From the NCBI RefSeq assembly GCF_018122735.1, contig NZ_JAGRRD010000001.1, positions 830,382 through 894,381 of the forward strand: a stretch of 64,000 bases of DNA, written 5' to 3'. Position 1 is the stretch's first letter. Each line of letters opens with the position of its first letter. Shown here in pieces: positions 1-64,000 of the stretch. A program made the position numbers and the translations under genes. The notes under the pieces were generated by a model. The model did not search any database. It saw nothing but the letters and a program-made list of their open reading frames with translations, and was not told the origin of the DNA. The stretch comes from Azoarcus sp. L1K30 (GTDB lineage Bacteria > Pseudomonadota > Gammaproteobacteria > Burkholderiales > Rhodocyclaceae).

Positions 1-2682
1 GTTCATCTGGCGCAAAGCGACCTTTTTGCCGCGAGCGCGGAGGTCACCCGGCTCGAAACCGAGCGCCAGCATCTCGCCGATACGCGAAAGCGCCTCGAAG
101 CCAGTCTGGCCCAGCTCGAGCTCGACCAGGCGCACTGGACCTCGCGCCGGGAGACGATGGACAGCGAACGGATGCGCTGGGAAGCGCTTGCCGACAATGC
201 GGCGATGCGGGCGGAGCAGGCCGAGGGGCGCCATCAGGAAATCGCGGATCGACTCCCCGATGCCGAGGCCGAGCGTCAGGCCGCCGAGTCCAGGGTCTCT
301 TCTGCCCGTCGGGAGTTGGCCCAGACCGAGCAACAATTGCGGGTTGAGGAAGCCAACCGGGCCAGCGCCGCACGTGCGCTCGATGCCTTGCAGCAGCGCC
401 GCGCGCGACTGGAGGCCGAGTGTGCGGCAATCGAGGGGCCGGATGCGCGCATGCTTGCCGAGCGCGAGGCACGGGTGGAGATGCAGCAGGAAGCGCTCGA
501 CGAGCGTCAGGACGCACTTGCCCGCCTGCAGGAGCGCTTGCCCGATGCACAGACCGCACTGAAAGCCGCACTCGAACATGAGCGCGGTGTGCAGCGGCGC
601 CTGACCGAACTGCGCGCACGCCGCGATGCACTGGTGCAATTGCAGTCCAGGGTGCAGTCCCAGGGCAAACTTGGCGACTGGCTGAGTCGTCACGGTCTTG
701 CCCGCTTGCCGCCCCTGTGGCGCAGCCTGCGGGTGGCCGAAGGTTGGGAGCCGGCCGTCGAGGCCGTGCTGCGCGAGCGGCTGGCGGCGCTGGTCGTCGA
801 CGCCGCCGACGGCGACGCGCTTGCACGGCGGATATTCGATGAACGTCCTCCCGAATCATTGGCACTGGGGCTGGGTGGCGTGCGCGTTGCCGTTGGCGCA
901 CCAGCGACGCCATCCGGTGCGACGCCGCTGGCCGATCATGTAAAGCTGCTCGACGAGAGCCTGCGACCGCTGCTCGAGGACTGGCTGCGGGGCTGTTTCG
1001 CAGTGGAGCGCATCGACGACTGGTTGCCACAGCGTGATCGACTCGAACCGGGCATTTGCCTGGTTGGGGCGCACGGGCAGGTCCTTAGCCGGCACGCCCT
1101 GATTCACTTCGTGCCCGATAGCCGCACGCATGGCGTCATGGAGCGCGAGCGCGAAATCGACCTGCTTGGCGAGCAGCAGGAGGCACTCGATGACGAGGCG
1201 CACGCTGCTCACGAAGCGCTCTTGTCCGCGGAGGCTGCGGCTACCGCATTGCAGGAGGATATTGCCAGCCTGCGCCGCGAGCTTCAGGGCGCGCAGGCGC
1301 AGCTGCATGCGGAACAGGTGGAAGTGCTCAAGCTCAGCCAGGCCCTGAGCCGGGCCGAGGAGAGACGCAGCCAGCTCGAGCGCGATCTTGGCGATCTGGT
1401 CCATCTCGAAGCGAGCGAGCGCGAGCACCAGGCGCGCGCCGAACTCGAGCATGCCCGCGCGGTCGAGCTCGCCGAGCTGCAGCGCAGCAGCCTCGATGCC
1501 GCAAGCGAAGTCATGCGCGAGCGTGAACAGAACCTGCGCGAGTTGCGCACGCTCGAGCAGACCTGCGCCCGCGACCTGCAGGAGGCGCGCTTTTCCGCTC
1601 GCGAATGCGCCGGCAAGCTCGAGGACATCGCGCGCAATGAGCAACTTGCAAGCGAGCAGCTCGATCGCATCGTCAGTGAGCATGCGGCACGGGAGCGAGA
1701 GCTCGAGGCAATCGACGACGCGCGCAGCGCAGAGGCCTTGCAGACGGCACTGGGATTGCGCACGAGCCGGGAATCGGCGCTGGCCGGGCGTCGTGACGCA
1801 CTCGAGCAGGTCACGGCGAATCTGCGTGAGGTCGAAGAGTTGCGCATGCGCACCGAACAGGAAGCCACACCCGTGCGCAACCGGGTGGCCGAACTGCGCC
1901 TGGCGGTACAGGCCGCCGAAATCGCCTCTGCCCAGTTCGACGCCCGTCTGCTCGAGGCCGCTGCCGACGAAACTGCGCTGGCGCCGCTGCTGGCGGCCGA
2001 CCCGAAGGAGGCGAGCCTGCAGCGCGAAGTGGCAAGACTTGCGCGCGAGATTACCGATCTCGGTGCAGTCAACCTTGCTGCGCTGGACGAACTCAAGGCC
2101 GCATCCGAGCGCAAAGGCTATCTTGATGCCCAGACCGACGATCTGCTGCAGGCGATCGGCACCCTGGAAGATGCCATCCGCAAGATCGACCGGGATACGC
2201 GCGAGCAACTGCAGGAGACCTACAATACGGTCAATCGACAGTTCTCTGCGTTGTTTCCGCAATTGTTCGGTGGCGGGCGGGCGGAGCTGGTGCTGACCGG
2301 CGATGAGATTCTCGACGCCGGCATCCAGATCGTGGCGCAGCCACCGGGCAAGAAGAACGCGTCCATCCATCTGCTGTCGGGCGGGGAGAAGGCCCTAACC
2401 GCGATCGCACTGGTGTTTGCGATGTTCCAGCTCAACCCTGCGCCATTCTGCATGCTTGACGAGGTTGACGCGCCGCTGGACGATACGAACACCGAACGCT
2501 ACGGACAGATGGTGAGGCGGATGTCATCACAGACACAGTTCATCTTCATCAGTCACAGTAAGATTACGATGGAGATCGCGCAGCAACTGGTCGGCGTGAC
2601 CATGCAGGAGCAGGGCGTGTCGCGGGTCGTCGAAGTCGATATCGAAGAGGCGTTGCGGATGGCCGAACCGGCCGCAGCGTGA
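1..2682 (+). CDS. smc: Chromosome partition protein Smc (3' part; 5' end outside window)
   Basis: Structural maintenance of chromosomes ATPase that organises and helps segregate the chromosome as a dimer. The reading frame is open from base 1, so this is the C-terminal 893 residues. Visible are the end of the first coiled coil, a hinge domain at roughly residues 220-370 of the fragment (about 664-1110), a long second coiled coil rich in Glu, Arg, Ala and Leu, and the C-terminal ATPase lobe. That lobe has the signature motif LSGGEKAL near 2375-2400 and the Walker B run FCMLDEVDAPLDD near 2446-2484, followed by the switch histidine in FISHSK. The N-terminal Walker A half is missing only because of the window edge. 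Its stop overlaps the zipA leader, suggesting a smc-zipA-ligA operon. Confidence 0.97.
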   Translation, partial: VHLAQSDLFAASAEVTRLETERQHLADTRKRLEASLAQLELDQAHWTSRRETMDSERMRWEALADNAAMRAEQAEGRHQEIADRLPDAEAERQAAESRVSSARRELAQTEQQLRVEEANRASAARALDALQQRRARLEAECAAIEGPDARMLAEREARVEMQQEALDERQDALARLQERLPDAQTALKAALEHERGVQRRLTELRARRDALVQLQSRVQSQGKLGDWLSRHGLARLPPLWRSLRVAEGWEPAVEAVLRERLAALVVDAADGDALARRIFDERPPESLALGLGGVRVAVGAPATPSGATPLADHVKLLDESLRPLLEDWLRGCFAVERIDDWLPQRDRLEPGICLVGAHGQVLSRHALIHFVPDSRTHGVMEREREIDLLGEQQEALDDEAHAAHEALLSAEAAATALQEDIASLRRELQGAQAQLHAEQVEVLKLSQALSRAEERRSQLERDLGDLVHLEASEREHQARAELEHARAVELAELQRSSLDAASEVMREREQNLRELRTLEQTCARDLQEARFSARECAGKLEDIARNEQLASEQLDRIVSEHAARERELEAIDDARSAEALQTALGLRTSRESALAGRRDALEQVTANLREVEELRMRTEQEATPVRNRVAELRLAVQAAEIASAQFDARLLEAAADETALAPLLAADPKEASLQREVARLAREITDLGAVNLAALDELKAASERKGYLDAQTDDLLQAIGTLEDAIRKIDRDTREQLQETYNTVNRQFSALFPQLFGGGRAELVLTGDEILDAGIQIVAQPPGKKNASIHLLSGGEKALTAIALVFAMFQLNPAPFCMLDEVDAPLDDTNTERYGQMVRRMSSQTQFIFISHSKITMEIAQQLVGVTMQEQGVSRVVEVDIEEALRMAEPAAA

Positions 2683-2696
2683 CAACAGGAATGTAT

Positions 2697-5866
<3,170 letters not shown>

Positions 5867-5884
5867 CGTGACAGCGTGCCGTGT

Positions 5885-5914
5885 TTGACGGGTGTGATCT
5901 TGAATTGCTAGGAA
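5885..5914 (+). promoter_or_regulatory. Probable sigma70 promoter of galU
   Basis: TTGACG (5885-5890, five of six to the -35 consensus) is followed by an 18-base spacer and TAGGAA (5909-5914), preceded by the extended -10 dinucleotide in TTGC. Predicted initiation falls at about 5921, almost on the galU ATG. AGGA at 5910-5913 could instead serve as ribosome site for read-through from ligA. Confidence 0.5.
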
Positions 5915-5922
5915 TCGAAAGA

Positions 5923-6837
5923 ATGAAAAAAGTCACCAAGGCGATTTTTCCGGTCGCCGGTATGGGTACCCGCTTTCTGCCCGCGACCAAGGCGAGCCCG
6001 AAGGAAATGCTGCCGATCGTCGACAAGCCGCTGATCCAGTATGCGGTCGAGGAGGCCGTTGCGGCGGGCATTACCGACATGATCTTCATCACCGGGCGCA
6101 CAAAGCGCTCGATCGAAGACCATTTCGACAAGGCTTACGAACTCGAGACCGAACTCGAGGCGCGCGGCAAGAAGGAACTGCTCGAGATCGTCAAGAAAAC
6201 CGTACCCAAGGGGGTCAATTGCGTGTACATCCGCCAGTCCGAGGCGCTCGGCCTGGGTCACGCGGTACTGTGCGCAAGCCATGTCGTCAGCGACGAGGCC
6301 TTCGCCGTGATCCTCGCGGACGATCTGCTCGATAACCACGGTGCCGGTTCGGTGATGCAGCAGATGGTCGGTGTCTATAACTACCATCGCTGTTCGGTAC
6401 TGGGCACAATGAACGTGCCGCGCGAGGAAACGCGTCAGTACGGCATCGTCAGTACCGAGAACCAGAACGGCGACGTTCAGCGCGTGACCGGCATCGTCGA
6501 AAAGCCCAAGCCCGAAGATGCGCCGACGACACAGGCCGTGGTCGGGCGCTACATCCTGACGCCGCGCATCTTCGATCACATTCGTGCGCTCAAGCCGGGC
6601 GCGGGGGGCGAATATCAGCTGACCGACGCGATCGCCTCGCTGCTGAAGGAAGAAGCCGTACTGTCCTATCAGTTCGAGGGCGTGCGCTACGACTGTGGTT
6701 CCAAGCTCGGATACCTGAAGGCTACGGTCGAACTGGGCCTGCGTCATCACGAGATCGGCGAGGCATTTTCGAGCTATCTGAACGAGCGCTTCGGCGCCGC
6801 GTCCAGCAAGAAGAAAGACAAGGAAAAGCAGGCCTGA
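5923..6837 (+). CDS. galU: UTP--glucose-1-phosphate uridylyltransferase
   Basis: Makes UDP-glucose from UTP and glucose 1-phosphate for lipopolysaccharide, exopolysaccharide and sugar interconversion. The 304-residue protein opens with the nucleotidyltransferase signature [20 protein letters not shown] and continues with the family blocks [14 protein letters not shown] and [11 protein letters not shown]. The ATG at 5923 is chosen because the family starts a few residues before the FPVAGMGTR motif; an in-frame GTG at 5881 would add 14 unconserved residues. It lies 56 bases after ligA on the same strand with a promoter-like sequence between. The lysine-rich C-terminus (KKKDKEKQA) is presumably disordered. 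It converges on typA, from which it is separated by a double hairpin. Confidence 0.97.
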
Positions 6838-6845
6838 GCGTCTGC

Positions 6846-6880
6846 GCAGCGGGGCAAGCCGGCCGGTTACGCCCCGCTGC
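6846..6880 (+). other. Inverted repeat downstream of galU
   Basis: GCAGCGGGGC at 6846-6855 pairs perfectly with GCCCCGCTGC at 6871-6880, giving a 10-bp stem whose loop itself contains GCCGGC. There is no T run directly after it. It sits just before the main terminator and may stabilise the galU transcript end. Confidence 0.6.
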
Positions 6881-6893
6881 GAAAACGAAGTGC

Positions 6894-6930
6894 AAAAAAA
6901 AACCTGCCGGGTCACCCCGGCAGGTTTTTT
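6894..6930 (+). terminator. Bidirectional intrinsic terminator between galU and typA
   Basis: CCTGCCGGG (6903-6911) and CCCGGCAGG (6916-6924) form a 9-bp stem with a TCAC loop. Nine A residues precede the stem (6894-6902) and six T residues follow it (6925-6930), so it has a T tract on either strand. It serves the convergent genes galU and typA. Confidence 0.93.
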
Positions 6931-6953
6931 GCGTGGCTGCTGCGATGACAGGC

Positions 6954-8771
6954 TTACGCGGCGTCGCTCTTGGCGGCACGCTTGCGATCGGTCTCTTTAA
7001 GGTGACGCTTGCGCAGGCGGATGTTCTTCGGCGTGATCTCGACGATTTCGTCATCGGCGATGAACTCGATGGCGGACTCCAGCGACAGGCTGACGGGCGG
7101 TACCAGGCGGACTGCTTCGTCGGTTCCCGATGCGCGCACGTTGGTGAGCTGCTTGCCCTTGATCGGGTTGACCACGAGATCGTTGTCGCGGCTGTGAATG
7201 CCGATGATCATACCTTCGTACAGTGCCTCCCCCGGGCTCACGAACATGCGACCGCGATCCTGCAGGTTCCACAGCGCATAGGCAACCGCTTCCCCGTCGT
7301 TCTGGGAAATCAGCACGCCGTTGCGACGCTCGGCCAGGGAGCCGGCCATCGGACCATAATCATCGAAAACATGGCTGGCCAGACCCGTGCCGCGCGTCAT
7401 GGTGAGAAACTCACCTTGGAAACCGATCAGGCCACGAGCAGGAATGCGGTATTCGAGACGCACGCGCCCCTTGCCGTCCGGCTGCATGTCCTGCAACTCG
7501 CCGCGACGGCGGCCCAGTTCTTCCATGACGCTGCCCTGGTGATCTTCTTCAACGTCGACGGTCAGCATCTCGTACGGCTCGCACTTGACGCCGTCGATCT
7601 CCTTGAACACGACGCGCGGACGACCGACGGCGAGTTCGTAGCCTTCGCGACGCATGTTCTCGAGCAGGATGGTCAGGTGGAGTTCGCCGCGGCCCGAGAC
7701 TTCGAAGACGTCCGAGTCGCTGGTGAAGTTCACCCGCAGCGCGACGTTCTTGAGCAGTTCCTTCTCGAGACGTTCGCGAATCTGGCGGCTGGTCACGAAC
7801 TTGCCTTCGCGCCCGGCCAGCGGGGAGGAGTTGACCATGAAGTTCATCGTCAGCGTCGGCTCATCCACCGCGATCGGCTTCATGCCTTCGAGGTGGTCCG
7901 GATCACAGATGGTGACGCCGATGTTGACTTGCGACAGACCCGCAATGATCACAATGTCGCCCGCTTCGGCGGATTCGGCCGGCGAACGCTCCAGCCCCTT
8001 GAAGGTCAGGATCTGACTGATCTTGCCTTTGCCACGGTTCTCGTCACCGTACATCACCACGACTTCCTGGTTCGGACGAACCCGGCCGCGCTTGATGCGG
8101 CCAATACCCATCTGCCCCATGTAGGTCGAGTAGTCCAGCGAGCACACCTGCATCTGCAGCGGGCCGTCGGCATTGACCTCAGGTTGCGGCACGTGCTTGA
8201 GGATGGCCTCGAACAATGGGCGCATGTCGGTGCGCTCGTCATCCTCGTTTAGGACGGCAAACCCGTTCAGGCCCGAGGCGTAGACCACCGGGAAGTCCAG
8301 CTGCTCGTCTGTGGCGCCGAGCTTGTCGAACAGGTCGAAAGTGTGATTGATCACCCAGTCTGCACGCGCGCCAGGACGGTCGATCTTGTTGATGACCACG
8401 ATGGGCTTCAGTCCGAGCGCCAGCGCTTTGCGGGTGACAAAGCGCGTCTGCGGCATCGGCCCTTCGACGGCGTCGACCAGCAGCAGTACGCTGTCGACCA
8501 TGGACAGCACGCGTTCGACTTCGCCGCCGAAGTCCGCGTGTCCCGGAGTGTCGACGATGTTGATATGGGTGTCACCGTACTGGATAGCACAGTTTTTCGA
8601 CAGAATCGTGATGCCACGTTCCTTCTCGATATCGCCCGAGTCCATGATCCGCTCGCCCATTTGCTGGTTTTCGCGGAAGGTGCCGGATTGGCGCAGGAGC
8701 TGGTCGACCAGGGTGGTTTTGCCGTGGTCAACGTGGGCAATGATGGCGATGTTGCGGATGGAACGGGACAT
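6954..8771 (-). CDS. typA: Ribosome-associated GTPase TypA/BipA
   Basis: Translational GTPase of the EF-G/LepA superfamily that acts in 50S assembly and stress or low-temperature adaptation. The 605-residue product has the P-loop AHVDHGKTT (residues 12-20), the G2 region around ERGITI, G3 DTPGHADF and G4 [11 protein letters not shown], then EF-G-like domains II, III and V and the TypA-specific C-terminus ending in a basic tail. The start at 8771 ([13 protein letters not shown]) matches the family. An extended -10 element at 8800-8808 predicts transcription starting near 8793, which excludes the in-frame upstream starts at 8801 and 8846. It is a single-gene unit, convergent with galU and divergent from the phosphorylase gene. 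Confidence 0.97.
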
Positions 8772-8799
8772 GGGAGAGGAAGTCTTTGAAAAGTCGATC

Positions 8800-8808
8800 A
8801 TTCTAGCA
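8800..8808 (-). promoter_or_regulatory. Extended -10 promoter of typA
   Basis: On the minus strand this reads TGCTAGAAT, an extended -10 (TGn + TAGAAT). The predicted start of transcription is about 8793, giving a leader of about 22 bases to the typA ATG. No convincing -35 hexamer was found. Confidence 0.6.
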
Positions 8809-8883
8809 CGTGCCATCGCGGCGCAACATGAATTCTCGGTGACCATGGTGGATTGGCTGCAAAACGGGCCAGACGCGCCTGCA

Positions 8884-8892
8884 TGCTAGAAT
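8884..8892 (+). promoter_or_regulatory. Extended -10 promoter of the phosphorylase gene
   Basis: TGCTAGAAT, identical to the typA element on the opposite strand 76 bases away. The -35 region is poor. Predicted initiation near 8899 leaves a leader of about 22 bases containing GGAGAG. Confidence 0.6.
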
Positions 8893-8920
8893 CCGCGCCG
8901 CATTAATCTGGAGAGTATGG

Positions 8921-9658
8921 ATGCTTGCAATCATTGGCGGTACCGGTCTGACTCAGTTGTCGACGCTCGAGATCGTGCGCAGGGAAGTCGCTCGCACGCC
9001 GTATGGCGAACCGTCGGGCGCGCTGACGTTCGGCACGCTGAGCAAGAAGCCGGTGGTGTTTCTGGCCCGGCACGGCTATGGGCATACCATTCCACCTCAT
9101 CAGGTCAATTACCGTGCAAACATCTGGGCGCTGAAGCAGGCCAAAGTCAGCGCCATTGTCTCGGTTGCCTCGGTCGGGGGCATCCGGGCGGATTTTTCAC
9201 CCGGCGCGCTGGTGATCCCGGACCAGATCATCGACTACACCTGGGGGCGCAAGAGTACCTTCTTCGACGGCGGCGACCAGCCTGTCCGTCATATCGATTT
9301 CACCCGCCCCTATGATGAAGCGCTGCGTCAGCGCCTGCTCGGCGCGGCTGCCAACGCAGGTGAGCCGGTCTTCGATGGTGGCGTGTACGCGACCACACAG
9401 GGCCCGCGGCTGGAGACGGCCGCCGAGATCAATCGCTTCGAACGCGACGGTGCCGATCTGGTTGGCATGACCGGCATGCCCGAGGCCGCACTCGCCCGTG
9501 AGCTCGAGCTTCCCTATGCGGCCATCAATGTGGTGGTGAATTGCGCGGCAGGCAGAGCATCGAGCGAACAGGGCATTCATTTTGGCGACATCGAAGTCGT
9601 ATTGCAGGAAGCGATGGTGCGAGTGCACAACATTCTGGAGCACATCTGCAAAGCATGA
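8921..9658 (+). CDS. mtnP: S-methyl-5'-thioinosine/-thioadenosine phosphorylase (PNP family 2)
   Basis: Phosphorolysis of a methylthio-nucleoside left over from polyamine synthesis, yielding the purine base and 5-methylthioribose 1-phosphate. The 245-residue protein has the family N-terminus IIGGTGL, the phosphate-binding ARHGYGH and PPHQVNYRAN blocks, and GPRLETAAEI followed by GMTGMPEAALARE. In the base-specificity region it shows VVVNCAAG, with Asn where MTA phosphorylases usually have Asp (aligned from memory). Asn is the choice of 6-oxopurine enzymes, so 5'-methylthioinosine, as described for the Pseudomonas PA3004 enzyme, may be the true substrate. GGAGAG at 8910-8915 supports the ATG at 8921. 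The gene symbol reflects the broad family only. Confidence 0.85.
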   Translation: MLAIIGGTGLTQLSTLEIVRREVARTPYGEPSGALTFGTLSKKPVVFLARHGYGHTIPPHQVNYRANIWALKQAKVSAIVSVASVGGIRADFSPGALVIPDQIIDYTWGRKSTFFDGGDQPVRHIDFTRPYDEALRQRLLGAAANAGEPVFDGGVYATTQGPRLETAAEINRFERDGADLVGMTGMPEAALARELELPYAAINVVVNCAAGRASSEQGIHFGDIEVVLQEAMVRVHNILEHICKA

Positions 9659-9677
9659 TCCGGGTGAAATGTTGCAC

Positions 9678-9686
9678 TGCTACAAT
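9678..9686 (+). promoter_or_regulatory. Extended -10 promoter of the yqhA-like gene
   Basis: TGCTACAAT, an extended -10 element, predicts initiation near 9693 and a leader of about 48 bases. AGGA at 9727-9730 is the likely ribosome site of the following gene. Confidence 0.55.
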
Positions 9687-9740
9687 CGCGTCAGTGCCTT
9701 CTAGCCCGATATTTGCTGTTGAGTCCAGGAACGGTCATTC

Positions 9741-10250
9741 ATGAAGAAAATCGAAAACGCGTTCGAGCATCTGCTTTTTTCCAGCCGCTGGCTGATGGCG
9801 CCGGTCTATTTCGGCCTGGTGTTGGCAATGGTGGTCTTGCTGATCAAGTTCGGCAAGGAGGTGCTGCGGATTTTCTCCGAGATCACGACCGCCTCGGGGG
9901 GCGAGCTGATCATTGGCGTACTGAGCCTGGTGGATATTGCGCTGATCATGAATTTGCTGATCATCATCATGTTCAGCGGTTACGAGAACTTTGTCTCCAA
10001 GATGGAGGACCTGCACGCGCATCAGGACCGTCCCGACTGGATGGGGCACATCGGCTTCTCCGATCTCAAGATCAAGCTGATCGGTTCGATCGTGGCGATT
10101 TCGGGGATCGAGCTTCTCAAGGGGTTCATGAACGTCGACAATCTCAGCGACCGGCATCTGGGCTGGATGGTGGGCATTCACATCACCTTCCTGCTGTCGG
10201 GTGTGCTGTACGCGCTGATGGATCGGCTGCACGGCAGCAAGGGGCACTGA
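9741..10250 (+). CDS. yqhA: YqhA family (UPF0114) inner-membrane protein
   Basis: Small integral membrane protein of 169 residues. Hydrophobic segments lie at about residues 18-38, 54-76, 108-125 and 134-153. The N-terminal block KKIENAFEHLLFSSRWLMAP and the central FSGYENFVSKM are characteristic of the UPF0114/YqhA family. No biochemical function is established for the family to my knowledge. The ATG at 9741 follows AGGA by ten bases. The gene appears monocistronic, with its own extended -10 element, and converges on glnD across a hairpin. Confidence 0.88.
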   Translation: MKKIENAFEHLLFSSRWLMAPVYFGLVLAMVVLLIKFGKEVLRIFSEITTASGGELIIGVLSLVDIALIMNLLIIIMFSGYENFVSKMEDLHAHQDRPDWMGHIGFSDLKIKLIGSIVAISGIELLKGFMNVDNLSDRHLGWMVGIHITFLLSGVLYALMDRLHGSKGH

Positions 10251-10279
10251 AAGGGGCTGGAAGCCGGCAGGAAGAGAAC

Positions 10280-10306
10280 GGGCTGCTCCCGCTCCAGGAG
10301 CAGCCC
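10280..10306 (-). terminator. Hairpin between yqhA and glnD, probable terminator
   Basis: GGGCTGCTCC (10280-10289) and GGAGCAGCCC (10297-10306) form a perfect 10-bp stem with a 7-base loop. On the minus strand it is followed by the pyrimidine-rich GTTCTCTTCC, so it may end glnD transcription. The T run is imperfect. Confidence 0.6.
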
Positions 10307-10314
10307 GAATACGT

Positions 10315-12897
10315 TTACACCTGAAGGCGCTCGATGAGCTCCCGTTCCACGCGCAGGACCTGCGCATCCTGGGACAGGCCGCCGCCGGTCAGCAGGAAGG
10401 TGTCTTCCACGCGCTCTCCGAGGGTGGCGATTTTTGCCGTCTCCACACATACACCGTACTTGGCGAGAACCTCCGCCACGTCGAAAAGCAGCCCCGGGCG
10501 ATCCGAAGCGGTAAGCGACAGGATGTAGTGGCGTCCCGCCTCGTCGGCTCGCAGGCTGACCTGAGGGGTGACCGGAAAGTGCTTGACCTGACGTGAGGGA
10601 CGACCACTGGTCGGGCGCTGTGGCTCGGTTTGGTTGCTCAGGAGATTGCTCAGCTCGTGCTCGATCAGGGCCACGATGTCGCGATAACTCGAGCCACGTC
10701 CGCTGTCCTGAAGCACGAAACTGTCGAGCGCGAAACCGTGTCGGGTGGTATGCACCTTGGCGTCGAGAATGCTGAAGCCAAGACGCCCGAAAAATCCCGT
10801 CAGACGCACGAACAGGTCCTTCTGGTCGCGGGCGTACACCATGACCTGCACACCGTCCTCATCATCCGACACCCTGGCCTTGACCACGGGGGTATCGCCC
10901 TCTGGACGGAAATACAGCACCCGCGTGTGCCAGGCGATCTCCTCGGGCGAGTGACGCATGAAATAGACCGCGTCGAGTTTGGCCCACAATGCGTCTTCGA
11001 CGCCCTGGCGCAGTCCGTGGTAGCGCAGCAGATGGCGGGCATTTTCCTGCCGGTCATCGAGGCCGAGTGCCTGTTGCGGCGTCGCGCCGCGCAGCAGGCG
11101 CTGAGTGGCAAAAAAGAGATCTTCGAGCAGCTTGCCCTTCCAGCCGTTCCAGACCTTGGGGCTGGTGCCACGAATGTCGGCGTGGGTCAGCAGGTAAAGC
11201 GCGGTGAGATAGCGCTCACTGCCGACGATGTTGGCAAACTTGCCGATGATTTCGGGATCGGATGTGTCTTCCTTCTGCGCCACATGCGACATCGTCAGGT
11301 GATGTTCGACCAGCCAGACCACCAGACTGGTATCGTCTTCGTTCAGTGCATGGTCGCGACAGAATTCGCGTGCGTCCGCCATGCCCAGCTTGGAATGGTC
11401 GCCACCGCGCCCCTTGGCGATGTCATGAAACAGCGCGGCGATATAGAGCAGCCAGTGGCGATCGAAACCGAGGATCAGACGCGTCATCAGCGGGTACTCA
11501 TGCGCGTGCTCGCCCATGGTGAAGCGACGCACATTGCGCATGACCATCAGGATATGCTGGTCAACCGTGTACGCGTGAAACAGGTCGTGCTGCATCTGGC
11601 ACAGGATCTTGCGCCACGAGGGCAGGTAGCGCGACAGGATGCCGTACTGATTCATGCGCCTGAATGCGTGCAGTACGCCATGCTTGTGGCGCAGAATCTC
11701 CATGAACAGCTCGCGATTCACCGGGTCGGCGCGGAAAGCGGCATTGACGCGTTTCCGGTTGAGCCACAGGGCGCGTAGCGTGCGAGCGGTCATCCCCTTC
11801 AGCTCGGAGCGCTGCTGCAGCAGCAGAAAGCACTCGAGCAGGGCAGATGGCGTGCGCTCGAAAGTATTGTCGTGGCGAATGTCCAGTAGTTCGCGGACGG
11901 CCTGGAAGCGGGCGTTGATGACGATTGCCGGTGAGTTTCGCCCGGGGAAGATCTCCGTGCCGTAATTCTGCAGCAGGATGCCGTTGATCTGGGTCACCGT
12001 CTTCGCCGTCAGGTAATAGCGTTGCATCATGACCTCGGAGGCGCGCTTCGCCGCTGTGGCCTCGATGCCCATGATGGCAGCCAGTCTTTCCTGGTGGTCA
12101 AAGAGCAGACGGTCTTCGGCACGACCGGTGAGATAGTGCAGGCGAATTCGCACGTGTTGCAGAAAGCGTTCGACATTGCGCAGATCGCTCGCCTCTCCGC
12201 CAGTAATCAGTCGGCGCCGCGCCAGCTCACGCCAGTTGCGTCCCAGACCTGCCGCACGTGCAATCCAGCCCAGCATCTGCAGGTCGCGCAGGCCGCCCGG
12301 GCTCTCCTTGCAGTTGGGCTCGAGCTCGTAGGGTGTATCGTGATACTTGGCGTAGCGTTGTTCCTGCTCGAGTTGCTTGGCCTTGAAAAATGCACGTACG
12401 TCGAGCTGTTCGCGATAGCGCGTGGCGAACTCGGCGAACAATTGCGTGTTGCCGGTCAGCAGTCGTGCTTCCAGCAAAGTCGTCTGCACCGTGATGTCGC
12501 CCAGCGCGGTGTCGAGGCATTCCTCGACGGTGCGCACGCTGTGACCGATATCGAGGCCGACATCCCATAGTGCGCCGACCAGCGCCGATAACTGGCGTTG
12601 CAGTTCAGCGTCGGGCGGGGCCGGCAGCAGGATGAGCAGGTCGACGTCTGAGCAGGGAAAGAGCTCGCCCCGGCCATAACCGCCAACCGCCACGAGCGCC
12701 GCGTCGCCCGGAATGCCGGCGGCTTTCCAGAGGCGCGAGGTGACGCCGTCGACCAGTTTCGATCTTCCGTGAAGCAGCGGAGAGGTGAGCGGGCGCGCCT
12801 CGTAGGTGGCTCTGAGGTGCGCATGTCCGGTGGCAAGCTGCTGCCGTTCGTCCGCGATGGCTTGTACGAGCGGATCGCTTGCGGTCAGGTTCTGCAT
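10315..12897 (-). CDS. glnD: Bifunctional uridylyltransferase/uridylyl-removing enzyme GlnD
   Basis: Primary nitrogen sensor: uridylylates PII proteins when glutamine is low and removes UMP when it is high, thereby controlling glutamine synthetase and nitrogen-regulated transcription. The 860-residue protein has the nucleotidyltransferase motif GGYGRGELFPCSDVDLL (residues 72-88, catalytic Asp84 and Asp86), a central HD domain (His491-Asp492 in FHDIAKGRGGDHS) for UMP removal, and two C-terminal ACT domains, the last near SLTASDRPGLLFDVAEVL. The ATG at 12897 lies 13 bases after map; an in-frame ATG at 12930 would overlap map and add 11 residues. Neither has a clear ribosome site, so the start is uncertain. 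Confidence 0.96.
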   Translation of the reverse strand: MQNLTASDPLVQAIADERQQLATGHAHLRATYEARPLTSPLLHGRSKLVDGVTSRLWKAAGIPGDAALVAVGGYGRGELFPCSDVDLLILLPAPPDAELQRQLSALVGALWDVGLDIGHSVRTVEECLDTALGDITVQTTLLEARLLTGNTQLFAEFATRYREQLDVRAFFKAKQLEQEQRYAKYHDTPYELEPNCKESPGGLRDLQMLGWIARAAGLGRNWRELARRRLITGGEASDLRNVERFLQHVRIRLHYLTGRAEDRLLFDHQERLAAIMGIEATAAKRASEVMMQRYYLTAKTVTQINGILLQNYGTEIFPGRNSPAIVINARFQAVRELLDIRHDNTFERTPSALLECFLLLQQRSELKGMTARTLRALWLNRKRVNAAFRADPVNRELFMEILRHKHGVLHAFRRMNQYGILSRYLPSWRKILCQMQHDLFHAYTVDQHILMVMRNVRRFTMGEHAHEYPLMTRLILGFDRHWLLYIAALFHDIAKGRGGDHSKLGMADAREFCRDHALNEDDTSLVVWLVEHHLTMSHVAQKEDTSDPEIIGKFANIVGSERYLTALYLLTHADIRGTSPKVWNGWKGKLLEDLFFATQRLLRGATPQQALGLDDRQENARHLLRYHGLRQGVEDALWAKLDAVYFMRHSPEEIAWHTRVLYFRPEGDTPVVKARVSDDEDGVQVMVYARDQKDLFVRLTGFFGRLGFSILDAKVHTTRHGFALDSFVLQDSGRGSSYRDIVALIEHELSNLLSNQTEPQRPTSGRPSRQVKHFPVTPQVSLRADEAGRHYILSLTASDRPGLLFDVAEVLAKYGVCVETAKIATLGERVEDTFLLTGGGLSQDAQVLRVERELIERLQV

Positions 12898-12910
12898 TCG
12901 TGGTGGCCAC

Positions 12911-13729
12911 TCAAGCGAACTGGTCTGCAACGATCGCCGGCGGCGGCGGGCATTTGGCTGAGCGGGTCAGGACTTCGACCCCGGTCTCGGTAACCACCAC
13001 GGTGTGCTCCCACTGCGCGGACAGGCTGCGGTCCTTGGTGACGATGGTCCAGCCGTCGGGCAATTCGGAAATCGCGGCCTTGCCGGCATTGATCATCGGC
13101 TCGATGGTGAAGATCATGCCCGGCTGCAATTCGACGCCGGTGCCCGGTTTGCCGTAATGCAGCACCTGCGGCTCCTCGTGGAACTTGAGGCCGATACCGT
13201 GACCACAGAACTCCCTCACCACCGAGAAGCCGTTGCCCTCGGCATGACGCTGGATGACGTGGCCGATGTCGCCGAGCCGACCGCCGGGTCTGACTGCGGC
13301 AATGCCCAGCCACATGCATTCGTAGGTCACCTGGCACAGGCGCTTGGCAAGGATCGATACATCGTTGCCGACCATGAACATGCGACTGGTGTCACCATGG
13401 AAGCCTTTCGGCGTGATCACGGTGATGTCCAGGTTGACGATGTCACCCTTCTTCAGCGCCTTGTCGCCGGGTACGCCATGGCATACCTGATGATTGATCG
13501 ACGTGCAGATTGACTTGGGGTAGGGCGAGTAGCCTGGTGGCGCATAGTTCAGCGGAGCGGGAACCGTATGCTGCACATTCACCATGTAATCGTGGCACAG
13601 TCGGTCGAGTTCGCCGGTCGTGACGCCGGGTTTGACGAAGGGGTCGATGTAGTCGAGAACCTCCGCCGCCAGACGGCAGGCGACACGCATCTCTTCTATT
13701 TGTTCTGGAGTCTTGATGGTGATGCTCAT
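12911..13729 (-). CDS. map: Type I methionine aminopeptidase
   Basis: Removes the initiator methionine from nascent proteins in the cytoplasm. The 272-residue chain has the pita-bread fold signatures: the CHGVPGDKALKKGDIVNLD block with the first metal ligand Asp, MFMVGND, the histidine region FCGHGIGLKFHEEPQVLHYG, and the late Glu ligands in FTIEPMIN and EHTVVVTETG. No Shine-Dalgarno-like sequence precedes the ATG. It lies upstream of glnD on the same strand. Here map is divergent from rpsB, an arrangement also seen in other proteobacteria, and the 270-base region between them carries the rpsB promoter. Confidence 0.97.
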   Translation of the reverse strand: MSITIKTPEQIEEMRVACRLAAEVLDYIDPFVKPGVTTGELDRLCHDYMVNVQHTVPAPLNYAPPGYSPYPKSICTSINHQVCHGVPGDKALKKGDIVNLDITVITPKGFHGDTSRMFMVGNDVSILAKRLCQVTYECMWLGIAAVRPGGRLGDIGHVIQRHAEGNGFSVVREFCGHGIGLKFHEEPQVLHYGKPGTGVELQPGMIFTIEPMINAGKAAISELPDGWTIVTKDRSLSAQWEHTVVVTETGVEVLTRSAKCPPPPAIVADQFA

Positions 13730-13999
13730 GATGGGGTGGGGCTGTAAAAGGTCTCTAGGCTAGCGCAAGCGCCCCTCGCGGGCAAACCCGCAAGCGAACT
13801 GCATCTTGAGTACGGCAATCTGTCAGTGCTATCATCACGGGCTTGTCTGCTCTTGCAGGCAAAATCCACACGCCGGTTCGACAAGGGTCCGCATACGGTT
13901 CAAGGCCGGTTGCGGTGCAGGCAGGAGAGGTTGCGATGCAGGTCCCGCAGCACCTCAGGCCCGACTCGGCGGAGGCTAACCCTAAATCTGGAGTTTCAC
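13730..13999. promoter_or_regulatory. Divergent map/rpsB intergenic region with the rpsB leader
   Basis: 270 bases without a gene. TTGAGT (13806-13811), an 18-base spacer and TATCAT (13830-13835), preceded by TG at 13827-13828, form a good promoter for rpsB. The resulting leader of about 160 bases is long and GC-rich (about 13842-13999). Proteobacterial rpsB-tsf leaders are known to bind S2 for autoregulation, so this leader may do the same, although I did not derive a specific fold. No convincing map promoter was recognised on the other strand. Confidence 0.65.
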
Positions 14000-14755
14000 A
14001 TGTCAGTCACAATGCGTCAGATGCTCGAAGCGGGCGTTCACTTTGGTCACCAGACCCGTTTCTGGAATCCGCGCATGGCCCCGTATATTTTCGGCCATCG
14101 CAACAAGATCCACATCGTCAACCTCGAGAAGACGATGGTCAAGTACAACGAAGCGATGGAGTTCACGCGCAAGCTGGCATCCAATCGCGGCACGATCCTT
14201 TTTGTCAGCACCAAGCGCCAGGCACGCGAGATTCTCGCTGAAGAAGCCCGTCGCGCTGGCATGCCGTATGTCGACGAGCGCTGGCTCGGCGGCATGCTGA
14301 CCAACTTCAAGACCGTCAAGCAGTCGATCAAGCGCCTGAAGGAAATGGAAGCGATGGTCGAGGACGGCTCCATGGAGCGTCTGTCCAAGCGCGAAGCCCT
14401 GATGGCCAAGCGCGAAATGGAAAAGCTGCAGAAGAGCATCGGCGGCATCAAGGATATGGGTGGTCTGCCCGACGCGCTGTTCGTCATCGACGTCGGCTAT
14501 CACAAGATTGCCATCACCGAAGCGCAGAAGCTTGGCATTCCGGTTGTGGCCGTCGTTGATACCAATCATTCGCCCGAAGGCGTGGATTACATCATCCCCG
14601 GTAACGACGACTCCTCGCGTGCCATCCGTCTGTACGCCCGTGGTGTGGCGGACGCCGTGTTGCAGGGTCGCAGCCAGGTGCTGCAGGAAATCGTGGCCGC
14701 CGGTGGCGAAGAGTTCGTCGAGGTCGAGGAAGAGAATTCCCAGGAACAGGCCTGA
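14000..14755 (+). CDS. rpsB: 30S ribosomal protein S2
   Basis: Structural protein of the small ribosomal subunit, one of the last to join and required for S1 binding. The 251-residue product starts [20 protein letters not shown], the family N-terminal signature, and contains [13 protein letters not shown] and the second signature around [30 protein letters not shown] at 13990-13993 lies at a proper distance from the ATG at 14000, and the upstream in-frame codons are unconserved. It begins the rpsB-tsf-pyrH-frr operon and is followed by an 81-base gap with a hairpin before tsf. The acidic C-terminal tail ([15 protein letters not shown]) is usual for betaproteobacteria. Confidence 0.99.
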
Positions 14756-14785
14756 TCCGTTCCGGGTTTGATGCTTTAGTTTTCC

Positions 14786-14807
14786 GCGGCGGGCCGGTGC
14801 CCGCCGC
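14786..14807 (+). terminator. Intercistronic hairpin between rpsB and tsf
   Basis: GCGGCGGGC (14786-14794) and GCCCGCCGC (14799-14807) form a perfect 9-bp stem with a CGGT loop. No T run follows, so it is more likely a partial attenuator or RNA-stability element that sets the S2:EF-Ts ratio than a full terminator. E. coli also has a hairpin at this place. Confidence 0.6.
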
Positions 14808-14836
14808 GTGCTGTAAACGAATAATCAGGAGTTAGC

Positions 14837-15739
14837 ATGGCAGAAATCACTGCAGGCATGGTCAAGGAACTGCGCGAGAAGACCGACGCGCCGATGATGG
14901 AATGCAAGAAGGCGCTGACCGAGGCTGCGGGCGACTTGGCCAAGGCAGAAGAGATTCTGCGCGTCAAGCTCGGCAACAAGGCCTCCAAGGCCGCCACCCG
15001 CGTGGCCGCCGAAGGCATTGTCGGGATCAGCATCTCGACCGATGGCAAGCTCGGCTCCATGCTCGAAGTCAACTGCGAAACCGACTTCGTTGCCAAGAAC
15101 GACGACTTCCTGGCGCTGGTGCAGAACTGCGCCGAACTCGTGGCCACACAGAACCCGGCCGACGTTGCCGCGCTGTCGGCTCTGCCGATGGGTGAGGGTA
15201 CGGTCGAATCCACTCGTGCAGCGCTGGTTGGCAAGATCGGCGAGAACATGAGCCTGCGTCGCTTCGTTCGCGTCGAGGCCAAGGGGCAACTGTACTCCTA
15301 CATCCACGGCGGCTCGAAGATCGGCGTCCTGCTGGATCTGGTTGGCGGCGACGAGCAGATGGGCAAGGACATCGCGATGCACATCGCTGCCTCCAAGCCC
15401 AAGGCACTCGACGCTTCGGGCGTATCTCCGGAGCTGATCGAGGCCGAGCGCCGTATCGCGATCGAGAAGGCGCGTGCCGACAACAAGCCCGAAGCGATGC
15501 TCGAGAAAATCGCCGACGGTACCGTGCAGAAATTCCTGAAGGAAGTCACGCTGCTGGCTCAGGTCTTCGTCAAGGCCGAGGATGGCAAGCAGACGATCGA
15601 GCAGCTGCTCAAGGCGCGTGGTGCGTCGATCGCCGGCTTCACCCTCTATATCGTGGGCGAAGGCATCGAGAAGAAAGTGACCGACTTCGCCGCTGAAGTG
15701 GCCGAGCAAGCTGCCGCTGCGGCAGCTGCGCAGAAGTAA
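14837..15739 (+). CDS. tsf: Translation elongation factor Ts
   Basis: Nucleotide exchange factor that recycles EF-Tu from GDP to GTP. The 300-residue protein begins with the UBA-like N-terminal domain [20 protein letters not shown] and has the conserved core with the TDFVAKND contact region (residues about 80-87), then the dimerisation subdomain and coiled-coil segment, and a C-terminal module rich in alanine. AGGAG at 14828-14832 gives a strong ribosome site for the ATG at 14837. It lies second in the rpsB operon and is followed 11 bases later by pyrH. Confidence 0.99.
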
Positions 15740-15750
15740 GGATCTGCCCG

Positions 15751-16467
15751 ATGACCGCCGCCGCTTACTCCCGCATCCTGCTCAAACTGTCGGGCGAAGC
15801 CCTGATGGGTGACGATGCCTATGGCATCAACGAGGACGTCGTTAGCCGCATCGTATCCGAGATCGCGGAAGTTTCCCGACTGGGTGTGCAGGTGGGGGTG
15901 GTGATCGGCGGTGGCAACATTTTTCGCGGCATGAAAGGCGCTGCGTCGGGCATGGACCGAGCGACTGCCGACTACATGGGCATGCTCGCCACGGTGATGA
16001 ACGCGATGGCGCTGGCCGATGCCATGCGTCGCGTGGATCTCGAGGCCCGCGTGCAGTCGGCGCTGCGTATCGACCAGGTGGTCGAGCCCTACATCCGCGG
16101 ACGCGCGATACGCCATCTCGAAGAAGGCCGTATCGTCATCTTCGCGGCGGGCACCGGCAACCCCTTCTTCACTACCGACACGGCCGCCGCCCTCCGCGGT
16201 GCTGAAATCGGTGCTCAGATCGTGCTCAAGGCGACCAAGGTGGACGGCGTCTACACGGCTGATCCCAAGAAGGACCCAGCCGCCCAACGCTATCATCGGA
16301 TCAGTTTTGACGAGGCGATCGGTCGCAATCTCGCGGTGCTCGACTCCACCGCCTTTGCGCTGTGTCGTGACCAGAAGCTGCCGATCAACGTCTTTTCGAT
16401 CTTCAAGCCGGGCGCGCTCAGGCGTGTGGTGATGGGCGAGGACGAAGGCACCCTGGTCCATTCGTGA
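15751..16467 (+). CDS. pyrH: UMP kinase
   Basis: Phosphorylates UMP to UDP, the committed step to UTP, CTP and dTTP; bacterial PyrH is a hexameric amino-acid-kinase-fold enzyme regulated by GTP and UTP. The 238-residue protein has the N-terminal [12 protein letters not shown] motif, the glycine-rich [12 protein letters not shown], the [16 protein letters not shown] block of the UMP and acceptor region, and [13 protein letters not shown]. The ATG at 15751 follows tsf by 11 bases. The order rpsB-tsf-pyrH-frr is conserved widely in bacteria. Confidence 0.98.
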
Positions 16468-16484
16468 TTCTCTAGAGGACAACC

Positions 16485-17042
16485 ATGATTCCTGAACTCA
16501 AGAAGACGACCGAGCAGAAAATGAACAAGTCGGTCGAGGCATTGAAACTCGACCTTGCCAAAGTGCGGACCGGTCGTGCCCACACGGGTCTTCTGGATCA
16601 CGTGATGGTTGAATATTACGGCAGCATGGTGCCCATCAACCAGGTTGCCAACGTGACGCTGATCGATGCACGCACCATTGGTGTCCAGGCATGGGAGAAG
16701 CCGATGCTGGCCAAGGTCGAGAAGGCAATCCGGGACTCCGATCTCGGTTTGAATCCGGCCAATATGGGCGAGATGATCCGCGTGCCGATGCCGGCCCTGA
16801 CCGAAGAGCGGCGGCGGGATCTCACCAAGGTGGTTCGCAACGAAGGCGAAAGTGCGAAAATTGCCGTACGCAATCTGCGCCGTGATGCCAACCAGCAACT
16901 CAAGGATGCGGTCAAGGACAAGGTAATTTCGGAGGACGACGAACGTCGTGCCGAAGACGACATCCAGAAGCTGACCGATCGTCATGTTGCCGAAATCGAC
17001 AAGCTGCTCGCACAGAAAGAGCAGGAGCTGATGCAGATCTGA
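16485..17042 (+). CDS. frr: Ribosome recycling factor
   Basis: Acts with EF-G to split the post-termination ribosome into subunits. The 185-residue length is exactly usual. The tRNA-shaped fold is indicated by the helical domain I sequences ([21 protein letters not shown] and the C-terminal [14 protein letters not shown]) and by the domain II block [15 protein letters not shown]. The key arginines in [15 protein letters not shown] are present. AGAGGA at 16473-16478 is a suitable ribosome site. The gene ends 50 bases before uppS on the same strand, probably within the same operon. Confidence 0.98.
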
Positions 17043-17092
17043 GCTGTCGCAACCGAATGGCCACCGAACGGGGTCATGCGTGGAGGCCATTG

Positions 17093-17872
17093 ATGGCGGA
17101 TTCAGGTTTTATCAGTTCGACCCGTGCCGTACCTGCCAAGGGCGACGTTCCGCGGCATATCGCCATCATCATGGATGGGAACGGCCGATGGGCGAAGAAG
17201 CGCTTCATGCCGCGGGTCGCCGGTCACAAAAGGGGTGTGGACTCGGTCCGTGAAACGATCAAATCGTGCATTGACAGGGGTGTCGAATACCTGACGCTGT
17301 TTGCATTCAGCTCGGAGAACTGGCGTCGCCCCGCGGACGAGGTCTCCTTTCTCATGCAGCTCTTCATCCGCTCGCTGGAGCGCGAAGTGAAGCGTCTGCA
17401 CGAAAACGGCATCCGTTTTCGCGTCATTGGTGACGTATCCCGATTCGAATCCAAACTCGTCGCGGTCATTCGTGACGCGGAAGCGCTGACAGCCGGCAAT
17501 ACACGTTTCAATCTGACGATTGCGGCGAATTATGGCGGCCGTTGGGATATTCTGCAGGCCGCCTCGCGTGCGTTGGCGAAGCAATCCGACAGTGGGGAGG
17601 CGCTCTCGGAGGCCGCACTCGAAGCCGAGCTGTCGATGAGTTTTGCTCCTGAGCCCGATCTTTTCATCCGGACCGGCGGGGAGCAGCGGATCAGTAATTT
17701 CCTGCTCTGGCAGCTTGCCTACACCGAACTTCATTTCACCGACACACTGTGGCCCGACTTCGATGCCTCGGCGCTGGATGCGGCGATCGCATCCTATCGC
17801 GGCCGTGAACGTCGCTTCGGACGCACGAGCGATCAGCTCAAGGACGCCGAAGCACAGGGGCCACATGCTTAG
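17093..17872 (+). CDS. uppS: Isoprenyl transferase (undecaprenyl pyrophosphate synthase)
   Basis: Condenses farnesyl diphosphate with isopentenyl diphosphate units in cis to make the C55 lipid carrier for peptidoglycan and O-antigen. The 259-residue product contains the diphosphate-binding motif [13 protein letters not shown] (catalytic Asp28), [11 protein letters not shown], and the C-terminal signature [22 protein letters not shown] in part. The ATG at 17093 is chosen because GGAGG lies just before it (17083-17087); an in-frame ATG at 17057 has no ribosome site and adds 12 residues. It overlaps cdsA by 8 bases, so lipid-carrier and phospholipid precursor synthesis are coupled here. Confidence 0.97.
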
Positions 17873-18701
17873 AGCGCGGATTATCACCGCGCTGGTGCTC
17901 CTGTTCGGCCTGCTGGCCGCCCTCTTCTTGTTGCCCGATGTTTTGTGGCTGTGCGTGAGCACAGCTGTCTGTGCCGCAGCGGCCTGGGAGTGGGGCGGTC
18001 TGGGGCGGTTTTCGTCCGCGCAGCGCCTTGTGTTCGCCGCGTGCTCGGCGCTCGTTTGCGCCTTGGCGGGTGTTGCAGCCGGACTCGCGGGGGGGGAAGG
18101 CGTCGCCCTTGCTCAACCCCTCGTCCTCGTGCCCCTCTACGCGGCGAGTGCAGTCTTCTGGCTCACATGCATTCCCCTGTGGTTGCGCAACAAGTGGTGT
18201 CTCTCGAGCACCGCAGTGGCGATGGGGACCGGTCTCGTGGTGCTGGTGCCGCCGGCGCTCGCGCTGGCGCACTTGCGGCTGATCAGTCCATGGTTTCTGC
18301 TCGGGATCATGGCGATGGTCTGGGTGGCTGATATCGCCGCCTATTTCAGCGGTCGGGCGTTCGGGCGGCGTAAGCTCGCCCCCGCAATCAGCCCCGGCAA
18401 GACGTGGGAGGGCGCATTCGGCGCCACCGTTGGCGTGATCGTGTTCGGCTATGCCGTGCTTGCGTTGAGTGGCGGGTCGGGTCTTGCCTGGCCCTATTAC
18501 CTGTTTGCGCTGCCCTTGCTGCTCGGGTTTACAGCAGTGAGTATCATCGGCGATCTGTTCGAGTCCCTGCTCAAGCGCCAGGCAGGCCTCAAGGACAGCG
18601 GCACCATCCTCCCGGGACATGGCGGCATCCTCGATCGCATCGACAGCTTGACCTCAACCCTGCCCATGGCGGGCTTGCTGGCCCTTTGGCTTGCGAGCTG
18701 A
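17865..18701 (+). CDS. cdsA: Phosphatidate cytidylyltransferase
   Basis: Inner-membrane enzyme that forms CDP-diacylglycerol from phosphatidic acid and CTP, the precursor of all main phospholipids. The 278-residue protein is very hydrophobic, with about seven to eight membrane segments, and shows the family motifs [32 protein letters not shown] and the C-terminal signature [13 protein letters not shown] followed by [19 protein letters not shown]. The ATG at 17865 overlaps the end of uppS. It lies 13 bases before dxr. All catalytic Asp residues visible in the signature are retained. Confidence 0.97.
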
Positions 18702-18714
18702 ACTTCCCGAATAC

Positions 18715-19911
18715 ATGTCACCTCTGCAGCAAGTCACCATTCTTGGCGCCACGGGATCGATCGGGGCGAGCACGCTGGACGTCATCGCGCGCCATCCCGA
18801 TCGCTACCAGGTATTTGCACTGACGGCCTTTACACAGGTCGACAAGATGGTCGAGCAGTGCCGCCGTTTCGCACCCCGCTACGCCGTCATGGTCGACGAG
18901 ACCGCTGCGCTGGCCGTGCGCAACCGCCTTCGTGCTGCCGGCTGCACGACCGAGGTCTGCAGCGGTACCGAGGCGCTCGCCGAAGTCGCCGAGGCACCTG
19001 AGGTCGATACGGTGATGGCTGCCATCGTCGGCGCCGCAGGGCTCGAGCCCACGCTTGCTGCGGCCCGAGCGGGCAAGAAGGTCCTGTTAGCGAACAAGGA
19101 GGCCTTGGTGCTGTCCGGACGCTTGTTCATGGATGCCGTTGCAGCGTCAGGCGCATGTCTGCTACCAATCGACAGCGAGCATAACGCGGTGTTTCAGTCG
19201 CTTCCGTCCGACTATCAACGTCAGCCGACGGTCAGTGGGGTGCGCCGAATTCTGCTTACCGCGTCGGGCGGCCCCTTCCGCGATACGCCGGTCGAGGCGC
19301 TCGAGCAGGTCACGCCCGAGCAGGCCTGTGCTCACCCCAACTGGGTCATGGGACGGAAGATCTCGGTTGATTCGGCAACGATGATGAACAAGGGCCTCGA
19401 GGTCATCGAGGCGCACTGGCTGTTCAATGCGCCTGCGGAGCAGATCGAGGTCGTCATCCATCCGCAGAGCGTGATCCATTCCATGGTCGACTACATCGAT
19501 GGGTCGGTCATCGCCCAGCTGGGCAATCCCGACATGCGCACCCCGATTGCGCATGCGCTGGCGTGGCCGCAGCGCATAGAGTCTGGCGTCGCGGCGCTCG
19601 ACCTCGTGGGGATTTCGAAACTCACCTTCGAGCGACCGGACTTCGACCGCTTTCCGTGCCTGTCACTAGCCTATCAGGCTCTGCGCGCCGGCGGTGCCGC
19701 GCCTGCGGTGCTGAGCGCAGCCAACGAGGAGGCAGTGGCTGCGTTTCTTGATCTGAAACTGGGTTATCGGCGCATTGGCGACGTTATTGCGGCCACACTT
19801 GAACGCGTCGGGCAGATGCCGGTCGATTCGCTTGAGGCAGTGCTCGCTGCCGACGGCGCCGCGCGCGCGGTTGCGCGGGAGATGATCAACAGGCACGCTT
19901 GCACCCGATGA
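18715..19911 (+). CDS. dxr: 1-deoxy-D-xylulose-5-phosphate reductoisomerase
   Basis: Second enzyme of the MEP isoprenoid pathway, converting DXP to 2-C-methyl-D-erythritol 4-phosphate with NADPH. The 398-residue protein has the dinucleotide motif [15 protein letters not shown] near its start, the [11 protein letters not shown] block, the metal and substrate region with PIDSEHNA, and ASGGPFRD followed by [23 protein letters not shown] (Ser and Asn ligands). The ATG at 18715 fits the family start; an in-frame TTG at 18691 is less likely. Its stop overlaps the rseP start (ATGA). ispD and ispF of the same pathway lie about 30 kb away at 49.8 kb. Confidence 0.98.
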
Positions 19912-21281
19912 CTTTTCTAGAATATCTGCTTCCATTCGCACTGGCCCTGGGCCTGCTGATCCTGGTGCACGAACTCGGCCACTATCTTGTCGCGCGCTGG
20001 TGCGGTGTCAAGGTGTTGCGCTTCTCGATCGGCTTCGGTAAGCCCCTCCTGGTAAGGCGCGCAGGAGCGGACTCGACCGAATGGGCGCTCGCAGCGTTTC
20101 CGCTCGGCGGTTACGTCAAGATGCTCGACGAACGCGAAGGCACGGTGGCGCCGGAGGAACTGCACCGTGCATTCAACCGCAAGAGCGTATGGCGTCGGTT
20201 CGCCATCGTCGCGGCGGGTCCGCTGGCGAATTTTCTGCTGGCAGTCGTGCTGTACTGGGGCGTTTTTGTCGTCGGCACGGAGGAGCTTCGACCCCGCATC
20301 AGCGTGGTGACAGGCACGGCCGAGGCCACTCCGGCGCAGATGGCGGGATTTGCCGAAGGCGATCTGGTCATCACCGTCAATGATCAGGACATCAAGAGCT
20401 GGCAGGACTTACGCTGGGCCCTGCTGCAACAGGCGCTCGACAGTGGCAGGGTCGTGACGCGGGTACGGACCATCGACGATGTCGATACCATGCGCACGCT
20501 GGATGTAAGCAAACTCAGGATTGACGAAGGGGGCACCGACCTCATTGCGCGCATGGGTCTTAAGCCGTGGCGGCCGGTGATTCCAGCGGTCGTGGGCAAG
20601 CTCGTCGATGGCGGCGCTGCCGCTCGGGCTGGCCTCATGCCCGGCGATGAAATCATTGCAATTGACGGCAACCCCGTCGCGTCCTGGTCGGAAATGGTAG
20701 CGACAGTGAGGCAATCGGCAGGCCGCGAACAGCGCTTCTCGGTCAGGCGCGGCAGCCAGATCATGAGTGTCCCATTGGCACCGGAAGTGGTGACCGAGCA
20801 CGGCGAAACCATCGGTCGTATCGGCGTTGCAGTGGCCGAGCCCTTCAGTGACGGGATGTCGATGTTCACCGAGGTGCGTTACGGCGTGGTCGACGCGATC
20901 CACAGATCGGTCCGCCAGACCTGGGAAACCAGCGTGCTCAGCCTGCAGATGATCGGGCGCATGCTAACCGGTGACGTATCGTGGAAAAACCTGTCGGGGC
21001 CGGTCACGATTGCCGACTATGCCGGCCAGTCGGCCAAGATGGGGCTGAGCCACTACGTCAAGTTCCTCGCGCTGATCAGCATCAGCCTTGGCGTGCTCAA
21101 CCTGCTGCCCATACCGGTGCTGGATGGGGGGCATTTACTGTATTATGTTGTCGAAATCATCAAGGGTGGACCCATTCCAGAGCGTGTCATGGAGATTGGC
21201 CAACAGATCGGCCTGGCGCTTCTCATGATGCTCATGGCGTTTGCTTTCTACAACGACATCAATCGTCTCATCTCCGGCTGA
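19908..21281 (+). CDS. rseP: RIP metalloprotease RseP (site-2 protease)
   Basis: Intramembrane zinc protease that cleaves the anti-sigma factor RseA within the membrane during the sigmaE envelope-stress response and clears signal peptides. The 457-residue protein has the HELGH zinc motif at residues 21-25 in the first membrane segment and the third ligand Asp406 in [12 protein letters not shown]. Two periplasmic PDZ domains lie between about residues 115-300, and the last membrane segments are at about 380-450. The ATG at 19908 overlaps the end of dxr. It lies directly upstream of bamA, as in most proteobacteria, fitting joint control of outer-membrane biogenesis. Confidence 0.97.
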
Positions 21282-21289
21282 ATAACCGA

Positions 21290-23617
21290 ATGAATCGCAA
21301 GCGTCTTTCAGGGCTGATCATGGCCCTTTTTGCTTCCTTTCCCGCGTTTGCCTTCGAACCTTTCGTGGTCAAGGATATCCGGGTGGAGGGCATCCAGCGC
21401 ACCGAGGCTGGCACCGTCTTCAACTATCTTCCCGTACGTGTCGGTGACAGATTCGACGAGGATCAGGCTTCGCAGGCCATCAAGGCGCTGTTTGCGACCG
21501 GCTTCTTCAGCGATGTTCGTATCGAGACCGACAATGACGTGCTGCTCGTGCTGGTGGACGAGCGTCCGGCGATTGCCCAGATCGATCTGGTCGGGGTGAA
21601 GGAGTTCGACAAGGATCAGCTGAAGAAGGGCCTGCGCGAGGTCGGCCTGGCCGAATCGCGCATCTTTGACCGCGCGCTGCTGGATCGTGCGGAACAGGAA
21701 CTCAAGCGACAGTACTTGAGCCGCGGCAAGTATGCTGCCGAAGTCACGACCACCGTGACGCCGCTCGAACGCAACCGGGTGTCGATCAACTTTGCGGTCG
21801 AGGAGGGCGATGTCGCCAAGATCGCGCAGATCAATGTCGTCGGCGCCAAGGCCTTCAAGACAGATGACTTGATCGACCTGTTCCAGATGACCACGCCCGG
21901 ATGGCTGACGTGGTACACCAAGAATGACCAGTACTCGCGGCAGAAGCTTGCGGCCGACCTTGAGAACCTGCGGTCCTTCTATCTGAATCAGGGCTATCTG
22001 GATTTCAACATCGACTCGACCCAGGTGTCGATCACCCCGGACAAGAAGGAAATCTACATCACGGTGAATATCACCGAAGGTGAGCAGTACAAGGTGTCCG
22101 GGCTGCGCTTCACCGGCGACCTCATTCTGCCGGAGTCGGAGTATCTTGCGCTCAGCACGGTACATCCGGGCGAGATCTTTTCGCGCGAAAAGCTGACCGA
22201 GACGACCAAGGCGGTTACCGATCGACTCGGAAACGAGGGCTATGCCTTTGCCAACGTCAATGCGGCGCCCGAGGTGGACAAGGCCAAGCGCGAAGTTTCG
22301 TTCACCGTATTCGTCGATCCAGGCCGCCGCGTGTACGTTCGCCGCATCAACGTGGGCGGCAACACCAAGACCCGCGACGAGGTCGTCCGCCGCGAGATGC
22401 GCCAGATGGAAGGTGCCTGGTATGACGCAGCCGCCATCAACCGCTCGCGCGAACGGGTCGACAAGCTCGGCTTTTTTGACGAGGTGACGGTTGAAACCCC
22501 TGCGGTGCCGGGCTCGACCGACCAGGTAGACGTCAATTTCGGTCTGAAAGAAAGGTCGACCGGCAACCTGATGCTGGGTGCGGGCTTTTCCAGTTCCGAC
22601 AGCATCGTGCTGTCGGCATCGATTTCGCAGCAGAACCTGTTTGGCAGCGGTAATGCGATGACCTTGGGGATCAATACCAGCAAGTCGAGCCGTACCCTGG
22701 CGCTGTCGTTTACCAACCCGTACTACACTGTCGATGGCGTCAGCCTGGGCTGGGATCTCTATCACCGCACCTACGATCCGACCGAGTCCTATTCCGTGTC
22801 GCCATACAAGACGGTATCGACCGGTGCCGGACTGCGACTGGGCTACCCTATCGCGGAAGACGACAGTATCAGTTTCGGGCTGGCTGTCGATCGCACGAAA
22901 ATCACAACCTTCGAACGAAGTACCGAACAGTACAAGGAGTTCTGTATCGACTTCGGCTGCAGCGACCCGAGCGGGGTGGGGCAGGTCGAAGTGTCCAGCC
23001 TGCTGCTGAGTGCGGGTTGGGCACGCGACGGTCGTGACAGCTTCATCTATCCTCGCAAGGGCGTCTACCAGCGGGTATACGGCGAGGCTTCCCTGCCGCC
23101 GGGCGATCTGCGCTATGCCAAGCTGAATTATCAGTACCAGCACTGGTTCCCGATCGGCAAGGACTATGCGCTGATGCTCAATGGCGATATCGGCTGGGCA
23201 ACGGGATTCGGGGGCAAGCCCGTGCCGTTCTACAAGAACTTCTATGTGGGCGGCATCGGTTCTGTGCGCGGTTTCGATCAGAGCGCACTGGGACCCAAGG
23301 ATTCCGACGGCGACGCCATCGGCGGTACGCGCAAGGCCGTGGCCAACGCGGAATTCTTCTTCCCGATGCCCGGCTCGGGCAAGGATCGCTCCTTCCGTAT
23401 TTCGACCTTCCTCGATGCTGGCTATGTATGGGGCAAGGATGCGGTCACTGGCAAGGATGATCCGATTCGCTTCGGCGATTTGCGCTACAGCACCGGGCTT
23501 GCCTTCGCCTGGACGTCGCCGATCGGCCCGCTCAAGTTCAGCGTCGGCTTCCCGCTCAAGAAGGAGGCGGGAGATGACACCCAACGCTTCCAGTTCCAGC
23601 TTGGCAGCGTGTTCTGA
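21290..23617 (+). CDS. bamA: Outer-membrane protein assembly factor BamA
   Basis: Central beta-barrel subunit of the BAM complex, which inserts outer-membrane proteins. The 775-residue precursor has a Sec signal ([21 protein letters not shown], cleavage after Ala21), five POTRA domains over about residues 22-420, and a C-terminal 16-strand barrel. The barrel includes the loop-6 region [12 protein letters not shown] with the conserved VRGF motif and a C-terminal aromatic residue in FQLGSVF. The ATG at 21290 lies 8 bases after the rseP stop. An open frame continues far upstream inside rseP, but signal peptide and family length show that extension is not real. Confidence 0.98.
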
Positions 23618-23648
23618 CCGGACACCCGGATTTTTTGTGGAGACACAT

Positions 23649-24149
23649 GTGAAAGTCAGTACTCTTTCGGTGATCGCGGTCGCAGCGATGAGTTTCACTC
23701 AGTTGGCAGCCGCTGAAACCAAGATCGGTTTCGTCAATTCAGATCGCGTGATGCGTGAAGCGGGTCCGGCCGTGCGGGCTCAGCAGCGCCTCGAGAAGGA
23801 ATTCGAGAAGCGCGATCAGGAAATGCAGCGCATGGCCAAGGACCTGCAGGCTCTGCAGGAGGACCTGGAGCGCAATGGTATGACCATGGCCGAAACCGAT
23901 CGGCGCAACAAGGAGCGTGCGTTCAACGACCTGAACCGCGATTTCCAGCGCAAGCAACGTGAGTTCCGCGAGGACCTCAATCAGCGTCGCAACGAAGAGC
24001 TTGCGTCCGTGCTCGACAAGGCCAATCGTACAGTGAAGCAGATCGCCGAAGCCGAGAAGTTCGACATCATCCTGCAGGAAGCCGTCTACGCCAGCCCGCG
24101 CATCGATATCACGGACAAGGTGGTCAAGGCCCTGTCCGAGGCCAAGTAA
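23649..24149 (+). CDS. skp: Periplasmic chaperone Skp/OmpH
   Basis: Trimeric jellyfish-shaped chaperone that holds unfolded outer-membrane proteins on their way to BAM. The 166-residue precursor has a signal peptide with cleavage after Ala22 (LAAA/ETK), then [16 protein letters not shown] and a long charged coiled coil (about residues 45-120), the tentacle region. The start is GTG at 23649: the ATG two bases before it runs straight into a stop in its own frame, and GGAG at 23638-23641 is correctly spaced. It lies between bamA and lpxD, the standard order. Confidence 0.93.
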
Positions 24150-24163
24150 GGGCAAGGTCCGCG

Positions 24164-25189
24164 ATGATGCGCCTGGACGCGCTGGTCTCGAGCTTGGGCG
24201 GAGAACTCGTCGGTGACGGCAGCATCAACGTGGGGCGGGTTGCGACGCTCGATCAGGCAGGAGAGGGCGATCTCTCCTTCGTCGCCAATCCGAAGTATCT
24301 TGCACAGCTGAAATCCAGTCGTGCCGCTGCGGTGATCGTGGGGAGGAAGGCACGTGACGCAGTCACCGACCGGCCGCGAATCGTAGCTGACGATCCCTAT
24401 CTCTACTTCGCCCGGGTCGCGCGGCTGTTCAATCCGCCCCCCGCAGTCGCGGGTGGGGTACATCTGCTCGCAGCCGTGTCGTGCACCGTTCCGGCTTCGG
24501 TCGCGATCGGGGCTGGCGCGGTGGTGGAAGAAGGGGTCGTACTTGGTGAGGGCGTCTCCATCGGCGCCGGCGCCTATATCGGGCGAGAGGTGTGCATCGG
24601 CGCAAACACCCGGATTGCACCGAGAACCACGATATATGACGGATGTCTGATCGGTACCGACTGCATCATCCATGCCGGCGCGGTGATCGGCTCCGACGGC
24701 TTCGGATTTGCGCGCGAGCGCGAGGGCAGCTGGGTGAAGATTCCCCAGGTTGGTCGGGTGGTGATCGGGAACGATGTCGAGATCGGTGCCAATACCACCA
24801 TCGATCGGGGCGCACTTGACGACACCGTGATCGGAAACGGGGTCAAGATCGACAACCAGATCCAGATCGGCCATAACGTGCGCATCGGCGATTACACGGC
24901 GATTGCCGGCTGTGTCGGGATCGCGGGCAGCACGCGCATCGGTGCGCGGTGCATGATCGGCGGGCAGGCAGGCATCATCGGCCACCTCACCATCGCTGAC
25001 GACGTCGTTATTTCCGCCGGCACGCTCGTCACCAAGTCCATTCGTCAGCCCGGCGTATATACCGCCAACCTGCCCGTGCAGGGGCATGGTGACTGGGTCA
25101 AAAACTTTGCGCATCTGCGCCATCTCGACGCGCTCGTGGATAGAATACGCGCCCTCGAACAACGCCTGGACAATCAGGCCAAAAGCTGA
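24164..25189 (+). CDS. lpxD: UDP-3-O-(3-hydroxyacyl)glucosamine N-acyltransferase
   Basis: Third step of lipid A synthesis: transfers a 3-hydroxyacyl chain from ACP to the amino group of UDP-3-O-acyl-glucosamine. The 341-residue protein has an N-terminal uridine-binding domain (LGGELVGDG to about residue 100), then a left-handed beta helix of hexapeptide repeats (about 105-300) with the catalytic His237 in QIGHNVRIG, and a C-terminal helix that includes RIRALEQRL. It is followed five bases later by fabZ. Confidence 0.98.
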
Positions 25190-25194
25190 ACGCC

Positions 25195-25632
25195 ATGGAC
25201 ATCAACGAAATTCTTCAGTACCTGCCGCATCGCTATCCCTTCCTGCTGGTTGACCGGGTGCTCGAACTCGAGGAAAACAAACGCATTCTGGCGCTGAAGA
25301 ACGTGACCATGAACGAACCGTTCTTTCCCGGTCATTTCCCGCATCACCCGGTGATGCCGGGGGTGCTCATCGTCGAGGCGATGGCGCAGGCGGCCGCACT
25401 GCTGTCGTTCAAGAGCATGGGCGTGAAACCGGACGAGAATTCCGTCGTGTACTTCGCCGGTATCGACAATGTCCGCTTCAAGCGTCCCGTGGTCCCGGGT
25501 GATCAGCTGATATTCGATGTCGAGATTACGCAGAGCAAACGCAACATATACAAATACAAGGGCGTGGCTAGGGTTGGCGACCAGGTGGCTACCGAAGCCG
25601 AACTGATGTGCGCGCTCAAGACGCTGTCATGA
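25195..25632 (+). CDS. fabZ: 3-hydroxyacyl-ACP dehydratase FabZ
   Basis: Dehydrates 3-hydroxyacyl-ACP in fatty acid elongation and thereby competes with LpxA and LpxD for the same substrate. The 145-residue hot-dog-fold protein shows [13 protein letters not shown] at the start and the catalytic pair His47 and Glu61 in the block [20 protein letters not shown]. The stop overlaps the lpxA start (ATGA), so the balance between fatty acid and lipid A synthesis may be set by coupled translation. Confidence 0.98.
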
Positions 25633-26399
25633 TTCACCCGACTGCCATCATTCACCCAGGCGCGCAGCTTGGGAGCAATGTGACGATTGGTGCATATTCG
25701 CTCGTTGGCGAGCATGTCGTCATCGGAGATGGAAGCCGTATCGGACCGCACGTGGTGATCGAGGGCCGCACCACGATCGGTCGCGACAACGAGATCTTCC
25801 AGTTCTGTTCGATCGGTGCGCAGCCGCAGGACAAGAAATACGACGAGGAGCCGACCCGGCTCGAGATTGGTGATCGCAACACCATCCGCGAATTCTGCTC
25901 GTTCAACGTCGGCACCAGCCAGGATGCCCATGTGACCCGCATCGGCAATGACAACTGGATCATGGCGTATGTGCACGTGGCGCACGACTGCCAGGTCGGC
26001 AACAATACGATTTTCGCCAACAATGCGACCCTGGCGGGTCATGTGCACGTTGGCGACTGGGCCATTCTTGGCGGTTTTACCGGCGTGCATCAGTTCGTGA
26101 GGGTCGGCGCACACAGCTTCTGTGGCGTCGGCACCGTGCTGCTGCAGGACTTGCCGCCGTGCGTCACCGTATCGGGCAACCCCGCCGCGCCGCACGGCAT
26201 CAATAGCGAGGGCCTGCGCCGCCGCGGTTTTTCGGCCGAAGGCATCGCGGCAATCAAACGTGCATACCGGCTGCTGTATCGATCCGGCCTGCGGCTCGAA
26301 GAGGCCAGGGAGCAGATTGCCGCGCTCGCTGCCGAGCATGCCGAGGTCCAGCCTTTCGCCGATTTCATCAGCGAGTCCGGTCGCGGTCTGGTGCGCTGA
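25629..26399 (+). CDS. lpxA: Acyl-ACP--UDP-N-acetylglucosamine O-acyltransferase
   Basis: First step of lipid A synthesis, adding a 3-hydroxyacyl chain to the 3-hydroxyl of UDP-GlcNAc. The 256-residue trimeric enzyme starts [15 protein letters not shown] and is built of hexapeptide repeats over about residues 1-185; the catalytic base is His119 in [12 protein letters not shown]-terminal helical domain ends the protein. The ATG at 25629 overlaps the fabZ stop. The acyl-chain length used cannot be told with confidence from the sequence alone. Confidence 0.98.
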
Positions 26400-26403
26400 A
26401 ACC

Positions 26404-27555
26404 ATGCCACCGAGAATTGCCATGGTGGCCGGAGAAGCCTCCGGCGATCTGCTTGCCAGTCATCTCATCCGAGCCATTCGCCGCCATCTTCCACAGGCCG
26501 AGTTCTACGGTATTGGCGGCCCCAAGATGCAGGCCGAAGGTTTCAAGGCCCTGTGGTCGTCCGAGCGACTGGCCGTGCATGGCTATGTCGACGCGCTCAA
26601 GCGCTACCGTGAATTGTCGGCCATCCGTAAGAAGTTGCTGGCGGAGATCCGGCGCGAGCGGCCTGCAGCCTTCATCGGCGTTGATGCCCCCGACTTCAAT
26701 TTGTGGCTCGAAGGCCGGGTCAAGCACGCTGGCATTGCTGCGATCCATTTCGTGAGCCCGTCGATCTGGGCCTGGCGCGGCGGGCGGATCAAGATGATTG
26801 CACGCTCGGTCAGTCGCATGCTGTGCCTGTTTCCATTCGAGACGCCGATCTACGACAAGGCGGGCGTTCCCGCCACCTTCGTGGGTCATCCACTGGCCGA
26901 CGTGTTTCCCCTCCATCCCGACCGTGCGGCCGCACGCGAGCGACTGAACGTGCCGGACACTGGCCCCGTCATCGCGCTGTTGCCGGGCAGCAGGCAGTCG
27001 GAGGTGCGCAATCTTGCCGATACCTTCATCGGCGCAGCCAGTCTGCTGGCGCAGCGTCATCCCGACGCGGTGTTCCTGGTGCCACTGGCGACGCGTGAGA
27101 CGCGGGATCTGTTCGAAGAGGCCTTGCGCAGGAACGACGCGACGGAACATCCGATCCGGATGCTGTTCGGGCACGCGGTCGATGCGATGACTGCAGCCGA
27201 CGTGGTGCTGGTGGCGAGCGGGACCGCGTCGCTTGAGGCCGCCTTGCTCAAACGCCCGATGGTCATCAGCTACCGCATGGGGAAATGGCAGTATCGATTG
27301 ATGAAACGCATGGCCTACCTGCCATGGGTTGGTTTGCCCAATATCCTGTGCGGAGAATCGCTGGTCGACGAACTGCTTCAGGATGAGGCGACCCCGATCA
27401 AGCTGGCCGATGCACTCGAGCGCTGGCTGCTCGACCCCGCTGCGTGCGCGGCCCTGGCCGAGCGCTTCACTGCGCTCCACCTGACATTGCGGCAGAACAC
27501 CGCGGACAAGGCGGCAGACGCGATCCTGCCCTACTTGCAAGCCAGGGCGGGCTGA
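26404..27555 (+). CDS. lpxB: Lipid-A-disaccharide synthase
   Basis: GT-B-type glycosyltransferase of family GT19 that joins UDP-2,3-diacylglucosamine and lipid X to the lipid A disaccharide at the inner face of the membrane. The 383-residue product has the N-terminal motif MVAGEASGDLLASHLI, GIGGPKMQAEG, FVSPSIWAWR and the C-terminal donor-binding part VALLPGSRQSE-type block (IALLPGSRQSEVRNL). The ATG at 26404 lies four bases after lpxA; the frame is open further upstream inside lpxA but is not conserved there. The rnhB start follows three bases after the stop. Confidence 0.97.
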   Translation: MPPRIAMVAGEASGDLLASHLIRAIRRHLPQAEFYGIGGPKMQAEGFKALWSSERLAVHGYVDALKRYRELSAIRKKLLAEIRRERPAAFIGVDAPDFNLWLEGRVKHAGIAAIHFVSPSIWAWRGGRIKMIARSVSRMLCLFPFETPIYDKAGVPATFVGHPLADVFPLHPDRAAARERLNVPDTGPVIALLPGSRQSEVRNLADTFIGAASLLAQRHPDAVFLVPLATRETRDLFEEALRRNDATEHPIRMLFGHAVDAMTAADVVLVASGTASLEAALLKRPMVISYRMGKWQYRLMKRMAYLPWVGLPNILCGESLVDELLQDEATPIKLADALERWLLDPAACAALAERFTALHLTLRQNTADKAADAILPYLQARAG

Positions 27556-27558
27556 GTC

Positions 27559-28173
27559 GTGTCCGAAACGGCTCGCATGCATCTGGTCTGCGGCGTCGAT
27601 GAAGCCGGGCGCGGTCCCTTGTGCGGCGCCGTCGTCGCTGCAGCGGTGATCCTCGATCCGGCACGGCCGATCGACGGACTCGCGGACTCCAAGAAGCTCA
27701 CCGAACGCGCTCGCGACCGTCTTGCCCCCTTGATCCGTGAACGTGCGCTGGCATGGGCGGTGGCCGAGGCGTCGGTGGAGGAGATTGATCGCCTCAACAT
27801 CCTGCATGCGAGCATGTTGGCCATGAAGAGAGCCGTGGAGGCATTGCCGTTGATGGCACACGAAGCGCTCATCGATGGCAATCGCTGCCCTCAGCTTGCG
27901 ATTCCAGCGCGCGCCATCGTCCAGGGCGACAGCCTCGAACCCGCCATTTCAGCCGCGTCGATCCTGGCCAAGACCGTCCGCGATGCGCAGATGTGCGCGC
28001 TCGACCGGGAATTTCCCCAGTATGGTCTTGCCGCGCACAAGGGCTATCCGACGGCGGCACATCTGGCGGCGATCCGCCGCTTTGGCGTGCAGACGTTCTA
28101 CCGCCGCAGCTTCGGCCCGGTACGGAAAATTCTCGACAACCCGCCCTTGTGGGTGGACGGAGACGACACGTGA
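27559..28173 (+). CDS. rnhB: Ribonuclease HII
   Basis: Removes ribonucleotides embedded in DNA by cutting RNA:DNA hybrids. The 204-residue protein contains the type II signature [13 protein letters not shown], with catalytic Asp14 and Glu15, plus the later acidic residues in LIDGNRCP and in the KTVRDAQM region. It begins with GTG at 27559; an ATG at 27577 seven codons later is possible. The lpxB-rnhB adjacency is the standard end of this cluster. Its stop overlaps the next gene by four bases (GTGA). Confidence 0.96.
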
Positions 28174-28625
28174 CTGCTCACCATCTGATGCTCTTCCTCC
28201 ACCTCTGCGGGGTCATCGTCTGGGTCGGGGGGATGGTTTTCGCGTGGGGCTGCCTTCGACCGGCGGCCCTGCAGCTGGCGCCAGACAAGCGGCTTTCACT
28301 GTGGGCCGGGGTGTTGCAGACCTTCTTTCGCATGGTCTGGGTATCGATTGCGCTGATCATGCTGTCCGGGATCGCGATGCTGGTCGAGGTCGGCTTCGCC
28401 CGCGCTCCGATCGCGTGGCACATGATGCTGCTGACCGGAATGGTCATGATCGGCGTCTTCATCTCGATCTGGTTCGGTCCCTGGCGCGCGCTGCAGGAGG
28501 CGGTCGGCGCTGAAAACTGGGCCCGCGCCGCGGTAGCAATGAATACGATCCGGCAGCGGGTGGGGTTCAATCTTGGCCTTGGGCTGCTGACGACCGCGCT
28601 GGCCACCCTCGGCCTGGGTCTCTGA
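28170..28625 (+). CDS. CopD-like integral membrane protein, function unassigned
   Basis: 151 residues with four hydrophobic segments at about residues 5-27, 45-67, 78-100 and 128-150, joined by short loops. The histidines near the start ([21 protein letters not shown]) and the later WHMMLL resemble CopD/DUF-type four-helix membrane proteins that may bind heme or copper; the match is by pattern only. The GTG at 28170 overlaps the rnhB stop; an ATG at 28188 is the alternative. The following methyltransferase gene starts one base after the stop, so all three may be cotranscribed. I do not assign a substrate. Confidence 0.7.
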
Positions 28626-28626
28626 C

Positions 28627-29430
28627 GTGGCACTCGGCCTGGAGCTGCTCAGTTCGCGCGATAACCCGCGGGTCAAGCACCTCCGCGCGCTCGGCAGCAG
28701 CGCACGGGACCGGCGCAAGTTCGGCGAAACCATCCTCGATGGCGCCCATCTGATTGAGGCCGCGTGCCAGGCCGGCATGCCGCTGAAGGCGGTTTTCGTC
28801 TCTCCGTCGGGCATGGAGAATCAGGAAATCGCCGATCTGGTGGCGGCGCTGCCTGCGACGGTACCGGTGACTGCACTCGTTGACGTGCTATTCGCCCATG
28901 TCAGTCCGGTCGATACGCCATCAGGCATCCTGGCGCTGATCGATCTGCCGGGCGGCACGACACGCCTCCCCGATGCCAGTGTCTCGCTGATCGTCCTCGA
29001 CGCCGTGCAGGACCCGGGAAATCTGGGCACCATCCTGCGGACGGCCGCCGCAGCAGGTATCGGCACTGCCTGGCTGACGCCCGGCTGTGCCCAGGCCTGG
29101 TCGCCGCGGGTGCTGCGTGCTGGCATGGGAGCGCATTTCCGCATCGACATCGCAGAGCAGGTCGATGCGCTGCAGGCACTTGCCGGCTTTTCCGGAAAGG
29201 TACTGGCCACCGGGCTGAGCGAAACCGCGTGCTCCCTGTATGCGCTGGATCTGAACGGTCCGATCGCATGGCTGTTCGGCGCCGAGGGTCTGGGCGTCTC
29301 GCCAGCCCTGTTCGAGCGCGCTGACCAGATCGTGACGATTCCGATGGCGGCGGGAATTGAATCCCTTAATGTCGGCGCCGCTGCCGCAGTGTGTCTGTTC
29401 GAACAGTATCGCCAACGCAAGAGCCCTTAG
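28627..29430 (+). CDS. TrmH/SpoU family RNA 2'-O-methyltransferase
   Basis: SPOUT-fold methyltransferase of 267 residues, expected to methylate the 2'-hydroxyl of a ribose in rRNA or tRNA. An N-terminal substrate-binding domain (about residues 1-90, with SRDNPRVKHLRAL) is followed by the knotted catalytic domain with its three motifs: LDAVQDPGNLGTILRTAAA, LFGAEGLGVSP and IPMAAGIESLNVGAAAAVC. The arrangement resembles RlmB/TsnR proteins. The exact target nucleotide cannot be inferred. Translation starts at GTG 28627, one base after the preceding gene's stop. Confidence 0.9.
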   Translation: MALGLELLSSRDNPRVKHLRALGSSARDRRKFGETILDGAHLIEAACQAGMPLKAVFVSPSGMENQEIADLVAALPATVPVTALVDVLFAHVSPVDTPSGILALIDLPGGTTRLPDASVSLIVLDAVQDPGNLGTILRTAAAAGIGTAWLTPGCAQAWSPRVLRAGMGAHFRIDIAEQVDALQALAGFSGKVLATGLSETACSLYALDLNGPIAWLFGAEGLGVSPALFERADQIVTIPMAAGIESLNVGAAAAVCLFEQYRQRKSP

Positions 29431-29594
29431 CCACGCGTAGATTGCCCCCGGTGTGGCGCCAGCTGTTCGACCTCAGTCGTGAGTTAGATCACGGACGCTG
29501 ACAATGACGGCGTTGTAATGTGCGCTGGGAAAAAAGAGAAGTGCATCACAGCACTCCGGCACCATATCCACCCAGCATCGAGGAGACAGAACCG

Positions 29595-30080
29595 ATGTCC
29601 ATCTTCGCCAAGACCCCGAAGGGGCACGAAGAGATTGAAACCCGCAGCGGCGGACTGCATCCGCGCATGCGCCGTCTGCTGATCCTGATCGACGGCGTGC
29701 GCGCGACCGAAGCGCTTGCGTCAATGCTCAACGACGGCCGTTTCGAAGAGACCCTCGCCGGCCTCGAGGCCGAGGGATACATCGAGCGAGCAGTCGGCTC
29801 GCCGCCAGTGACCAGCGCCGAAAGCGTCTCGATGCCGGCAGTCACGCCCGCTCCCGGCGGCGAAGGGCAACTCGAACTCGCACGCAACTTCATGATGAAT
29901 ACGCTCAAGGCGTTCAACGGCCCCTACAACAAGCTCAGCCTGATGCAGCGCATCCATGGCTGCAGCAATCGCGAAGAACTGCAGGCCCTGTTTGCCGACT
30001 GGCTGAGTTCGATCAACGAGACTCATGCCGGCCGCAAGCGCGCCGAGGAACTCACCGAGCGCCTGCAGGCCGTGATGTAG
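29595..30080 (+). CDS. Unrecognised 161-residue protein
   Basis: I do not recognise a named family. The N-terminal part (about residues 17-65) reads like a small winged-helix or helix-turn-helix module: RMRRLLILIDGVRATEALASML followed by EETLAGLEAEGYIE. It is linked by a Pro-, Ser- and Val-rich stretch (about 70-95) to a helical C-terminal half with ARNFMMNTLKAFNGPY. There is no signal peptide or membrane segment. The start at 29595 is supported by AGGAG just upstream (29580-29584) and by an unconserved look of the in-frame sequence before it. It follows the SpoU gene after 164 bases and converges on bioD with only three bases between the stops. Confidence 0.75.
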   Translation: MSIFAKTPKGHEEIETRSGGLHPRMRRLLILIDGVRATEALASMLNDGRFEETLAGLEAEGYIERAVGSPPVTSAESVSMPAVTPAPGGEGQLELARNFMMNTLKAFNGPYNKLSLMQRIHGCSNREELQALFADWLSSINETHAGRKRAEELTERLQAVM

Positions 30081-30083
30081 CGC

Positions 30084-30758
30084 TCAGCGCGGCAGGCTCA
30101 CGAGGTGCGCCACGGCAGACGCATCAGCGTTTTCGACGTACGGCAGCACGGCGAGCGGGGCCCCGAGGCGTGAGCTGAGGGCATCGAGATTCTGTTGCAG
30201 GCGCAACATGGCCGGATCGATGCAATTGGCGATCCATCCGGCGAACGCCAGCCCGCGATGACGGATGGCGTCCGCGGTGAGAAGGGCATGGTTGATGCAA
30301 CCCAGCCGCATGCCGACGACGAGGATGACCGGCAGCGCCAGCTCGCAGGCCAGATCGGCACTGTCGTAGTCGGGACCGAGTGGCACCCGGAATCCGCCCA
30401 CGCCCTCGACGAATAAGCAGTCCGCGCTGCGGGACAATTGCTCGAAACGGTCCACGATGCGCCGGGGATCGATACTGATGCCTTCCTCGCTTGCAGCGAT
30501 ATGTGGCGCAATCGGGGTGAGCAGGCAGTAGGGGTTGATCAGGTCGAGGCCCGGATCGAAACTGCCCGCGCGGCGCAGGATGGCCGCGTCCTCGTTGATG
30601 CGGACGCCCTCAACCACCTCGGCGCCTGCGGCCACCGGCTTCATGCCCAGTGCGCGCAAGCCCTGACTGCGCGCGGCGTGAATCAATGCTGCAGTGGCGA
30701 AGGTCTTGCCGACCCCGGTGTCGGTTCCGGCAATGAAGTAGGCATGGCAATGCGTCAT
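30084..30758 (-). CDS. bioD: ATP-dependent dethiobiotin synthetase
   Basis: Closes the ureido ring of dethiobiotin from 7,8-diaminopelargonate, CO2 and ATP, the penultimate step of biotin synthesis. The 224-residue protein has the P-loop GTDTGVGKT at residues 11-19, the KPVAAGAE substrate block near residue 40 and VEGVGGFRVPL (Walker B-like) near residue 115. It is the last gene of bioA-F-H-C-D, its start overlapping the bioC stop by four bases. No terminator was recognised in the three bases to the convergent gene, so transcripts may overlap. Confidence 0.97.
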   Translation of the reverse strand: MTHCHAYFIAGTDTGVGKTFATAALIHAARSQGLRALGMKPVAAGAEVVEGVRINEDAAILRRAGSFDPGLDLINPYCLLTPIAPHIAASEEGISIDPRRIVDRFEQLSRSADCLFVEGVGGFRVPLGPDYDSADLACELALPVILVVGMRLGCINHALLTADAIRHRGLAFAGWIANCIDPAMLRLQQNLDALSSRLGAPLAVLPYVENADASAVAHLVSLPR

Positions 30759-31552
30759 GCGGGTTTTCTCACGGCAATCAGGATCAGATCATAGGTTGCG
30801 GGCAATTGCCCGTCAGCCCGGCGCAGGGGCTCGTAGGCGGCCTGCAGCGTCAGCCAGGCCTGTCGGCCGAGCGGCTTGCGCCGACGCCCGGCACCGACGG
30901 TGTGTGCGCCGATGGCCTTGATGTCGCGCAACAGGCCGCGCAAGTCGGGGCCCAGGGCTGCGATCTCATGTGCTTCGGCAGCCACGACCGCCAGCCCTGC
31001 AGCAGATGCCTGCTGTTGCCATGTGCTCGCGGAGCTGAAGCGGATGACGTGCTCCGCATCGTCGATGCTGGCAAACGCGGCGCGAAGTTCATGCAGCGTG
31101 CGGGGGCCAAGCGTGGCAATCCAGGCCATGCCCCCGGGCGTCAGTACGCGTGCGAGCTCCGCCAGCACTGAAGGCGGGGTGCACCATTGCACTGCCAGGC
31201 TGGACCAGATCGCGTCGACGCTCCTGTCGGCCAGTGGCAGATGCTCGATGTCGCCGCATAGCGGAACCGCAATCACGTTCGCGCTGCAGGCGATGCGAAG
31301 CATGGCCGGCGAGAAGTCGAGCGCCACCTGCTGGGCTGCCGGAAAGCGCTCGATCAAACGCGGCAGGGCGTGCCCGGTGCCGCAGCCGGCATCGATCACC
31401 CGGCACACTTCGCGCGTGATCGGATGGGCGCTCATGAAAGCGTCCAGATGCGTGCAGGCTTCGCGCTGGACCGCTGCGGCGGCGTCATAGCTCGTTGCTG
31501 CGCGGTCGAACGCCGAGCGAACGGCGCGCTTGTGGCGGCGCGCCTCACGCAT
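30755..31552 (-). CDS. bioC: Malonyl-ACP O-methyltransferase BioC
   Basis: Methylates malonyl-ACP with SAM so that fatty acid synthesis can build the pimeloyl chain of biotin. With the ATG at 31552 the protein has 265 residues, close to the family length. It shows the N-terminal VRSAFDRAATSYDAAA block, the SAM motif VIDAGCGTG (residues 52-60) and DAIWSSLAVQWC. An in-frame ATG at 31609 would add 19 residues and lie deep inside bioH; it is less likely. The start overlaps the end of bioH by eight bases. Pairing with bioH supports the early-pathway function. Confidence 0.94.
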   Translation of the reverse strand: MREARRHKRAVRSAFDRAATSYDAAAAVQREACTHLDAFMSAHPITREVCRVIDAGCGTGHALPRLIERFPAAQQVALDFSPAMLRIACSANVIAVPLCGDIEHLPLADRSVDAIWSSLAVQWCTPPSVLAELARVLTPGGMAWIATLGPRTLHELRAAFASIDDAEHVIRFSSASTWQQQASAAGLAVVAAEAHEIAALGPDLRGLLRDIKAIGAHTVGAGRRRKPLGRQAWLTLQAAYEPLRRADGQLPATYDLILIAVRKPA

Positions 31553-32282
31553 TGGCGAGCCGTCTGACGAGGGTAGCGCAGGCGCCGGGGCTGGACAGAA
31601 ACGGCGCATGACCGCACGCCTCGATCACGTCCAGGCGCGCATTCGACAGGGCGCCGGTCATCGCGCGCGCGGCATCGACCGGCATCAGCGTGTCGCCGTC
31701 GCCATGAATCAGCTGCACCGGCTGGGTGATCGCGCCCAGCGCGGCGCGCAGATCGACATCGGCGAGAACCGTCAGACCGTCGGCCAGGGCGGGATTCCAT
31801 ACGGCGCCGTCCTCGCGACTGTCTTCGAGCACGGACAGCACCCGCCGACGTGCGCTGTCGCCCACCGCCTGCAGCGCGAGAAAACGCCGCAAGGTGGGTT
31901 CGGGCGCAGTGGCGTAACCGGACACGAAGGCTGAGACCGTTTCCGCCGGTAGCGCGCACGGCCAGTCCGCGGCTGCCACGAACCTGGGGGTGGCACCGAT
32001 GAGCACCAGACTCGCGACCCGCTGCGGATGGCGGGCGGCCAGCTCCAGCGCCAGCATCGCGCCGAGAGACCATCCGACGACGATGGCACGTGGCGGCATG
32101 CGTGCGAGCAGTGCGTCGGACCACGCGCGGACGGTCGGGCTTGCAGCGGTTGATGCGCCGTCGTGACCGGGCAGTGCGAGGGTGATGATCTCGCGATCCG
32201 TGCCCAATTCGCGGACCAGCGGCGCCCACACCGTGGGGCGCATCGCCCAACCGTGCAACAGTACCAGTGGCGCGGGGCTCAT
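31545..32282 (-). CDS. bioH: Pimeloyl-ACP methyl ester esterase BioH
   Basis: Alpha/beta hydrolase that removes the methyl group from pimeloyl-ACP methyl ester, ending the BioC-started detour. The 245-residue protein has the oxyanion region LLHGWAM (residues 8-14), the nucleophile elbow GWSLG with Ser72, Asp197 in HGDGDTLMP and His225 in CGHAPF, a full catalytic triad. The start at 32282 overlaps the bioF stop (ATGA). The frame extends upstream to 32414 but lacks family similarity there. BioH enzymes vary and the assignment leans on position between bioF and bioC. Confidence 0.93.
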   Translation of the reverse strand: MSPAPLVLLHGWAMRPTVWAPLVRELGTDREIITLALPGHDGASTAASPTVRAWSDALLARMPPRAIVVGWSLGAMLALELAARHPQRVASLVLIGATPRFVAAADWPCALPAETVSAFVSGYATAPEPTLRRFLALQAVGDSARRRVLSVLEDSREDGAVWNPALADGLTVLADVDLRAALGAITQPVQLIHGDGDTLMPVDAARAMTGALSNARLDVIEACGHAPFLSSPGACATLVRRLANA

Positions 32283-33442
32283 GTTCCACGCTCCAGACGG
32301 TTCAGCGTCGCGGCCAGGAGATCGACATCGTCTTCGGTATGGGCAGCGGTCAGCGAAACGCGCAACCTGGCGCTGCCGCTCGGTACCGTGGGCGGGCGGA
32401 TTGCGGGCACCCACAGACCTTCGTTCCAGAGTGCGGCCGCGAGCTTGAGGACGGCCTCGTTGTCGCCGACGAGCACCGGCTGTATCGGCGTGCGCGAGGG
32501 CATCAGGCGCCAGCGTTCGAGTTCGAGCTGGCTTGAGAATCTCGCAATGAGGCCGTCGAGGTGGCGGCGGCGGGCATCACCGTGCTCGATCAGGTCGATG
32601 CTCGCGAGCAGGGCCTGCGCCAGCGCGGGCGGGGTGCCGGTGGTAAATACGTAGGTTCGCATCTTCTGCATCAGCCATTCGATGACGTCAGCCTCGCCAC
32701 CGACAAATGCACCCGACACGCCGGCCGCCTTGCCCAGGGTGCCGACCCTGAGCAGGCGCCACGAATCGAGCCCGGCCTCGGCGACAGCGCCCCGACCCTG
32801 AGGACCGAGGACGCCGAAGCCGTGTGCATCGTCCACCATCAGCCAGGCATCGTGATCTTCGGCCAGGGCGAGCAAGTCGGCCAGGGGGGCGACGTCGCCG
32901 TCCATGCTGAACACGCTGTCGGTCGCGATGAGCTTGCGCTTCGCACCGGAGCCGGACAGCATGCGCGCCAACGCGTCCACGTCGAGATGCGGATAGCGGT
33001 TCATCTCTGCGCGCGACAACAGCATGCCGTCGACCAGGGAGGCATGATTGAGACGGTCGGCGAACACCGCATCGCCGCGGCCGACCAATGCAGGAATGAT
33101 GCCGCTGTTGGCCATGTAGCCGGCGGACAGATAGAGCGCGCGCTCGCATCCAACAAACTGAGCAAGTCGCCCCTCGAGTGCCTCCTGCACCGCATAGTGC
33201 CCACTGACCAGATGAGAGGCGCCCGAACCGCTACCCCAGCGACGCGCGCCATCGGCCAGCGCGTCGGCCAGCACCGGTGACGCGGCCAGCCCGAGATAAT
33301 CGTTGCTGCAGAAAGCCAGCATGTCGCGGCCATCGATCCGGGCATGGGGCGCGCAGGGCAGGGCATTATTGCGCCGATGGCGGAGCAGGTGGCCGTGTTC
33401 GAGCGCCGCCAGGTCCCGGCGCAGGATGTCGAGCTGATTCAT
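32279..33442 (-). CDS. bioF: 8-amino-7-oxononanoate synthase
   Basis: PLP enzyme that condenses pimeloyl-ACP (or CoA) with L-alanine to 8-amino-7-oxononanoate. The 387-residue protein has the alpha-oxoamine synthase features: FCSNDYLGLA near residue 45, the HASLVDG block, DDAHGFGVLG with the cofactor Asp, and the PLP lysine Lys238 in GTLGKAAGVSG. It lies four bases after the bioA stop and overlaps bioH. The high content of conserved motifs makes the assignment secure. Confidence 0.97.
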   Translation of the reverse strand: MNQLDILRRDLAALEHGHLLRHRRNNALPCAPHARIDGRDMLAFCSNDYLGLAASPVLADALADGARRWGSGSGASHLVSGHYAVQEALEGRLAQFVGCERALYLSAGYMANSGIIPALVGRGDAVFADRLNHASLVDGMLLSRAEMNRYPHLDVDALARMLSGSGAKRKLIATDSVFSMDGDVAPLADLLALAEDHDAWLMVDDAHGFGVLGPQGRGAVAEAGLDSWRLLRVGTLGKAAGVSGAFVGGEADVIEWLMQKMRTYVFTTGTPPALAQALLASIDLIEHGDARRRHLDGLIARFSSQLELERWRLMPSRTPIQPVLVGDNEAVLKLAAALWNEGLWVPAIRPPTVPSGSARLRVSLTAAHTEDDVDLLAATLNRLERGT

Positions 33443-33446
33443 GGCG

Positions 33447-34793
33447 TCACGCGAGCGCGCGGTCCAGTGCCGCCGCCGCGCCGCGCACCAGATGGTTCAA
33501 CTCCTCGGGAGTGACCACATACGGCGGCATGAAGTACACCGTAGAGCCGATCGGTCGCAGCAACACGCCATGATCGAGGGCGGCAGAAAAGAAGCGGTTG
33601 GCTAAACCAGGGCTCGCATCGCGGACATCGAAGGCGAGAATCATGCCGCGCTGGCGCAGATGTTCGACGCGCGGATGCGCGCCGAATTGCGCCTGCGTGA
33701 GTTGACCAAGCAAGGCTGCGCGCGCGCGGTTGCCATCGATGACCTTGTCTTCGACGAAGATGTCGAGGGCGGCCAGCGCCGCAGCGCACGCGAGCGGGTT
33801 GCCGGTGTATGAATGCGAGTGGAGAAAGGCGCGTGCGCTGCTGTCGGCATAGAAGCAGTCGTAGATCTCCTGGCTGCTGAGTACCAGCGACAGCGGCAGG
33901 TAGCCCCCGGAGATGCCCTTCGACAGGCAGATGAAGTCTGGCCATCCTCCGCCGGACTGGGTTGCTGGTCCCGCGACCTGCTCCCAGGCGAAAAAACTGC
34001 CCGTGCGGCCGCAGCCGACTGCAATCTCGTCGGCGATCAGGTGGACCTCGTAGCGATCGCACAGCGCGCGTGCAAGACGCAGGTATTCCGGGTCGTACAT
34101 GATCATGCCGGCCGCACCCTGCACCAAGGGCTCGACGATGAATGCGGCGATCTCAGCGTGGTGCTTAGCGAGACAAGCCTCCAGGGCATTCGCCGCGCGG
34201 CGGGCGACATCGACCGCCGTCTCGCCCTCGGCTGCCTGGCGTGCGTCGGGACAGGGTACCGTCATCGCCGTGCGGATCAGCGGGGCGTAGGCATCGCGGA
34301 AGATGGGAACGTCGGTGACCGCAAGCGCGCCCACGGTCTCACCGTGATAGCTGCCCGCCAGACACAGGAAACGGTTCTTTTGGGGGCGTCCGCGATTGCG
34401 CCAGCTGTGCATGCTCATCTTGAGCGCGATCTCGGTGGCCGACGCGCCATCGGACGCATAGAAGGCATGACCGAGACGATGGCCGGTCAGGGCGGCAAGA
34501 CGTTCGGAGAGTTCGACGACCGGTTCATGGGTGAAACCGGCCAGCATGACGTGCTCGAGCGTCTCCATCTGCCTGCGGAGCGCGAGGTTGATGCGCGGGT
34601 TGCAGTGACCGAAGAGATTGACCCACCACGAGCTGATGCCGTCGAGCAGACGACGCCCGTCGGCATCGATCAGCCATGGGCCTTCGCCGCGCTCGATCGC
34701 CACCAGGGGCAGCGTCTCATGCTGTTTCATCTGCGTGCAGGGATGCCATACGGCTGCCTGGGATCGTGCGAGCAGGGGGAGGGCGTCGGACAT
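33447..34793 (-). CDS. bioA: Adenosylmethionine--8-amino-7-oxononanoate aminotransferase
   Basis: Transfers an amino group, normally from SAM, to 8-amino-7-oxononanoate to form 7,8-diaminopelargonate. The 448-residue class III aminotransferase shows [11 protein letters not shown] at the N-terminus, [32 protein letters not shown], the Asp region [15 protein letters not shown] and the PLP lysine Lys292 in [14 protein letters not shown]. The ATG at 34793 is preferred over 34823, which lies within the probable promoter. It is the first gene of the biotin operon. Confidence 0.96.
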
Positions 34794-34822
34794 CGGAACT
34801 TTGCCAGTGGCGAAACCGGTCA

Positions 34823-34851
34823 ATACTGCGGAATCCCGCGAGGCGTGTCAA
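34823..34851 (-). promoter_or_regulatory. Probable promoter of the bioAFHCD operon
   Basis: On the minus strand a perfect TTGACA -35 hexamer (34846-34851) is followed after 17 bases by CAGTAT (34823-34828), a moderate -10. It predicts initiation near 34816. The heptamer CCGGTTT occurs twice around it in direct orientation, but no BirA-like palindrome was recognised. Confidence 0.55.
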
Positions 34852-34863
34852 ACCGGACGAATT

Positions 34864-34872
34864 TGCTAAGAT
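34864..34872 (+). promoter_or_regulatory. Extended -10 promoter of yaaA
   Basis: TGCTAAGAT, an extended -10 element, predicts initiation near 34879 and a leader of about 22 bases. It lies only 12 bases from the opposite-strand bio -35 hexamer, so the two promoters may interfere with one another. Confidence 0.5.
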
Positions 34873-34900
34873 CGGCTTCCTGATCAATCCGAGCTGCAAC

Positions 34901-35686
34901 ATGATCCTCGTCATCTCTCCCGCGAAAGCCCTCGACTTCGACACCCCGCCGGTTGTGACGACCCACAGCCAACCCGATTTTCTCGACCAGTCGAGCGTCC
35001 TGATCGACATCCTCCGCCAGCGTACGCCGGCCGAGATCGCCGATCTGATGAAGCTCTCGGACCCGCTTGCCACCCTGAACGTGGCACGCTACGCGAGCTG
35101 GTCGCGCCCGTTCTCGCCGGACAATGCCAAGCAGGCGGTGCTCGCCTTTAACGGCGACGTGTATGAAGGAATGAACGCGACGAGCCTGTCGCCTGCCGAT
35201 CTGGACTGGGCGCAGGCGCATCTGCGCATCCTTTCCGGCCTGTACGGAGTGCTGCGTCCGATGGACCTGATGCAGCCCTACCGGCTGGAAATGGGCACCA
35301 GGCTCGCCAATTCGCGGGGCAAAGACCTCTACGCCTTCTGGGGAAACCGGATTACCGACGCGCTCAACAGCCTGCTCGAGCATGAAGTGGCTGCAGGGCG
35401 CGAGGCGGTGCTGGTGAATCTGGCCTCCGAGGAGTATTTCAAGTCGGTGCGACGCAAGCAGGTGAAGGGCAGGGTGGTGACCCCCGTGTTCGAGGACTGG
35501 AAGGGCGGCCGCTACAAGATCATCAGTTTCTACGCCAAGCGCGCGCGCGGCCTGATGAGTCGCTTCGCCATCGTCAACCGGATCGACGCGGTGGACGATC
35601 TGCGCAAGTTCGACGGCGAAGGCTACGCTTATGCCGCAGAGGCCTCTGACGCCGATACCTGGGTCTTTCGTCGGCGCATCGACTGA
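34901..35686 (+). CDS. yaaA: Peroxide stress protein YaaA (UPF0246)
   Basis: YaaA proteins help limit damage from intracellular iron under peroxide stress and bind DNA with a helix-hairpin-helix-like element. The 261-residue protein opens with [15 protein letters not shown], the family signature, and contains [30 protein letters not shown] in part, [11 protein letters not shown] and the C-terminal [15 protein letters not shown]. The ATG at 34901 fits the family start; the open frame further upstream overlaps bioA and the promoter. It stands alone, divergent from the bio operon. Protective function here is inferred from E. coli. Confidence 0.95.
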
Positions 35687-35748
35687 GCACCTGTCCTCAA
35701 TGGCGCCACCGCAACGAAGCGGTCCGGTGCGTTATCCATGGTGATTGC

Positions 35749-36879
35749 ATGAAAATCAGCTCCAGCTTCGATTCGGGTTCGATCGAGGTCCTCAGCCTCG
35801 ATGATCCGCAGAACATCCGTCTGCGCCTGCGTGCTGACAATGCCGCCGATTTCAAACAGTGGTTTCACTTCAGGCTGTATGAGGCGGCAGGCAGGCCGGT
35901 ACGGATGGTGTTCGAGAACGCAGCGGATGCGGCCTTCGCCGACGGCTGGCACGACTACCGCTGCATGGCATCCTACGACCGGAAGAACTGGTTCCGCGTG
36001 TCGGGCACGCGCTATGAGAACGGCGAGCTGATCGTCGAGCACACGCCGGAACGCGATATCGTCTACTACGCCTACTTCGAACCCTATTCGCACGAACGTC
36101 ATCTCGAGCTGATCAGCTGGGCCGAGTTGTCGCCCTATGCTGCGGTCAGGAATCTCGGTGCCACGGTCGAGGGGCGCGACCTGGACGTGGTGGTCGTGGG
36201 CAGATCTGCGCCTTCGCGCAAGCCGGTGTGGATCATCGCGCGCCAGCATCCGGGAGAAACCATGGCGGAGTGGTTCGTCGAAGGTTTGCTCAAGCGCTTG
36301 CTCGACAGCGCCGATCCGGTCGCGCGCAAGATCCGCGAGCATGCCGTTCTGTATGTCGTGCCCAACATGAACCCCGATGGTGCGGTGCGCGGCAACCTGC
36401 GCACGAACGCCGCCGGACGCAATCTGAACCGCGAGTGGCTTGCGCCCGATCCGCGCATGAGCCCCGAAGTTCACCTGGTGCGTGAGGCGATGGAAGCGAG
36501 TGGCTGTGCGCTCTTTCTCGACATCCACGGTGACGAATCGCTGCCCTATGTGTTCTTCTCCACCGCCGAGGAGGTGCCCGGCTTCACCCCGGACATGGCT
36601 GTGCAGCAGGCCCGCTTCGTTTCAAGCCTGCAGGCGGTCAGTCCCGACTTCCAGACCGAGCATGGCTACGTGAATGGTCGATTCGGCGACGAAATGCTGA
36701 CCTTGGCGAGCAAGTGGGTGGCCCACCATTTTCGCTGCGTATCGCTGACGCTGGAAATGCCGTTCAAGGACAACGCCAACTTGCCGGATGGTCAGACGGG
36801 CTGGAATGGTGCCCGCAGTGAGTGTCTGGGCGCCGCGATGCTGCATCCGATTCTCGATCACGTGGCAGGAGCCGACTGA
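35749..36879 (+). CDS. M14 family zinc carboxypeptidase (cytosolic carboxypeptidase type)
   Basis: Predicted metallocarboxypeptidase of 376 residues. An N-terminal beta-rich domain (about residues 1-120) precedes the catalytic domain, as in cytosolic carboxypeptidases related to eukaryotic CCP/AGBL proteins that remove C-terminal Glu. Zinc ligands are His167 and Glu170 in RQHPGETMAEW and His260 in LDIHGDE; the general base is probably Glu336 in LTLEMPFKD. NMNPDGAVRGNLRTNAAGRNLN matches the substrate-binding Asn-Arg block in part. No signal peptide is seen, so it should be cytoplasmic. Substrate unknown. It follows yaaA by 62 bases and converges on serB. Confidence 0.9.
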   Translation: MKISSSFDSGSIEVLSLDDPQNIRLRLRADNAADFKQWFHFRLYEAAGRPVRMVFENAADAAFADGWHDYRCMASYDRKNWFRVSGTRYENGELIVEHTPERDIVYYAYFEPYSHERHLELISWAELSPYAAVRNLGATVEGRDLDVVVVGRSAPSRKPVWIIARQHPGETMAEWFVEGLLKRLLDSADPVARKIREHAVLYVVPNMNPDGAVRGNLRTNAAGRNLNREWLAPDPRMSPEVHLVREAMEASGCALFLDIHGDESLPYVFFSTAEEVPGFTPDMAVQQARFVSSLQAVSPDFQTEHGYVNGRFGDEMLTLASKWVAHHFRCVSLTLEMPFKDNANLPDGQTGWNGARSECLGAAMLHPILDHVAGAD

Positions 36880-36922
36880 CCCATGTCGCCTGGCAGGCGC
36901 CAGCGCGAGCCGGCGCCCGCAT

Positions 36923-37756
36923 TCAGGCAGGAAACAGCGCCAGGATGCCATCCAGGCCGACATGATCGAGACAGCAGTCGGCTTCGTTGCGGAGTACCGG
37001 TTTCGCGCGATAGGCCACGCCGAAGCCGGCTGCACGAAACATCGGCATGTCATTGGCGCCATCACCGGCGCAGATCACCTGCTCGGCGCTCAGACCGAGC
37101 GCATCGCGCGTCCGGTTCAGATGTTCGGCCTTGGCGTCGCCATCGACGATCGCGCCGATGACGCGGCCGGTGAGGTGGCCGTCGACGATCTCGAGTTCAT
37201 TCGCCCACGCTTCGTCGAAGCCGAGGCGCTGTTTGAGGCGGTCGGTGAAGTAGGTGAAGCCGCCCGACACCAGAACGGTGTGCACGCCGGCCGCCTTGAG
37301 CGTTCGCATCAGGCGTTCTGCGCCGGGGTTGAGTTTGAGGCGATGCTCGTAGACCTCTGCCAGCGCCTGCTCGGGCAGCCCTCGCAGCAGCGCCACGCGG
37401 CGGGTCAGCGATTCGCGGAAATCCATCTCGCCGCGCATTGCCGCCTCGGTGATCTCAGCCACCGGCGCCTTGAGTCCCTGCATGTCGGCAATCTCGTCGA
37501 TGCACTCGATATTGATCAGCGTCGAGTCCATGTCCGTAACGAAGAGGCCGAAATCACTCAGGCGGCGGTTCGCATCGACCCAGGCAAAATCAAGTCCCGC
37601 CTGGGCGCAATGCGTCGGTACGGCCGGGTCGTACTGCGCATCGCGCAGTCTGAAGGACTGCGGGGTGATCTGTTCGATCGCGCTCGCCCCCGTGAGTCTG
37701 GCGAGTGCCTTCAGGGCGACGGTGTCAACATCGGGGCCCTGTACGACCAGACTCAT
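36923..37756 (-). CDS. serB: Phosphoserine phosphatase SerB
   Basis: Last step of serine synthesis, hydrolysing O-phosphoserine. The 277-residue HAD enzyme has an N-terminal ACT-like region (about residues 1-70) followed by the catalytic core: the nucleophile motif TDMDST with Asp75 and Asp77, the substrate Glu in NIECIDEIA, the Ser and Lys motifs (TVLVSGGFTYFT) and motif IV AGDGANDMPM. Its start overlaps the aroG stop by four bases, so serine and aromatic amino acid synthesis are translated together here. Confidence 0.97.
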   Translation of the reverse strand: MSLVVQGPDVDTVALKALARLTGASAIEQITPQSFRLRDAQYDPAVPTHCAQAGLDFAWVDANRRLSDFGLFVTDMDSTLINIECIDEIADMQGLKAPVAEITEAAMRGEMDFRESLTRRVALLRGLPEQALAEVYEHRLKLNPGAERLMRTLKAAGVHTVLVSGGFTYFTDRLKQRLGFDEAWANELEIVDGHLTGRVIGAIVDGDAKAEHLNRTRDALGLSAEQVICAGDGANDMPMFRAAGFGVAYRAKPVLRNEADCCLDHVGLDGILALFPA

Positions 37757-38832
37757 TCACTGCGCTCCCGACGGGCAAGGGCTTCACGCAGGTCGACGGC
37801 GGCAGCCCTGATCATCTCTTCGGTGGTCTCCCAGCCGACACAGGCGTCGGTGACCGAGCAACCGTACTTGAGCTGCGACAGGTCGGCCGGAATCGGCTGA
37901 TTGCCGGCCACGATGTTGCTCTCGATCATCAGGCCGACAACCGACTGGTTGCCTTCGCGCACCTGATGTACCACGTCCTTCATCACCAGCGGTTGCAGTT
38001 CGGGCTTCTTCCACGAGTTCGCATGGGAGCAATCCACCACGATATTGACTGCGAGTTTCGCCTTCGCCAGTGCCTGCTCTGCCAGCGAGATCGATACCGT
38101 GTCGTAGTTCGGCCTGCCGCCGCCACCGCGCAGCACGGCGTGGCCGTACTTGTTGCCACGGGTGCGCAGGATGGCCGATACGCCCTTGGCGTTGACGCCG
38201 AGAAAACTGTGCGGACTCGCCGCCGAGATGATCGCATTGACGGCCACGTCCATGTCACCGTCAGTCGCATTCTTGAATCCGACCGGCGTGGACAGGCCTG
38301 AGGCCATCTCGCGGTGGGTTTGCGACTCGGAGGTACGGGCGCCGATCGCCGTCCACGAGATCAGGTCCCCGTAGAACTGGGGCGCAATCGGGTCCAGCGC
38401 CTCGGTCGCGATCGGCAGCCCGACCTCGGCGACGTCAAGCAGGAACCTGCGTGCCTTCTCCATGCCTTCGTCGATGCGGAAGGAGTCGTTCATGTACGGG
38501 TCGTTGATGAATCCTTTCCAGCCCGTCGACGTGCGCGGCTTTTCGAAATAGACCCGCATCACCAGCACCATGGTGTCTGCGACCTCGTCGGCCAGCTTGC
38601 GCAGGCGGCGGGCGTAGTCGAGGCCGGCAACCGGGTCGTGGATGGAGCACGGGCCGACGACGACGAACAGCCTGGGGTCCTTGCGATCGAGGATGTCCAT
38701 CAGGCTACGGCGGCCGGCCAGCACCGAGGCGGCGGCCTTGTCGGTCAGGGGTACGCGCGCCTTGATCTCCTCCGGCGAGGGCATGCTATCAACGGCGACG
38801 ATATTGAGGTTTTCGGTCTGGGCGACTGGCAT
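37753..38832 (-). CDS. aroG: 3-deoxy-7-phosphoheptulonate synthase (class I, AroG type)
   Basis: First step of the shikimate pathway: condenses phosphoenolpyruvate and erythrose 4-phosphate to DAHP. The 359-residue class I enzyme shows VVGPCSIHDP with the metal Cys, MRVYFEKPRT, KGFINDPYMN, GARTSESQTHREMASG, GFKNATDGD and VDCSHANSWKKP. The feedback-inhibiting amino acid cannot be read reliably. The ATG at 38832 is the family start; the frame runs upstream to 39045 without similarity. A TACAAT hexamer 34 bases ahead may be the promoter. It is followed by serB with a four-base overlap. Confidence 0.97.
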   Translation of the reverse strand: MPVAQTENLNIVAVDSMPSPEEIKARVPLTDKAAASVLAGRRSLMDILDRKDPRLFVVVGPCSIHDPVAGLDYARRLRKLADEVADTMVLVMRVYFEKPRTSTGWKGFINDPYMNDSFRIDEGMEKARRFLLDVAEVGLPIATEALDPIAPQFYGDLISWTAIGARTSESQTHREMASGLSTPVGFKNATDGDMDVAVNAIISAASPHSFLGVNAKGVSAILRTRGNKYGHAVLRGGGGRPNYDTVSISLAEQALAKAKLAVNIVVDCSHANSWKKPELQPLVMKDVVHQVREGNQSVVGLMIESNIVAGNQPIPADLSQLKYGCSVTDACVGWETTEEMIRAAAVDLREALARRERSE

Positions 38833-38865
38833 TGAGCGCTCCACAAGGCTCCGGGAAAGGGCGGA

Positions 38866-38871
38866 ATTGTA
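38866..38871 (-). promoter_or_regulatory. Possible -10 element of aroG-serB
   Basis: The minus strand reads TACAAT, five of six to consensus, 34 bases before the aroG ATG. No clear -35 was found, and the preceding TG dinucleotide is absent. Confidence 0.35.
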
Positions 38872-38971
38872 ACCCGAAGGCGGACACGCACCCGGCATGC
38901 ACGGCCCTTTTTTCGAGCACTCGTCACCTGCTGGCGGCGACGCTCGGTGTCCGCAGTGGGGCAGCGCGGGT

Positions 38972-39799
38972 TCAGTAGTTGAAGCGGTCCTGAAGTTCGT
39001 CGAGATTGAGCGTGTGCAGAATCTCGCCAAGACGCTCGCGGGCATTGCCGCGCACTTCGCCGGTGCGACGGGCGACGATGAGCTCGTTCTTCATCGAGTG
39101 CTCCCACCCGACGAGCTCGGTGACGGTCAGCGCGTAGCCATGGGCCTCGAGCAGCAGGCAGCGCAACACATTGGTGAGATGGCTGCCGAACTCCCGCGTA
39201 TGAATGGGATGGCGCCAGATCTCCGCCAGCGGTGTCTGCGCCAGCGATGCGGCCTTGTGCTTGCGCAGCACCGCGGCGACTTCTGCCTGGCAGCATGGCA
39301 CCAGCACGATGGACTGGGCCTGTCTGGCAAGGGCAAAGCGGATCGCGTCATCCGTCGCGGTATTGCAAGCATGTAAGGCTGTCACGACATTGACGCGCGC
39401 CGGGATGCGATCCGAGCTCATCGAGGCCTCGACCGAGAGATCGTAGAAGCGCATGCGGTGAAAGCCCAGCTTGTCGGCCAGTACGCGCGACCCCTTCACG
39501 AGTTCGGCACGCGTCTCGATGCCGATGACGCGCCCCGCCGGACGCGACTTCAGGAACAGATCATAGAGGATGAAGCCAAGGTAGGACTTTCCGGCGCCAT
39601 GATCCACCAGCACCGGGTCGGCGCTGCTGGTGAACGCTTCGTCGAGCAACGGTTCGATGAAGTTGTAAAGGTGGTAGACCTGCTTGAGCTTGCGCCGGCT
39701 GTCCTGGTTGAGTTTGCCGTCACGCGTCAGGATATGCAGTGCCTTGAGCAGTTCAACCGATTGTTCGGGGTGGATTTCGGGTGCGGACATAGGAGGCAT
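38972..39799 (-). CDS. Class I SAM-dependent methyltransferase, target unknown
   Basis: 275 residues with an N-terminal helical part (SVELLKALHILTRDGKLNQDSR and onward), a glycine-rich SAM site LVDHGAGKSYLGFILYD (about residues 90-106), GIETRAELV with the acidic ribose-binding residue, and a motif IV-like region VTALHACNTATDDAI. The order and the HACNTATDDAI block recall the PF13679 type (METTL25/RRNAD-like) methyltransferases. A Cys pair in VPCCQAEV is notable. An alternative start at ATG 39790 removes three residues. Its substrate (RNA or protein) is unknown. It lies between corA and aroG on the same strand with gaps of 97 and 139 bases. Confidence 0.85.
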   Translation of the reverse strand: MPPMSAPEIHPEQSVELLKALHILTRDGKLNQDSRRKLKQVYHLYNFIEPLLDEAFTSSADPVLVDHGAGKSYLGFILYDLFLKSRPAGRVIGIETRAELVKGSRVLADKLGFHRMRFYDLSVEASMSSDRIPARVNVVTALHACNTATDDAIRFALARQAQSIVLVPCCQAEVAAVLRKHKAASLAQTPLAEIWRHPIHTREFGSHLTNVLRCLLLEAHGYALTVTELVGWEHSMKNELIVARRTGEVRGNARERLGEILHTLNLDELQDRFNY

Positions 39800-39896
39800 T
39801 CGAGGTCTGGGCCCCTCATTCTAACCGTCCCGCAGCGCAAGACCGTGACCGTGTGCGTGGCCGCGCACCGGGGTCAGGGTCAGCGCCGCCGGTGCA

Positions 39897-40862
39897 CTAC
39901 AACCAGCGTGCGCGCTTGAATTGCCAGTACAGGATGGCCGAGGCGATGAAGATCACCGCGAGTGCTGCCGGGTAGCCGTAGGTCCATTGCAGTTCGGGCA
40001 TATGGGTGAAATTCATGCCCCAGATGCCGGCAAGCGCAGTCGCCACCGCAAAGATACCGGCCCAGGCCGCCAGGCGCTTGCTGACCTCGGTCTGGTCGAT
40101 GGTCACCATCGACAGGTTCACCTGGATGGCGGTGCCGATGGTGTCACGAATGCTGTCCAGGCTCGCGTTGATCCGGGTGAGGTGGTCGAACACATCGCGG
40201 AAGTAGTGCCGGCTGTTGGCGCAGACCTCGGGCACGCGCCCGCTGTGAAGCTTGCCGGCCGCTTCCATGAGGGGCGTGACGGCGTGCTTGAGCACCGTAA
40301 TCTTGCGCTTGAGGCGGTATAGCCGGCGGATGTTGGAACGCGCCGCTCCCTTGGTGAAAATGCGCTCTTCCATCGCTTCGAGTTCCGTTTCGAGCTTCTC
40401 GATCAGCGGGAAATAGCGATCCACGACCGCGTCCATCAAGGCATAGAAGACATAGCCGGACCCCTTGGCGAGCATCTTCGGCTCGCGCTCACAGCGCGCG
40501 CGCACACCGAGAAAATTCTGATCGTTATGGTTGCGCACCGAGAGGATGTAATTGCGTCCGACGAAGGTGTGCACTTCCCCGACCAAGAGCTTGCCTTCAC
40601 GCTCTTCGACGAGGTGCATGACGGCGAATACTTCCTCGCCATATTCCTCGACCTTCGGTCGCTGGTGACCGTGATTGGCATCTTCGACCGCGAGTTCGTG
40701 AAGGCCGAACGCGGCCTTCATTTGCGCCATCTCTTCGGGCGAGGCGTCCTTCAGTGCAACCCAGACGAAACAGTCCGGGCGCTGCAGATAATCGGCGATC
40801 TCGGCGATGGGCAGGTCGGCCAGCTTGCGACCGTTCTGGTATGCGATGCAATTGATGAGCAT
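39897..40862 (-). CDS. corA: Magnesium/cobalt transporter CorA
   Basis: Pentameric inner-membrane channel for Mg2+ and Co2+. The 321-residue chain has a large cytoplasmic N-terminal domain with the acidic stretch EDANHGHQRPKVEEYGEEVF, a long stalk helix (about residues 155-270) and two C-terminal membrane helices. The selectivity motif GMN stands in GIWGMNFTHMPEL, and the protein ends in a basic tail (WQFKRARWL), all typical. It starts 46 bases after the mfd stop and probably shares its transcript. Confidence 0.97.
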   Translation of the reverse strand: MLINCIAYQNGRKLADLPIAEIADYLQRPDCFVWVALKDASPEEMAQMKAAFGLHELAVEDANHGHQRPKVEEYGEEVFAVMHLVEEREGKLLVGEVHTFVGRNYILSVRNHNDQNFLGVRARCEREPKMLAKGSGYVFYALMDAVVDRYFPLIEKLETELEAMEERIFTKGAARSNIRRLYRLKRKITVLKHAVTPLMEAAGKLHSGRVPEVCANSRHYFRDVFDHLTRINASLDSIRDTIGTAIQVNLSMVTIDQTEVSKRLAAWAGIFAVATALAGIWGMNFTHMPELQWTYGYPAALAVIFIASAILYWQFKRARWL

Positions 40863-40907
40863 GGCGTCTCCGGAATCTCGTTTGGGGCGCGCATTCGCGT
40901 GCGTGAC

Positions 40908-43900
40908 TCAGGCCTTCACCGCATCGAGCAGATCACGAACGGCTTTGACCCGCAATTTCAACTCGGGCAGGCTGGCGCGGCGGACCAGCTTGTTCGGCCC
41001 GGCCATCTTCGTGCTGCGGTCCTTCTGGATGAGGAAGATCACCTTCGTCGGATCGATCGGCGCATCCTTGCCGAACTGGATGCTGATCTGGGCCTCCGAC
41101 GCATCGAGTTTCTGCACATCCCAGGGCTTGAGCAGCATGCGCAGGCGATGTGTTTCAAGCAGGGCCTGGGTTTGCGGCGGCAGTTCGCCGAAGCGATCGA
41201 TGAGTTCCTCCTGCAAGTCACGCAGTTCTTCCTCCGCCTCACAGTTAGCCAGGCGCTTGTAGAGCGTGAGGCGCTCCTGCACGTCCGGACAGTATTGGGT
41301 CGGCAGCAGGGCAGGGGTGTGGAGATTGATTTCCGACACGACCTCGAGCGGCTGGCTCAGATCGGGTTCCTTGCCCGCCTGCAGGTCCTTGACCGCGCGC
41401 TTGAGCATCTCGGTGTACAGGCTGAAGCCGATCTGCTGGATCTCGCCCGACTGGCTCTCGCCGAGCACCTCACCGGCACCGCGGATTTCCAGGTCGTGCA
41501 TGGCCAGATAGAAGCCCGAGCCCAGCTCGTCCATCATGGCGATCGCCTCGAGGCGCTTTTGTGCCTGCGCCGATGGCTTCGCATTGGCGTCGGTCAGCAA
41601 GTAGGCGTAGGCCTGGTGGTGACTGCGTCCGACCCGCCCGCGCAACTGGTGCAGCTGCGCCAGGCCGAAGCGATCGGCCCGATTCATGATGATGGTGTTG
41701 GCCGTGGGAATGTTGATGCCGGTCTCGATGATGGTCGTGCACAACAGCAGGTTGGCGCGCTGCTGGGTGAAGTCGCGCATCACCCGCTCCAGTTCGCGTT
41801 CCGGCAACTGTCCGTGCCCGACCACGATGCGCGCCTCTGGCAGCAGTTCGGCCAGATCGTTGCGCATGTTCTCGATGGTGTCGACCTCGTTGTGCAGGAA
41901 ATACACCTGGCCGCCACGCTTGAACTCGCGCAGCACGGCTTCGCGCACGATGCCTTTGCTCCAGCGATGGACGAAAGTCTTGATCGCAAGGCGCTTCTGC
42001 GGCGCGGTGGCGATCACCGAGAACTCGCGCATGCCCTCCATCGCCAGACCCAGCGTGCGCGGAATGGGGGTGGCGGTGAGTGTGAGGATGTCCACTTCGC
42101 TCCGCAATTGCTTGAGGGCTTCCTTCTGGCGCACGCCGAAGCGATGTTCCTCGTCGATGATGACGAGACCAAGGCGCTTGAAGATGACGTCCTTCTGCAG
42201 CAGGCGATGGGTGCCGATGATGATGTCGACCTTGCCTTCGCCGAGCTGGGTCAGGGCTTCGGTCTGTTCCTTGGCCGACTTGAAGCGCGACAGCTCCGCG
42301 ATCTTGATCGGCCAGTCGGCGAAGCGGTCCGCGAAGGTCTGATAATGCTGCTCGGCGAGCAGGGTAGTCGGGCACAGGACGACCACCTGCTTGCCGTCGG
42401 CGACCGCGATGAAGGCGGCACGCAGTGCCACCTCGGTCTTGCCGAAGCCGACGTCGCCGCACACCAGGCGATCCATCGGGCGGCCCGACTTCATGTCGGC
42501 GATGACGGCATCGATGGCCGCCTGCTGGTCCGGCGTGGTCTCGAAGCCGAAAGCCTCGGTGAAGGCGTCGAGGTCGTGCTGCCTGAAATCGAAGCGGTGA
42601 CCCGGGCGCGCCGCGCGTTGTGCATAGAGCGATAGCAGCTCGGCGGCCGTGTCGCGCACCTGCATCGCCGCCTTCTTCTTGGCCTTGTCCCACTGTCCTG
42701 AACCCAGCCGGTGAAGTTCGAGGTTCTCCGGGTCGGCGCCGGCATAGCGGGTGATCACGTGCAGTTGCGACACCGGCACATAGAGCTTGTCGCCGCCGTT
42801 GTACTCGAGGTGCAGGAACTCGGTATCGCCTTCGCCGAGGTTCATGTGCAACAGGCCCAGATAACGGCCGATACCATGCGATACGTGCACCACCGGGTCG
42901 CCGACCTTGAGCTCGGAGAGGTCGCGCAGCCAGCCCTCCATCGTCGCCGCCTTGCGGTTGTCGCGTCTGGCGCGGGTGCGCGCAGTGGCGGCGTAGAGCT
43001 CGGTCTCGGTAATGATGGCAATTCTTGCGCCCGGCAGGATGAAGCCTGCCCCCAGCGGTGCGGTGCCGAGCGCCAGTCTGGCGTCGGATTCGGCGAAGGC
43101 CGCGAAATCGGCGCTGGCATCCGGCTTCAGCCCGTATTCGGCGAGATAGTCGGCCATGGTCTCGCGCCGCCCCGGTGAGTCCGCTACGAGCAGTACGCGG
43201 CCGTCGAAGGTCGAGCAGAACGTCTTGAGCCGATGCAGCGGGTCGGTGGCCTTGCGTTCGACCGCAACCTCGGGAAGCGGCAATGCGACCGGGCTTTCGC
43301 CGCTCTCGCCACTGTCGCCCGATGCACCGATCACCAGCCGCGGACGGTTCTTCAACGCCGCGAAGAAGCCTTCGTCGGTCAGGAACAGATGTCCCGGCGG
43401 CATTACCGGCCGCGTACGATCTCCCTTGAGCAGATCGTAGCGCGAGCGCGTGTCGCGCCAGAACTCCTCGATCGCGGTCGGCACGTCACGGTGCAGGAGC
43501 ACAGGCGTATCGACCGGCAGATAGTCGAACAGGGTCGCGACGTCGTCGAAAAACAGCGGCAGGTAGTACTCGATGCCGGCGGGCGCGATGCCGTTGGAGA
43601 CATCCTTGTAGATCGCTGCACGGGTGGGATCGCCCTCGAATATCTCACGAAAGCTGCCGCGAAAATGATTGCGTCCCTTCTCGTCGAGGGGAAATTCCCG
43701 CGCTGGCAACAGCCGGATTTCCTTGACCGGGTACACCGTGCGCTGCGTATCCGGGTCGAAGGTCTTGATGGTTTCGACCTCGTCATCGAAAAGATCGATG
43801 CGGTAGGGCAAGGGAGAGCCCATCGGGTAGAGGTCGACCAGTCCGCCACGAACCGAGAATTCGCCTGGACTGACCACCTGGGTGACATGGGTATAGCCGG

Positions 43901-44363
43901 CGACCGCCATCTGCATGCGCAGTTGCGCGACATCGAGTCGCTCGCCCTGGCGCAGAAAAAAGGTGTATGCCGCCAGAAAGGCAGGGGGCGCCATGCGGTA
44001 GAGCGCGGTCGTGGCCGGTACCAGAACGACGTCGGCTTCGCTGCGGGTAATGGCATACAGCGTGGACAGCCGCTCCGAAATCAGATCCTGGTGGGGAGAG
44101 AAGCTGTCGTAGGGCAGCGTCTCCCAGTCCGGCAGCAGGTGCAGCCTCAGACCAGGAGCAAGCCAGGCGATTTCGTCTTGCAGGCGCTGGGCGTCCAGCG
44201 GGTTGGCGGTCACCACCGCAAGCATGCGTCCGCGCCCTGCCAGTTGCGCAATGGCGAGCGCATCGGCCGATCCGCTCAGCGGCGGCAGATCGAGGCGGAA
44301 GCCGGGCTTGGGCAAGGGCTTCAGTGAGACGGCAGGCAGCAGGGCATCGATGAAACGGGGCAT
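40908..44363 (-). CDS. mfd: Transcription-repair coupling factor Mfd
   Basis: DNA translocase that removes RNA polymerase stalled at lesions and recruits UvrA for repair of the transcribed strand. The 1151-residue protein has the UvrB-homology region (about 1-340), the polymerase-interaction domain around GDPVVHVSHGIGRYLGL (about 475-550), and the helicase lobes with Walker A GDVGFGKTE near residue 640 and the DEEH box VIIDEEHRFG near 737. GRVGRSHHQAYAYLL marks motif VI, and a C-terminal TRCF domain ends it. A perfect TATAAT lies 42 bases before the ATG. Confidence 0.98.
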   Translation of the reverse strand: MPRFIDALLPAVSLKPLPKPGFRLDLPPLSGSADALAIAQLAGRGRMLAVVTANPLDAQRLQDEIAWLAPGLRLHLLPDWETLPYDSFSPHQDLISERLSTLYAITRSEADVVLVPATTALYRMAPPAFLAAYTFFLRQGERLDVAQLRMQMAVAGYTHVTQVVSPGEFSVRGGLVDLYPMGSPLPYRIDLFDDEVETIKTFDPDTQRTVYPVKEIRLLPAREFPLDEKGRNHFRGSFREIFEGDPTRAAIYKDVSNGIAPAGIEYYLPLFFDDVATLFDYLPVDTPVLLHRDVPTAIEEFWRDTRSRYDLLKGDRTRPVMPPGHLFLTDEGFFAALKNRPRLVIGASGDSGESGESPVALPLPEVAVERKATDPLHRLKTFCSTFDGRVLLVADSPGRRETMADYLAEYGLKPDASADFAAFAESDARLALGTAPLGAGFILPGARIAIITETELYAATARTRARRDNRKAATMEGWLRDLSELKVGDPVVHVSHGIGRYLGLLHMNLGEGDTEFLHLEYNGGDKLYVPVSQLHVITRYAGADPENLELHRLGSGQWDKAKKKAAMQVRDTAAELLSLYAQRAARPGHRFDFRQHDLDAFTEAFGFETTPDQQAAIDAVIADMKSGRPMDRLVCGDVGFGKTEVALRAAFIAVADGKQVVVLCPTTLLAEQHYQTFADRFADWPIKIAELSRFKSAKEQTEALTQLGEGKVDIIIGTHRLLQKDVIFKRLGLVIIDEEHRFGVRQKEALKQLRSEVDILTLTATPIPRTLGLAMEGMREFSVIATAPQKRLAIKTFVHRWSKGIVREAVLREFKRGGQVYFLHNEVDTIENMRNDLAELLPEARIVVGHGQLPERELERVMRDFTQQRANLLLCTTIIETGINIPTANTIIMNRADRFGLAQLHQLRGRVGRSHHQAYAYLLTDANAKPSAQAQKRLEAIAMMDELGSGFYLAMHDLEIRGAGEVLGESQSGEIQQIGFSLYTEMLKRAVKDLQAGKEPDLSQPLEVVSEINLHTPALLPTQYCPDVQERLTLYKRLANCEAEEELRDLQEELIDRFGELPPQTQALLETHRLRMLLKPWDVQKLDASEAQISIQFGKDAPIDPTKVIFLIQKDRSTKMAGPNKLVRRASLPELKLRVKAVRDLLDAVKA

Positions 44364-44404
44364 GAGGCGTAACCGGGGCCAGAAAGGCAGCAGGAAAGGC
44401 GGTG

Positions 44405-44410
44405 ATTATA
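44405..44410 (-). promoter_or_regulatory. -10 element of mfd
   Basis: The minus strand reads TATAAT, a perfect -10, 42 bases before the mfd ATG, within GCCTATAATCACC. No -35 hexamer stands out 16-18 bases upstream. Confidence 0.6.
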
Positions 44411-44457
44411 GGCGAAGCGACACGCCACTGACGGGCACGCGCCGCGCACCCGCAGGT

Positions 44458-45015
44458 TCAGGCGAAGACGTCGATTGCCGGCGGCTGTTGCGGGGCGGCG
44501 CTGACAGCCTCGACCAGACGCGACAAAGCGGCTTCAAGCCGGGCGGCTATTGGGTCGTCCTCGCCGCGTTGAGCGTTGAGCTCCTGGCGGGCTTCGCTTG
44601 CCATGCGTTGGGCCATGGTGGCCACCTGACGGTCCTGTGGCGACGGGTCGGTGGGGGCCAGCGCGGCCGCACGAATGCGTTCGGCACGCGCGATCGTCTC
44701 TTCCGCCGTTCTGCCCTCCGAGGTGTCGATGCGGACTTCGCCGCCGACCGCATAGCGCTTGTCGTCCGGCCCGGTCTCGAAGGTGTAACTGGCGCGTGCA
44801 GTGATCAGGTCGCCGCCGGCAGAAATGTGCGCCTGTTCGTGGGCACGCACCTGCTCATCGCGCTGCTTGAGTTGGTCAAGTTCGCGCTGTTCTGCCGCAC
44901 TCAGTTCGGCGTCGTTCCCAATGCGCTTGTTCGATTCACTCGCCTTGCCCTGCGAGCTTGCAGGAAGCTGGGGCCAGTAAGCATGGGTCGCGCCTCCAAT
45001 GCCTGCGCTGATCAT
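44458..45015 (-). CDS. SprA-related / CJM1_0395 family putative metalloprotease
   Basis: 185 residues with a zinc-peptidase-like HExxH motif, HEQAH at residues 59-63, in the block VRAHEQAHISAGGDLITARASYTFETGPDD, part of which is the hallmark of the SprA-related family (PF12118). The fold continues as YAVGGEVRIDTSEGRTAEETIARAERIR and ends in a helical, Ala- and Glu-rich tail. No clear signal peptide is seen. Biological role of the family is poorly known. The start at 45015 lacks a ribosome site. It lies upstream of mfd with a 94-base gap, and a 12-base element upstream is shared with the gene at 51893-52324. Confidence 0.8.
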   Translation of the reverse strand: MISAGIGGATHAYWPQLPASSQGKASESNKRIGNDAELSAAEQRELDQLKQRDEQVRAHEQAHISAGGDLITARASYTFETGPDDKRYAVGGEVRIDTSEGRTAEETIARAERIRAAALAPTDPSPQDRQVATMAQRMASEARQELNAQRGEDDPIAARLEAALSRLVEAVSAAPQQPPAIDVFA

Positions 45016-45068
45016 GTGTGTGAAGAATTGACGGACGCTCTGCTGACGAAGATTGATATTCCCATGGA

Positions 45069-45080
45069 CTCAGCTTAGAC
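45069..45080 (-). promoter_or_regulatory. Shared upstream element (copy 1), possible promoter
   Basis: CTCAGCTTAGAC on the plus strand, read as GTCTAAGCTGAG for the minus-strand gene, ends 53 bases before its ATG. An identical 12-mer occurs at 52379-52390. A GAACTT lies 19 bases upstream of TCTAA here, but not at the second copy. Confidence 0.35.
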
Positions 45081-45149
45081 GTCGAAGCGCAGCTGCGAAA
45101 GTTCGCATCTGATGTGGGTTCGAGCGTTCCCGACGCTTTGCATAGTGCC

Positions 45150-45860
45150 TCAGACCGGGTTTGGCGGTACTTCGTCCTGCGAATGAGGGAGAGTCGGATC
45201 AACCATCTTCGGCGAAGGCAGGGGCAGGTGCCGGAGCATCCATTCCGTGGCGAAGGCTGCACTGCGCTGCAGCATGTCCAGACTGGCGACACCGTTATCC
45301 ATCTGCCCCGCATCCTGCCAGGCCCGCGTCGATTTAAGCAGCTCGAAGGCGCTGCGCAGGATGGCCCGCTCGGGGTCGTCGTGGCCGACCACGAACAGCG
45401 TCGGTACGCCCACGTTGCGAAGCGGGCCCGCGCCGGCCAGATCGGGGCGCCCGCCAAGGCACACGAGGGTATTGAAGCGCTCGGGGTTCTTCGCTGCGGC
45501 ACGCACGATCGCGGCACTGGCGGTGCCAAAGGCGAGCAGACCGATGGACAGGTCGCACAGGGGCGGCTGGTTCTCGATCCAGAGTGCAGCCGCAAGCAGG
45601 CGGTCGGTGAGGCGGGTCACGTTGTAACGCGCGTCGGGATCGTGCAACTCTTCCTGATGATTGAGCAGATCGAGCGCCAGTGTGGCGAATCCGGCCCGTT
45701 GCAGGGCGCCCGCAACCAATGCCTGTCTCTGGTGCAGGATGGGGTTCGATCCGGGTTGCAGGATCAGCACCAGACCGCGCACATCCGGCGCATGTGCGAG
45801 TGTGGCGTCGAGCCAGATGCCCTCGGCAGGAATGCGGATCGGGGTAGTTCGCAGCTTCAC
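45150..45860 (-). CDS. Dienelactone-hydrolase-like alpha/beta hydrolase, possibly without serine nucleophile
   Basis: 236 residues of alpha/beta hydrolase type: GLVLILQPGSNPILHQRQ near residues 29-46, where related phosphoribosyltransferase-linked hydrolases show HGSGSSR-like loops, then ALQRAGFATLALDLL, LLAFGTASAAIV at the expected nucleophile elbow and VPTLFVVGHDD with the acidic residue. The elbow usually reads GASTGAAAA; here it reads FGTASAA, so a Ser in standard position is not evident. The gene begins at GTG 45860, 87 bases after the radical SAM gene, and lies on the same strand. Enzyme activity is therefore doubtful and the substrate unknown. Confidence 0.75.
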   Translation of the reverse strand: MKLRTTPIRIPAEGIWLDATLAHAPDVRGLVLILQPGSNPILHQRQALVAGALQRAGFATLALDLLNHQEELHDPDARYNVTRLTDRLLAAALWIENQPPLCDLSIGLLAFGTASAAIVRAAAKNPERFNTLVCLGGRPDLAGAGPLRNVGVPTLFVVGHDDPERAILRSAFELLKSTRAWQDAGQMDNGVASLDMLQRSAAFATEWMLRHLPLPSPKMVDPTLPHSQDEVPPNPV

Positions 45861-45947
45861 GGGGTGTTGGCCTGGAGGTTTGGCAATCGTCGGAATTCAG
45901 CATCTCACAGGCGCATGCGCGATCGCAACTCCCCGATGAGCCTGATG

Positions 45948-47021
45948 TCAGCTGCTGCGGTGAATGGGTACCGCAAGCCGACGGTGTCCGAAGGGCGTCG
46001 CGAATGCGCCAAATCGGCCCGCCAGCCGTGCGCCGCAATCGGGGCAGTGCCCGTCGGCATCGAGCCGGTAAGCCAGGATGTCGTACCAGTCACGCACGAT
46101 CAGGGACGCGCCGCAATTCGCACAGAACGTGGTGCCGCCCGCGACATCGTGCACATTGCCGGTGTAGACATGCCGGAGGCCCTTGTCGAGCGCCAGCTGA
46201 CGCGCGCGTGCGAGGGTTGCCGGCGGCGTCGGGGGCAGCGTGTCAAGCTTGAAATCGGGATGAAAGGCGCTGAAGTGCAGCGGAATCTCCGCGCCCAGAT
46301 GGTCGCGCACCCAGCAGGCAAGGGCGCCGATCTCCGCGTCGCTGTCGTTGCGCCCGGGAATGAGCAGGGTGGTGAGCTCGATCCACACATCGGTCTCGTG
46401 CCTGAGCCAGACCAGGGTATCGAGCACCGGCTGCAGGTGGGCGCCGCACAGCTGTACGTAGAACTCGTCGGTGAAGGCCTTCAGATCGACGTTGGCCGCG
46501 TCCATGCAGGCGAAAAAATCGCCTCGCGCCTGTTCGGTGATATAGCCCGCGGTTACCGCAACGGTGTGTATTCCCCGCGCATGGCAGGCTGCAGCCACGT
46601 CGATGGCGTATTCGGCAAAGATTACCGGGTCGTTGTAGGTGAAGGCGACGCTGGCACAACCGTGAGCCTGCGCGGTGGCGGCAATTTCGTCGGGGGAGGC
46701 GGCATCCATCAGGCGATCCATGTCGCGCGACTTGGAGATATCCCAGTTCTGGCAAAACTTGCACGCCAGGTTGCAGCCTGCGGTACCGAAGGAAAACACG
46801 CTGCTGCCCGGGTAGAAGTGGTTCAGTGGCTTCTTTTCGATCGGATCGATGCAGAATCCCGAACTGCGCCCGTAAGTCGTCAGCTGCATCGCGTCGCCTT
46901 CCCGCATGCGCACGAAGCAGGCCCCGCGCTGGCCCTCGTGCAGGCGGCAATAGCGCGGACACAGATCGCACTGTATGCGTCCGTCGCCAAGCCGGTGCCA
47001 GTACCTCGCCGGATGATTCAT
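45948..47021 (-). CDS. amrS: AmmeMemoRadiSam system radical SAM enzyme
   Basis: Radical SAM protein of 357 residues encoded with AMMECR1 and MEMO1 homologues, the combination that defines the AmmeMemoRadiSam system. The [4Fe-4S] motif CNLACKFC (Cys83, Cys87, Cys90) follows VFSFGTAG. Upstream lies a Cys cluster CDLCPRYC (Cys18, 21, 25) and Cys35. At the C-terminus two CxxC pairs (FCANCGA and HCPDCGA) suggest a rubredoxin- or zinc-ribbon-like metal site. It resembles pyruvate formate-lyase activases in the core. The ATG at 47021 shares one base with the AMMECR1 stop (TGATG). I know of no settled reaction for the family. Confidence 0.93.
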   Translation of the reverse strand: MNHPARYWHRLGDGRIQCDLCPRYCRLHEGQRGACFVRMREGDAMQLTTYGRSSGFCIDPIEKKPLNHFYPGSSVFSFGTAGCNLACKFCQNWDISKSRDMDRLMDAASPDEIAATAQAHGCASVAFTYNDPVIFAEYAIDVAAACHARGIHTVAVTAGYITEQARGDFFACMDAANVDLKAFTDEFYVQLCGAHLQPVLDTLVWLRHETDVWIELTTLLIPGRNDSDAEIGALACWVRDHLGAEIPLHFSAFHPDFKLDTLPPTPPATLARARQLALDKGLRHVYTGNVHDVAGGTTFCANCGASLIVRDWYDILAYRLDADGHCPDCGARLAGRFGAFATPFGHRRLAVPIHRSS

Positions 47022-47593
47022 CAGGCGCCTCCGGGATTTTCCTGCCACGAACGCACCTCGAAACGGGCCGCCATCAGTCCACCGGCCGGACGATCCGGCG
47101 GCAGCCCCGCCTTTCGCTTGAGGGCGGCGAGAAAGCCCTCGGGTTCGGGCAGTTGGTCCCACACCTGGGGCAGGAAAGTCGCACTTCGGCAGCCGGCGAA
47201 GAGAATGAGACCATGCTCTCGGGGGACGATCTGGCGCATGAGATCGGACTCGTCGTCGAAGTCGATGAACTCGGGGGAAGACAGTACCGAGACTTCGATC
47301 TGTGTGGACGCCAACTCGTCCCAGGCCAGCGGAGGGAAGCGCGGATCTTTCGTTGCCGCAGCGACGGCGTTCTGAACCACATCTTCGCCGAGGGGGCGCT
47401 GTGGCCGGATGCTGCCGATACAGCCGCGCAATTCGCCATGGCGGTGCAGGGTGACGAAGCAGGCGCCGCGTTCGCGAAGCCGGGCATCGTCGGCGGGGGC
47501 CGGGCCTGCGCCCAGATGATGTGCGATGGCCTGCCGCGCGCGGGCAAGCAGCAGGGGGCCGAGATCCAGCCGGTCAGTGGTGTTGGGATGCAT
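47021..47593 (-). CDS. amrA: AmmeMemoRadiSam system protein A (AMMECR1 domain)
   Basis: 190-residue protein of the AMMECR1 family, which occurs from archaea to humans. The family signature LRGCIGSIRPQRPL is at about residues 51-64, preceded by RERGACFVTLHRHGEL and followed by AVAAATKDPRFPPL, IEVSVLSSPE and the C-terminal TFLPQVWDQLPEPEGFLAALKRKAG in part. The start at 47593 overlaps the MEMO1 gene by 20 bases, and the stop overlaps amrS by one, so all three are surely cotranslated. The invariant RGCIG motif suggests an active or binding site but the role is unknown. Confidence 0.95.
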   Translation of the reverse strand: MHPNTTDRLDLGPLLLARARQAIAHHLGAGPAPADDARLRERGACFVTLHRHGELRGCIGSIRPQRPLGEDVVQNAVAAATKDPRFPPLAWDELASTQIEVSVLSSPEFIDFDDESDLMRQIVPREHGLILFAGCRSATFLPQVWDQLPEPEGFLAALKRKAGLPPDRPAGGLMAARFEVRSWQENPGGA

Positions 47594-48398
47594 GCGGCAC
47601 CATGTCACAGAAGGCAATGCTGGCATAGCCGACGACCCGATCGCGATCGCCCGCGGTATCGCCCGAATTGCGCAGGTCGAGAAGGTGAGGCACGAGTCCA
47701 TGGCGGGCCGCGACGCGAAGCAGCCCGTTGACGGGTGTCGCGCCACAGGCCTGCTCATGGTCGAGCACCGGACGCATGGCGAGAATCTCATTCACCGTTG
47801 CGCGATCCTGACGTTGCGCCTGATGGTAGGAATGAAAGTGGGACAGGTCGGAGCTAATCACGATCAGCGTCTCCGAGTCACCCCACACGGCTTCGATCAC
47901 TTCGGCCACCGCGTCGGTCGAGGCCTCGCCCACCAGGATCGGAAGAATGGTGAAACGATCGAAAACGCTCTGCAGGAAGGGGAGTTGAACCTCCACGCAA
48001 TGCTCGTAAGCGTGGGGGCGGTCGTCGACGACCACGTCCGGGCGGCATTGCAGCAGGGCCCATCGCGCACGATCAAGGGGCAAACTTCCCATTGGCGTGG
48101 CGAAGACCTGCGCTGCAGGCAACGCGAATCCATTGACCGGAAGCCGGTGGTTCGGCCCCAGGATCACGACCCGGCGAATCTCGTCGCGCACGGGTAGCAG
48201 CGCACCGTAGGCCGCAGCAGCAACGGAGCCGGAATAAATGTAGCCCGCGTGCGGCACGATGATCGCCTTCGGAGGGGGGACCTTTTCCAGCGGCACGGCA
48301 GTGGCCATCAGGTCGCTCACCTGGAGGCGCAGCACGCGCTCATCGGCCGGATAGAACTGCCCGGAAACCGCGGCCGGGCGGATGGAAGCAATCGCCAT
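47574..48398 (-). CDS. amrB: AmmeMemoRadiSam system protein B (MEMO1 family)
   Basis: 274-residue MEMO1-type protein, structurally related to class III extradiol dioxygenases and LigB. Metal-ligand candidates line up with the human protein: His50 in VPHAGYIYSG, His84 in LGPNHRLP and Cys218 in QACGATPV; Asp184 and His187 in ISSDLSHFH are also in place. Human MEMO1 binds copper or iron at these residues, so a metal site is likely. The gene is first in the trio, with a perfect TATAAT in front of it, partly in the stop codon of the upstream transporter-like gene. Enzymatic function is not established. Confidence 0.95.
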   Translation of the reverse strand: MAIASIRPAAVSGQFYPADERVLRLQVSDLMATAVPLEKVPPPKAIIVPHAGYIYSGSVAAAAYGALLPVRDEIRRVVILGPNHRLPVNGFALPAAQVFATPMGSLPLDRARWALLQCRPDVVVDDRPHAYEHCVEVQLPFLQSVFDRFTILPILVGEASTDAVAEVIEAVWGDSETLIVISSDLSHFHSYHQAQRQDRATVNEILAMRPVLDHEQACGATPVNGLLRVAARHGLVPHLLDLRNSGDTAGDRDRVVGYASIAFCDMVPHASQHH

Positions 48399-48430
48399 TG
48401 ACGGCCCTTTCTTGCAATGTCAGCGCTTTC

Positions 48431-48436
48431 ATTATA
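48431..48436 (-). promoter_or_regulatory. -10 element of the AmmeMemoRadiSam operon
   Basis: The minus strand reads TATAAT, a perfect hexamer that spans the stop codon (TAA) of the upstream gene. Predicted initiation near 48424 gives a leader of about 26 bases containing AAAGGG. No -35 hexamer was convincing. Confidence 0.5.
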
Positions 48437-49697
48437 GGCCGAGTGTGTGCCAGCCGATGCCCAGCGCCAAGCCCAGCGCAACCGAACTCATGCCGGCAAT
48501 CACCTTCTTGCCCAGCGCGCGTCCGCCGATGGCAATGGCCATCGCGGTCTTGAAGCTGAGGTTTGCAATCATGCCCAGCCCGATGGCAATCGCTGTCGGC
48601 TGCAGTTCAAGCTTGCCCAGTGTGAACAGGCGCAAGCTGGACAAGGCAATGGCATCGATGTCGGTGAAGCCCGATACCACCGCGAGAAGATAGATCCCGC
48701 CCGTGCCGGCAAAATCGGACAGCCAGGCTGCACATACCAGGACGAAGGCGTAGAGCGCACCAAAGCCCAGCGCAGTTTGCAACTCGGTCGGGTTGCTGGT
48801 GCGTGGCAGGACCGCATCGCCGCCGGTACTGAGCGAACGCCAGGTCAGAAGGAGGGCAACGGTGCCCAAGGCGACTGCGGGCACGACCACGTAGAGCAGC
48901 GCGGGCAACACATGCGGCGCCACCACCGCCGCGATCACTGTCACCCGCAGCACCATCACAAGATTGGCGAGCACGATCACCAGCGCGGCCATCGGCGCAA
49001 GCCCTTCTGCAACCCGTGCGTTGCGCGCGTAGACCATGGTCGTCGCAGTGCTCGACGCCAGTCCGCCGAACACGCCGACGAAGGCGGCACCATGCTTTGC
49101 CCCCACCAGTTGCAATGCCGCGTAACCGGCCAGACTGACGCCCGAAATCAGTACGACCATCCACCAAACCTGATACGGGTTGAGCGCACCGAAGGGGCCA
49201 ATCTCCTCGTTCGGCAGGATGGGCAGAATGACCAGCGACAGCACACAGAACTGCAGGATCGAAATCCAGTCGCGCGGTTCGAGGCGGGTGGCAATGCCGC
49301 GCAACTGGCTCTTGAAGTAGAGCAGTACGGTGGTGCCGACCGCGAGCATCACCGCGATCGTAGCGTAGCCCAACCAAACCGCGGTACCCAGGCAGTAGCA
49401 CACCATCAGCGCGGCCACGGAGGTGGTGCCGGGATCGCTTGGGTCGGGGTGGCGAAGGTAGGCGGCGATGATCATCGCGCCGATGACGGCCATCCCCACC
49501 GCAAACGGGGCAATACTCTGCAAGTGCTGGCCGAGCAGGCCGGTGAGGGCGCCAAGCAGGGCCACCAGGCCGAAGGTGCGCAAGCCTGCACGCGCAGACG
49601 GAACGCGTTCGCGCTCGAGGCCGATCAGCAGACCGATTCCGATCGCGGTGAGGAATGTCTCGATGTGGCCCGGGTCGACCGATGTCGAAAACGGCAT
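48432..49697 (-). CDS. MgtC/SapB and DUF4010 domain integral membrane protein
   Basis: 421-residue polytopic protein. The N-terminal third resembles MgtC/SapB (IETFLTAIGIGLLIGLERER, AGLRTFGLVALLGALTG), with the conserved acidic-arginine RER turn after the first helix. The remainder is a DUF4010-type domain with VFGGLASSTATTMVYA and VSGFTDIDAIALS. About 11-12 membrane helices can be drawn. No substrate is known; MgtC relatives affect Mg2+ stress. The ATG at 49697 has an AGAAGGA ribosome site a few bases upstream; the longer frame to 49829 overlaps ispD. It is divergent from ispD and precedes the AmmeMemoRadiSam genes by 33 bases. Confidence 0.85.
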   Translation of the reverse strand: MPFSTSVDPGHIETFLTAIGIGLLIGLERERVPSARAGLRTFGLVALLGALTGLLGQHLQSIAPFAVGMAVIGAMIIAAYLRHPDPSDPGTTSVAALMVCYCLGTAVWLGYATIAVMLAVGTTVLLYFKSQLRGIATRLEPRDWISILQFCVLSLVILPILPNEEIGPFGALNPYQVWWMVVLISGVSLAGYAALQLVGAKHGAAFVGVFGGLASSTATTMVYARNARVAEGLAPMAALVIVLANLVMVLRVTVIAAVVAPHVLPALLYVVVPAVALGTVALLLTWRSLSTGGDAVLPRTSNPTELQTALGFGALYAFVLVCAAWLSDFAGTGGIYLLAVVSGFTDIDAIALSSLRLFTLGKLELQPTAIAIGLGMIANLSFKTAMAIAIGGRALGKKVIAGMSSVALGLALGIGWHTLGL

Positions 49698-49814
49698 GCG
49701 TGCGTCCTTCTGTGGGCGATTGTTCACGATGCTGGGTGCCGCGGCGGTGGCGCGGCGCGCAATGCGTAATAACTGTAGTCGATTACGGGGTGTGGTGGAA
49801 CTGTGCGCTGCAGT

Positions 49815-49820
49815 TAGAAT
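49815..49820 (+). promoter_or_regulatory. -10 element of ispD with probable leaderless start
   Basis: TAGAAT ends seven bases before the ispD ATG. Initiation at the usual 6-7 bases downstream would fall on or next to the A of the ATG. No ribosome-binding sequence lies between (CCGCGCC). The preceding TG of an extended -10 is absent and the -35 is weak. Confidence 0.5.
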
Positions 49821-49827
49821 CCGCGCC

Positions 49828-50538
49828 ATGCAGACATTTCACCCCAAGCACTTCGCCATCGTGCCGGCAGCAGGTAGCGGCACGCGCATGGCTTCAGACC
49901 TGCCCAAGCAATACTTGCCGCTGCTGGGACAGCCCTTGATTCGCCATGCGCTGACGACCCTGTGTGCGGCACCGGAGATCGACAAGGTCTTTGTCGTGCT
50001 CTCGGTGGGTGATGCGCAGTGGCGGCAATATGACTGGCGCGCACTCGGCCCCAAGCTGGTACCCCTGTTCTGCGGTGGCGCAACCCGCGCGGATTCGGTG
50101 CTCGCGGGCTTGCGCGCGATCGCCGGGGAGACCGCCGCGTCGGACTGGATTCTCGTTCATGACGCTGCCCGTCCCTGTCTGGCACCGTGGCATATCGACA
50201 AGCTGATCCGTGAGCTCGCACACGACGAAGTCGGCGGACTGCTCGCGGTGCCGGTTGCCGACACGCTCAAGCGTGCCGACGCGCATCGCCATGTCGCGGC
50301 GACGCTGCCGCGCGACAGTTTGTGGCAGGCGCAGACGCCGCAGATGTTCCGCTACATCATGCTGCGCCGGGCGCTGGAGGGCTGCAGTGCGGTGACCGAT
50401 GAAGCGAGCGCGATCGAGGCCGCAGGTTTGAGGCCCCGCCTGGTCGAAGGTGACGCGACCAATCTGAAGGTCACCTATCCGCTGGATCTGCATCTGGCAG
50501 AATGGATTCTCAACAATCGCGAGGGCTTGAACCGATGA
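49828..50538 (+). CDS. ispD: 2-C-methyl-D-erythritol 4-phosphate cytidylyltransferase
   Basis: Third MEP pathway step, coupling MEP to CTP. The 236-residue protein opens with the nucleotidyltransferase motif [22 protein letters not shown] (in part), contains the [13 protein letters not shown] and [10 protein letters not shown] blocks, and the ALQTPQ-like AQTPQMFRY with conserved Thr-Pro-Gln. [12 protein letters not shown] and [11 protein letters not shown] complete the family pattern. The ATG at 49828 is supported by family length; the longer open frame upstream overlaps the divergent membrane-protein gene. Its stop overlaps the ispF start (ATGA). Confidence 0.98.
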
Positions 50539-51026
50539 ATGTGCCATTTCGCGTGGGCCAGGGCTTCGACGTCCATGCGCTGGTTGCCGGTCGCCCCCTC
50601 ATTGTCGGCGGCGTTGCAATTCCCTTTGCGCAGGGGCTGCTCGGACATTCCGACGCCGACGTGCTGCTCCACGCGCTCACAGATGCGCTCCTCGGTGCGG
50701 CCGGACTTGGCGATATTGGCCGCCTGTTTCCCGACTCCGACCCTCAGCATGCAGGTGCGGACAGCCGCGTACTGCTGCGTGTCGCGTTCGGGAAGGTCAA
50801 GGCCGCCGGCTGGGGGGTCGTGAACGTGGATGCAACAATCATCTGCCGGGCGCCCAGGATCATGCCCTATGCCGAGCAAATGGTGAGCAATGTTGCGGCC
50901 GATCTGGAAATGGACTGCGCAGCCGTCAACATCAAGGGGAAGACCACCGAAAAACTCGGCTTTACCGGGCGCGGCGAAGGCATCGCCGCCCAGGTGGTGG
51001 TACTGCTCGCCCGGCGCGAGGCCTGA
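50535..51026 (+). CDS. ispF: 2-C-methyl-D-erythritol 2,4-cyclodiphosphate synthase
   Basis: Fifth MEP pathway step, cyclising CDP-ME 2-phosphate with loss of CMP. The 163-residue trimeric zinc enzyme shows GQGFDVHAL, with metal ligands Asp12 and His14, and the third ligand His in [25 protein letters not shown] and [20 protein letters not shown] are further signatures. The start overlaps the end of ispD, the two genes being adjacent (and sometimes fused) in many bacteria. It converges on the HAD gene with a 28-base gap and no clear terminator. Confidence 0.98.
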
Positions 51027-51054
51027 GCCGGCCTTTCCCGCGTCGGCGATTGAT

Positions 51055-51711
51055 CTAGATTGCGAGCAGGCTGCGAACGAGCTCGGGCGGCGTTTCCACC
51101 GCGCGCCAGTGTGCGGCCATGTCACCCGGCCCCAGGCTACCGTATCCCCACGTCGTGGCGATAAAGGGCAGCGCATTCGCATCCGCGGACTCGCCGTCCT
51201 CGGCGCGGTCTCCGACATACACTGCGGCGGCGGGCGGGATATGCCGGTCGGCCATCAGGCGGCCGATCATCTCCGCCTTGCTTGCGAGCCGGGGCTGGAA
51301 CAGGTCGAGCGCATAGACTTCGTCGAACAGCGGGGCCCACCCCAGGTGCTGGAGAATCAGCCGGGTCGGGACGATGCGCTTGTTGGTGGCAATGGAGAGC
51401 GAGAGTCCCGCACGACGCAGGGCCTTCAGCATGTCATCGATGCCATCGTAGGCGGCGGTCTGCAGCAGCCCCGTGGTGTCGTAGCTGGCCTTGAAGTGAT
51501 CGCTCAGGCAACCAATCAGAGCGGGGTCGGTTGTGCCGCTCAGGCGCTCCAGCGTCTCGGTCAAGGGCGGGCCGATGATTGTACTGTCGATCGACATCAC
51601 CGGGGTGATCGCCGCACGGCTGAAGGCATCGCGAAAACTGGCGAGGATCGCGGGCGCGGAATCGATCAGGGTTCCATCCAGATCGAAGATAACGTGCGAA
51701 TAACGTGACAT
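51055..51711 (-). CDS. HAD family hydrolase (phosphoglycolate-phosphatase-like)
   Basis: 218 residues of HAD subfamily IA. Motif I is FDLDGTLIDS (Asp10, Asp12), followed by an alpha-helical cap (about residues 17-85), motif II Thr in LSIATNK, the Lys in ASKAEMIG and motif IV VYVGDRAEDGESADAN. The cap and length match Gph or pyrophosphatase PpaX-type phosphatases; the substrate is uncertain. An extended -10 element lies 37 bases ahead. It converges on ispF. Confidence 0.88.
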   Translation of the reverse strand: MSRYSHVIFDLDGTLIDSAPAILASFRDAFSRAAITPVMSIDSTIIGPPLTETLERLSGTTDPALIGCLSDHFKASYDTTGLLQTAAYDGIDDMLKALRRAGLSLSIATNKRIVPTRLILQHLGWAPLFDEVYALDLFQPRLASKAEMIGRLMADRHIPPAAAVYVGDRAEDGESADANALPFIATTWGYGSLGPGDMAAHWRAVETPPELVRSLLAI

Positions 51712-51747
51712 GGGTACGGATCACCGGTGCGCGGGAGCGGGGTCCGC

Positions 51748-51756
51748 ATTATCGCA
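51748..51756 (-). promoter_or_regulatory. Extended -10 promoter of the HAD hydrolase gene
   Basis: The minus strand reads TGCGATAAT, an extended -10 with a five-of-six hexamer, predicting initiation near 51741 and a leader of about 30 bases. Confidence 0.5.
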
Positions 51757-51814
51757 GTGAATCGCCGCCCGGGCGCGCCTTGCTCACGTTCCCCTGCGGA
51801 CGGTGGACGAAATT

Positions 51815-51835
51815 GCGGGGCGCCAAGCGCCCCGC
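51815..51835 (-). terminator. Hairpin after the host-attachment-type gene, probable terminator
   Basis: GCGGGGCGC (51815-51823) and GCGCCCCGC (51827-51835) form a perfect 9-bp stem with a CAA loop on the plus strand. On the minus strand it is followed by AATTTCG, a weak U-rich tail. It probably ends transcripts of the gene at 51893-52324. Confidence 0.55.
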
Positions 51836-51892
51836 GGCTCTTCGGTGGGGAAGCCCCTCACCATCGCTCCCGGTAGAGGAGCGTTTGAAGAA

Positions 51893-52324
51893 TCATAGAT
51901 AGATGGCCGAAGATAGTCGTGAAGCCAGTTCGGTCTCGGGCGCCTTGGTGTAGTCCTTTTCAAAACGGTCACTGACGAGCTGGGCGGTCGGCGCATCGAG
52001 CGTGTTGTTCAGCATGCCCATGAAGGCCGGCGGTGCGACGAGAATGGCACGCTTGAATGCGTTCGTGGCCCGCCCCTGATAGAGCGTTTGTGCGATCTCC
52101 TGTGCAAATACTTTGGCTTCGTGTTGCTTGGGAACTGAATGGGGCTGCATCGGACCGCCGTTGCCGCCAATGCCGCCAGTGCGGTCCGAAGCGAGTTCGG
52201 CGTTCTTCTGCCTGCTTTCGGGGTGGATCAGTTCCTTGACCAGCTTGAGACCCTTGTTGGGACCAAGGTTCGCATACAGTTTCGCCAGGCTGGCGTTGGC
52301 AACCAGAATCCAGGTAATAGCCAT
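51893..52324 (-). CDS. Host attachment protein family (COG5622 / baeRF-like)
   Basis: 143-residue cytoplasmic-looking protein of the family annotated as required for attachment to host cells. The pattern is TWILVANASLAKLYAN at the start, LIHPESRQKNAELASDR in the middle, a Gly-rich loop, and AILVAPPAFMGMLNNTLD with FEKDYTKAPETELASRL at the end. The fold is related to archaeal release factor-like (baeRF) domains. A direct role in attachment is not implied by the sequence. GGAGG (52331-52335) supports the start. A stem-loop and a 12-base element shared with another gene lie upstream. Confidence 0.85.
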   Translation of the reverse strand: MAITWILVANASLAKLYANLGPNKGLKLVKELIHPESRQKNAELASDRTGGIGGNGGPMQPHSVPKQHEAKVFAQEIAQTLYQGRATNAFKRAILVAPPAFMGMLNNTLDAPTAQLVSDRFEKDYTKAPETELASRLSSAIYL

Positions 52325-52378
52325 TTGACACCCTCCGTTACTTGAGAAAGCTGGGGGTTGCCCGCAATGGGCAACGCT

Positions 52379-52390
52379 CTCAGCTTAGAC
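52379..52390 (-). promoter_or_regulatory. Shared upstream element (copy 2), possible promoter
   Basis: CTCAGCTTAGAC on the plus strand, identical to 45069-45080 and again ending 54 bases before a minus-strand ATG. A TTGGCA hexamer (minus, 52406-52411) lies 16 bases upstream of the TCTAAG part and may be the -35. An inverted repeat GTTGCCC/GGGCAAC at 52357-52374 sits between it and the gene. Confidence 0.35.
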
Positions 52391-52503
52391 AGCTGGATGA
52401 GGGTCTGCCAAGCTCAATCTTTACGCCTTGATGAAATTCTGTAGCGCGTTACAAAAAACATGCACAGGATGTCGCTGTGAAGTCAGATAGCACCCTGTCA
52501 TGG

Positions 52504-52968
52504 TCAGAAAATACCCATTGCCAATCCTGTTGCCATCGCCTCGCCGAGCTCCGCGGCGCGTTCCAGGTCCGCGGTGCGGATCTCCTTGCGCACAATCAGC
52601 GGTTCGCTGATCGATCTCCAGCCGTAGCCATTTGCGATTCGATCAATCTCTCGCACCGCGCCGGTCCCGTCGTTGCCGGCACTAACGAAGACCGCAAAGG
52701 GCAAACCGGTGGTCTTGCCTTCGCAGGGATAGTAGGTACGATCGAAAAAATCCTTCAGGGCCCCGGACATGTAGCCAAAATTCTCCGGCGTTCCCAGAAG
52801 CAGCCCGTCACACGCAAGCAGATCATCCGTCCCCGCATCGAAGGCGCGCAACATCACCGTCTCGGTCTCGGCAACCCGGCGAGCGCCCGCCAGTACCGCA
52901 TCGGCGAGGCGTCCGGTATTGCCGGACTGGGTATGAAATACGATCAGCAGACGTTTGCGCGTACTCAT
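52504..52968 (-). CDS. Flavodoxin-like / NAD(P)H-dependent FMN oxidoreductase
   Basis: 154 residues with a flavodoxin fold. The FMN phosphate loop is FHTQSGNTGRLAD (about residues 11-23), the second loop is LLGTPENFGYMSGALKDFFDRTYY and the third is VSAGNDGTGAVREIDRI. This resembles WrbA-type and small flavodoxin proteins used in electron transfer or quinone reduction. No partner is evident. The start at 52968 overlaps the mtfA stop by four bases, and the two share an operon with an upstream DMT exporter. Confidence 0.88.
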   Translation of the reverse strand: MSTRKRLLIVFHTQSGNTGRLADAVLAGARRVAETETVMLRAFDAGTDDLLACDGLLLGTPENFGYMSGALKDFFDRTYYPCEGKTTGLPFAVFVSAGNDGTGAVREIDRIANGYGWRSISEPLIVRKEIRTADLERAAELGEAMATGLAMGIF

Positions 52969-53753
52969 CGTTCGCTCTCGGGTCGCGTCCGCCCCTGGCG
53001 AGCCTCGCCCAGCGCGGGATCCATCCCGTAAAAGGACCTGAGTTGATCATAGACGGCAGGAAAAGCATCGATAAGGATGCGCGGCCGGGTAAAGAACAAC
53101 TCCGAACTCACCGCGAAGAACTCCGCGGGGTGCTCAGTGGCATAGGGGTCGATCGTAGTCGGAAGGCCCGCGTCAACCGCCGCGCACAATTCATCATATG
53201 CGGCACCAAATGCCGAGGCCCATGCCTGCCGTGACATGTGGGCGGGCAGTCGGGGAAATCCATCCGCCGCGCCGTTGGCCATGTCTAGTTTGTGCGCGAA
53301 CTCGTGGATGACAACATTCGCGCCATGGCCTGCACCGCCATCGAATCCGGACAGCAGCACCGGCCCGCCCTCCCATGCCTCTCCCATCACCTCGTCGGTG
53401 TACTCATGCACGACACCATCCTCGTCGACCTCGTGCCGCGGAATGATGATATCGCCCGGATACAGGATGACGCCGATCCAGCCACGATAAGCATCGAGCC
53501 CGATGTTCAGGATCGGCAGGCAGGCCTGGAGGGCAATACCGAGCAGGATTTCGTCGCTCAGCGGCTGTCCTTGCGCACCGTCGAACTCCTTGGTGGCCAG
53601 AAAGTCCCGGGCGAGTTCGCGCAATCTGGACCGGTCCTGTGGATCGAGGAAGTCGAGAAACGGCAAGCCGGACTCGACCTTTCTCCAGAGCGACGCAGTG
53701 ATCGGTTTGCGGGCCTTGCGCAGACCCAGCAGCTTCCCCAGGAACCCGAACAT
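52965..53753 (-). CDS. mtfA: Zinc-dependent peptidase MtfA family
   Basis: 262-residue member of the MtfA (DgsA anti-repressor) family of M90 zinc peptidases. The zinc site is HEFAH at residues 150-154 in NVVIHEFAHKLDMANGAADG, followed by the third ligand Glu in the EHPAEFFAVSSELFF block. In E. coli MtfA binds and inactivates the glucose repressor Mlc and shows peptidase activity; whether Mlc exists here is unknown. It has no signal peptide. The stop overlaps the flavodoxin start, and the DMT exporter gene ends three bases upstream. Confidence 0.93.
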   Translation of the reverse strand: MFGFLGKLLGLRKARKPITASLWRKVESGLPFLDFLDPQDRSRLRELARDFLATKEFDGAQGQPLSDEILLGIALQACLPILNIGLDAYRGWIGVILYPGDIIIPRHEVDEDGVVHEYTDEVMGEAWEGGPVLLSGFDGGAGHGANVVIHEFAHKLDMANGAADGFPRLPAHMSRQAWASAFGAAYDELCAAVDAGLPTTIDPYATEHPAEFFAVSSELFFTRPRILIDAFPAVYDQLRSFYGMDPALGEARQGRTRPESER

Positions 53754-53756
53754 CGT

Positions 53757-54650
53757 TCAGGTGGCAGGTCGCCGAGTGGTCAGTACGATACCCCCGAAAA
53801 CCAGCGCGATTCCAAGAAAATGGTAGGTCATGGGACGTTCGCCAAGGAATATGGCAGCCAGGATGATGCCGAAGACGGGCATCAGGTGAATGAACAGCGA
53901 GGCCCGGTTAGGGCCCACCGCCGCCACACCTGCGTTGTAGAAAACATAGCCCAGAAAGCCGGGAAAGATTCCCGTGTACAGGATGCCGCCGAGAGCCGGT
54001 GCCGACAACGCGATGTGTCGGCCGCTGGCGATCTCCCACAGGTAGACGGGCGCCAGCACCAGCAGACCGACCACCGTCAGCGCAGCAAGCATCAGCATCG
54101 GATGTACGCCCTGCGGCCGCCACTGCAAGCCCACCGTGTACAGTCCCCAGGTCAGCACCGCGCACAACATCCACAGGTCACCGGCGTTCAGACTCAGGCG
54201 GAGCAGGGTGTTCAGGTCTCCATGACAGACGATGATGACCACGCCGGTGAGCGACACCAGGACGCCCGCCGCCTCGAGCCGATGCAGGCGCTTGCCGAGA
54301 AACGTGAACGCCAGGGCGATAGTTGCGACGGGAATGAATGAATTCAACAGCGTCGCATTGGTTGCGGTGGTGTATTGCAGGGCAAGGTACGCAAAGGTGT
54401 TGTAGCAGCCGACACCCAGGATCCCGAGTGCGAGCAGAGGGCGCCATGCAGCACGCAGTCTGGGCCACTGGGAGCGCAAGTGCGGCAGCGCGAATGGCAG
54501 CACCAGGCACAGCGCAATCGTCCATCGCCAGAAGGCGAGCGCGATGGGCGGTACGTCGCCGCGAATGCCCCGGCCCATGACCATGTTGCCGGCCCAGAAC
54601 AGCGCGGTGAGGGAAAGCAGCAAATAGGGGTTGGGGTGGAAGCGTTTCAT
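53757..54650 (-). CDS. EamA/DMT family permease
   Basis: 297-residue integral membrane protein with ten predicted helices in two EamA repeats: the first from about residue 8 (LLLSLTALFWAGNMVMGR) to about 140 and the second from about 150 to 290 (WMLCAVLTWGLYTVGLQW onward). FYNAGVAAVGPNRASLFIHLMPVF and FLGERPMTYHFLGIALVFGGI are family signatures. The substrate, usually a metabolite or drug to export, is unknown. The ATG at 54650 is the family-like start; upstream in-frame residues are unconserved. It lies between the PBP gene and mtfA. Confidence 0.92.
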   Translation of the reverse strand: MKRFHPNPYLLLSLTALFWAGNMVMGRGIRGDVPPIALAFWRWTIALCLVLPFALPHLRSQWPRLRAAWRPLLALGILGVGCYNTFAYLALQYTTATNATLLNSFIPVATIALAFTFLGKRLHRLEAAGVLVSLTGVVIIVCHGDLNTLLRLSLNAGDLWMLCAVLTWGLYTVGLQWRPQGVHPMLMLAALTVVGLLVLAPVYLWEIASGRHIALSAPALGGILYTGIFPGFLGYVFYNAGVAAVGPNRASLFIHLMPVFGIILAAIFLGERPMTYHFLGIALVFGGIVLTTRRPAT

Positions 54651-54730
54651 TGATGAGCAGTGTCCGGGATGGGAGGGGATGATCGCACAGGGCGAGCGCC
54701 GCCGTGCAGTCAGGCATCGCGTACATCCCG

Positions 54731-57700
54731 TCAATTGGCCGCCGTCATAGCCGGCCGGGCGGGCGCGCAGCCCGTCACCGGGCCGTCTTGGTCGGCGTCG
54801 CCGAGCAAGGGTTTGAGCAGCGGTGCGATGCCACGCGACAGCAACTGCACCGCAAGCGAACTGGTGAATTGATAGTCGGCGGCGTACGGTTCCGCGGCAA
54901 ATGCGGTCAGGGTGCCGAAGAAGCGGTCACCGACAAAGAAGATCAGCGTGGCCGAGCGCGTGACCACGCGCGACGAGACCAGCGCGCCACCGTGACCGTA
55001 GACTTCGAAACGGTGATCGCCGGTTCCCGTCTTGCCGCCGACCACTAGTGGTGTGCCGTCTGCCGCCGTGAACGCGCCGTTCAGCCTACGCGCAGTGCCC
55101 TGGGTGGCAACGTCGATCATGGCTTCTCGCGCCACCTGGGCGACCTCGGCAGGCAGCACCCTTTCGCCCGCGCCGGGTGTACGCATCATGACGGTCTCGT
55201 AGGGCGTGTCCGCCGCGAAGTGCAGACGTTCGATACGAACGGTGGGCAGGCGCTGGCCGTCATTGACCAGGATCCCGACGAGTTCGGCCAGCGCTGCGGG
55301 CCGGTCCGCCGAACTGCCGATCGAGGTCGCATAGGACGGCGTCAGGCTCTCGAACGGATAGCCCAGCCGCCGCCAGCGCTGCGAGATGTCGATGAAGGCC
55401 TCGACCTCGAGCAAACTGCGGATGCGGACATCCTGGGCATTGCGATGACGGGTGCGGAACAGCCAGCCGTAGACTTCCTGACGCTCCGCCAGGCTTGCCT
55501 CGTGGACCTCTGCAAGGGTCGCAGTGGGGTGATCATGCAGGTAACCCAGCAACCACAATTCAAGCGGATGGATGCCGGCAAGATAGCCACGGTCGGGCAG
55601 AGCGTAGCGTTCGACGCTGAAACGGGCATACAGGTCGGCGAGATCGCTGTCGCTGACCTGGACCGTATCATCGAGGTGCTTGCGCATTCGCTCCATGAAG
55701 CGTGTTTGGTCCAGCTCCGGATAGGCGGAGCGCAGGATGACGGCGAGACGCCTTGGCGACACCCGGATGCCGTCGAGCAGGCGAGTCAGTGCCGCATCGT
55801 CGTCCAGCGTCCGATACTTGCGATAGAAACCATTGAGAAAGAGCCTGCCTTCGCGATCGGCAAAGCGGTTCAGGTAGGCCTTGCGCCGCGGATCATCCGG
55901 GTCGTCGAACATCTCCGCCGCCGCCGGATTGTTCGAAATCGTGTAGCGGACGATGTCGCGCATGAGCCGGATGAAGACCAGATTGACCGAGTGCCGAAAT
56001 GCCATCTGTACCGGCATGATCTTGTTGTCGTCATCGCGGTTGAAGTTCTCGAACGTATGCACGCCGCCCCCGGTAAAGAACTGCTCCCCCGGGTTTGCCG
56101 AATAACTGCGCTGCATCGCCGCATCGAGCATGGCCCTGAGCGAGCGGTTGCCTGCGCCGGCCAGATAGTCCAGCGCCCAGCTCAGAATGGGGTTGGAAGG
56201 CGTACGCGCGATCTGGCGCAGTTCTGCCGCGCTCGACGCGGCATAGCGCTCGTGAAGCTCGGCCACGATCTCGAGATAGGTCACCAGGGTTCTAAGCTTC
56301 GCGGTGGACCCGAGATCGAGCTTGGCGCCTTCGTTGATGTCGAAGGGTTGGTCATAGCTGTCGGTCTGAATCCTGAGCAAATTGGCATCGCCTCGGTGCT
56401 CGTAAAGCGTAAAGCTGAACAGCACCGGCGCCGGATCCTGGCCAGGGGCGAACATCCGCGGCCCCACCAAGCCCAGGCCGGCAGCCTGCGCCGGGTCGCC
56501 GATGCTGCGCAGCATTTCGGTGACGGACGTCTGTATGGCCCCATGCAGCGTCGTGTCCGCGGTCAGGTCGAGACGGTCGAGATCGTACAGCCGGGTGATG
56601 CCGAGTTGGCCGGCAAGATGGGCGCGCAACGCGTTGCCGGCTTTGCGCATGACGAAGGCCGATGCCGGCGGTGAGGCCGGTCCTTCGCGCAGTTTCAGCG
56701 GCAGCGCAAGGGCGGCATCGCGCAGCTCGGGGCCGATGATTCCGGCCTGCGCCAGCAGGCGCAGATGACTGTCCGTGAGACGCGTCAGACCTTGCGCGTT
56801 GCCCGCGAGATAGTAGGAAGGGCGGCGCTGGGCGATCATCAGCGACAGTGCCTGCTTGAAGGCCAATGCCTGCGCCTGCAGTTTGGCGGCCACGGCCGGC
56901 TGCTCGCCATCCGGTGAAGACGACGCGACCGATATCGGTCTTGTCGCACGCCCGATCAGCCGGTTCACCTCGTCGAAATCGCGCCCGTACCAAGCCCAGA
57001 GGCCATCTCCGATTCCGTTGACCTCCCCGAATCCAGCCTTAGCCGACAAGGGTACGGTGTTGAGATAGTCGGTGACGATGCGCCGACGCGCGGGAAGGGT
57101 TTCCTCGCCTTCGAGGTAAGTTCGCAATGACGCACTGGCCATCTGCTTGAGTTTCTGCTCGCGCGAACTGGTTCGTCCGTCCGGAGAGTGGCGATATTTC
57201 TCGATCTGCGTCGCCAACGTGCTGCCGCCGGGCGTACTGCGATCCTCATCGATCATTCCCGCGAGCTGGTCGAAGGCCGCGCGGGCGAAGCGGTCCCACT
57301 CCACGGCAGGGTTTCGCTTTGGCCGGGTGGGATCGAGCAACTCCCGGTTCTCGATGAACAGCAGCGCCGAAACCAGCAGTGGCGGCACATCGTCAAAACT
57401 GGCGTAGGTACGTTCGGGATAGCGTGAAACGACAAGCGGCTGTGCGCGGCAGTCGAGCAATGCGAGTCCGCCCTGGTTCTTCTCGCGATAGATCGGAAAC
57501 ACGCCGAGGTCGCTCAACGCTACCAGGCTGGCAGACGGACGGGCTTGCTCACTCACCGTGTAGCCACGCGTTGCGAGGCGGCTGACGAATGCGGGCAACT
57601 GGCTGTAGCCCAGCCGACTGTCGTAGGGGCCGCCCGGAGCGGCCAGCAGCGACCCCGCGCCCGGCTTCATCTCGACGTCGGCCTCGCCTGCAATCCGGCT

Positions 57701-57847
57701 CAGATAACGGGCCTGAAGGGCGGAAGTGCGCAGTTCGTCAACGAGGACGAGACCACCTACCAGCAGGCCTGCGGCAAGGACGGTTACGAGCATCCAGCGC
57801 AGGCGAAAACTGCGATGCTTGCTGAGGGGCTTTGACGTACTTTGCAT
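54731..57847 (-). CDS. Atypical class A penicillin-binding protein (GT51 plus transpeptidase)
   Basis: 1038-residue membrane-anchored murein synthase-like protein. One membrane segment (about residues 18-37) precedes a GT51 domain: the catalytic Glu stands in LLFIENRELLDP (standard EDxxF altered to EN), GGSTLATQIEKYRHSPDGRT replaces GGSTxTQQ, and the usual second Glu in the RKxxE motif is not evident (REQKLKQM). The transpeptidase has SxxK as LGSTAKLRTL (Ser about 513), SxN as RHSVNLVF (about 619) and KTG as GGKTGTG (about 938). The gap from SxN to KTG, about 319 residues, is roughly 190 longer than in PBP1b, with a charged helical insert. An extended -10 element lies 60 bases ahead. Confidence 0.88.
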   Translation of the reverse strand: MQSTSKPLSKHRSFRLRWMLVTVLAAGLLVGGLVLVDELRTSALQARYLSRIAGEADVEMKPGAGSLLAAPGGPYDSRLGYSQLPAFVSRLATRGYTVSEQARPSASLVALSDLGVFPIYREKNQGGLALLDCRAQPLVVSRYPERTYASFDDVPPLLVSALLFIENRELLDPTRPKRNPAVEWDRFARAAFDQLAGMIDEDRSTPGGSTLATQIEKYRHSPDGRTSSREQKLKQMASASLRTYLEGEETLPARRRIVTDYLNTVPLSAKAGFGEVNGIGDGLWAWYGRDFDEVNRLIGRATRPISVASSSPDGEQPAVAAKLQAQALAFKQALSLMIAQRRPSYYLAGNAQGLTRLTDSHLRLLAQAGIIGPELRDAALALPLKLREGPASPPASAFVMRKAGNALRAHLAGQLGITRLYDLDRLDLTADTTLHGAIQTSVTEMLRSIGDPAQAAGLGLVGPRMFAPGQDPAPVLFSFTLYEHRGDANLLRIQTDSYDQPFDINEGAKLDLGSTAKLRTLVTYLEIVAELHERYAASSAAELRQIARTPSNPILSWALDYLAGAGNRSLRAMLDAAMQRSYSANPGEQFFTGGGVHTFENFNRDDDNKIMPVQMAFRHSVNLVFIRLMRDIVRYTISNNPAAAEMFDDPDDPRRKAYLNRFADREGRLFLNGFYRKYRTLDDDAALTRLLDGIRVSPRRLAVILRSAYPELDQTRFMERMRKHLDDTVQVSDSDLADLYARFSVERYALPDRGYLAGIHPLELWLLGYLHDHPTATLAEVHEASLAERQEVYGWLFRTRHRNAQDVRIRSLLEVEAFIDISQRWRRLGYPFESLTPSYATSIGSSADRPAALAELVGILVNDGQRLPTVRIERLHFAADTPYETVMMRTPGAGERVLPAEVAQVAREAMIDVATQGTARRLNGAFTAADGTPLVVGGKTGTGDHRFEVYGHGGALVSSRVVTRSATLIFFVGDRFFGTLTAFAAEPYAADYQFTSSLAVQLLSRGIAPLLKPLLGDADQDGPVTGCAPARPAMTAAN

Positions 57848-57907
57848 GGGGCGGCGTGTGAACTTGGGGCACGGGCATACCCGGAAAATCGCTCGTATGC
57901 CGCAATG

Positions 57908-57916
57908 ATGTTAGCA
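57908..57916 (-). promoter_or_regulatory. Extended -10 promoter of the PBP gene
   Basis: The minus strand reads TGCTAACAT, an extended -10, predicting initiation near 57901 and a leader of about 54 bases. Confidence 0.45.
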
Positions 57917-57933
57917 CTGCACACGGGCCATTA

Positions 57934-57942
57934 TGGGATAAT
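57934..57942 (+). promoter_or_regulatory. Extended -10 promoter of relA with probable leaderless start
   Basis: TGGGATAAT has TG at 57934-57935 and GATAAT at 57937-57942. It ends seven bases before the ATG at 57950, so initiation is predicted on the start codon. No ribosome site is visible (CCGCTCC). It overlaps the opposite-strand PBP promoter region. Confidence 0.55.
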
Positions 57943-57949
57943 CCGCTCC

Positions 57950-60151
57950 ATGGTTTCCGTCACGCATGCAATTTCCCAGGACGCGGCTGCGCCGCCCATC
58001 GAACTGCTCGCCGAAGGCTTGGGCGAGGACGTCCGCAGCAGAATCGAAGCGGCACTTGAACTGGCCGCCGATGCCTATGAAGGCCGGGTGCTTGGTACCG
58101 GGGAATCGGTGTGGACGCATGCGCTGGGCACCGCCCTGATCGCTGCCTCGTTGCGGCTCGACGCCGATACACGTATTGCGGCGCTGTTGTTCGCGGTCGA
58201 CGAATATGTCGACGATGCAAGAGAACTGGTGACGCGGCGTTTCGGGGTCGATGTCGCGCGGCTGGTCGAGGGCCTGCACCGTCTCAATGGCTTGCGCCTG
58301 ATCACGCGCAAGACTTCGATGGCAACCGCACCGGAGATTCGTGCCCAAACCGAAACCCTGCGCAAGATGTTGCTGGCGATGGTCGAAGACATTCGTGTCG
58401 TGCTGATCCGGATCGCCTCGCGCACACAGTCCTTGCGCTATTACACCGAAACACCCTGCGATGCACGGCTCGATGTAGCGCGTGAGAGTCTCGATATCTA
58501 CGCCCCGCTGGCCAATCGCCTCGGGGTGTGGCAATTGAAGTGGGAGCTCGAGGACCTGTCCTTTCGCTTTCTCGAGCCCGATACCTACAAGCGCATCGCC
58601 AAGATGCTCGATGAACGGCGCTCGGAGCGTGAGGAGTTCATCCAGAGCGCAATGCAGCGCTTGCGCGCGGAGATCGAGGCGGTCGGGATCAAGGCGGAGA
58701 TCACCGGACGCCCCAAGCACATCTATAGCATCTACAACAAGATGCGTGCGAAGAGGCTCGACTTCTCCCAGGTTTATGACATCCGGGCGCTGCGGGTGCT
58801 GGTCGATGAGGTTCGCGACTGCTATACGGTGCTCGGCATCGTGCACCAGATCTGGCAACCCATCAGCAAGGAATTCGACGACTACATCATCAAGCCCAAG
58901 GGCAACAATTATCAGTCGCTGCACACTGCGGTGCTGGCAGGTGATGGTCGTGCCCTCGAGGTGCAGGTGCGCACCTACGACATGCACCGCCACGCCGAAC
59001 TCGGTGTAGCAGCCCACTGGCGCTACAAGGAAGGCAGCGGCCACGGGGGCGACTACGATGACAAGATCGCCCTGTTGCGCAACCTGCTGTCGTGGCGGGA
59101 CGAGGTGGCCGATTCCGCGCAGTGGGTGGAACAGTTCAAGCGCGCGTCTCTGGACGACACGATCTACGTGCTGACGCCCCAGGGGCGCGTTGTCGACCTT
59201 CCGCGCGGCGCCACGCCGATCGATTTCGCCTACCGTCTGCACACGGACGTTGGCCACCATTGCCGCGGGGCCAAGGTCGACGGACACCTCGTCACCCTCA
59301 ACACCGCGCTTGAAAGCGGCCAGACGGTCGAGATCACGACCGCCAAGGAGGGCGGGCCATCGCGCGACTGGCTGGATCCACGCCAGCGCTATGTCGTCAC
59401 CTCACGTGCGCGCACCAAGATCAAGCAGTATTTCAGTGCGCAGGACGAAGAAGACCTGCTCGTGCGCGGGCGCAGCTTCGTATCGCGGGAACTGCAGCGC
59501 GACGGACATTCGCAGGCAAACGTCGAGGGGCTTGCCGACCGCCTCGGTTTCAAGAGTGCCGATGCACTTTACGTCGCCGCGGGACGTGGCGAGGTGGGGC
59601 CGCGTGCTGTGCAGATGGCGTTACGCGAGGCCGACGCGGTACCCGAAGCGAGCACCGAGCCGGAGATGGTCGTCGGGCGTAGCCGCACCGGCGACAATTC
59701 GGACAAGATTCTCATTGTCGGTGTCGGAAAGCTGCTCACGTCCCTGTCGCGCTGCTGCAAACCCGCACCGCCGGACGCCATCGAGGGGTTCGTCACGCGC
59801 GGACGCGGCATATCAATTCACCGCATCGACTGCCGTGACTTCCAGCTTCTGGCCAAGCATCAGCCAGAGCGCGTGATTGCGGCCGAATGGGGAGATCAGG
59901 CCTTCAACAACCGCCAGGCCGTTTTTCCGGTCGATATCGCGGTGCAGGCGAGCGATCGACAGGGCTTGCTGCGCGATATCTCGGAAGTTCTGTCGCGCGA
60001 GAAACTCAACGTCACGGCGGTCAACACCCTCACCAAGAAGGGCACCGCGTACATGCGTTTCACGATGGAGGTGGGCGGCGTGACCCAGATGCAGCGGGCG
60101 ATCACGTTGATCCGCGAAGTCAATGGGGTGATCGACGCCCAGCGCAAGTAG
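57950..60151 (+). CDS. relA: (p)ppGpp synthetase RelA
   Basis: Ribosome-activated synthetase of the stringent response alarmone. The 733-residue RSH protein has an N-terminal HD region in which the HD pair is missing (AALLFAVDEYVDD at about residues 78-90), a synthetase domain with YDIRALRVLVDEVRDCY, the acidic EFDD motif near residue 308 (the EXDD type of RelA, not the RXKD type of bifunctional enzymes), then EVQVRT, and TGS, helical, CC (RCCKPAPPD) and ACT domains at the C-terminus. Together this points to a monofunctional synthetase; a SpoT-type hydrolase should exist elsewhere. The ATG at 57950 suits the predicted leaderless start. Confidence 0.96.
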   Translation: MVSVTHAISQDAAAPPIELLAEGLGEDVRSRIEAALELAADAYEGRVLGTGESVWTHALGTALIAASLRLDADTRIAALLFAVDEYVDDARELVTRRFGVDVARLVEGLHRLNGLRLITRKTSMATAPEIRAQTETLRKMLLAMVEDIRVVLIRIASRTQSLRYYTETPCDARLDVARESLDIYAPLANRLGVWQLKWELEDLSFRFLEPDTYKRIAKMLDERRSEREEFIQSAMQRLRAEIEAVGIKAEITGRPKHIYSIYNKMRAKRLDFSQVYDIRALRVLVDEVRDCYTVLGIVHQIWQPISKEFDDYIIKPKGNNYQSLHTAVLAGDGRALEVQVRTYDMHRHAELGVAAHWRYKEGSGHGGDYDDKIALLRNLLSWRDEVADSAQWVEQFKRASLDDTIYVLTPQGRVVDLPRGATPIDFAYRLHTDVGHHCRGAKVDGHLVTLNTALESGQTVEITTAKEGGPSRDWLDPRQRYVVTSRARTKIKQYFSAQDEEDLLVRGRSFVSRELQRDGHSQANVEGLADRLGFKSADALYVAAGRGEVGPRAVQMALREADAVPEASTEPEMVVGRSRTGDNSDKILIVGVGKLLTSLSRCCKPAPPDAIEGFVTRGRGISIHRIDCRDFQLLAKHQPERVIAAEWGDQAFNNRQAVFPVDIAVQASDRQGLLRDISEVLSREKLNVTAVNTLTKKGTAYMRFTMEVGGVTQMQRAITLIREVNGVIDAQRK

Positions 60152-60181
60152 CGTCTTCCGGTCGGGCACGCCGGCAAGACG
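60152..60181. terminator. Hairpin between relA and ppk1, possible bidirectional terminator
   Basis: CGTCTTCCGG (60152-60161) pairs with CCGG-C-AAGACG (60171-60181) with one bulged C and a 9-base loop. No T run on either strand, so the activity is uncertain, but it fills the 37 bases between the convergent stops. Confidence 0.45.
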
Positions 60182-60188
60182 CTGACGG

Positions 60189-62267
60189 TCAGTGCCCGGA
60201 CAGTTCCTCGAGCAGGATCATCTGCGCCGAACGGCGCGTACCGCGTGGCATTTTCTTGCGATAGCTGCCATCGGCCACCATCTCCCACGCCTGATTGTTG
60301 TCGCCAAGATAGGGGCGCAGACCTTCCTTCATCACGCGCCGCTTGATGCGCGGATCGATGATGGGGAAGGCGATCTCGATGCGGCGGAAGAAGTTGCGAT
60401 CCATCCAGTCCGCGCTCGACAGATACATCTGATCGTCGCCGTCGGCATGGAAATGGAAGATACGGTGGTGCTCGAGGAAACGCCCGATGACCGAACGCAC
60501 GCGGATATTGTCCGACAAGCCGGGGACGCCGGGACGCAAGGCGCAGGGACCGCGGATGATGAGGTCGATCTCGACGCCCGCCTGCGAGGCGGCATAAAGC
60601 GCCTCGATGGTTTCCGGTTCGAGCAGCGCGTTCATCTTGGCGATGATCCGCCCGCGGCGGCCTTCAGCCGCAATGCTGGCCTCCCGTTTGATCGCGGACA
60701 CCACGTTCGGCTGCAGCGAGAAGGGCGCCTGCCACAGGTGACGCAAGGTGGTTGCCTTGCCCAGGCCGGTGAGCTGCTTGAACACATCCGCAACGTCCTC
60801 TCCGATCTCCTCGTGACTGGTCAGCAAGCCGAAGTCGGTGTAGAAGCGGGTAGTGCGCGGATGGTAGTTTCCGGTGCCGAGGTGGCAGTATCGGCGCAGA
60901 CCATCCTCCTCCCGTCTGACCAGCATCAGCAGCTTGGCGTGAACCTTGTAGCCGAACACGCCGTAGACCACGTGTGCGCCAACTTCCTCCAGACGGTTCG
61001 CCCACGAGATATTGGCCTCTTCGTCGAAACGCGCCATCAGCTCGAGGACGACGGTGACCTCCTTGCCCTTTTGCGCAGCGCGCGACAGCAATTCCATCAG
61101 CACCGAATCCGTACCGGTGCGGTAGATCGTCATCTTGATGGCGACGACCTGGGGATCGTCGGCGGCCGCGCGAAGCAGGTCGATCACCGGTTCGAAACTC
61201 TGGAACGGGTGATGAAGCAGGATGTCCTGCGCACGAATGGCGGCGAAGATGTCGCGTCGTTTGTCGAGTGGCTTGGGCAACCCGGGGAGAAAGTTGCCGT
61301 ACTTGAGATCCGGGCGGTCTACCCAGTCGGGCACTTGCATCAGGCGCACCAGATTGACGATGCCCGGCGTGCGATAGAGGTCAGCACGCCCGAGGCGGAA
61401 GTGCTGCAGGAGGAAGTCGGCCATCTGCTCCGAACAATTGTCCGCCACCTCGAGTCGGACCGCATCGCCGAAATGGCGCTGCTGCAGTTCGCCCTTGAGC
61501 GATGCGCGCAAGTCCTTCACTTCTTCTTCATCGACGAAGAGATCCGAATTTCGCGTGACCCGGAACTGATAGCACCCCAGCACGTTCATGCCGCTGAACA
61601 GTTGCCCCACATGAGCATGCAGCACCGACGACAGGAAGACGAAGGTATACGGCTGGTCACTGATGTCGTTCGGAAGCCGAATGACGCGGGGCAGGGCGCG
61701 CGGGGCCTGCACGATGGCCGCGCCCGAATCGCGGCCGAACGCATCGCGCCCCTCGAGCTCGACGGCGAAGTTGAGGCTCTTGTTGAGCACGCGTGGAAAA
61801 GGGTGCGCGGGATCGAGTCCGATCGGCGTCAGCACCGGCATCACCTCGCGGTGGAAGTAGTCCCGGATCCACGCCCGCTGGGCATCGTTCCACAGGCTGC
61901 GGCGCAAAAACACGATGCCCTCGCCTGCGAGCGCAGGCAGGATCTCGTTGTTGAGCATCGAGTACTGCGCACCGATGATCTGATGCACCTCCATGCTGAC
62001 CCGGGCGAGCAAATCGGTCGGGCCGATGCCGTCGTTTCCGGATGCGTGACTGCCGAGACGGATCTGCTCCTTGACCCCCGACACGCGAATCTCGAAAAAC
62101 TCGTCCAGATTGCTCGAGACGATGCACAGGAAGCGCAAGCGTTCGAGCAGCGGCACGGTCTCGTCGCCCGCCTGCGCCAGCACGCGGCGCTGGAACTGGA
62201 GCAGCGAAAGCTCGCGGTTGATGAAGTGTTCCTGGGGGAAATTCGTCTGGTGGGCGGGTCTGTACAT
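60189..62267 (-). CDS. ppk: Polyphosphate kinase 1
   Basis: Reversibly polymerises the gamma phosphate of ATP into polyphosphate at the inner membrane. The 692-residue chain has the N domain (FINRELSLLQFQRRVL), the head domain with LDEFFEIRVSGVKEQI, and the catalytic lobes with the phospho-histidine His443 in FGYKVHAKLLMLV, plus RTGTDSVLMELL and CHLGTGNYHPRTTRFYTDF. The ATG at 62267 fits the family length; TTG at 62297 would add ten residues. A Pho-box-like triple repeat and a CATAAT hexamer stand just upstream. It is divergent from ppx, its counterpart enzyme. Confidence 0.97.
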   Translation of the reverse strand: MYRPAHQTNFPQEHFINRELSLLQFQRRVLAQAGDETVPLLERLRFLCIVSSNLDEFFEIRVSGVKEQIRLGSHASGNDGIGPTDLLARVSMEVHQIIGAQYSMLNNEILPALAGEGIVFLRRSLWNDAQRAWIRDYFHREVMPVLTPIGLDPAHPFPRVLNKSLNFAVELEGRDAFGRDSGAAIVQAPRALPRVIRLPNDISDQPYTFVFLSSVLHAHVGQLFSGMNVLGCYQFRVTRNSDLFVDEEEVKDLRASLKGELQQRHFGDAVRLEVADNCSEQMADFLLQHFRLGRADLYRTPGIVNLVRLMQVPDWVDRPDLKYGNFLPGLPKPLDKRRDIFAAIRAQDILLHHPFQSFEPVIDLLRAAADDPQVVAIKMTIYRTGTDSVLMELLSRAAQKGKEVTVVLELMARFDEEANISWANRLEEVGAHVVYGVFGYKVHAKLLMLVRREEDGLRRYCHLGTGNYHPRTTRFYTDFGLLTSHEEIGEDVADVFKQLTGLGKATTLRHLWQAPFSLQPNVVSAIKREASIAAEGRRGRIIAKMNALLEPETIEALYAASQAGVEIDLIIRGPCALRPGVPGLSDNIRVRSVIGRFLEHHRIFHFHADGDDQMYLSSADWMDRNFFRRIEIAFPIIDPRIKRRVMKEGLRPYLGDNNQAWEMVADGSYRKKMPRGTRRSAQMILLEELSGH

Positions 62268-62296
62268 TTGCTCTCGGTGGGGAGTTGCCTCACCCA

Positions 62297-62330
62297 ATTA
62301 TGTGACATTTCCATTGCATTTCAATGACAG
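62297..62330 (-). promoter_or_regulatory. Pho-box-like triple repeat and -10 element before ppk1
   Basis: On the minus strand three contiguous 11-base units read CTGTCATTGAA (62320-62330), ATGCAATGGAA (62309-62319) and ATGTCACATAA (62298-62308). The first matches the PhoB half-site CTGTCAT exactly and the others are degenerate copies in the same helical phase. CATAAT (62297-62302) overlaps the last unit and may be the -10. The block is strikingly AT-rich for this sequence. Confidence 0.65.
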
Positions 62331-62382
62331 AAGACGTAAATGTTCATGCATTTTCTAGTCGTGATGGATCGTTGCGCGCGGA

Positions 62383-62391
62383 TGCTAGAAT
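62383..62391 (+). promoter_or_regulatory. Extended -10 promoter of ppx
   Basis: TGCTAGAAT, identical to the elements before typA and the phosphorylase gene, predicts initiation near 62398 and a leader of about 36 bases. It stands 53 bases from the Pho-box-like array that faces ppk1. Confidence 0.55.
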
Positions 62392-62433
62392 GCTGGCTCC
62401 ACGGCGTTTCCGGGGTTTAAGACCCTGTCCTCA

Positions 62434-63936
62434 ATGATGCAAGACTTAATCGCCGCAATCGATCTGGGCTCCAACAGTTTTCGCCTTCAGGTCGGACGTA
62501 TCGTCAATGACCAGATCTACCAGCTCGACGGCCTGAAGGACCCGGTGCGGCTTGCGGCGGGCCTGTCACCGGACAAGTGGCTGGATATGGCCTCGCAACA
62601 ACGCGGCGTAGCTGCGTTGCAACGATTCAACGAGCGCCTGGGGGGGTTCTCGCGCGACTCGGTACGGGTGGTGGCGACCAATACCCTGCGGGTGGCCAAG
62701 AACGCAGCCGAATTTCTCATTCGCGCCGAGGCGGCGCTCGGGTTTCCGATCGAAGTCATCGCCGGACGCGAGGAGGCGCGCCTGATCTACGTCGGCGTGG
62801 CACATACCTTGCCAGACCCGCACAAGCAGCAACTGATCGTCGATATCGGCGGCGGCTCGACCGAATTCATCATCGGCAAGAGTTTCGATCCCCTGCTGCT
62901 CGAATCCTTGTACATGGGTTGCGTCAGCTACAGCCTCAATTATTTCCCGGACGGGCGGATCGACAAGCGCGGCCTCAAGGAGGCCGAACTCGCCGCTCGC
63001 CGCGAACTGCAGGCGATCGCCCATGTGTATCGCGAAACCGGCTGGGAAGAGGCCGTCGGCTCCAGCGGGTCGGCGAAGGCCCTGATCGAGATCCTGGAGC
63101 AGAACGGTCTATCGGCAGGCGGCATCACCCGCGATGGACTGGAGAAACTGAAGACGATCTTCCTGCGCGCCGGGCATATCGAGGCACTCGACATTCCCGG
63201 CCTCAAGGGCGACCGCATACCCGTGATCCTGGGCGGCTTCTCGATCATGAGCGCCATATTCAAGGAGTTCGGCCTCGAACGCATGGTGTTCTCCGAAGGG
63301 GCTCTGCGTCAGGGTGTGCTCTATGACCTCCTCGGACGGTATCACCATCACGACTTGCGCGATGCCACCGTATCCGCATTCGTGTCACGCTACCGAGTCG
63401 ATCAACGTCAGGCCGAACAGGTGGCGGACACGGCAACGCATCTGCTCGACCAGCTCGACCCTGGCGCGGCCAAGGCGGATGACACCGATCGCCGTTTCCT
63501 GCGCTGGGCGGCAATGCTGCACGAAATCGGCATCTCGGTCGCGCATTCCAGTTATCACAAACACAGTGCCTACATTCTCGCCAACGCGGATATGCCCGGA
63601 TTTTCGCGCATGGATCAGGGGCGCCTGTCGCGCCTCGTGCTGGCGCATCGGGGCAAGCTCGAGCGCGTGGCCGCCATCGATCCGGCCAGTTCCGACTGGC
63701 TCCTGATCGCCTGTCTCCGACTGGCGGTGGTCATTCATCGTGCGCGCGATTCGCGCGGCGTACCGGCCATCACGATTGCGCGCGAAGGGCGGGGCTTCGC
63801 GGTCAATACGCCGGCGGGATGGCTGCAGAAACTGCCCTTGACCGCCGCCGCGCTCGACGAGGAGCAGCGCCAGTGGCTGTCGGTCGGTCGCGGTCTTTAC
63901 GTGCGCACCTTGACACCCAAGGCAGTGGCGGGCTGA
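62434..63936 (+). CDS. ppx: Exopolyphosphatase
   Basis: Releases terminal phosphate from polyphosphate, opposing Ppk; the same fold hydrolyses pppGpp. The 500-residue protein has the ASKHA phosphate-1 motif AAIDLGSNSFRLQ at its start, VVATNTLRVAKNA, the nucleotidyl-phosphate Glu region AGREEARLIYVG, and the phosphate-2 motif VDIGGGSTEFIIG. A C-terminal HD-like helical domain (LRWAAMLHEIGI) follows. The double ATG at 62434 and 62437 leaves one residue open. Together with divergent ppk1 and the nearby relA, it forms a stringent/polyphosphate neighbourhood. Confidence 0.96.
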   Translation: MMQDLIAAIDLGSNSFRLQVGRIVNDQIYQLDGLKDPVRLAAGLSPDKWLDMASQQRGVAALQRFNERLGGFSRDSVRVVATNTLRVAKNAAEFLIRAEAALGFPIEVIAGREEARLIYVGVAHTLPDPHKQQLIVDIGGGSTEFIIGKSFDPLLLESLYMGCVSYSLNYFPDGRIDKRGLKEAELAARRELQAIAHVYRETGWEEAVGSSGSAKALIEILEQNGLSAGGITRDGLEKLKTIFLRAGHIEALDIPGLKGDRIPVILGGFSIMSAIFKEFGLERMVFSEGALRQGVLYDLLGRYHHHDLRDATVSAFVSRYRVDQRQAEQVADTATHLLDQLDPGAAKADDTDRRFLRWAAMLHEIGISVAHSSYHKHSAYILANADMPGFSRMDQGRLSRLVLAHRGKLERVAAIDPASSDWLLIACLRLAVVIHRARDSRGVPAITIAREGRGFAVNTPAGWLQKLPLTAAALDEEQRQWLSVGRGLYVRTLTPKAVAG

Positions 63937-63941
63937 CATCG

Positions 63942-64000
63942 ATGGTTTCCACGGTGCCGCCCGCGGTTTCAGTCGACGCCGAATCGGGGGTGTGGCGCGT
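63942..64000 (+). CDS. Start of a further gene, truncated by the window edge
   Basis: An ATG at 63942, five bases after the ppx stop, begins a frame that stays open to the end (MVSTVPPAVSVDAESGVWRV, 20 codons shown here through the last base but one). Too little is present to name a product, and no good ribosome site other than the ppx end is seen. Spacing suggests cotranscription with ppx. Confidence 0.4.
   Translation, partial: MVSTVPPAVSVDAESGVWR

What the first reader, a model, noticed from the sequence alone, without database searches (positions are those of the whole stretch)
45948..48398. Complete AmmeMemoRadiSam operon (MEMO1 - AMMECR1 - radical SAM) with tight overlaps
Seen: three minus-strand genes overlap by 20 and 1 bases, with MEMO1-type metal residues (His50, His84, Cys218), the AMMECR1 RGCIG motif and a radical SAM CxxxCxxC centre plus extra Cys clusters at both ends. 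Known: these families recur together in bacteria and archaea, and the human homologues matter clinically, yet I know of no settled reaction. Inference: the three act together, perhaps as a radical-based modification in which AMMECR1 and MEMO1 bind substrate or metal. This is the strongest candidate here for an undescribed biochemical system.
Basis: partly seen in the sequence, partly recalled or inferred. Interest (0 to 1): 0.75.

Follow-up and report, generated by a model that had tools for sequence, protein, structure and literature searches.

The report
AmmeMemoRadiSam operon, reaction still unsolved
A betaproteobacterium carries the known but biochemically unsolved trio MEMO, AMMECR1 and a radical SAM enzyme as one tight operon; related genomes usually keep the three together even where the genes lie apart, so they very probably serve one pathway, whose reaction is still to be found.

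Summary
MEMO/AmrB (47574-48398), AMMECR1/AmrA (47021-47593) and radical SAM/AmrS (45948-47021), all minus strand, overlap by 20 and 1 bases and score well above NCBI's curated cut-offs for the named "AmmeMemoRadiSam system". This is a new member of a known kind; what is missing is the reaction. In 249 genomes of the phylum the families occur in 70 (rS), 66 (A) and 68 (B) genomes, all three in 65; in 23 of these 65 no rS and A copies were found within 5 kb. MEMO and AMMECR1 are fused in 21 of 130 loci. The radical SAM core resembles pyruvate-formate-lyase activase (Z 22.4), yet the window genome and 58 of 70 rS genomes show no glycyl-radical enzyme. In 31 of 71 loci, mostly betaproteobacterial, an alpha/beta hydrolase follows rS; in the window and ten relatives its catalytic residues are lost. 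Best reading: a MEMO-AMMECR1 metalloenzyme pair and a radical step on one pathway that does not need oxygen. Substrate unknown.

The parts
47574..48398 (-). MEMO-family protein, AmrB (274 aa)
   Evidence: TIGR04336 269.1 bits, PF01875 173 bits; MEMO1 chains E 1.4e-21
48249..48251 (-). codon of H50, putative metal ligand of AmrB (H84 at 48147-48149, C218 at 47745-47747)
   Evidence: numbering; conserved in at least 97% of 107 aligned sequences; positions computed by hand from ATG 48398
47021..47593 (-). AMMECR1-family protein, AmrA (190 aa), starts inside amrB (20-base overlap)
   Evidence: TIGR04335 188 bits, PF01871 156.6 bits; PDB 1wsc, 1vaj, 1zq7; start
47414..47428 (-). RGCIG motif of AmrA (residues 56-60)
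   Evidence: conserved in at least 97% of 111 aligned sequences; positions computed by hand from ATG 47593
45948..47021 (-). radical SAM enzyme AmrS (357 aa), 1-base overlap with amrA
   Evidence: TIGR04337 628.9 bits; model pLDDT 92.0, pTM 0.91; PFL activase 3cb8 Z 22.4
46752..46775 (-). CxxxCxxC (C83, C87, C90) of AmrS; N-terminal C18-C35 at 46917-46970, C-terminal C300-C329 at 46035-46124
   Evidence: positions computed by hand from ATG 47021
45150..45860 (-). fourth gene of the putative operon: dienelactone-hydrolase-like protein that seems to lack the catalytic Ser and His (pseudo-hydrolase)
   Evidence: follows rS on the same strand, gap 87 bases; homologue in 31 of 71 loci with room downstream; Gly at the nucleophile position and Asn at the His position of the alignment; no Pfam hit of its own, its relative in L087 hits PF01738
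48432..49829 (-). MgtC/DUF4010 membrane protein upstream of amrB, same strand (start uncertain); membership of the operon not claimed
   Evidence: PF13194, PF02308; homologue in 13 of 68 loci
49828..50538 (+). IspD, divergent neighbour (context only)
   Evidence: same similarity cluster as the L084 gene, which hits PF01128; the window's own copy was not scanned; 18 of 68 loci
50535..51026 (+). IspF, divergent neighbour (context only)
   Evidence: same similarity cluster as the L053 gene, which hits PF02542; the window's own copy was not scanned; 16 of 68 loci

Best explanation
This is an AmmeMemoRadiSam operon. Shown here: the three families are coupled in evolution, MEMO and AMMECR1 form a unit that is often one polypeptide, and rS is a radical SAM enzyme of PFL-activase type with extra Cys sets that does not depend on a glycyl-radical enzyme. 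Inferred: AmrS uses a 5'-deoxyadenosyl radical to modify a small or nucleotide-like substrate directly; the AmrA-AmrB pair handles the same substrate or the product, with the His-His-Cys metal site of AmrB (H50, H84, C218; D184 and H187 beside it) doing metal-dependent chemistry that needs no molecular oxygen, and the conserved RGCIG loop of AmrA completing the pocket. In many betaproteobacteria an alpha/beta hydrolase belongs to the operon; in the window and ten relatives, most of them named as Rhodocyclales genera, it looks catalytically dead, perhaps a structural or regulatory part.
For: Co-occurrence: R 70, A 66, B 68 of 249 genomes, all three 65; Fisher p 1.1e-52 (R/A), 1.0e-52 (R/B), 1.2e-58 (A/B), not corrected for kinship. 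In 23 of the 65 no rS and A copies were found within 5 kb; in G006 they are 1.55 Mb apart on one contig, and 19 of 20 stretches fetched around A or B copies show no rS. 21 of 130 loci fuse MEMO to AMMECR1, linkers 3-122 residues. Of 54 separate-gene loci, 36 overlap B with A and 32 overlap A with rS by my gene calls. Metal-site and RGCIG residues are conserved. rS fold: PFL activase Z 22.4, next kind of entry 16.2. No PF01228 match in G000 nor in 58 of 70 rS genomes; rS and PF01228 independent, p 0.55. All three families ring in the controls Thermotoga maritima and Methanocaldococcus jannaschii, anaerobes from general knowledge, so oxygen should not be needed in general.
Against: Four genomes have rS over the cut-off without A or B (G022, G127, G174, G185); the only hit of G127 and one of two in G022 are a divergent form with an extra C-terminal part, and in G185 the gene is in pieces, but G174 and the other copy of G022 look normal. 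G159 has rS and MEMO without AMMECR1; G109 has A and B without rS; G223 has only a weak MEMO match. Among the named controls Haloferax volcanii has A but neither B nor rS, and Thermus composti B (and an rS ring) without A, so parts can work alone. Humans have MEMO1 and AMMECR1 but, as I recall, no rS. The genomes are related, so the p-values overstate; many are fragmented, so some 'unlinked' pairs may be linked. The fused model leaves the orientation of the two domains unsure (pTM 0.75). Nothing here names the substrate. A review passage reports copper-dependent superoxide formation by human MEMO1 (PMC7694686), which would be an oxygen-using activity.
Confidence: 0.4

Rival explanations
1. MEMO is a metal (iron or copper) handling or redox protein rather than an enzyme of a pathway; AmrA is its partner and AmrS is a client or supplier, so the operon serves metal or redox homeostasis.
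For: Human MEMO1 is solved with iron (7kq8) and copper (7l5c); Memo1 binds reduced copper and protects against copper-mediated redox activity (PMC9477392: title, start of abstract and passages seen); a review passage reports copper-dependent superoxide formation (PMC7694686). The ligand residues are conserved here.
Against: A pure metal binder does not explain the tight tie to a radical SAM enzyme: 65 of 70 rS genomes have both A and B.
Confidence: 0.2
2. The pathway modifies a nucleic acid base or nucleotide: AmrS does the radical step as TYW1 does in wyosine synthesis, and AmrA, of the RAGNYA fold like Tyw3 (recalled), binds the nucleic acid.
For: PMC6969169 calls Ammecr1 a RAGNYA domain protein (passage). 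The rS fold also matches TYW1 (2yx0, Z 14.3) and RlmN (3rf9, Z 15.7), as it does many radical SAM enzymes. A phosphoribosyltransferase lies within nine genes in 14 of 71 loci, and a nucleoside-recognition membrane protein follows some MEMO-AMMECR1 fusions.
Against: The matches to TYW1 and RlmN are close in Z to those to lipoyl synthase (15.1), QueE (14.9) and viperin (14.4). Neighbours are confined to single lineages. No nucleic-acid-binding domain was matched in the Pfam scan of the window proteins.
Confidence: 0.2
3. The pathway modifies an isoprenoid.
For: IspD in 18 and IspF in 16 of 68 loci with at least 3.5 kb upstream, divergent from the operon, the window among them. A link of Memo to isoprenoid genes is recalled from the abstract of Burroughs et al. 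2019, not seen here.
Against: IspD is on the other strand in all 19 loci that have it, is absent in 50 of 68 and seems to follow lineage, so shared descent of gene order explains it.
Confidence: 0.1
4. AmrS is an activase that puts a protein radical on AmrA (RGCIG loop) or AmrB.
For: PFL activase is clearly the closest fold (Z 22.4 against 16.2 for the next kind) and the best off-family profile (TIGR02493 63.4 bits); the window genome shows no glycyl-radical enzyme to be its target; RGCIG is conserved.
Against: Human AMMECR1 keeps LRGCIG (PMC5502304, passage) though humans, as recalled, have no AmrS; Haloferax has A without an rS ring; AMMECR1 matched no glycyl-radical domain.
Confidence: 0.07
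5. Chance neighbourhood of three unrelated genes.
For: Some genomes hold single parts (controls).
Against: 65 of 249 genomes hold all three against 7 of 249 that hold one or two; 23 of the 65 without linkage seen; fusions.
Confidence: 0.02

Closest known systems
AmmeMemoRadiSam system (NCBIfam TIGR04335, TIGR04336, TIGR04337; amrA, amrB, amrS)
   Same: All three proteins over the curated cut-offs, adjacent and overlapping; 2 of 6 plasmid records with an rS gene annotate it as amrS.
   Different: Nothing essential; the gene behind rS is here a hydrolase relative that looks catalytically dead.
Human MEMO1 (PDB 7kq8, 7l5c, 3bcz)
   Same: Same fold over the MEMO domain (Z 34.6, rmsd 1.8, 257 residues, model of a related fusion); the regions of H50, H84, D184 and H187 align; C218 lies beyond that alignment and is matched by inference.
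   Different: The human protein works without a radical SAM partner (recalled); 26-30% identity for the fusion model.
Extradiol dioxygenases of LigB type (aminophenol dioxygenase, DesB, DOPA dioxygenase, MhpB)
   Same: Same fold (Z 13.9 to 16.5).
   Different: The metal-site Glu is a Cys in the Memo family (PMC3296727, PMC9477392, passages); here C218. The family rings in anaerobes among the controls.
AMMECR1 structures PH0010 (1vaj), ST0229 (1wsc), MM0484 (1zq7)
   Same: Same fold (Z 19.9 to 21.9, 30-33% identity, model of a related fusion).
   Different: Archaeal; their entry titles give no function.
Pyruvate formate-lyase activating enzyme (3cb8, 3c8f)
   Same: Radical SAM core, CxxxCxxC, Z 22.4, rmsd 2.5 over 225 residues.
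   Different: AmrS has an extra N-terminal and a C-terminal Cys set outside the aligned range 49-287, scores 63.4 against a cut-off of 231.75 for TIGR02493, and its genome shows no glycyl-radical enzyme.

Membership tests
AmmeMemoRadiSam system | rS over the TIGR04337 cut-off | tested here: met
   628.9 against 220 bits
AmmeMemoRadiSam system | AMMECR1 protein over the TIGR04335 cut-off | tested here: met
   188 against 99 bits
AmmeMemoRadiSam system | MEMO protein over the TIGR04336 cut-off | tested here: met
   269.1 against 26 bits
AmmeMemoRadiSam system | the three in one genome, usually linked | tested here: met
   overlapping genes; one match of each family in G000
LigB-type extradiol dioxygenase | fold | tested here: met
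   Z 13.9 to 16.5 for several annotated dioxygenases, on a model of a related fusion, not of the window protein
LigB-type extradiol dioxygenase | two His and one Glu at the iron | tested here: not met
   conserved Cys C218 where the Memo family is said to have Cys for Glu (rule from PMC3296727 and PMC9477392)
LigB-type extradiol dioxygenase | oxygen-dependent ring cleavage | not testable with these tools
   needs an enzyme assay
Glycyl-radical enzyme activase (PFL-AE type) | radical SAM core of PFL-AE type | tested here: met
   Z 22.4, rmsd 2.5, 225 residues
Glycyl-radical enzyme activase (PFL-AE type) | score over the PFLA cut-off | tested here: not met
   63.4 against 231.75 bits
Glycyl-radical enzyme activase (PFL-AE type) | a glycyl-radical enzyme in the genome | tested here: not met
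   no PF01228 match at E <= 0.001 in G000
alpha/beta hydrolase (dienelactone hydrolase-like), fourth gene | Ser-Asp-His triad | tested here: not met
   by alignment the window has Gly and Asn at the Ser and His positions; 21 of 35 aligned proteins have the triad, 11 lack the His, 3 are cut short

The most novel reading that the evidence does not exclude
AmrS is an activase whose target is its own partner: it abstracts a hydrogen from the conserved RGCIG loop of AMMECR1 (or from MEMO), so that the MEMO-AMMECR1 pair is a radical-bearing metalloenzyme outside the glycyl-radical enzyme fold, a second kind of SAM-activated protein radical system, of which eukaryotes kept only the target proteins.
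Probability: 0.06. Interest if true: 0.85.

Novelty: new member of a known kind. Interest (0 to 1): 0.32.

Why it matters
MEMO1 and AMMECR1 are disease-linked human proteins without an agreed biochemical function, and AMMECR1 is on a published list of top-priority uncharacterised archaeal families (429 of 524 genomes; PMC6393860, passage). A bacterium that keeps both, plus the radical SAM partner, in one small operon is a good place to find the reaction. The survey adds three usable facts: the trio co-occurs even when no linkage is seen, it does not need a glycyl-radical enzyme, and in many betaproteobacteria a hydrolase gene joins the operon.

Tried and rejected
Selenocysteine: several second rS copies were flagged with one in-frame TGA. 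Read out, the TGA in L031-L038 stands right after the conserved end of the protein and looks like the normal stop; no sign of a selenoprotein. rS as activase of a classical glycyl-radical enzyme: rejected (12 of 70 rS genomes have one, G000 has none; independent, p 0.55). LigB-type oxygen-dependent ring cleavage: unlikely, Cys for Glu and presence in anaerobes, though a review passage reports superoxide formation by human MEMO1. A natural MEMO-AMMECR1 fusion was folded instead; both domains are sure, their mutual orientation is not, and no model coordinates were in the Python box for measuring contacts. TYW3 or another RAGNYA protein did not appear among the fold matches shown; this is no evidence against. 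Promoter and terminator scan 44300-50600: no promoter-like site (0.8 expected) and two terminator-like sites (4.0 expected); uninformative. The Burroughs 2019 paper is not held, and I made no search aimed at the hydrolase neighbour, so whether that neighbour is already in print is unknown. PMC6520446 was listed for AMMECR1, but a search of its main text found no such word.
Full report
WHAT IS THERE. The window lies at G000:C1:830382-894381 of a 4.98 Mb genome. The nearest named relatives of its radical SAM protein are Thauera, Zoogloea and Aromatoleum (76-79% identity), so the host is a betaproteobacterium, probably of the order Rhodocyclales (inferred). The three genes are as described: amrB 47574-48398, amrA 47021-47593, amrS 45948-47021, all minus strand, with 20-base and 1-base overlaps. 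NCBIfam scores are 1.9 to 10 times the curated cut-offs. Structure-solved relatives are MEMO1 for B, three archaeal AMMECR1 proteins for A and pyruvate formate-lyase activase for rS.

CONSERVED RESIDUES. On alignments of relatives (107 B, 111 A, 130 rS; the window gene is counted twice, as WIN and L001, and most sequences are from one phylum) the positions conserved in at least 97% include, in B, H50, H84, H133, D184, H187, C218; in A, R56-G57-C58-I59-G60, D83, R85, F86, E100, K161; in rS, C18, C21, C25, C35, C83, C87, C90, C300, C326, C329. The human counterparts named in PMC9477392 (passage) are His 49, 81, 192, Asp 189 and Cys 244; the first four lie in the stretch aligned, the Cys lies beyond it and its match is inferred.

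CO-OCCURRENCE. One sample of 249 genomes of the phylum was searched with all three families. Over the cut-off: rS 70, A 66, B 68; all three 65; rS alone 4 (G022, G127, G174, G185); rS and B 1 (G159); A and B 1 (G109); B alone 1 (G223). A does not occur without B in this sample. In 42 of the 65 an rS and an A copy lie within 5 kb, in 23 they do not; on single contigs the distance is 1.55 Mb in G006, 0.33 Mb in G103 and 9.5 kb in G037; the other 20 are on different contigs, where a broken assembly could hide linkage. In G103 the MEMO gene stays next to rS and only AMMECR1 is away. Genomes are related and some families weigh heavily, so the Fisher values are only a guide. Among 14 named control genomes, at E <= 0.001, Thermotoga maritima, Methanocaldococcus jannaschii, Sulfolobus acidocaldarius and Methanosarcina acetivorans ring for all three; four controls exceed the rS cut-off, but the output does not say which. 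Haloferax volcanii rings for A only, Thermus composti for B and rS but not A, and E. coli, Bacteroides ihuae and Lactococcus lactis for rS only; rS rings below the cut-off may be other radical SAM activases.

FUSION. 23 rows show MEMO and AMMECR1 in one frame; two (L122, L127) are fragmentary, leaving 21 of 130 fetched loci, two of them (L058, L059) nearly identical. MEMO comes first in all 21. Of 20 further loci fetched around A or B copies, 18 have both in one ORF; 19 of the 20 show no rS in the fetched 7.7-14.7 kb and one (L152) does (these loci were chosen, not drawn at random).

STRUCTURE. A natural fusion (Thiobacillus, L055) was modelled with 58 sequences: pLDDT 94.6, pTM 0.75. Its first part matches MEMO1 (Z 34.6, rmsd 1.8, 257 residues), its second PH0010 (Z 21.9, 2.7, 184). 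The pTM is too low to state how the domains face each other. The window's AmrS was modelled with 49 sequences: pLDDT 92.0, pTM 0.91; PFL activase leads with Z 22.4 (rmsd 2.5, 225 residues), then NifB 16.2, RlmN 15.7. The stretches before residue 49 and after residue 287, which hold the extra Cys sets, were not aligned to PFL activase.

NOT A CLASSICAL ACTIVASE. The glycyl-radical domain PF01228 was found in 37 of 249 genomes, in 12 of the 70 with rS and not in G000. rS therefore works without such a target in most of its genomes.

FOURTH GENE. The neighbour counts rest on the 80 best named loci of a capped scan, nearly all betaproteobacterial by identity, and the window. Of 77 of these of at least 5 kb, 71 have 1.2 kb or more behind rS. 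In 31 of the 71 an alpha/beta hydrolase relative follows on the same strand, in 27 within 150 bases, in 12 with a 1- to 5-base overlap (one search gives 31 of 75 with four unnamed loci added). Of 35 aligned relatives 21 have an intact Ser-Asp-His triad; 11 have lost the His and 10 of these also the Ser: the window, Zoogloea (3), Aromatoleum (2), Thauera, Cognatazoarcus, Propionivibrio, a Rhodocyclaceae MAG and an unclassified proteobacterium; the remaining three are cut by contig ends (names). So the window keeps an intact reading frame for what looks like a dead enzyme. The catalytic assignment rests on alignment only.

OTHER CONTEXT. IspD in 18 and IspF in 16 of 68 loci with 3.5 kb upstream, divergent; a LigT-type phosphoesterase in 13 of 68; a phosphoribosyltransferase within nine genes in 14 of 71 (Pfam names of one representative each). 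Around MEMO-AMMECR1 fusions away from rS a YdjM-like membrane protein and a divergent peptide-binding transporter recur (by eye; Pfam for L148 and L135). These neighbours seem to follow lineage and do not name a substrate.

WHAT IS IN PRINT. Five papers in the library use the word AmmeMemoRadiSam; the two whose passages I read only annotate genes (PMC9062700, PMC9861516). PMC7694686 (passages) and PMC3296727 (passages) treat MEMO as a dioxygenase-fold protein; the first reports copper-dependent superoxide formation by human MEMO1, the second thinks LigB activity unlikely because of the Cys. PMC5502304 (passages) says the function of AMMECR1 is unknown and reports a disease variant in LRGCIG; PMC6393860 (passage) lists AMMECR1 among top-priority uncharacterised archaeal families. 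I met no defined reaction of the trio in the eight searches, which do not cover most subscription journals or bioRxiv.

VERDICT. It is a typical member of a named system, so novelty is low; the open question is old and worth solving. My mechanism (radical step by AmrS, metal chemistry by the AmrA-AmrB pair on one pathway that does not need oxygen) is inference from anatomy and inheritance; the substrate is unknown.

Noticed in passing
L039:1693-4331, L040:6163-8798, L041:6107-8727: A divergent relative of AmrS (417-426 bits with my model) with a long C-terminal extension lies directly before a Cys/Met-metabolism PLP enzyme in three loci (Pfam for L039 and L041, by eye for L040), with no MEMO or AMMECR1 match in the fetched stretch; in L039 an NRPS-like protein precedes it (by eye). 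It looks like a separate radical SAM system.
   Followed up: partly
L031:6016-10073, L035, L036, L037:5858-11941, L142:5920-8726: A second rS copy with its own MEMO-AMMECR1 fusion (in L142 the fusion without rS), with a nucleoside-recognition (Gate) membrane protein downstream (Pfam for L031, L037, L142; by similarity for L035, L036). Some fusions start with a hydrophobic stretch that looks like a signal peptide (by eye), which would place a MEMO protein outside the cytoplasm.
   Followed up: partly
G174 and G185 (L046 is the G174 locus): A full-length rS in G174 without a MEMO or AMMECR1 match in the genome; in G185 of the same genus group the rS gene is in pieces, as if it decays without its partners.
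   Followed up: no
L081, L090, L113, L116: Contigs titled Rhizobium, Halobacteria archaeon and Chitinophaga pinensis carry the trio with 69-73% identity in rS to this betaproteobacterium; the titles are probably wrong or the bins mixed.
   Followed up: no
window:44458-45015: SprA-related protein (PF12118) follows the pseudo-hydrolase on the same strand; relation to the operon unknown.
   Followed up: no
L135, L136, L137, L138, L139, L144, L148: MEMO-AMMECR1 genes away from rS are followed by a YdjM-like membrane protein, directly in all but L135, and most have a divergent peptide-binding ABC transporter gene on the other side (by eye; Pfam for L148 and L135).
   Followed up: partly
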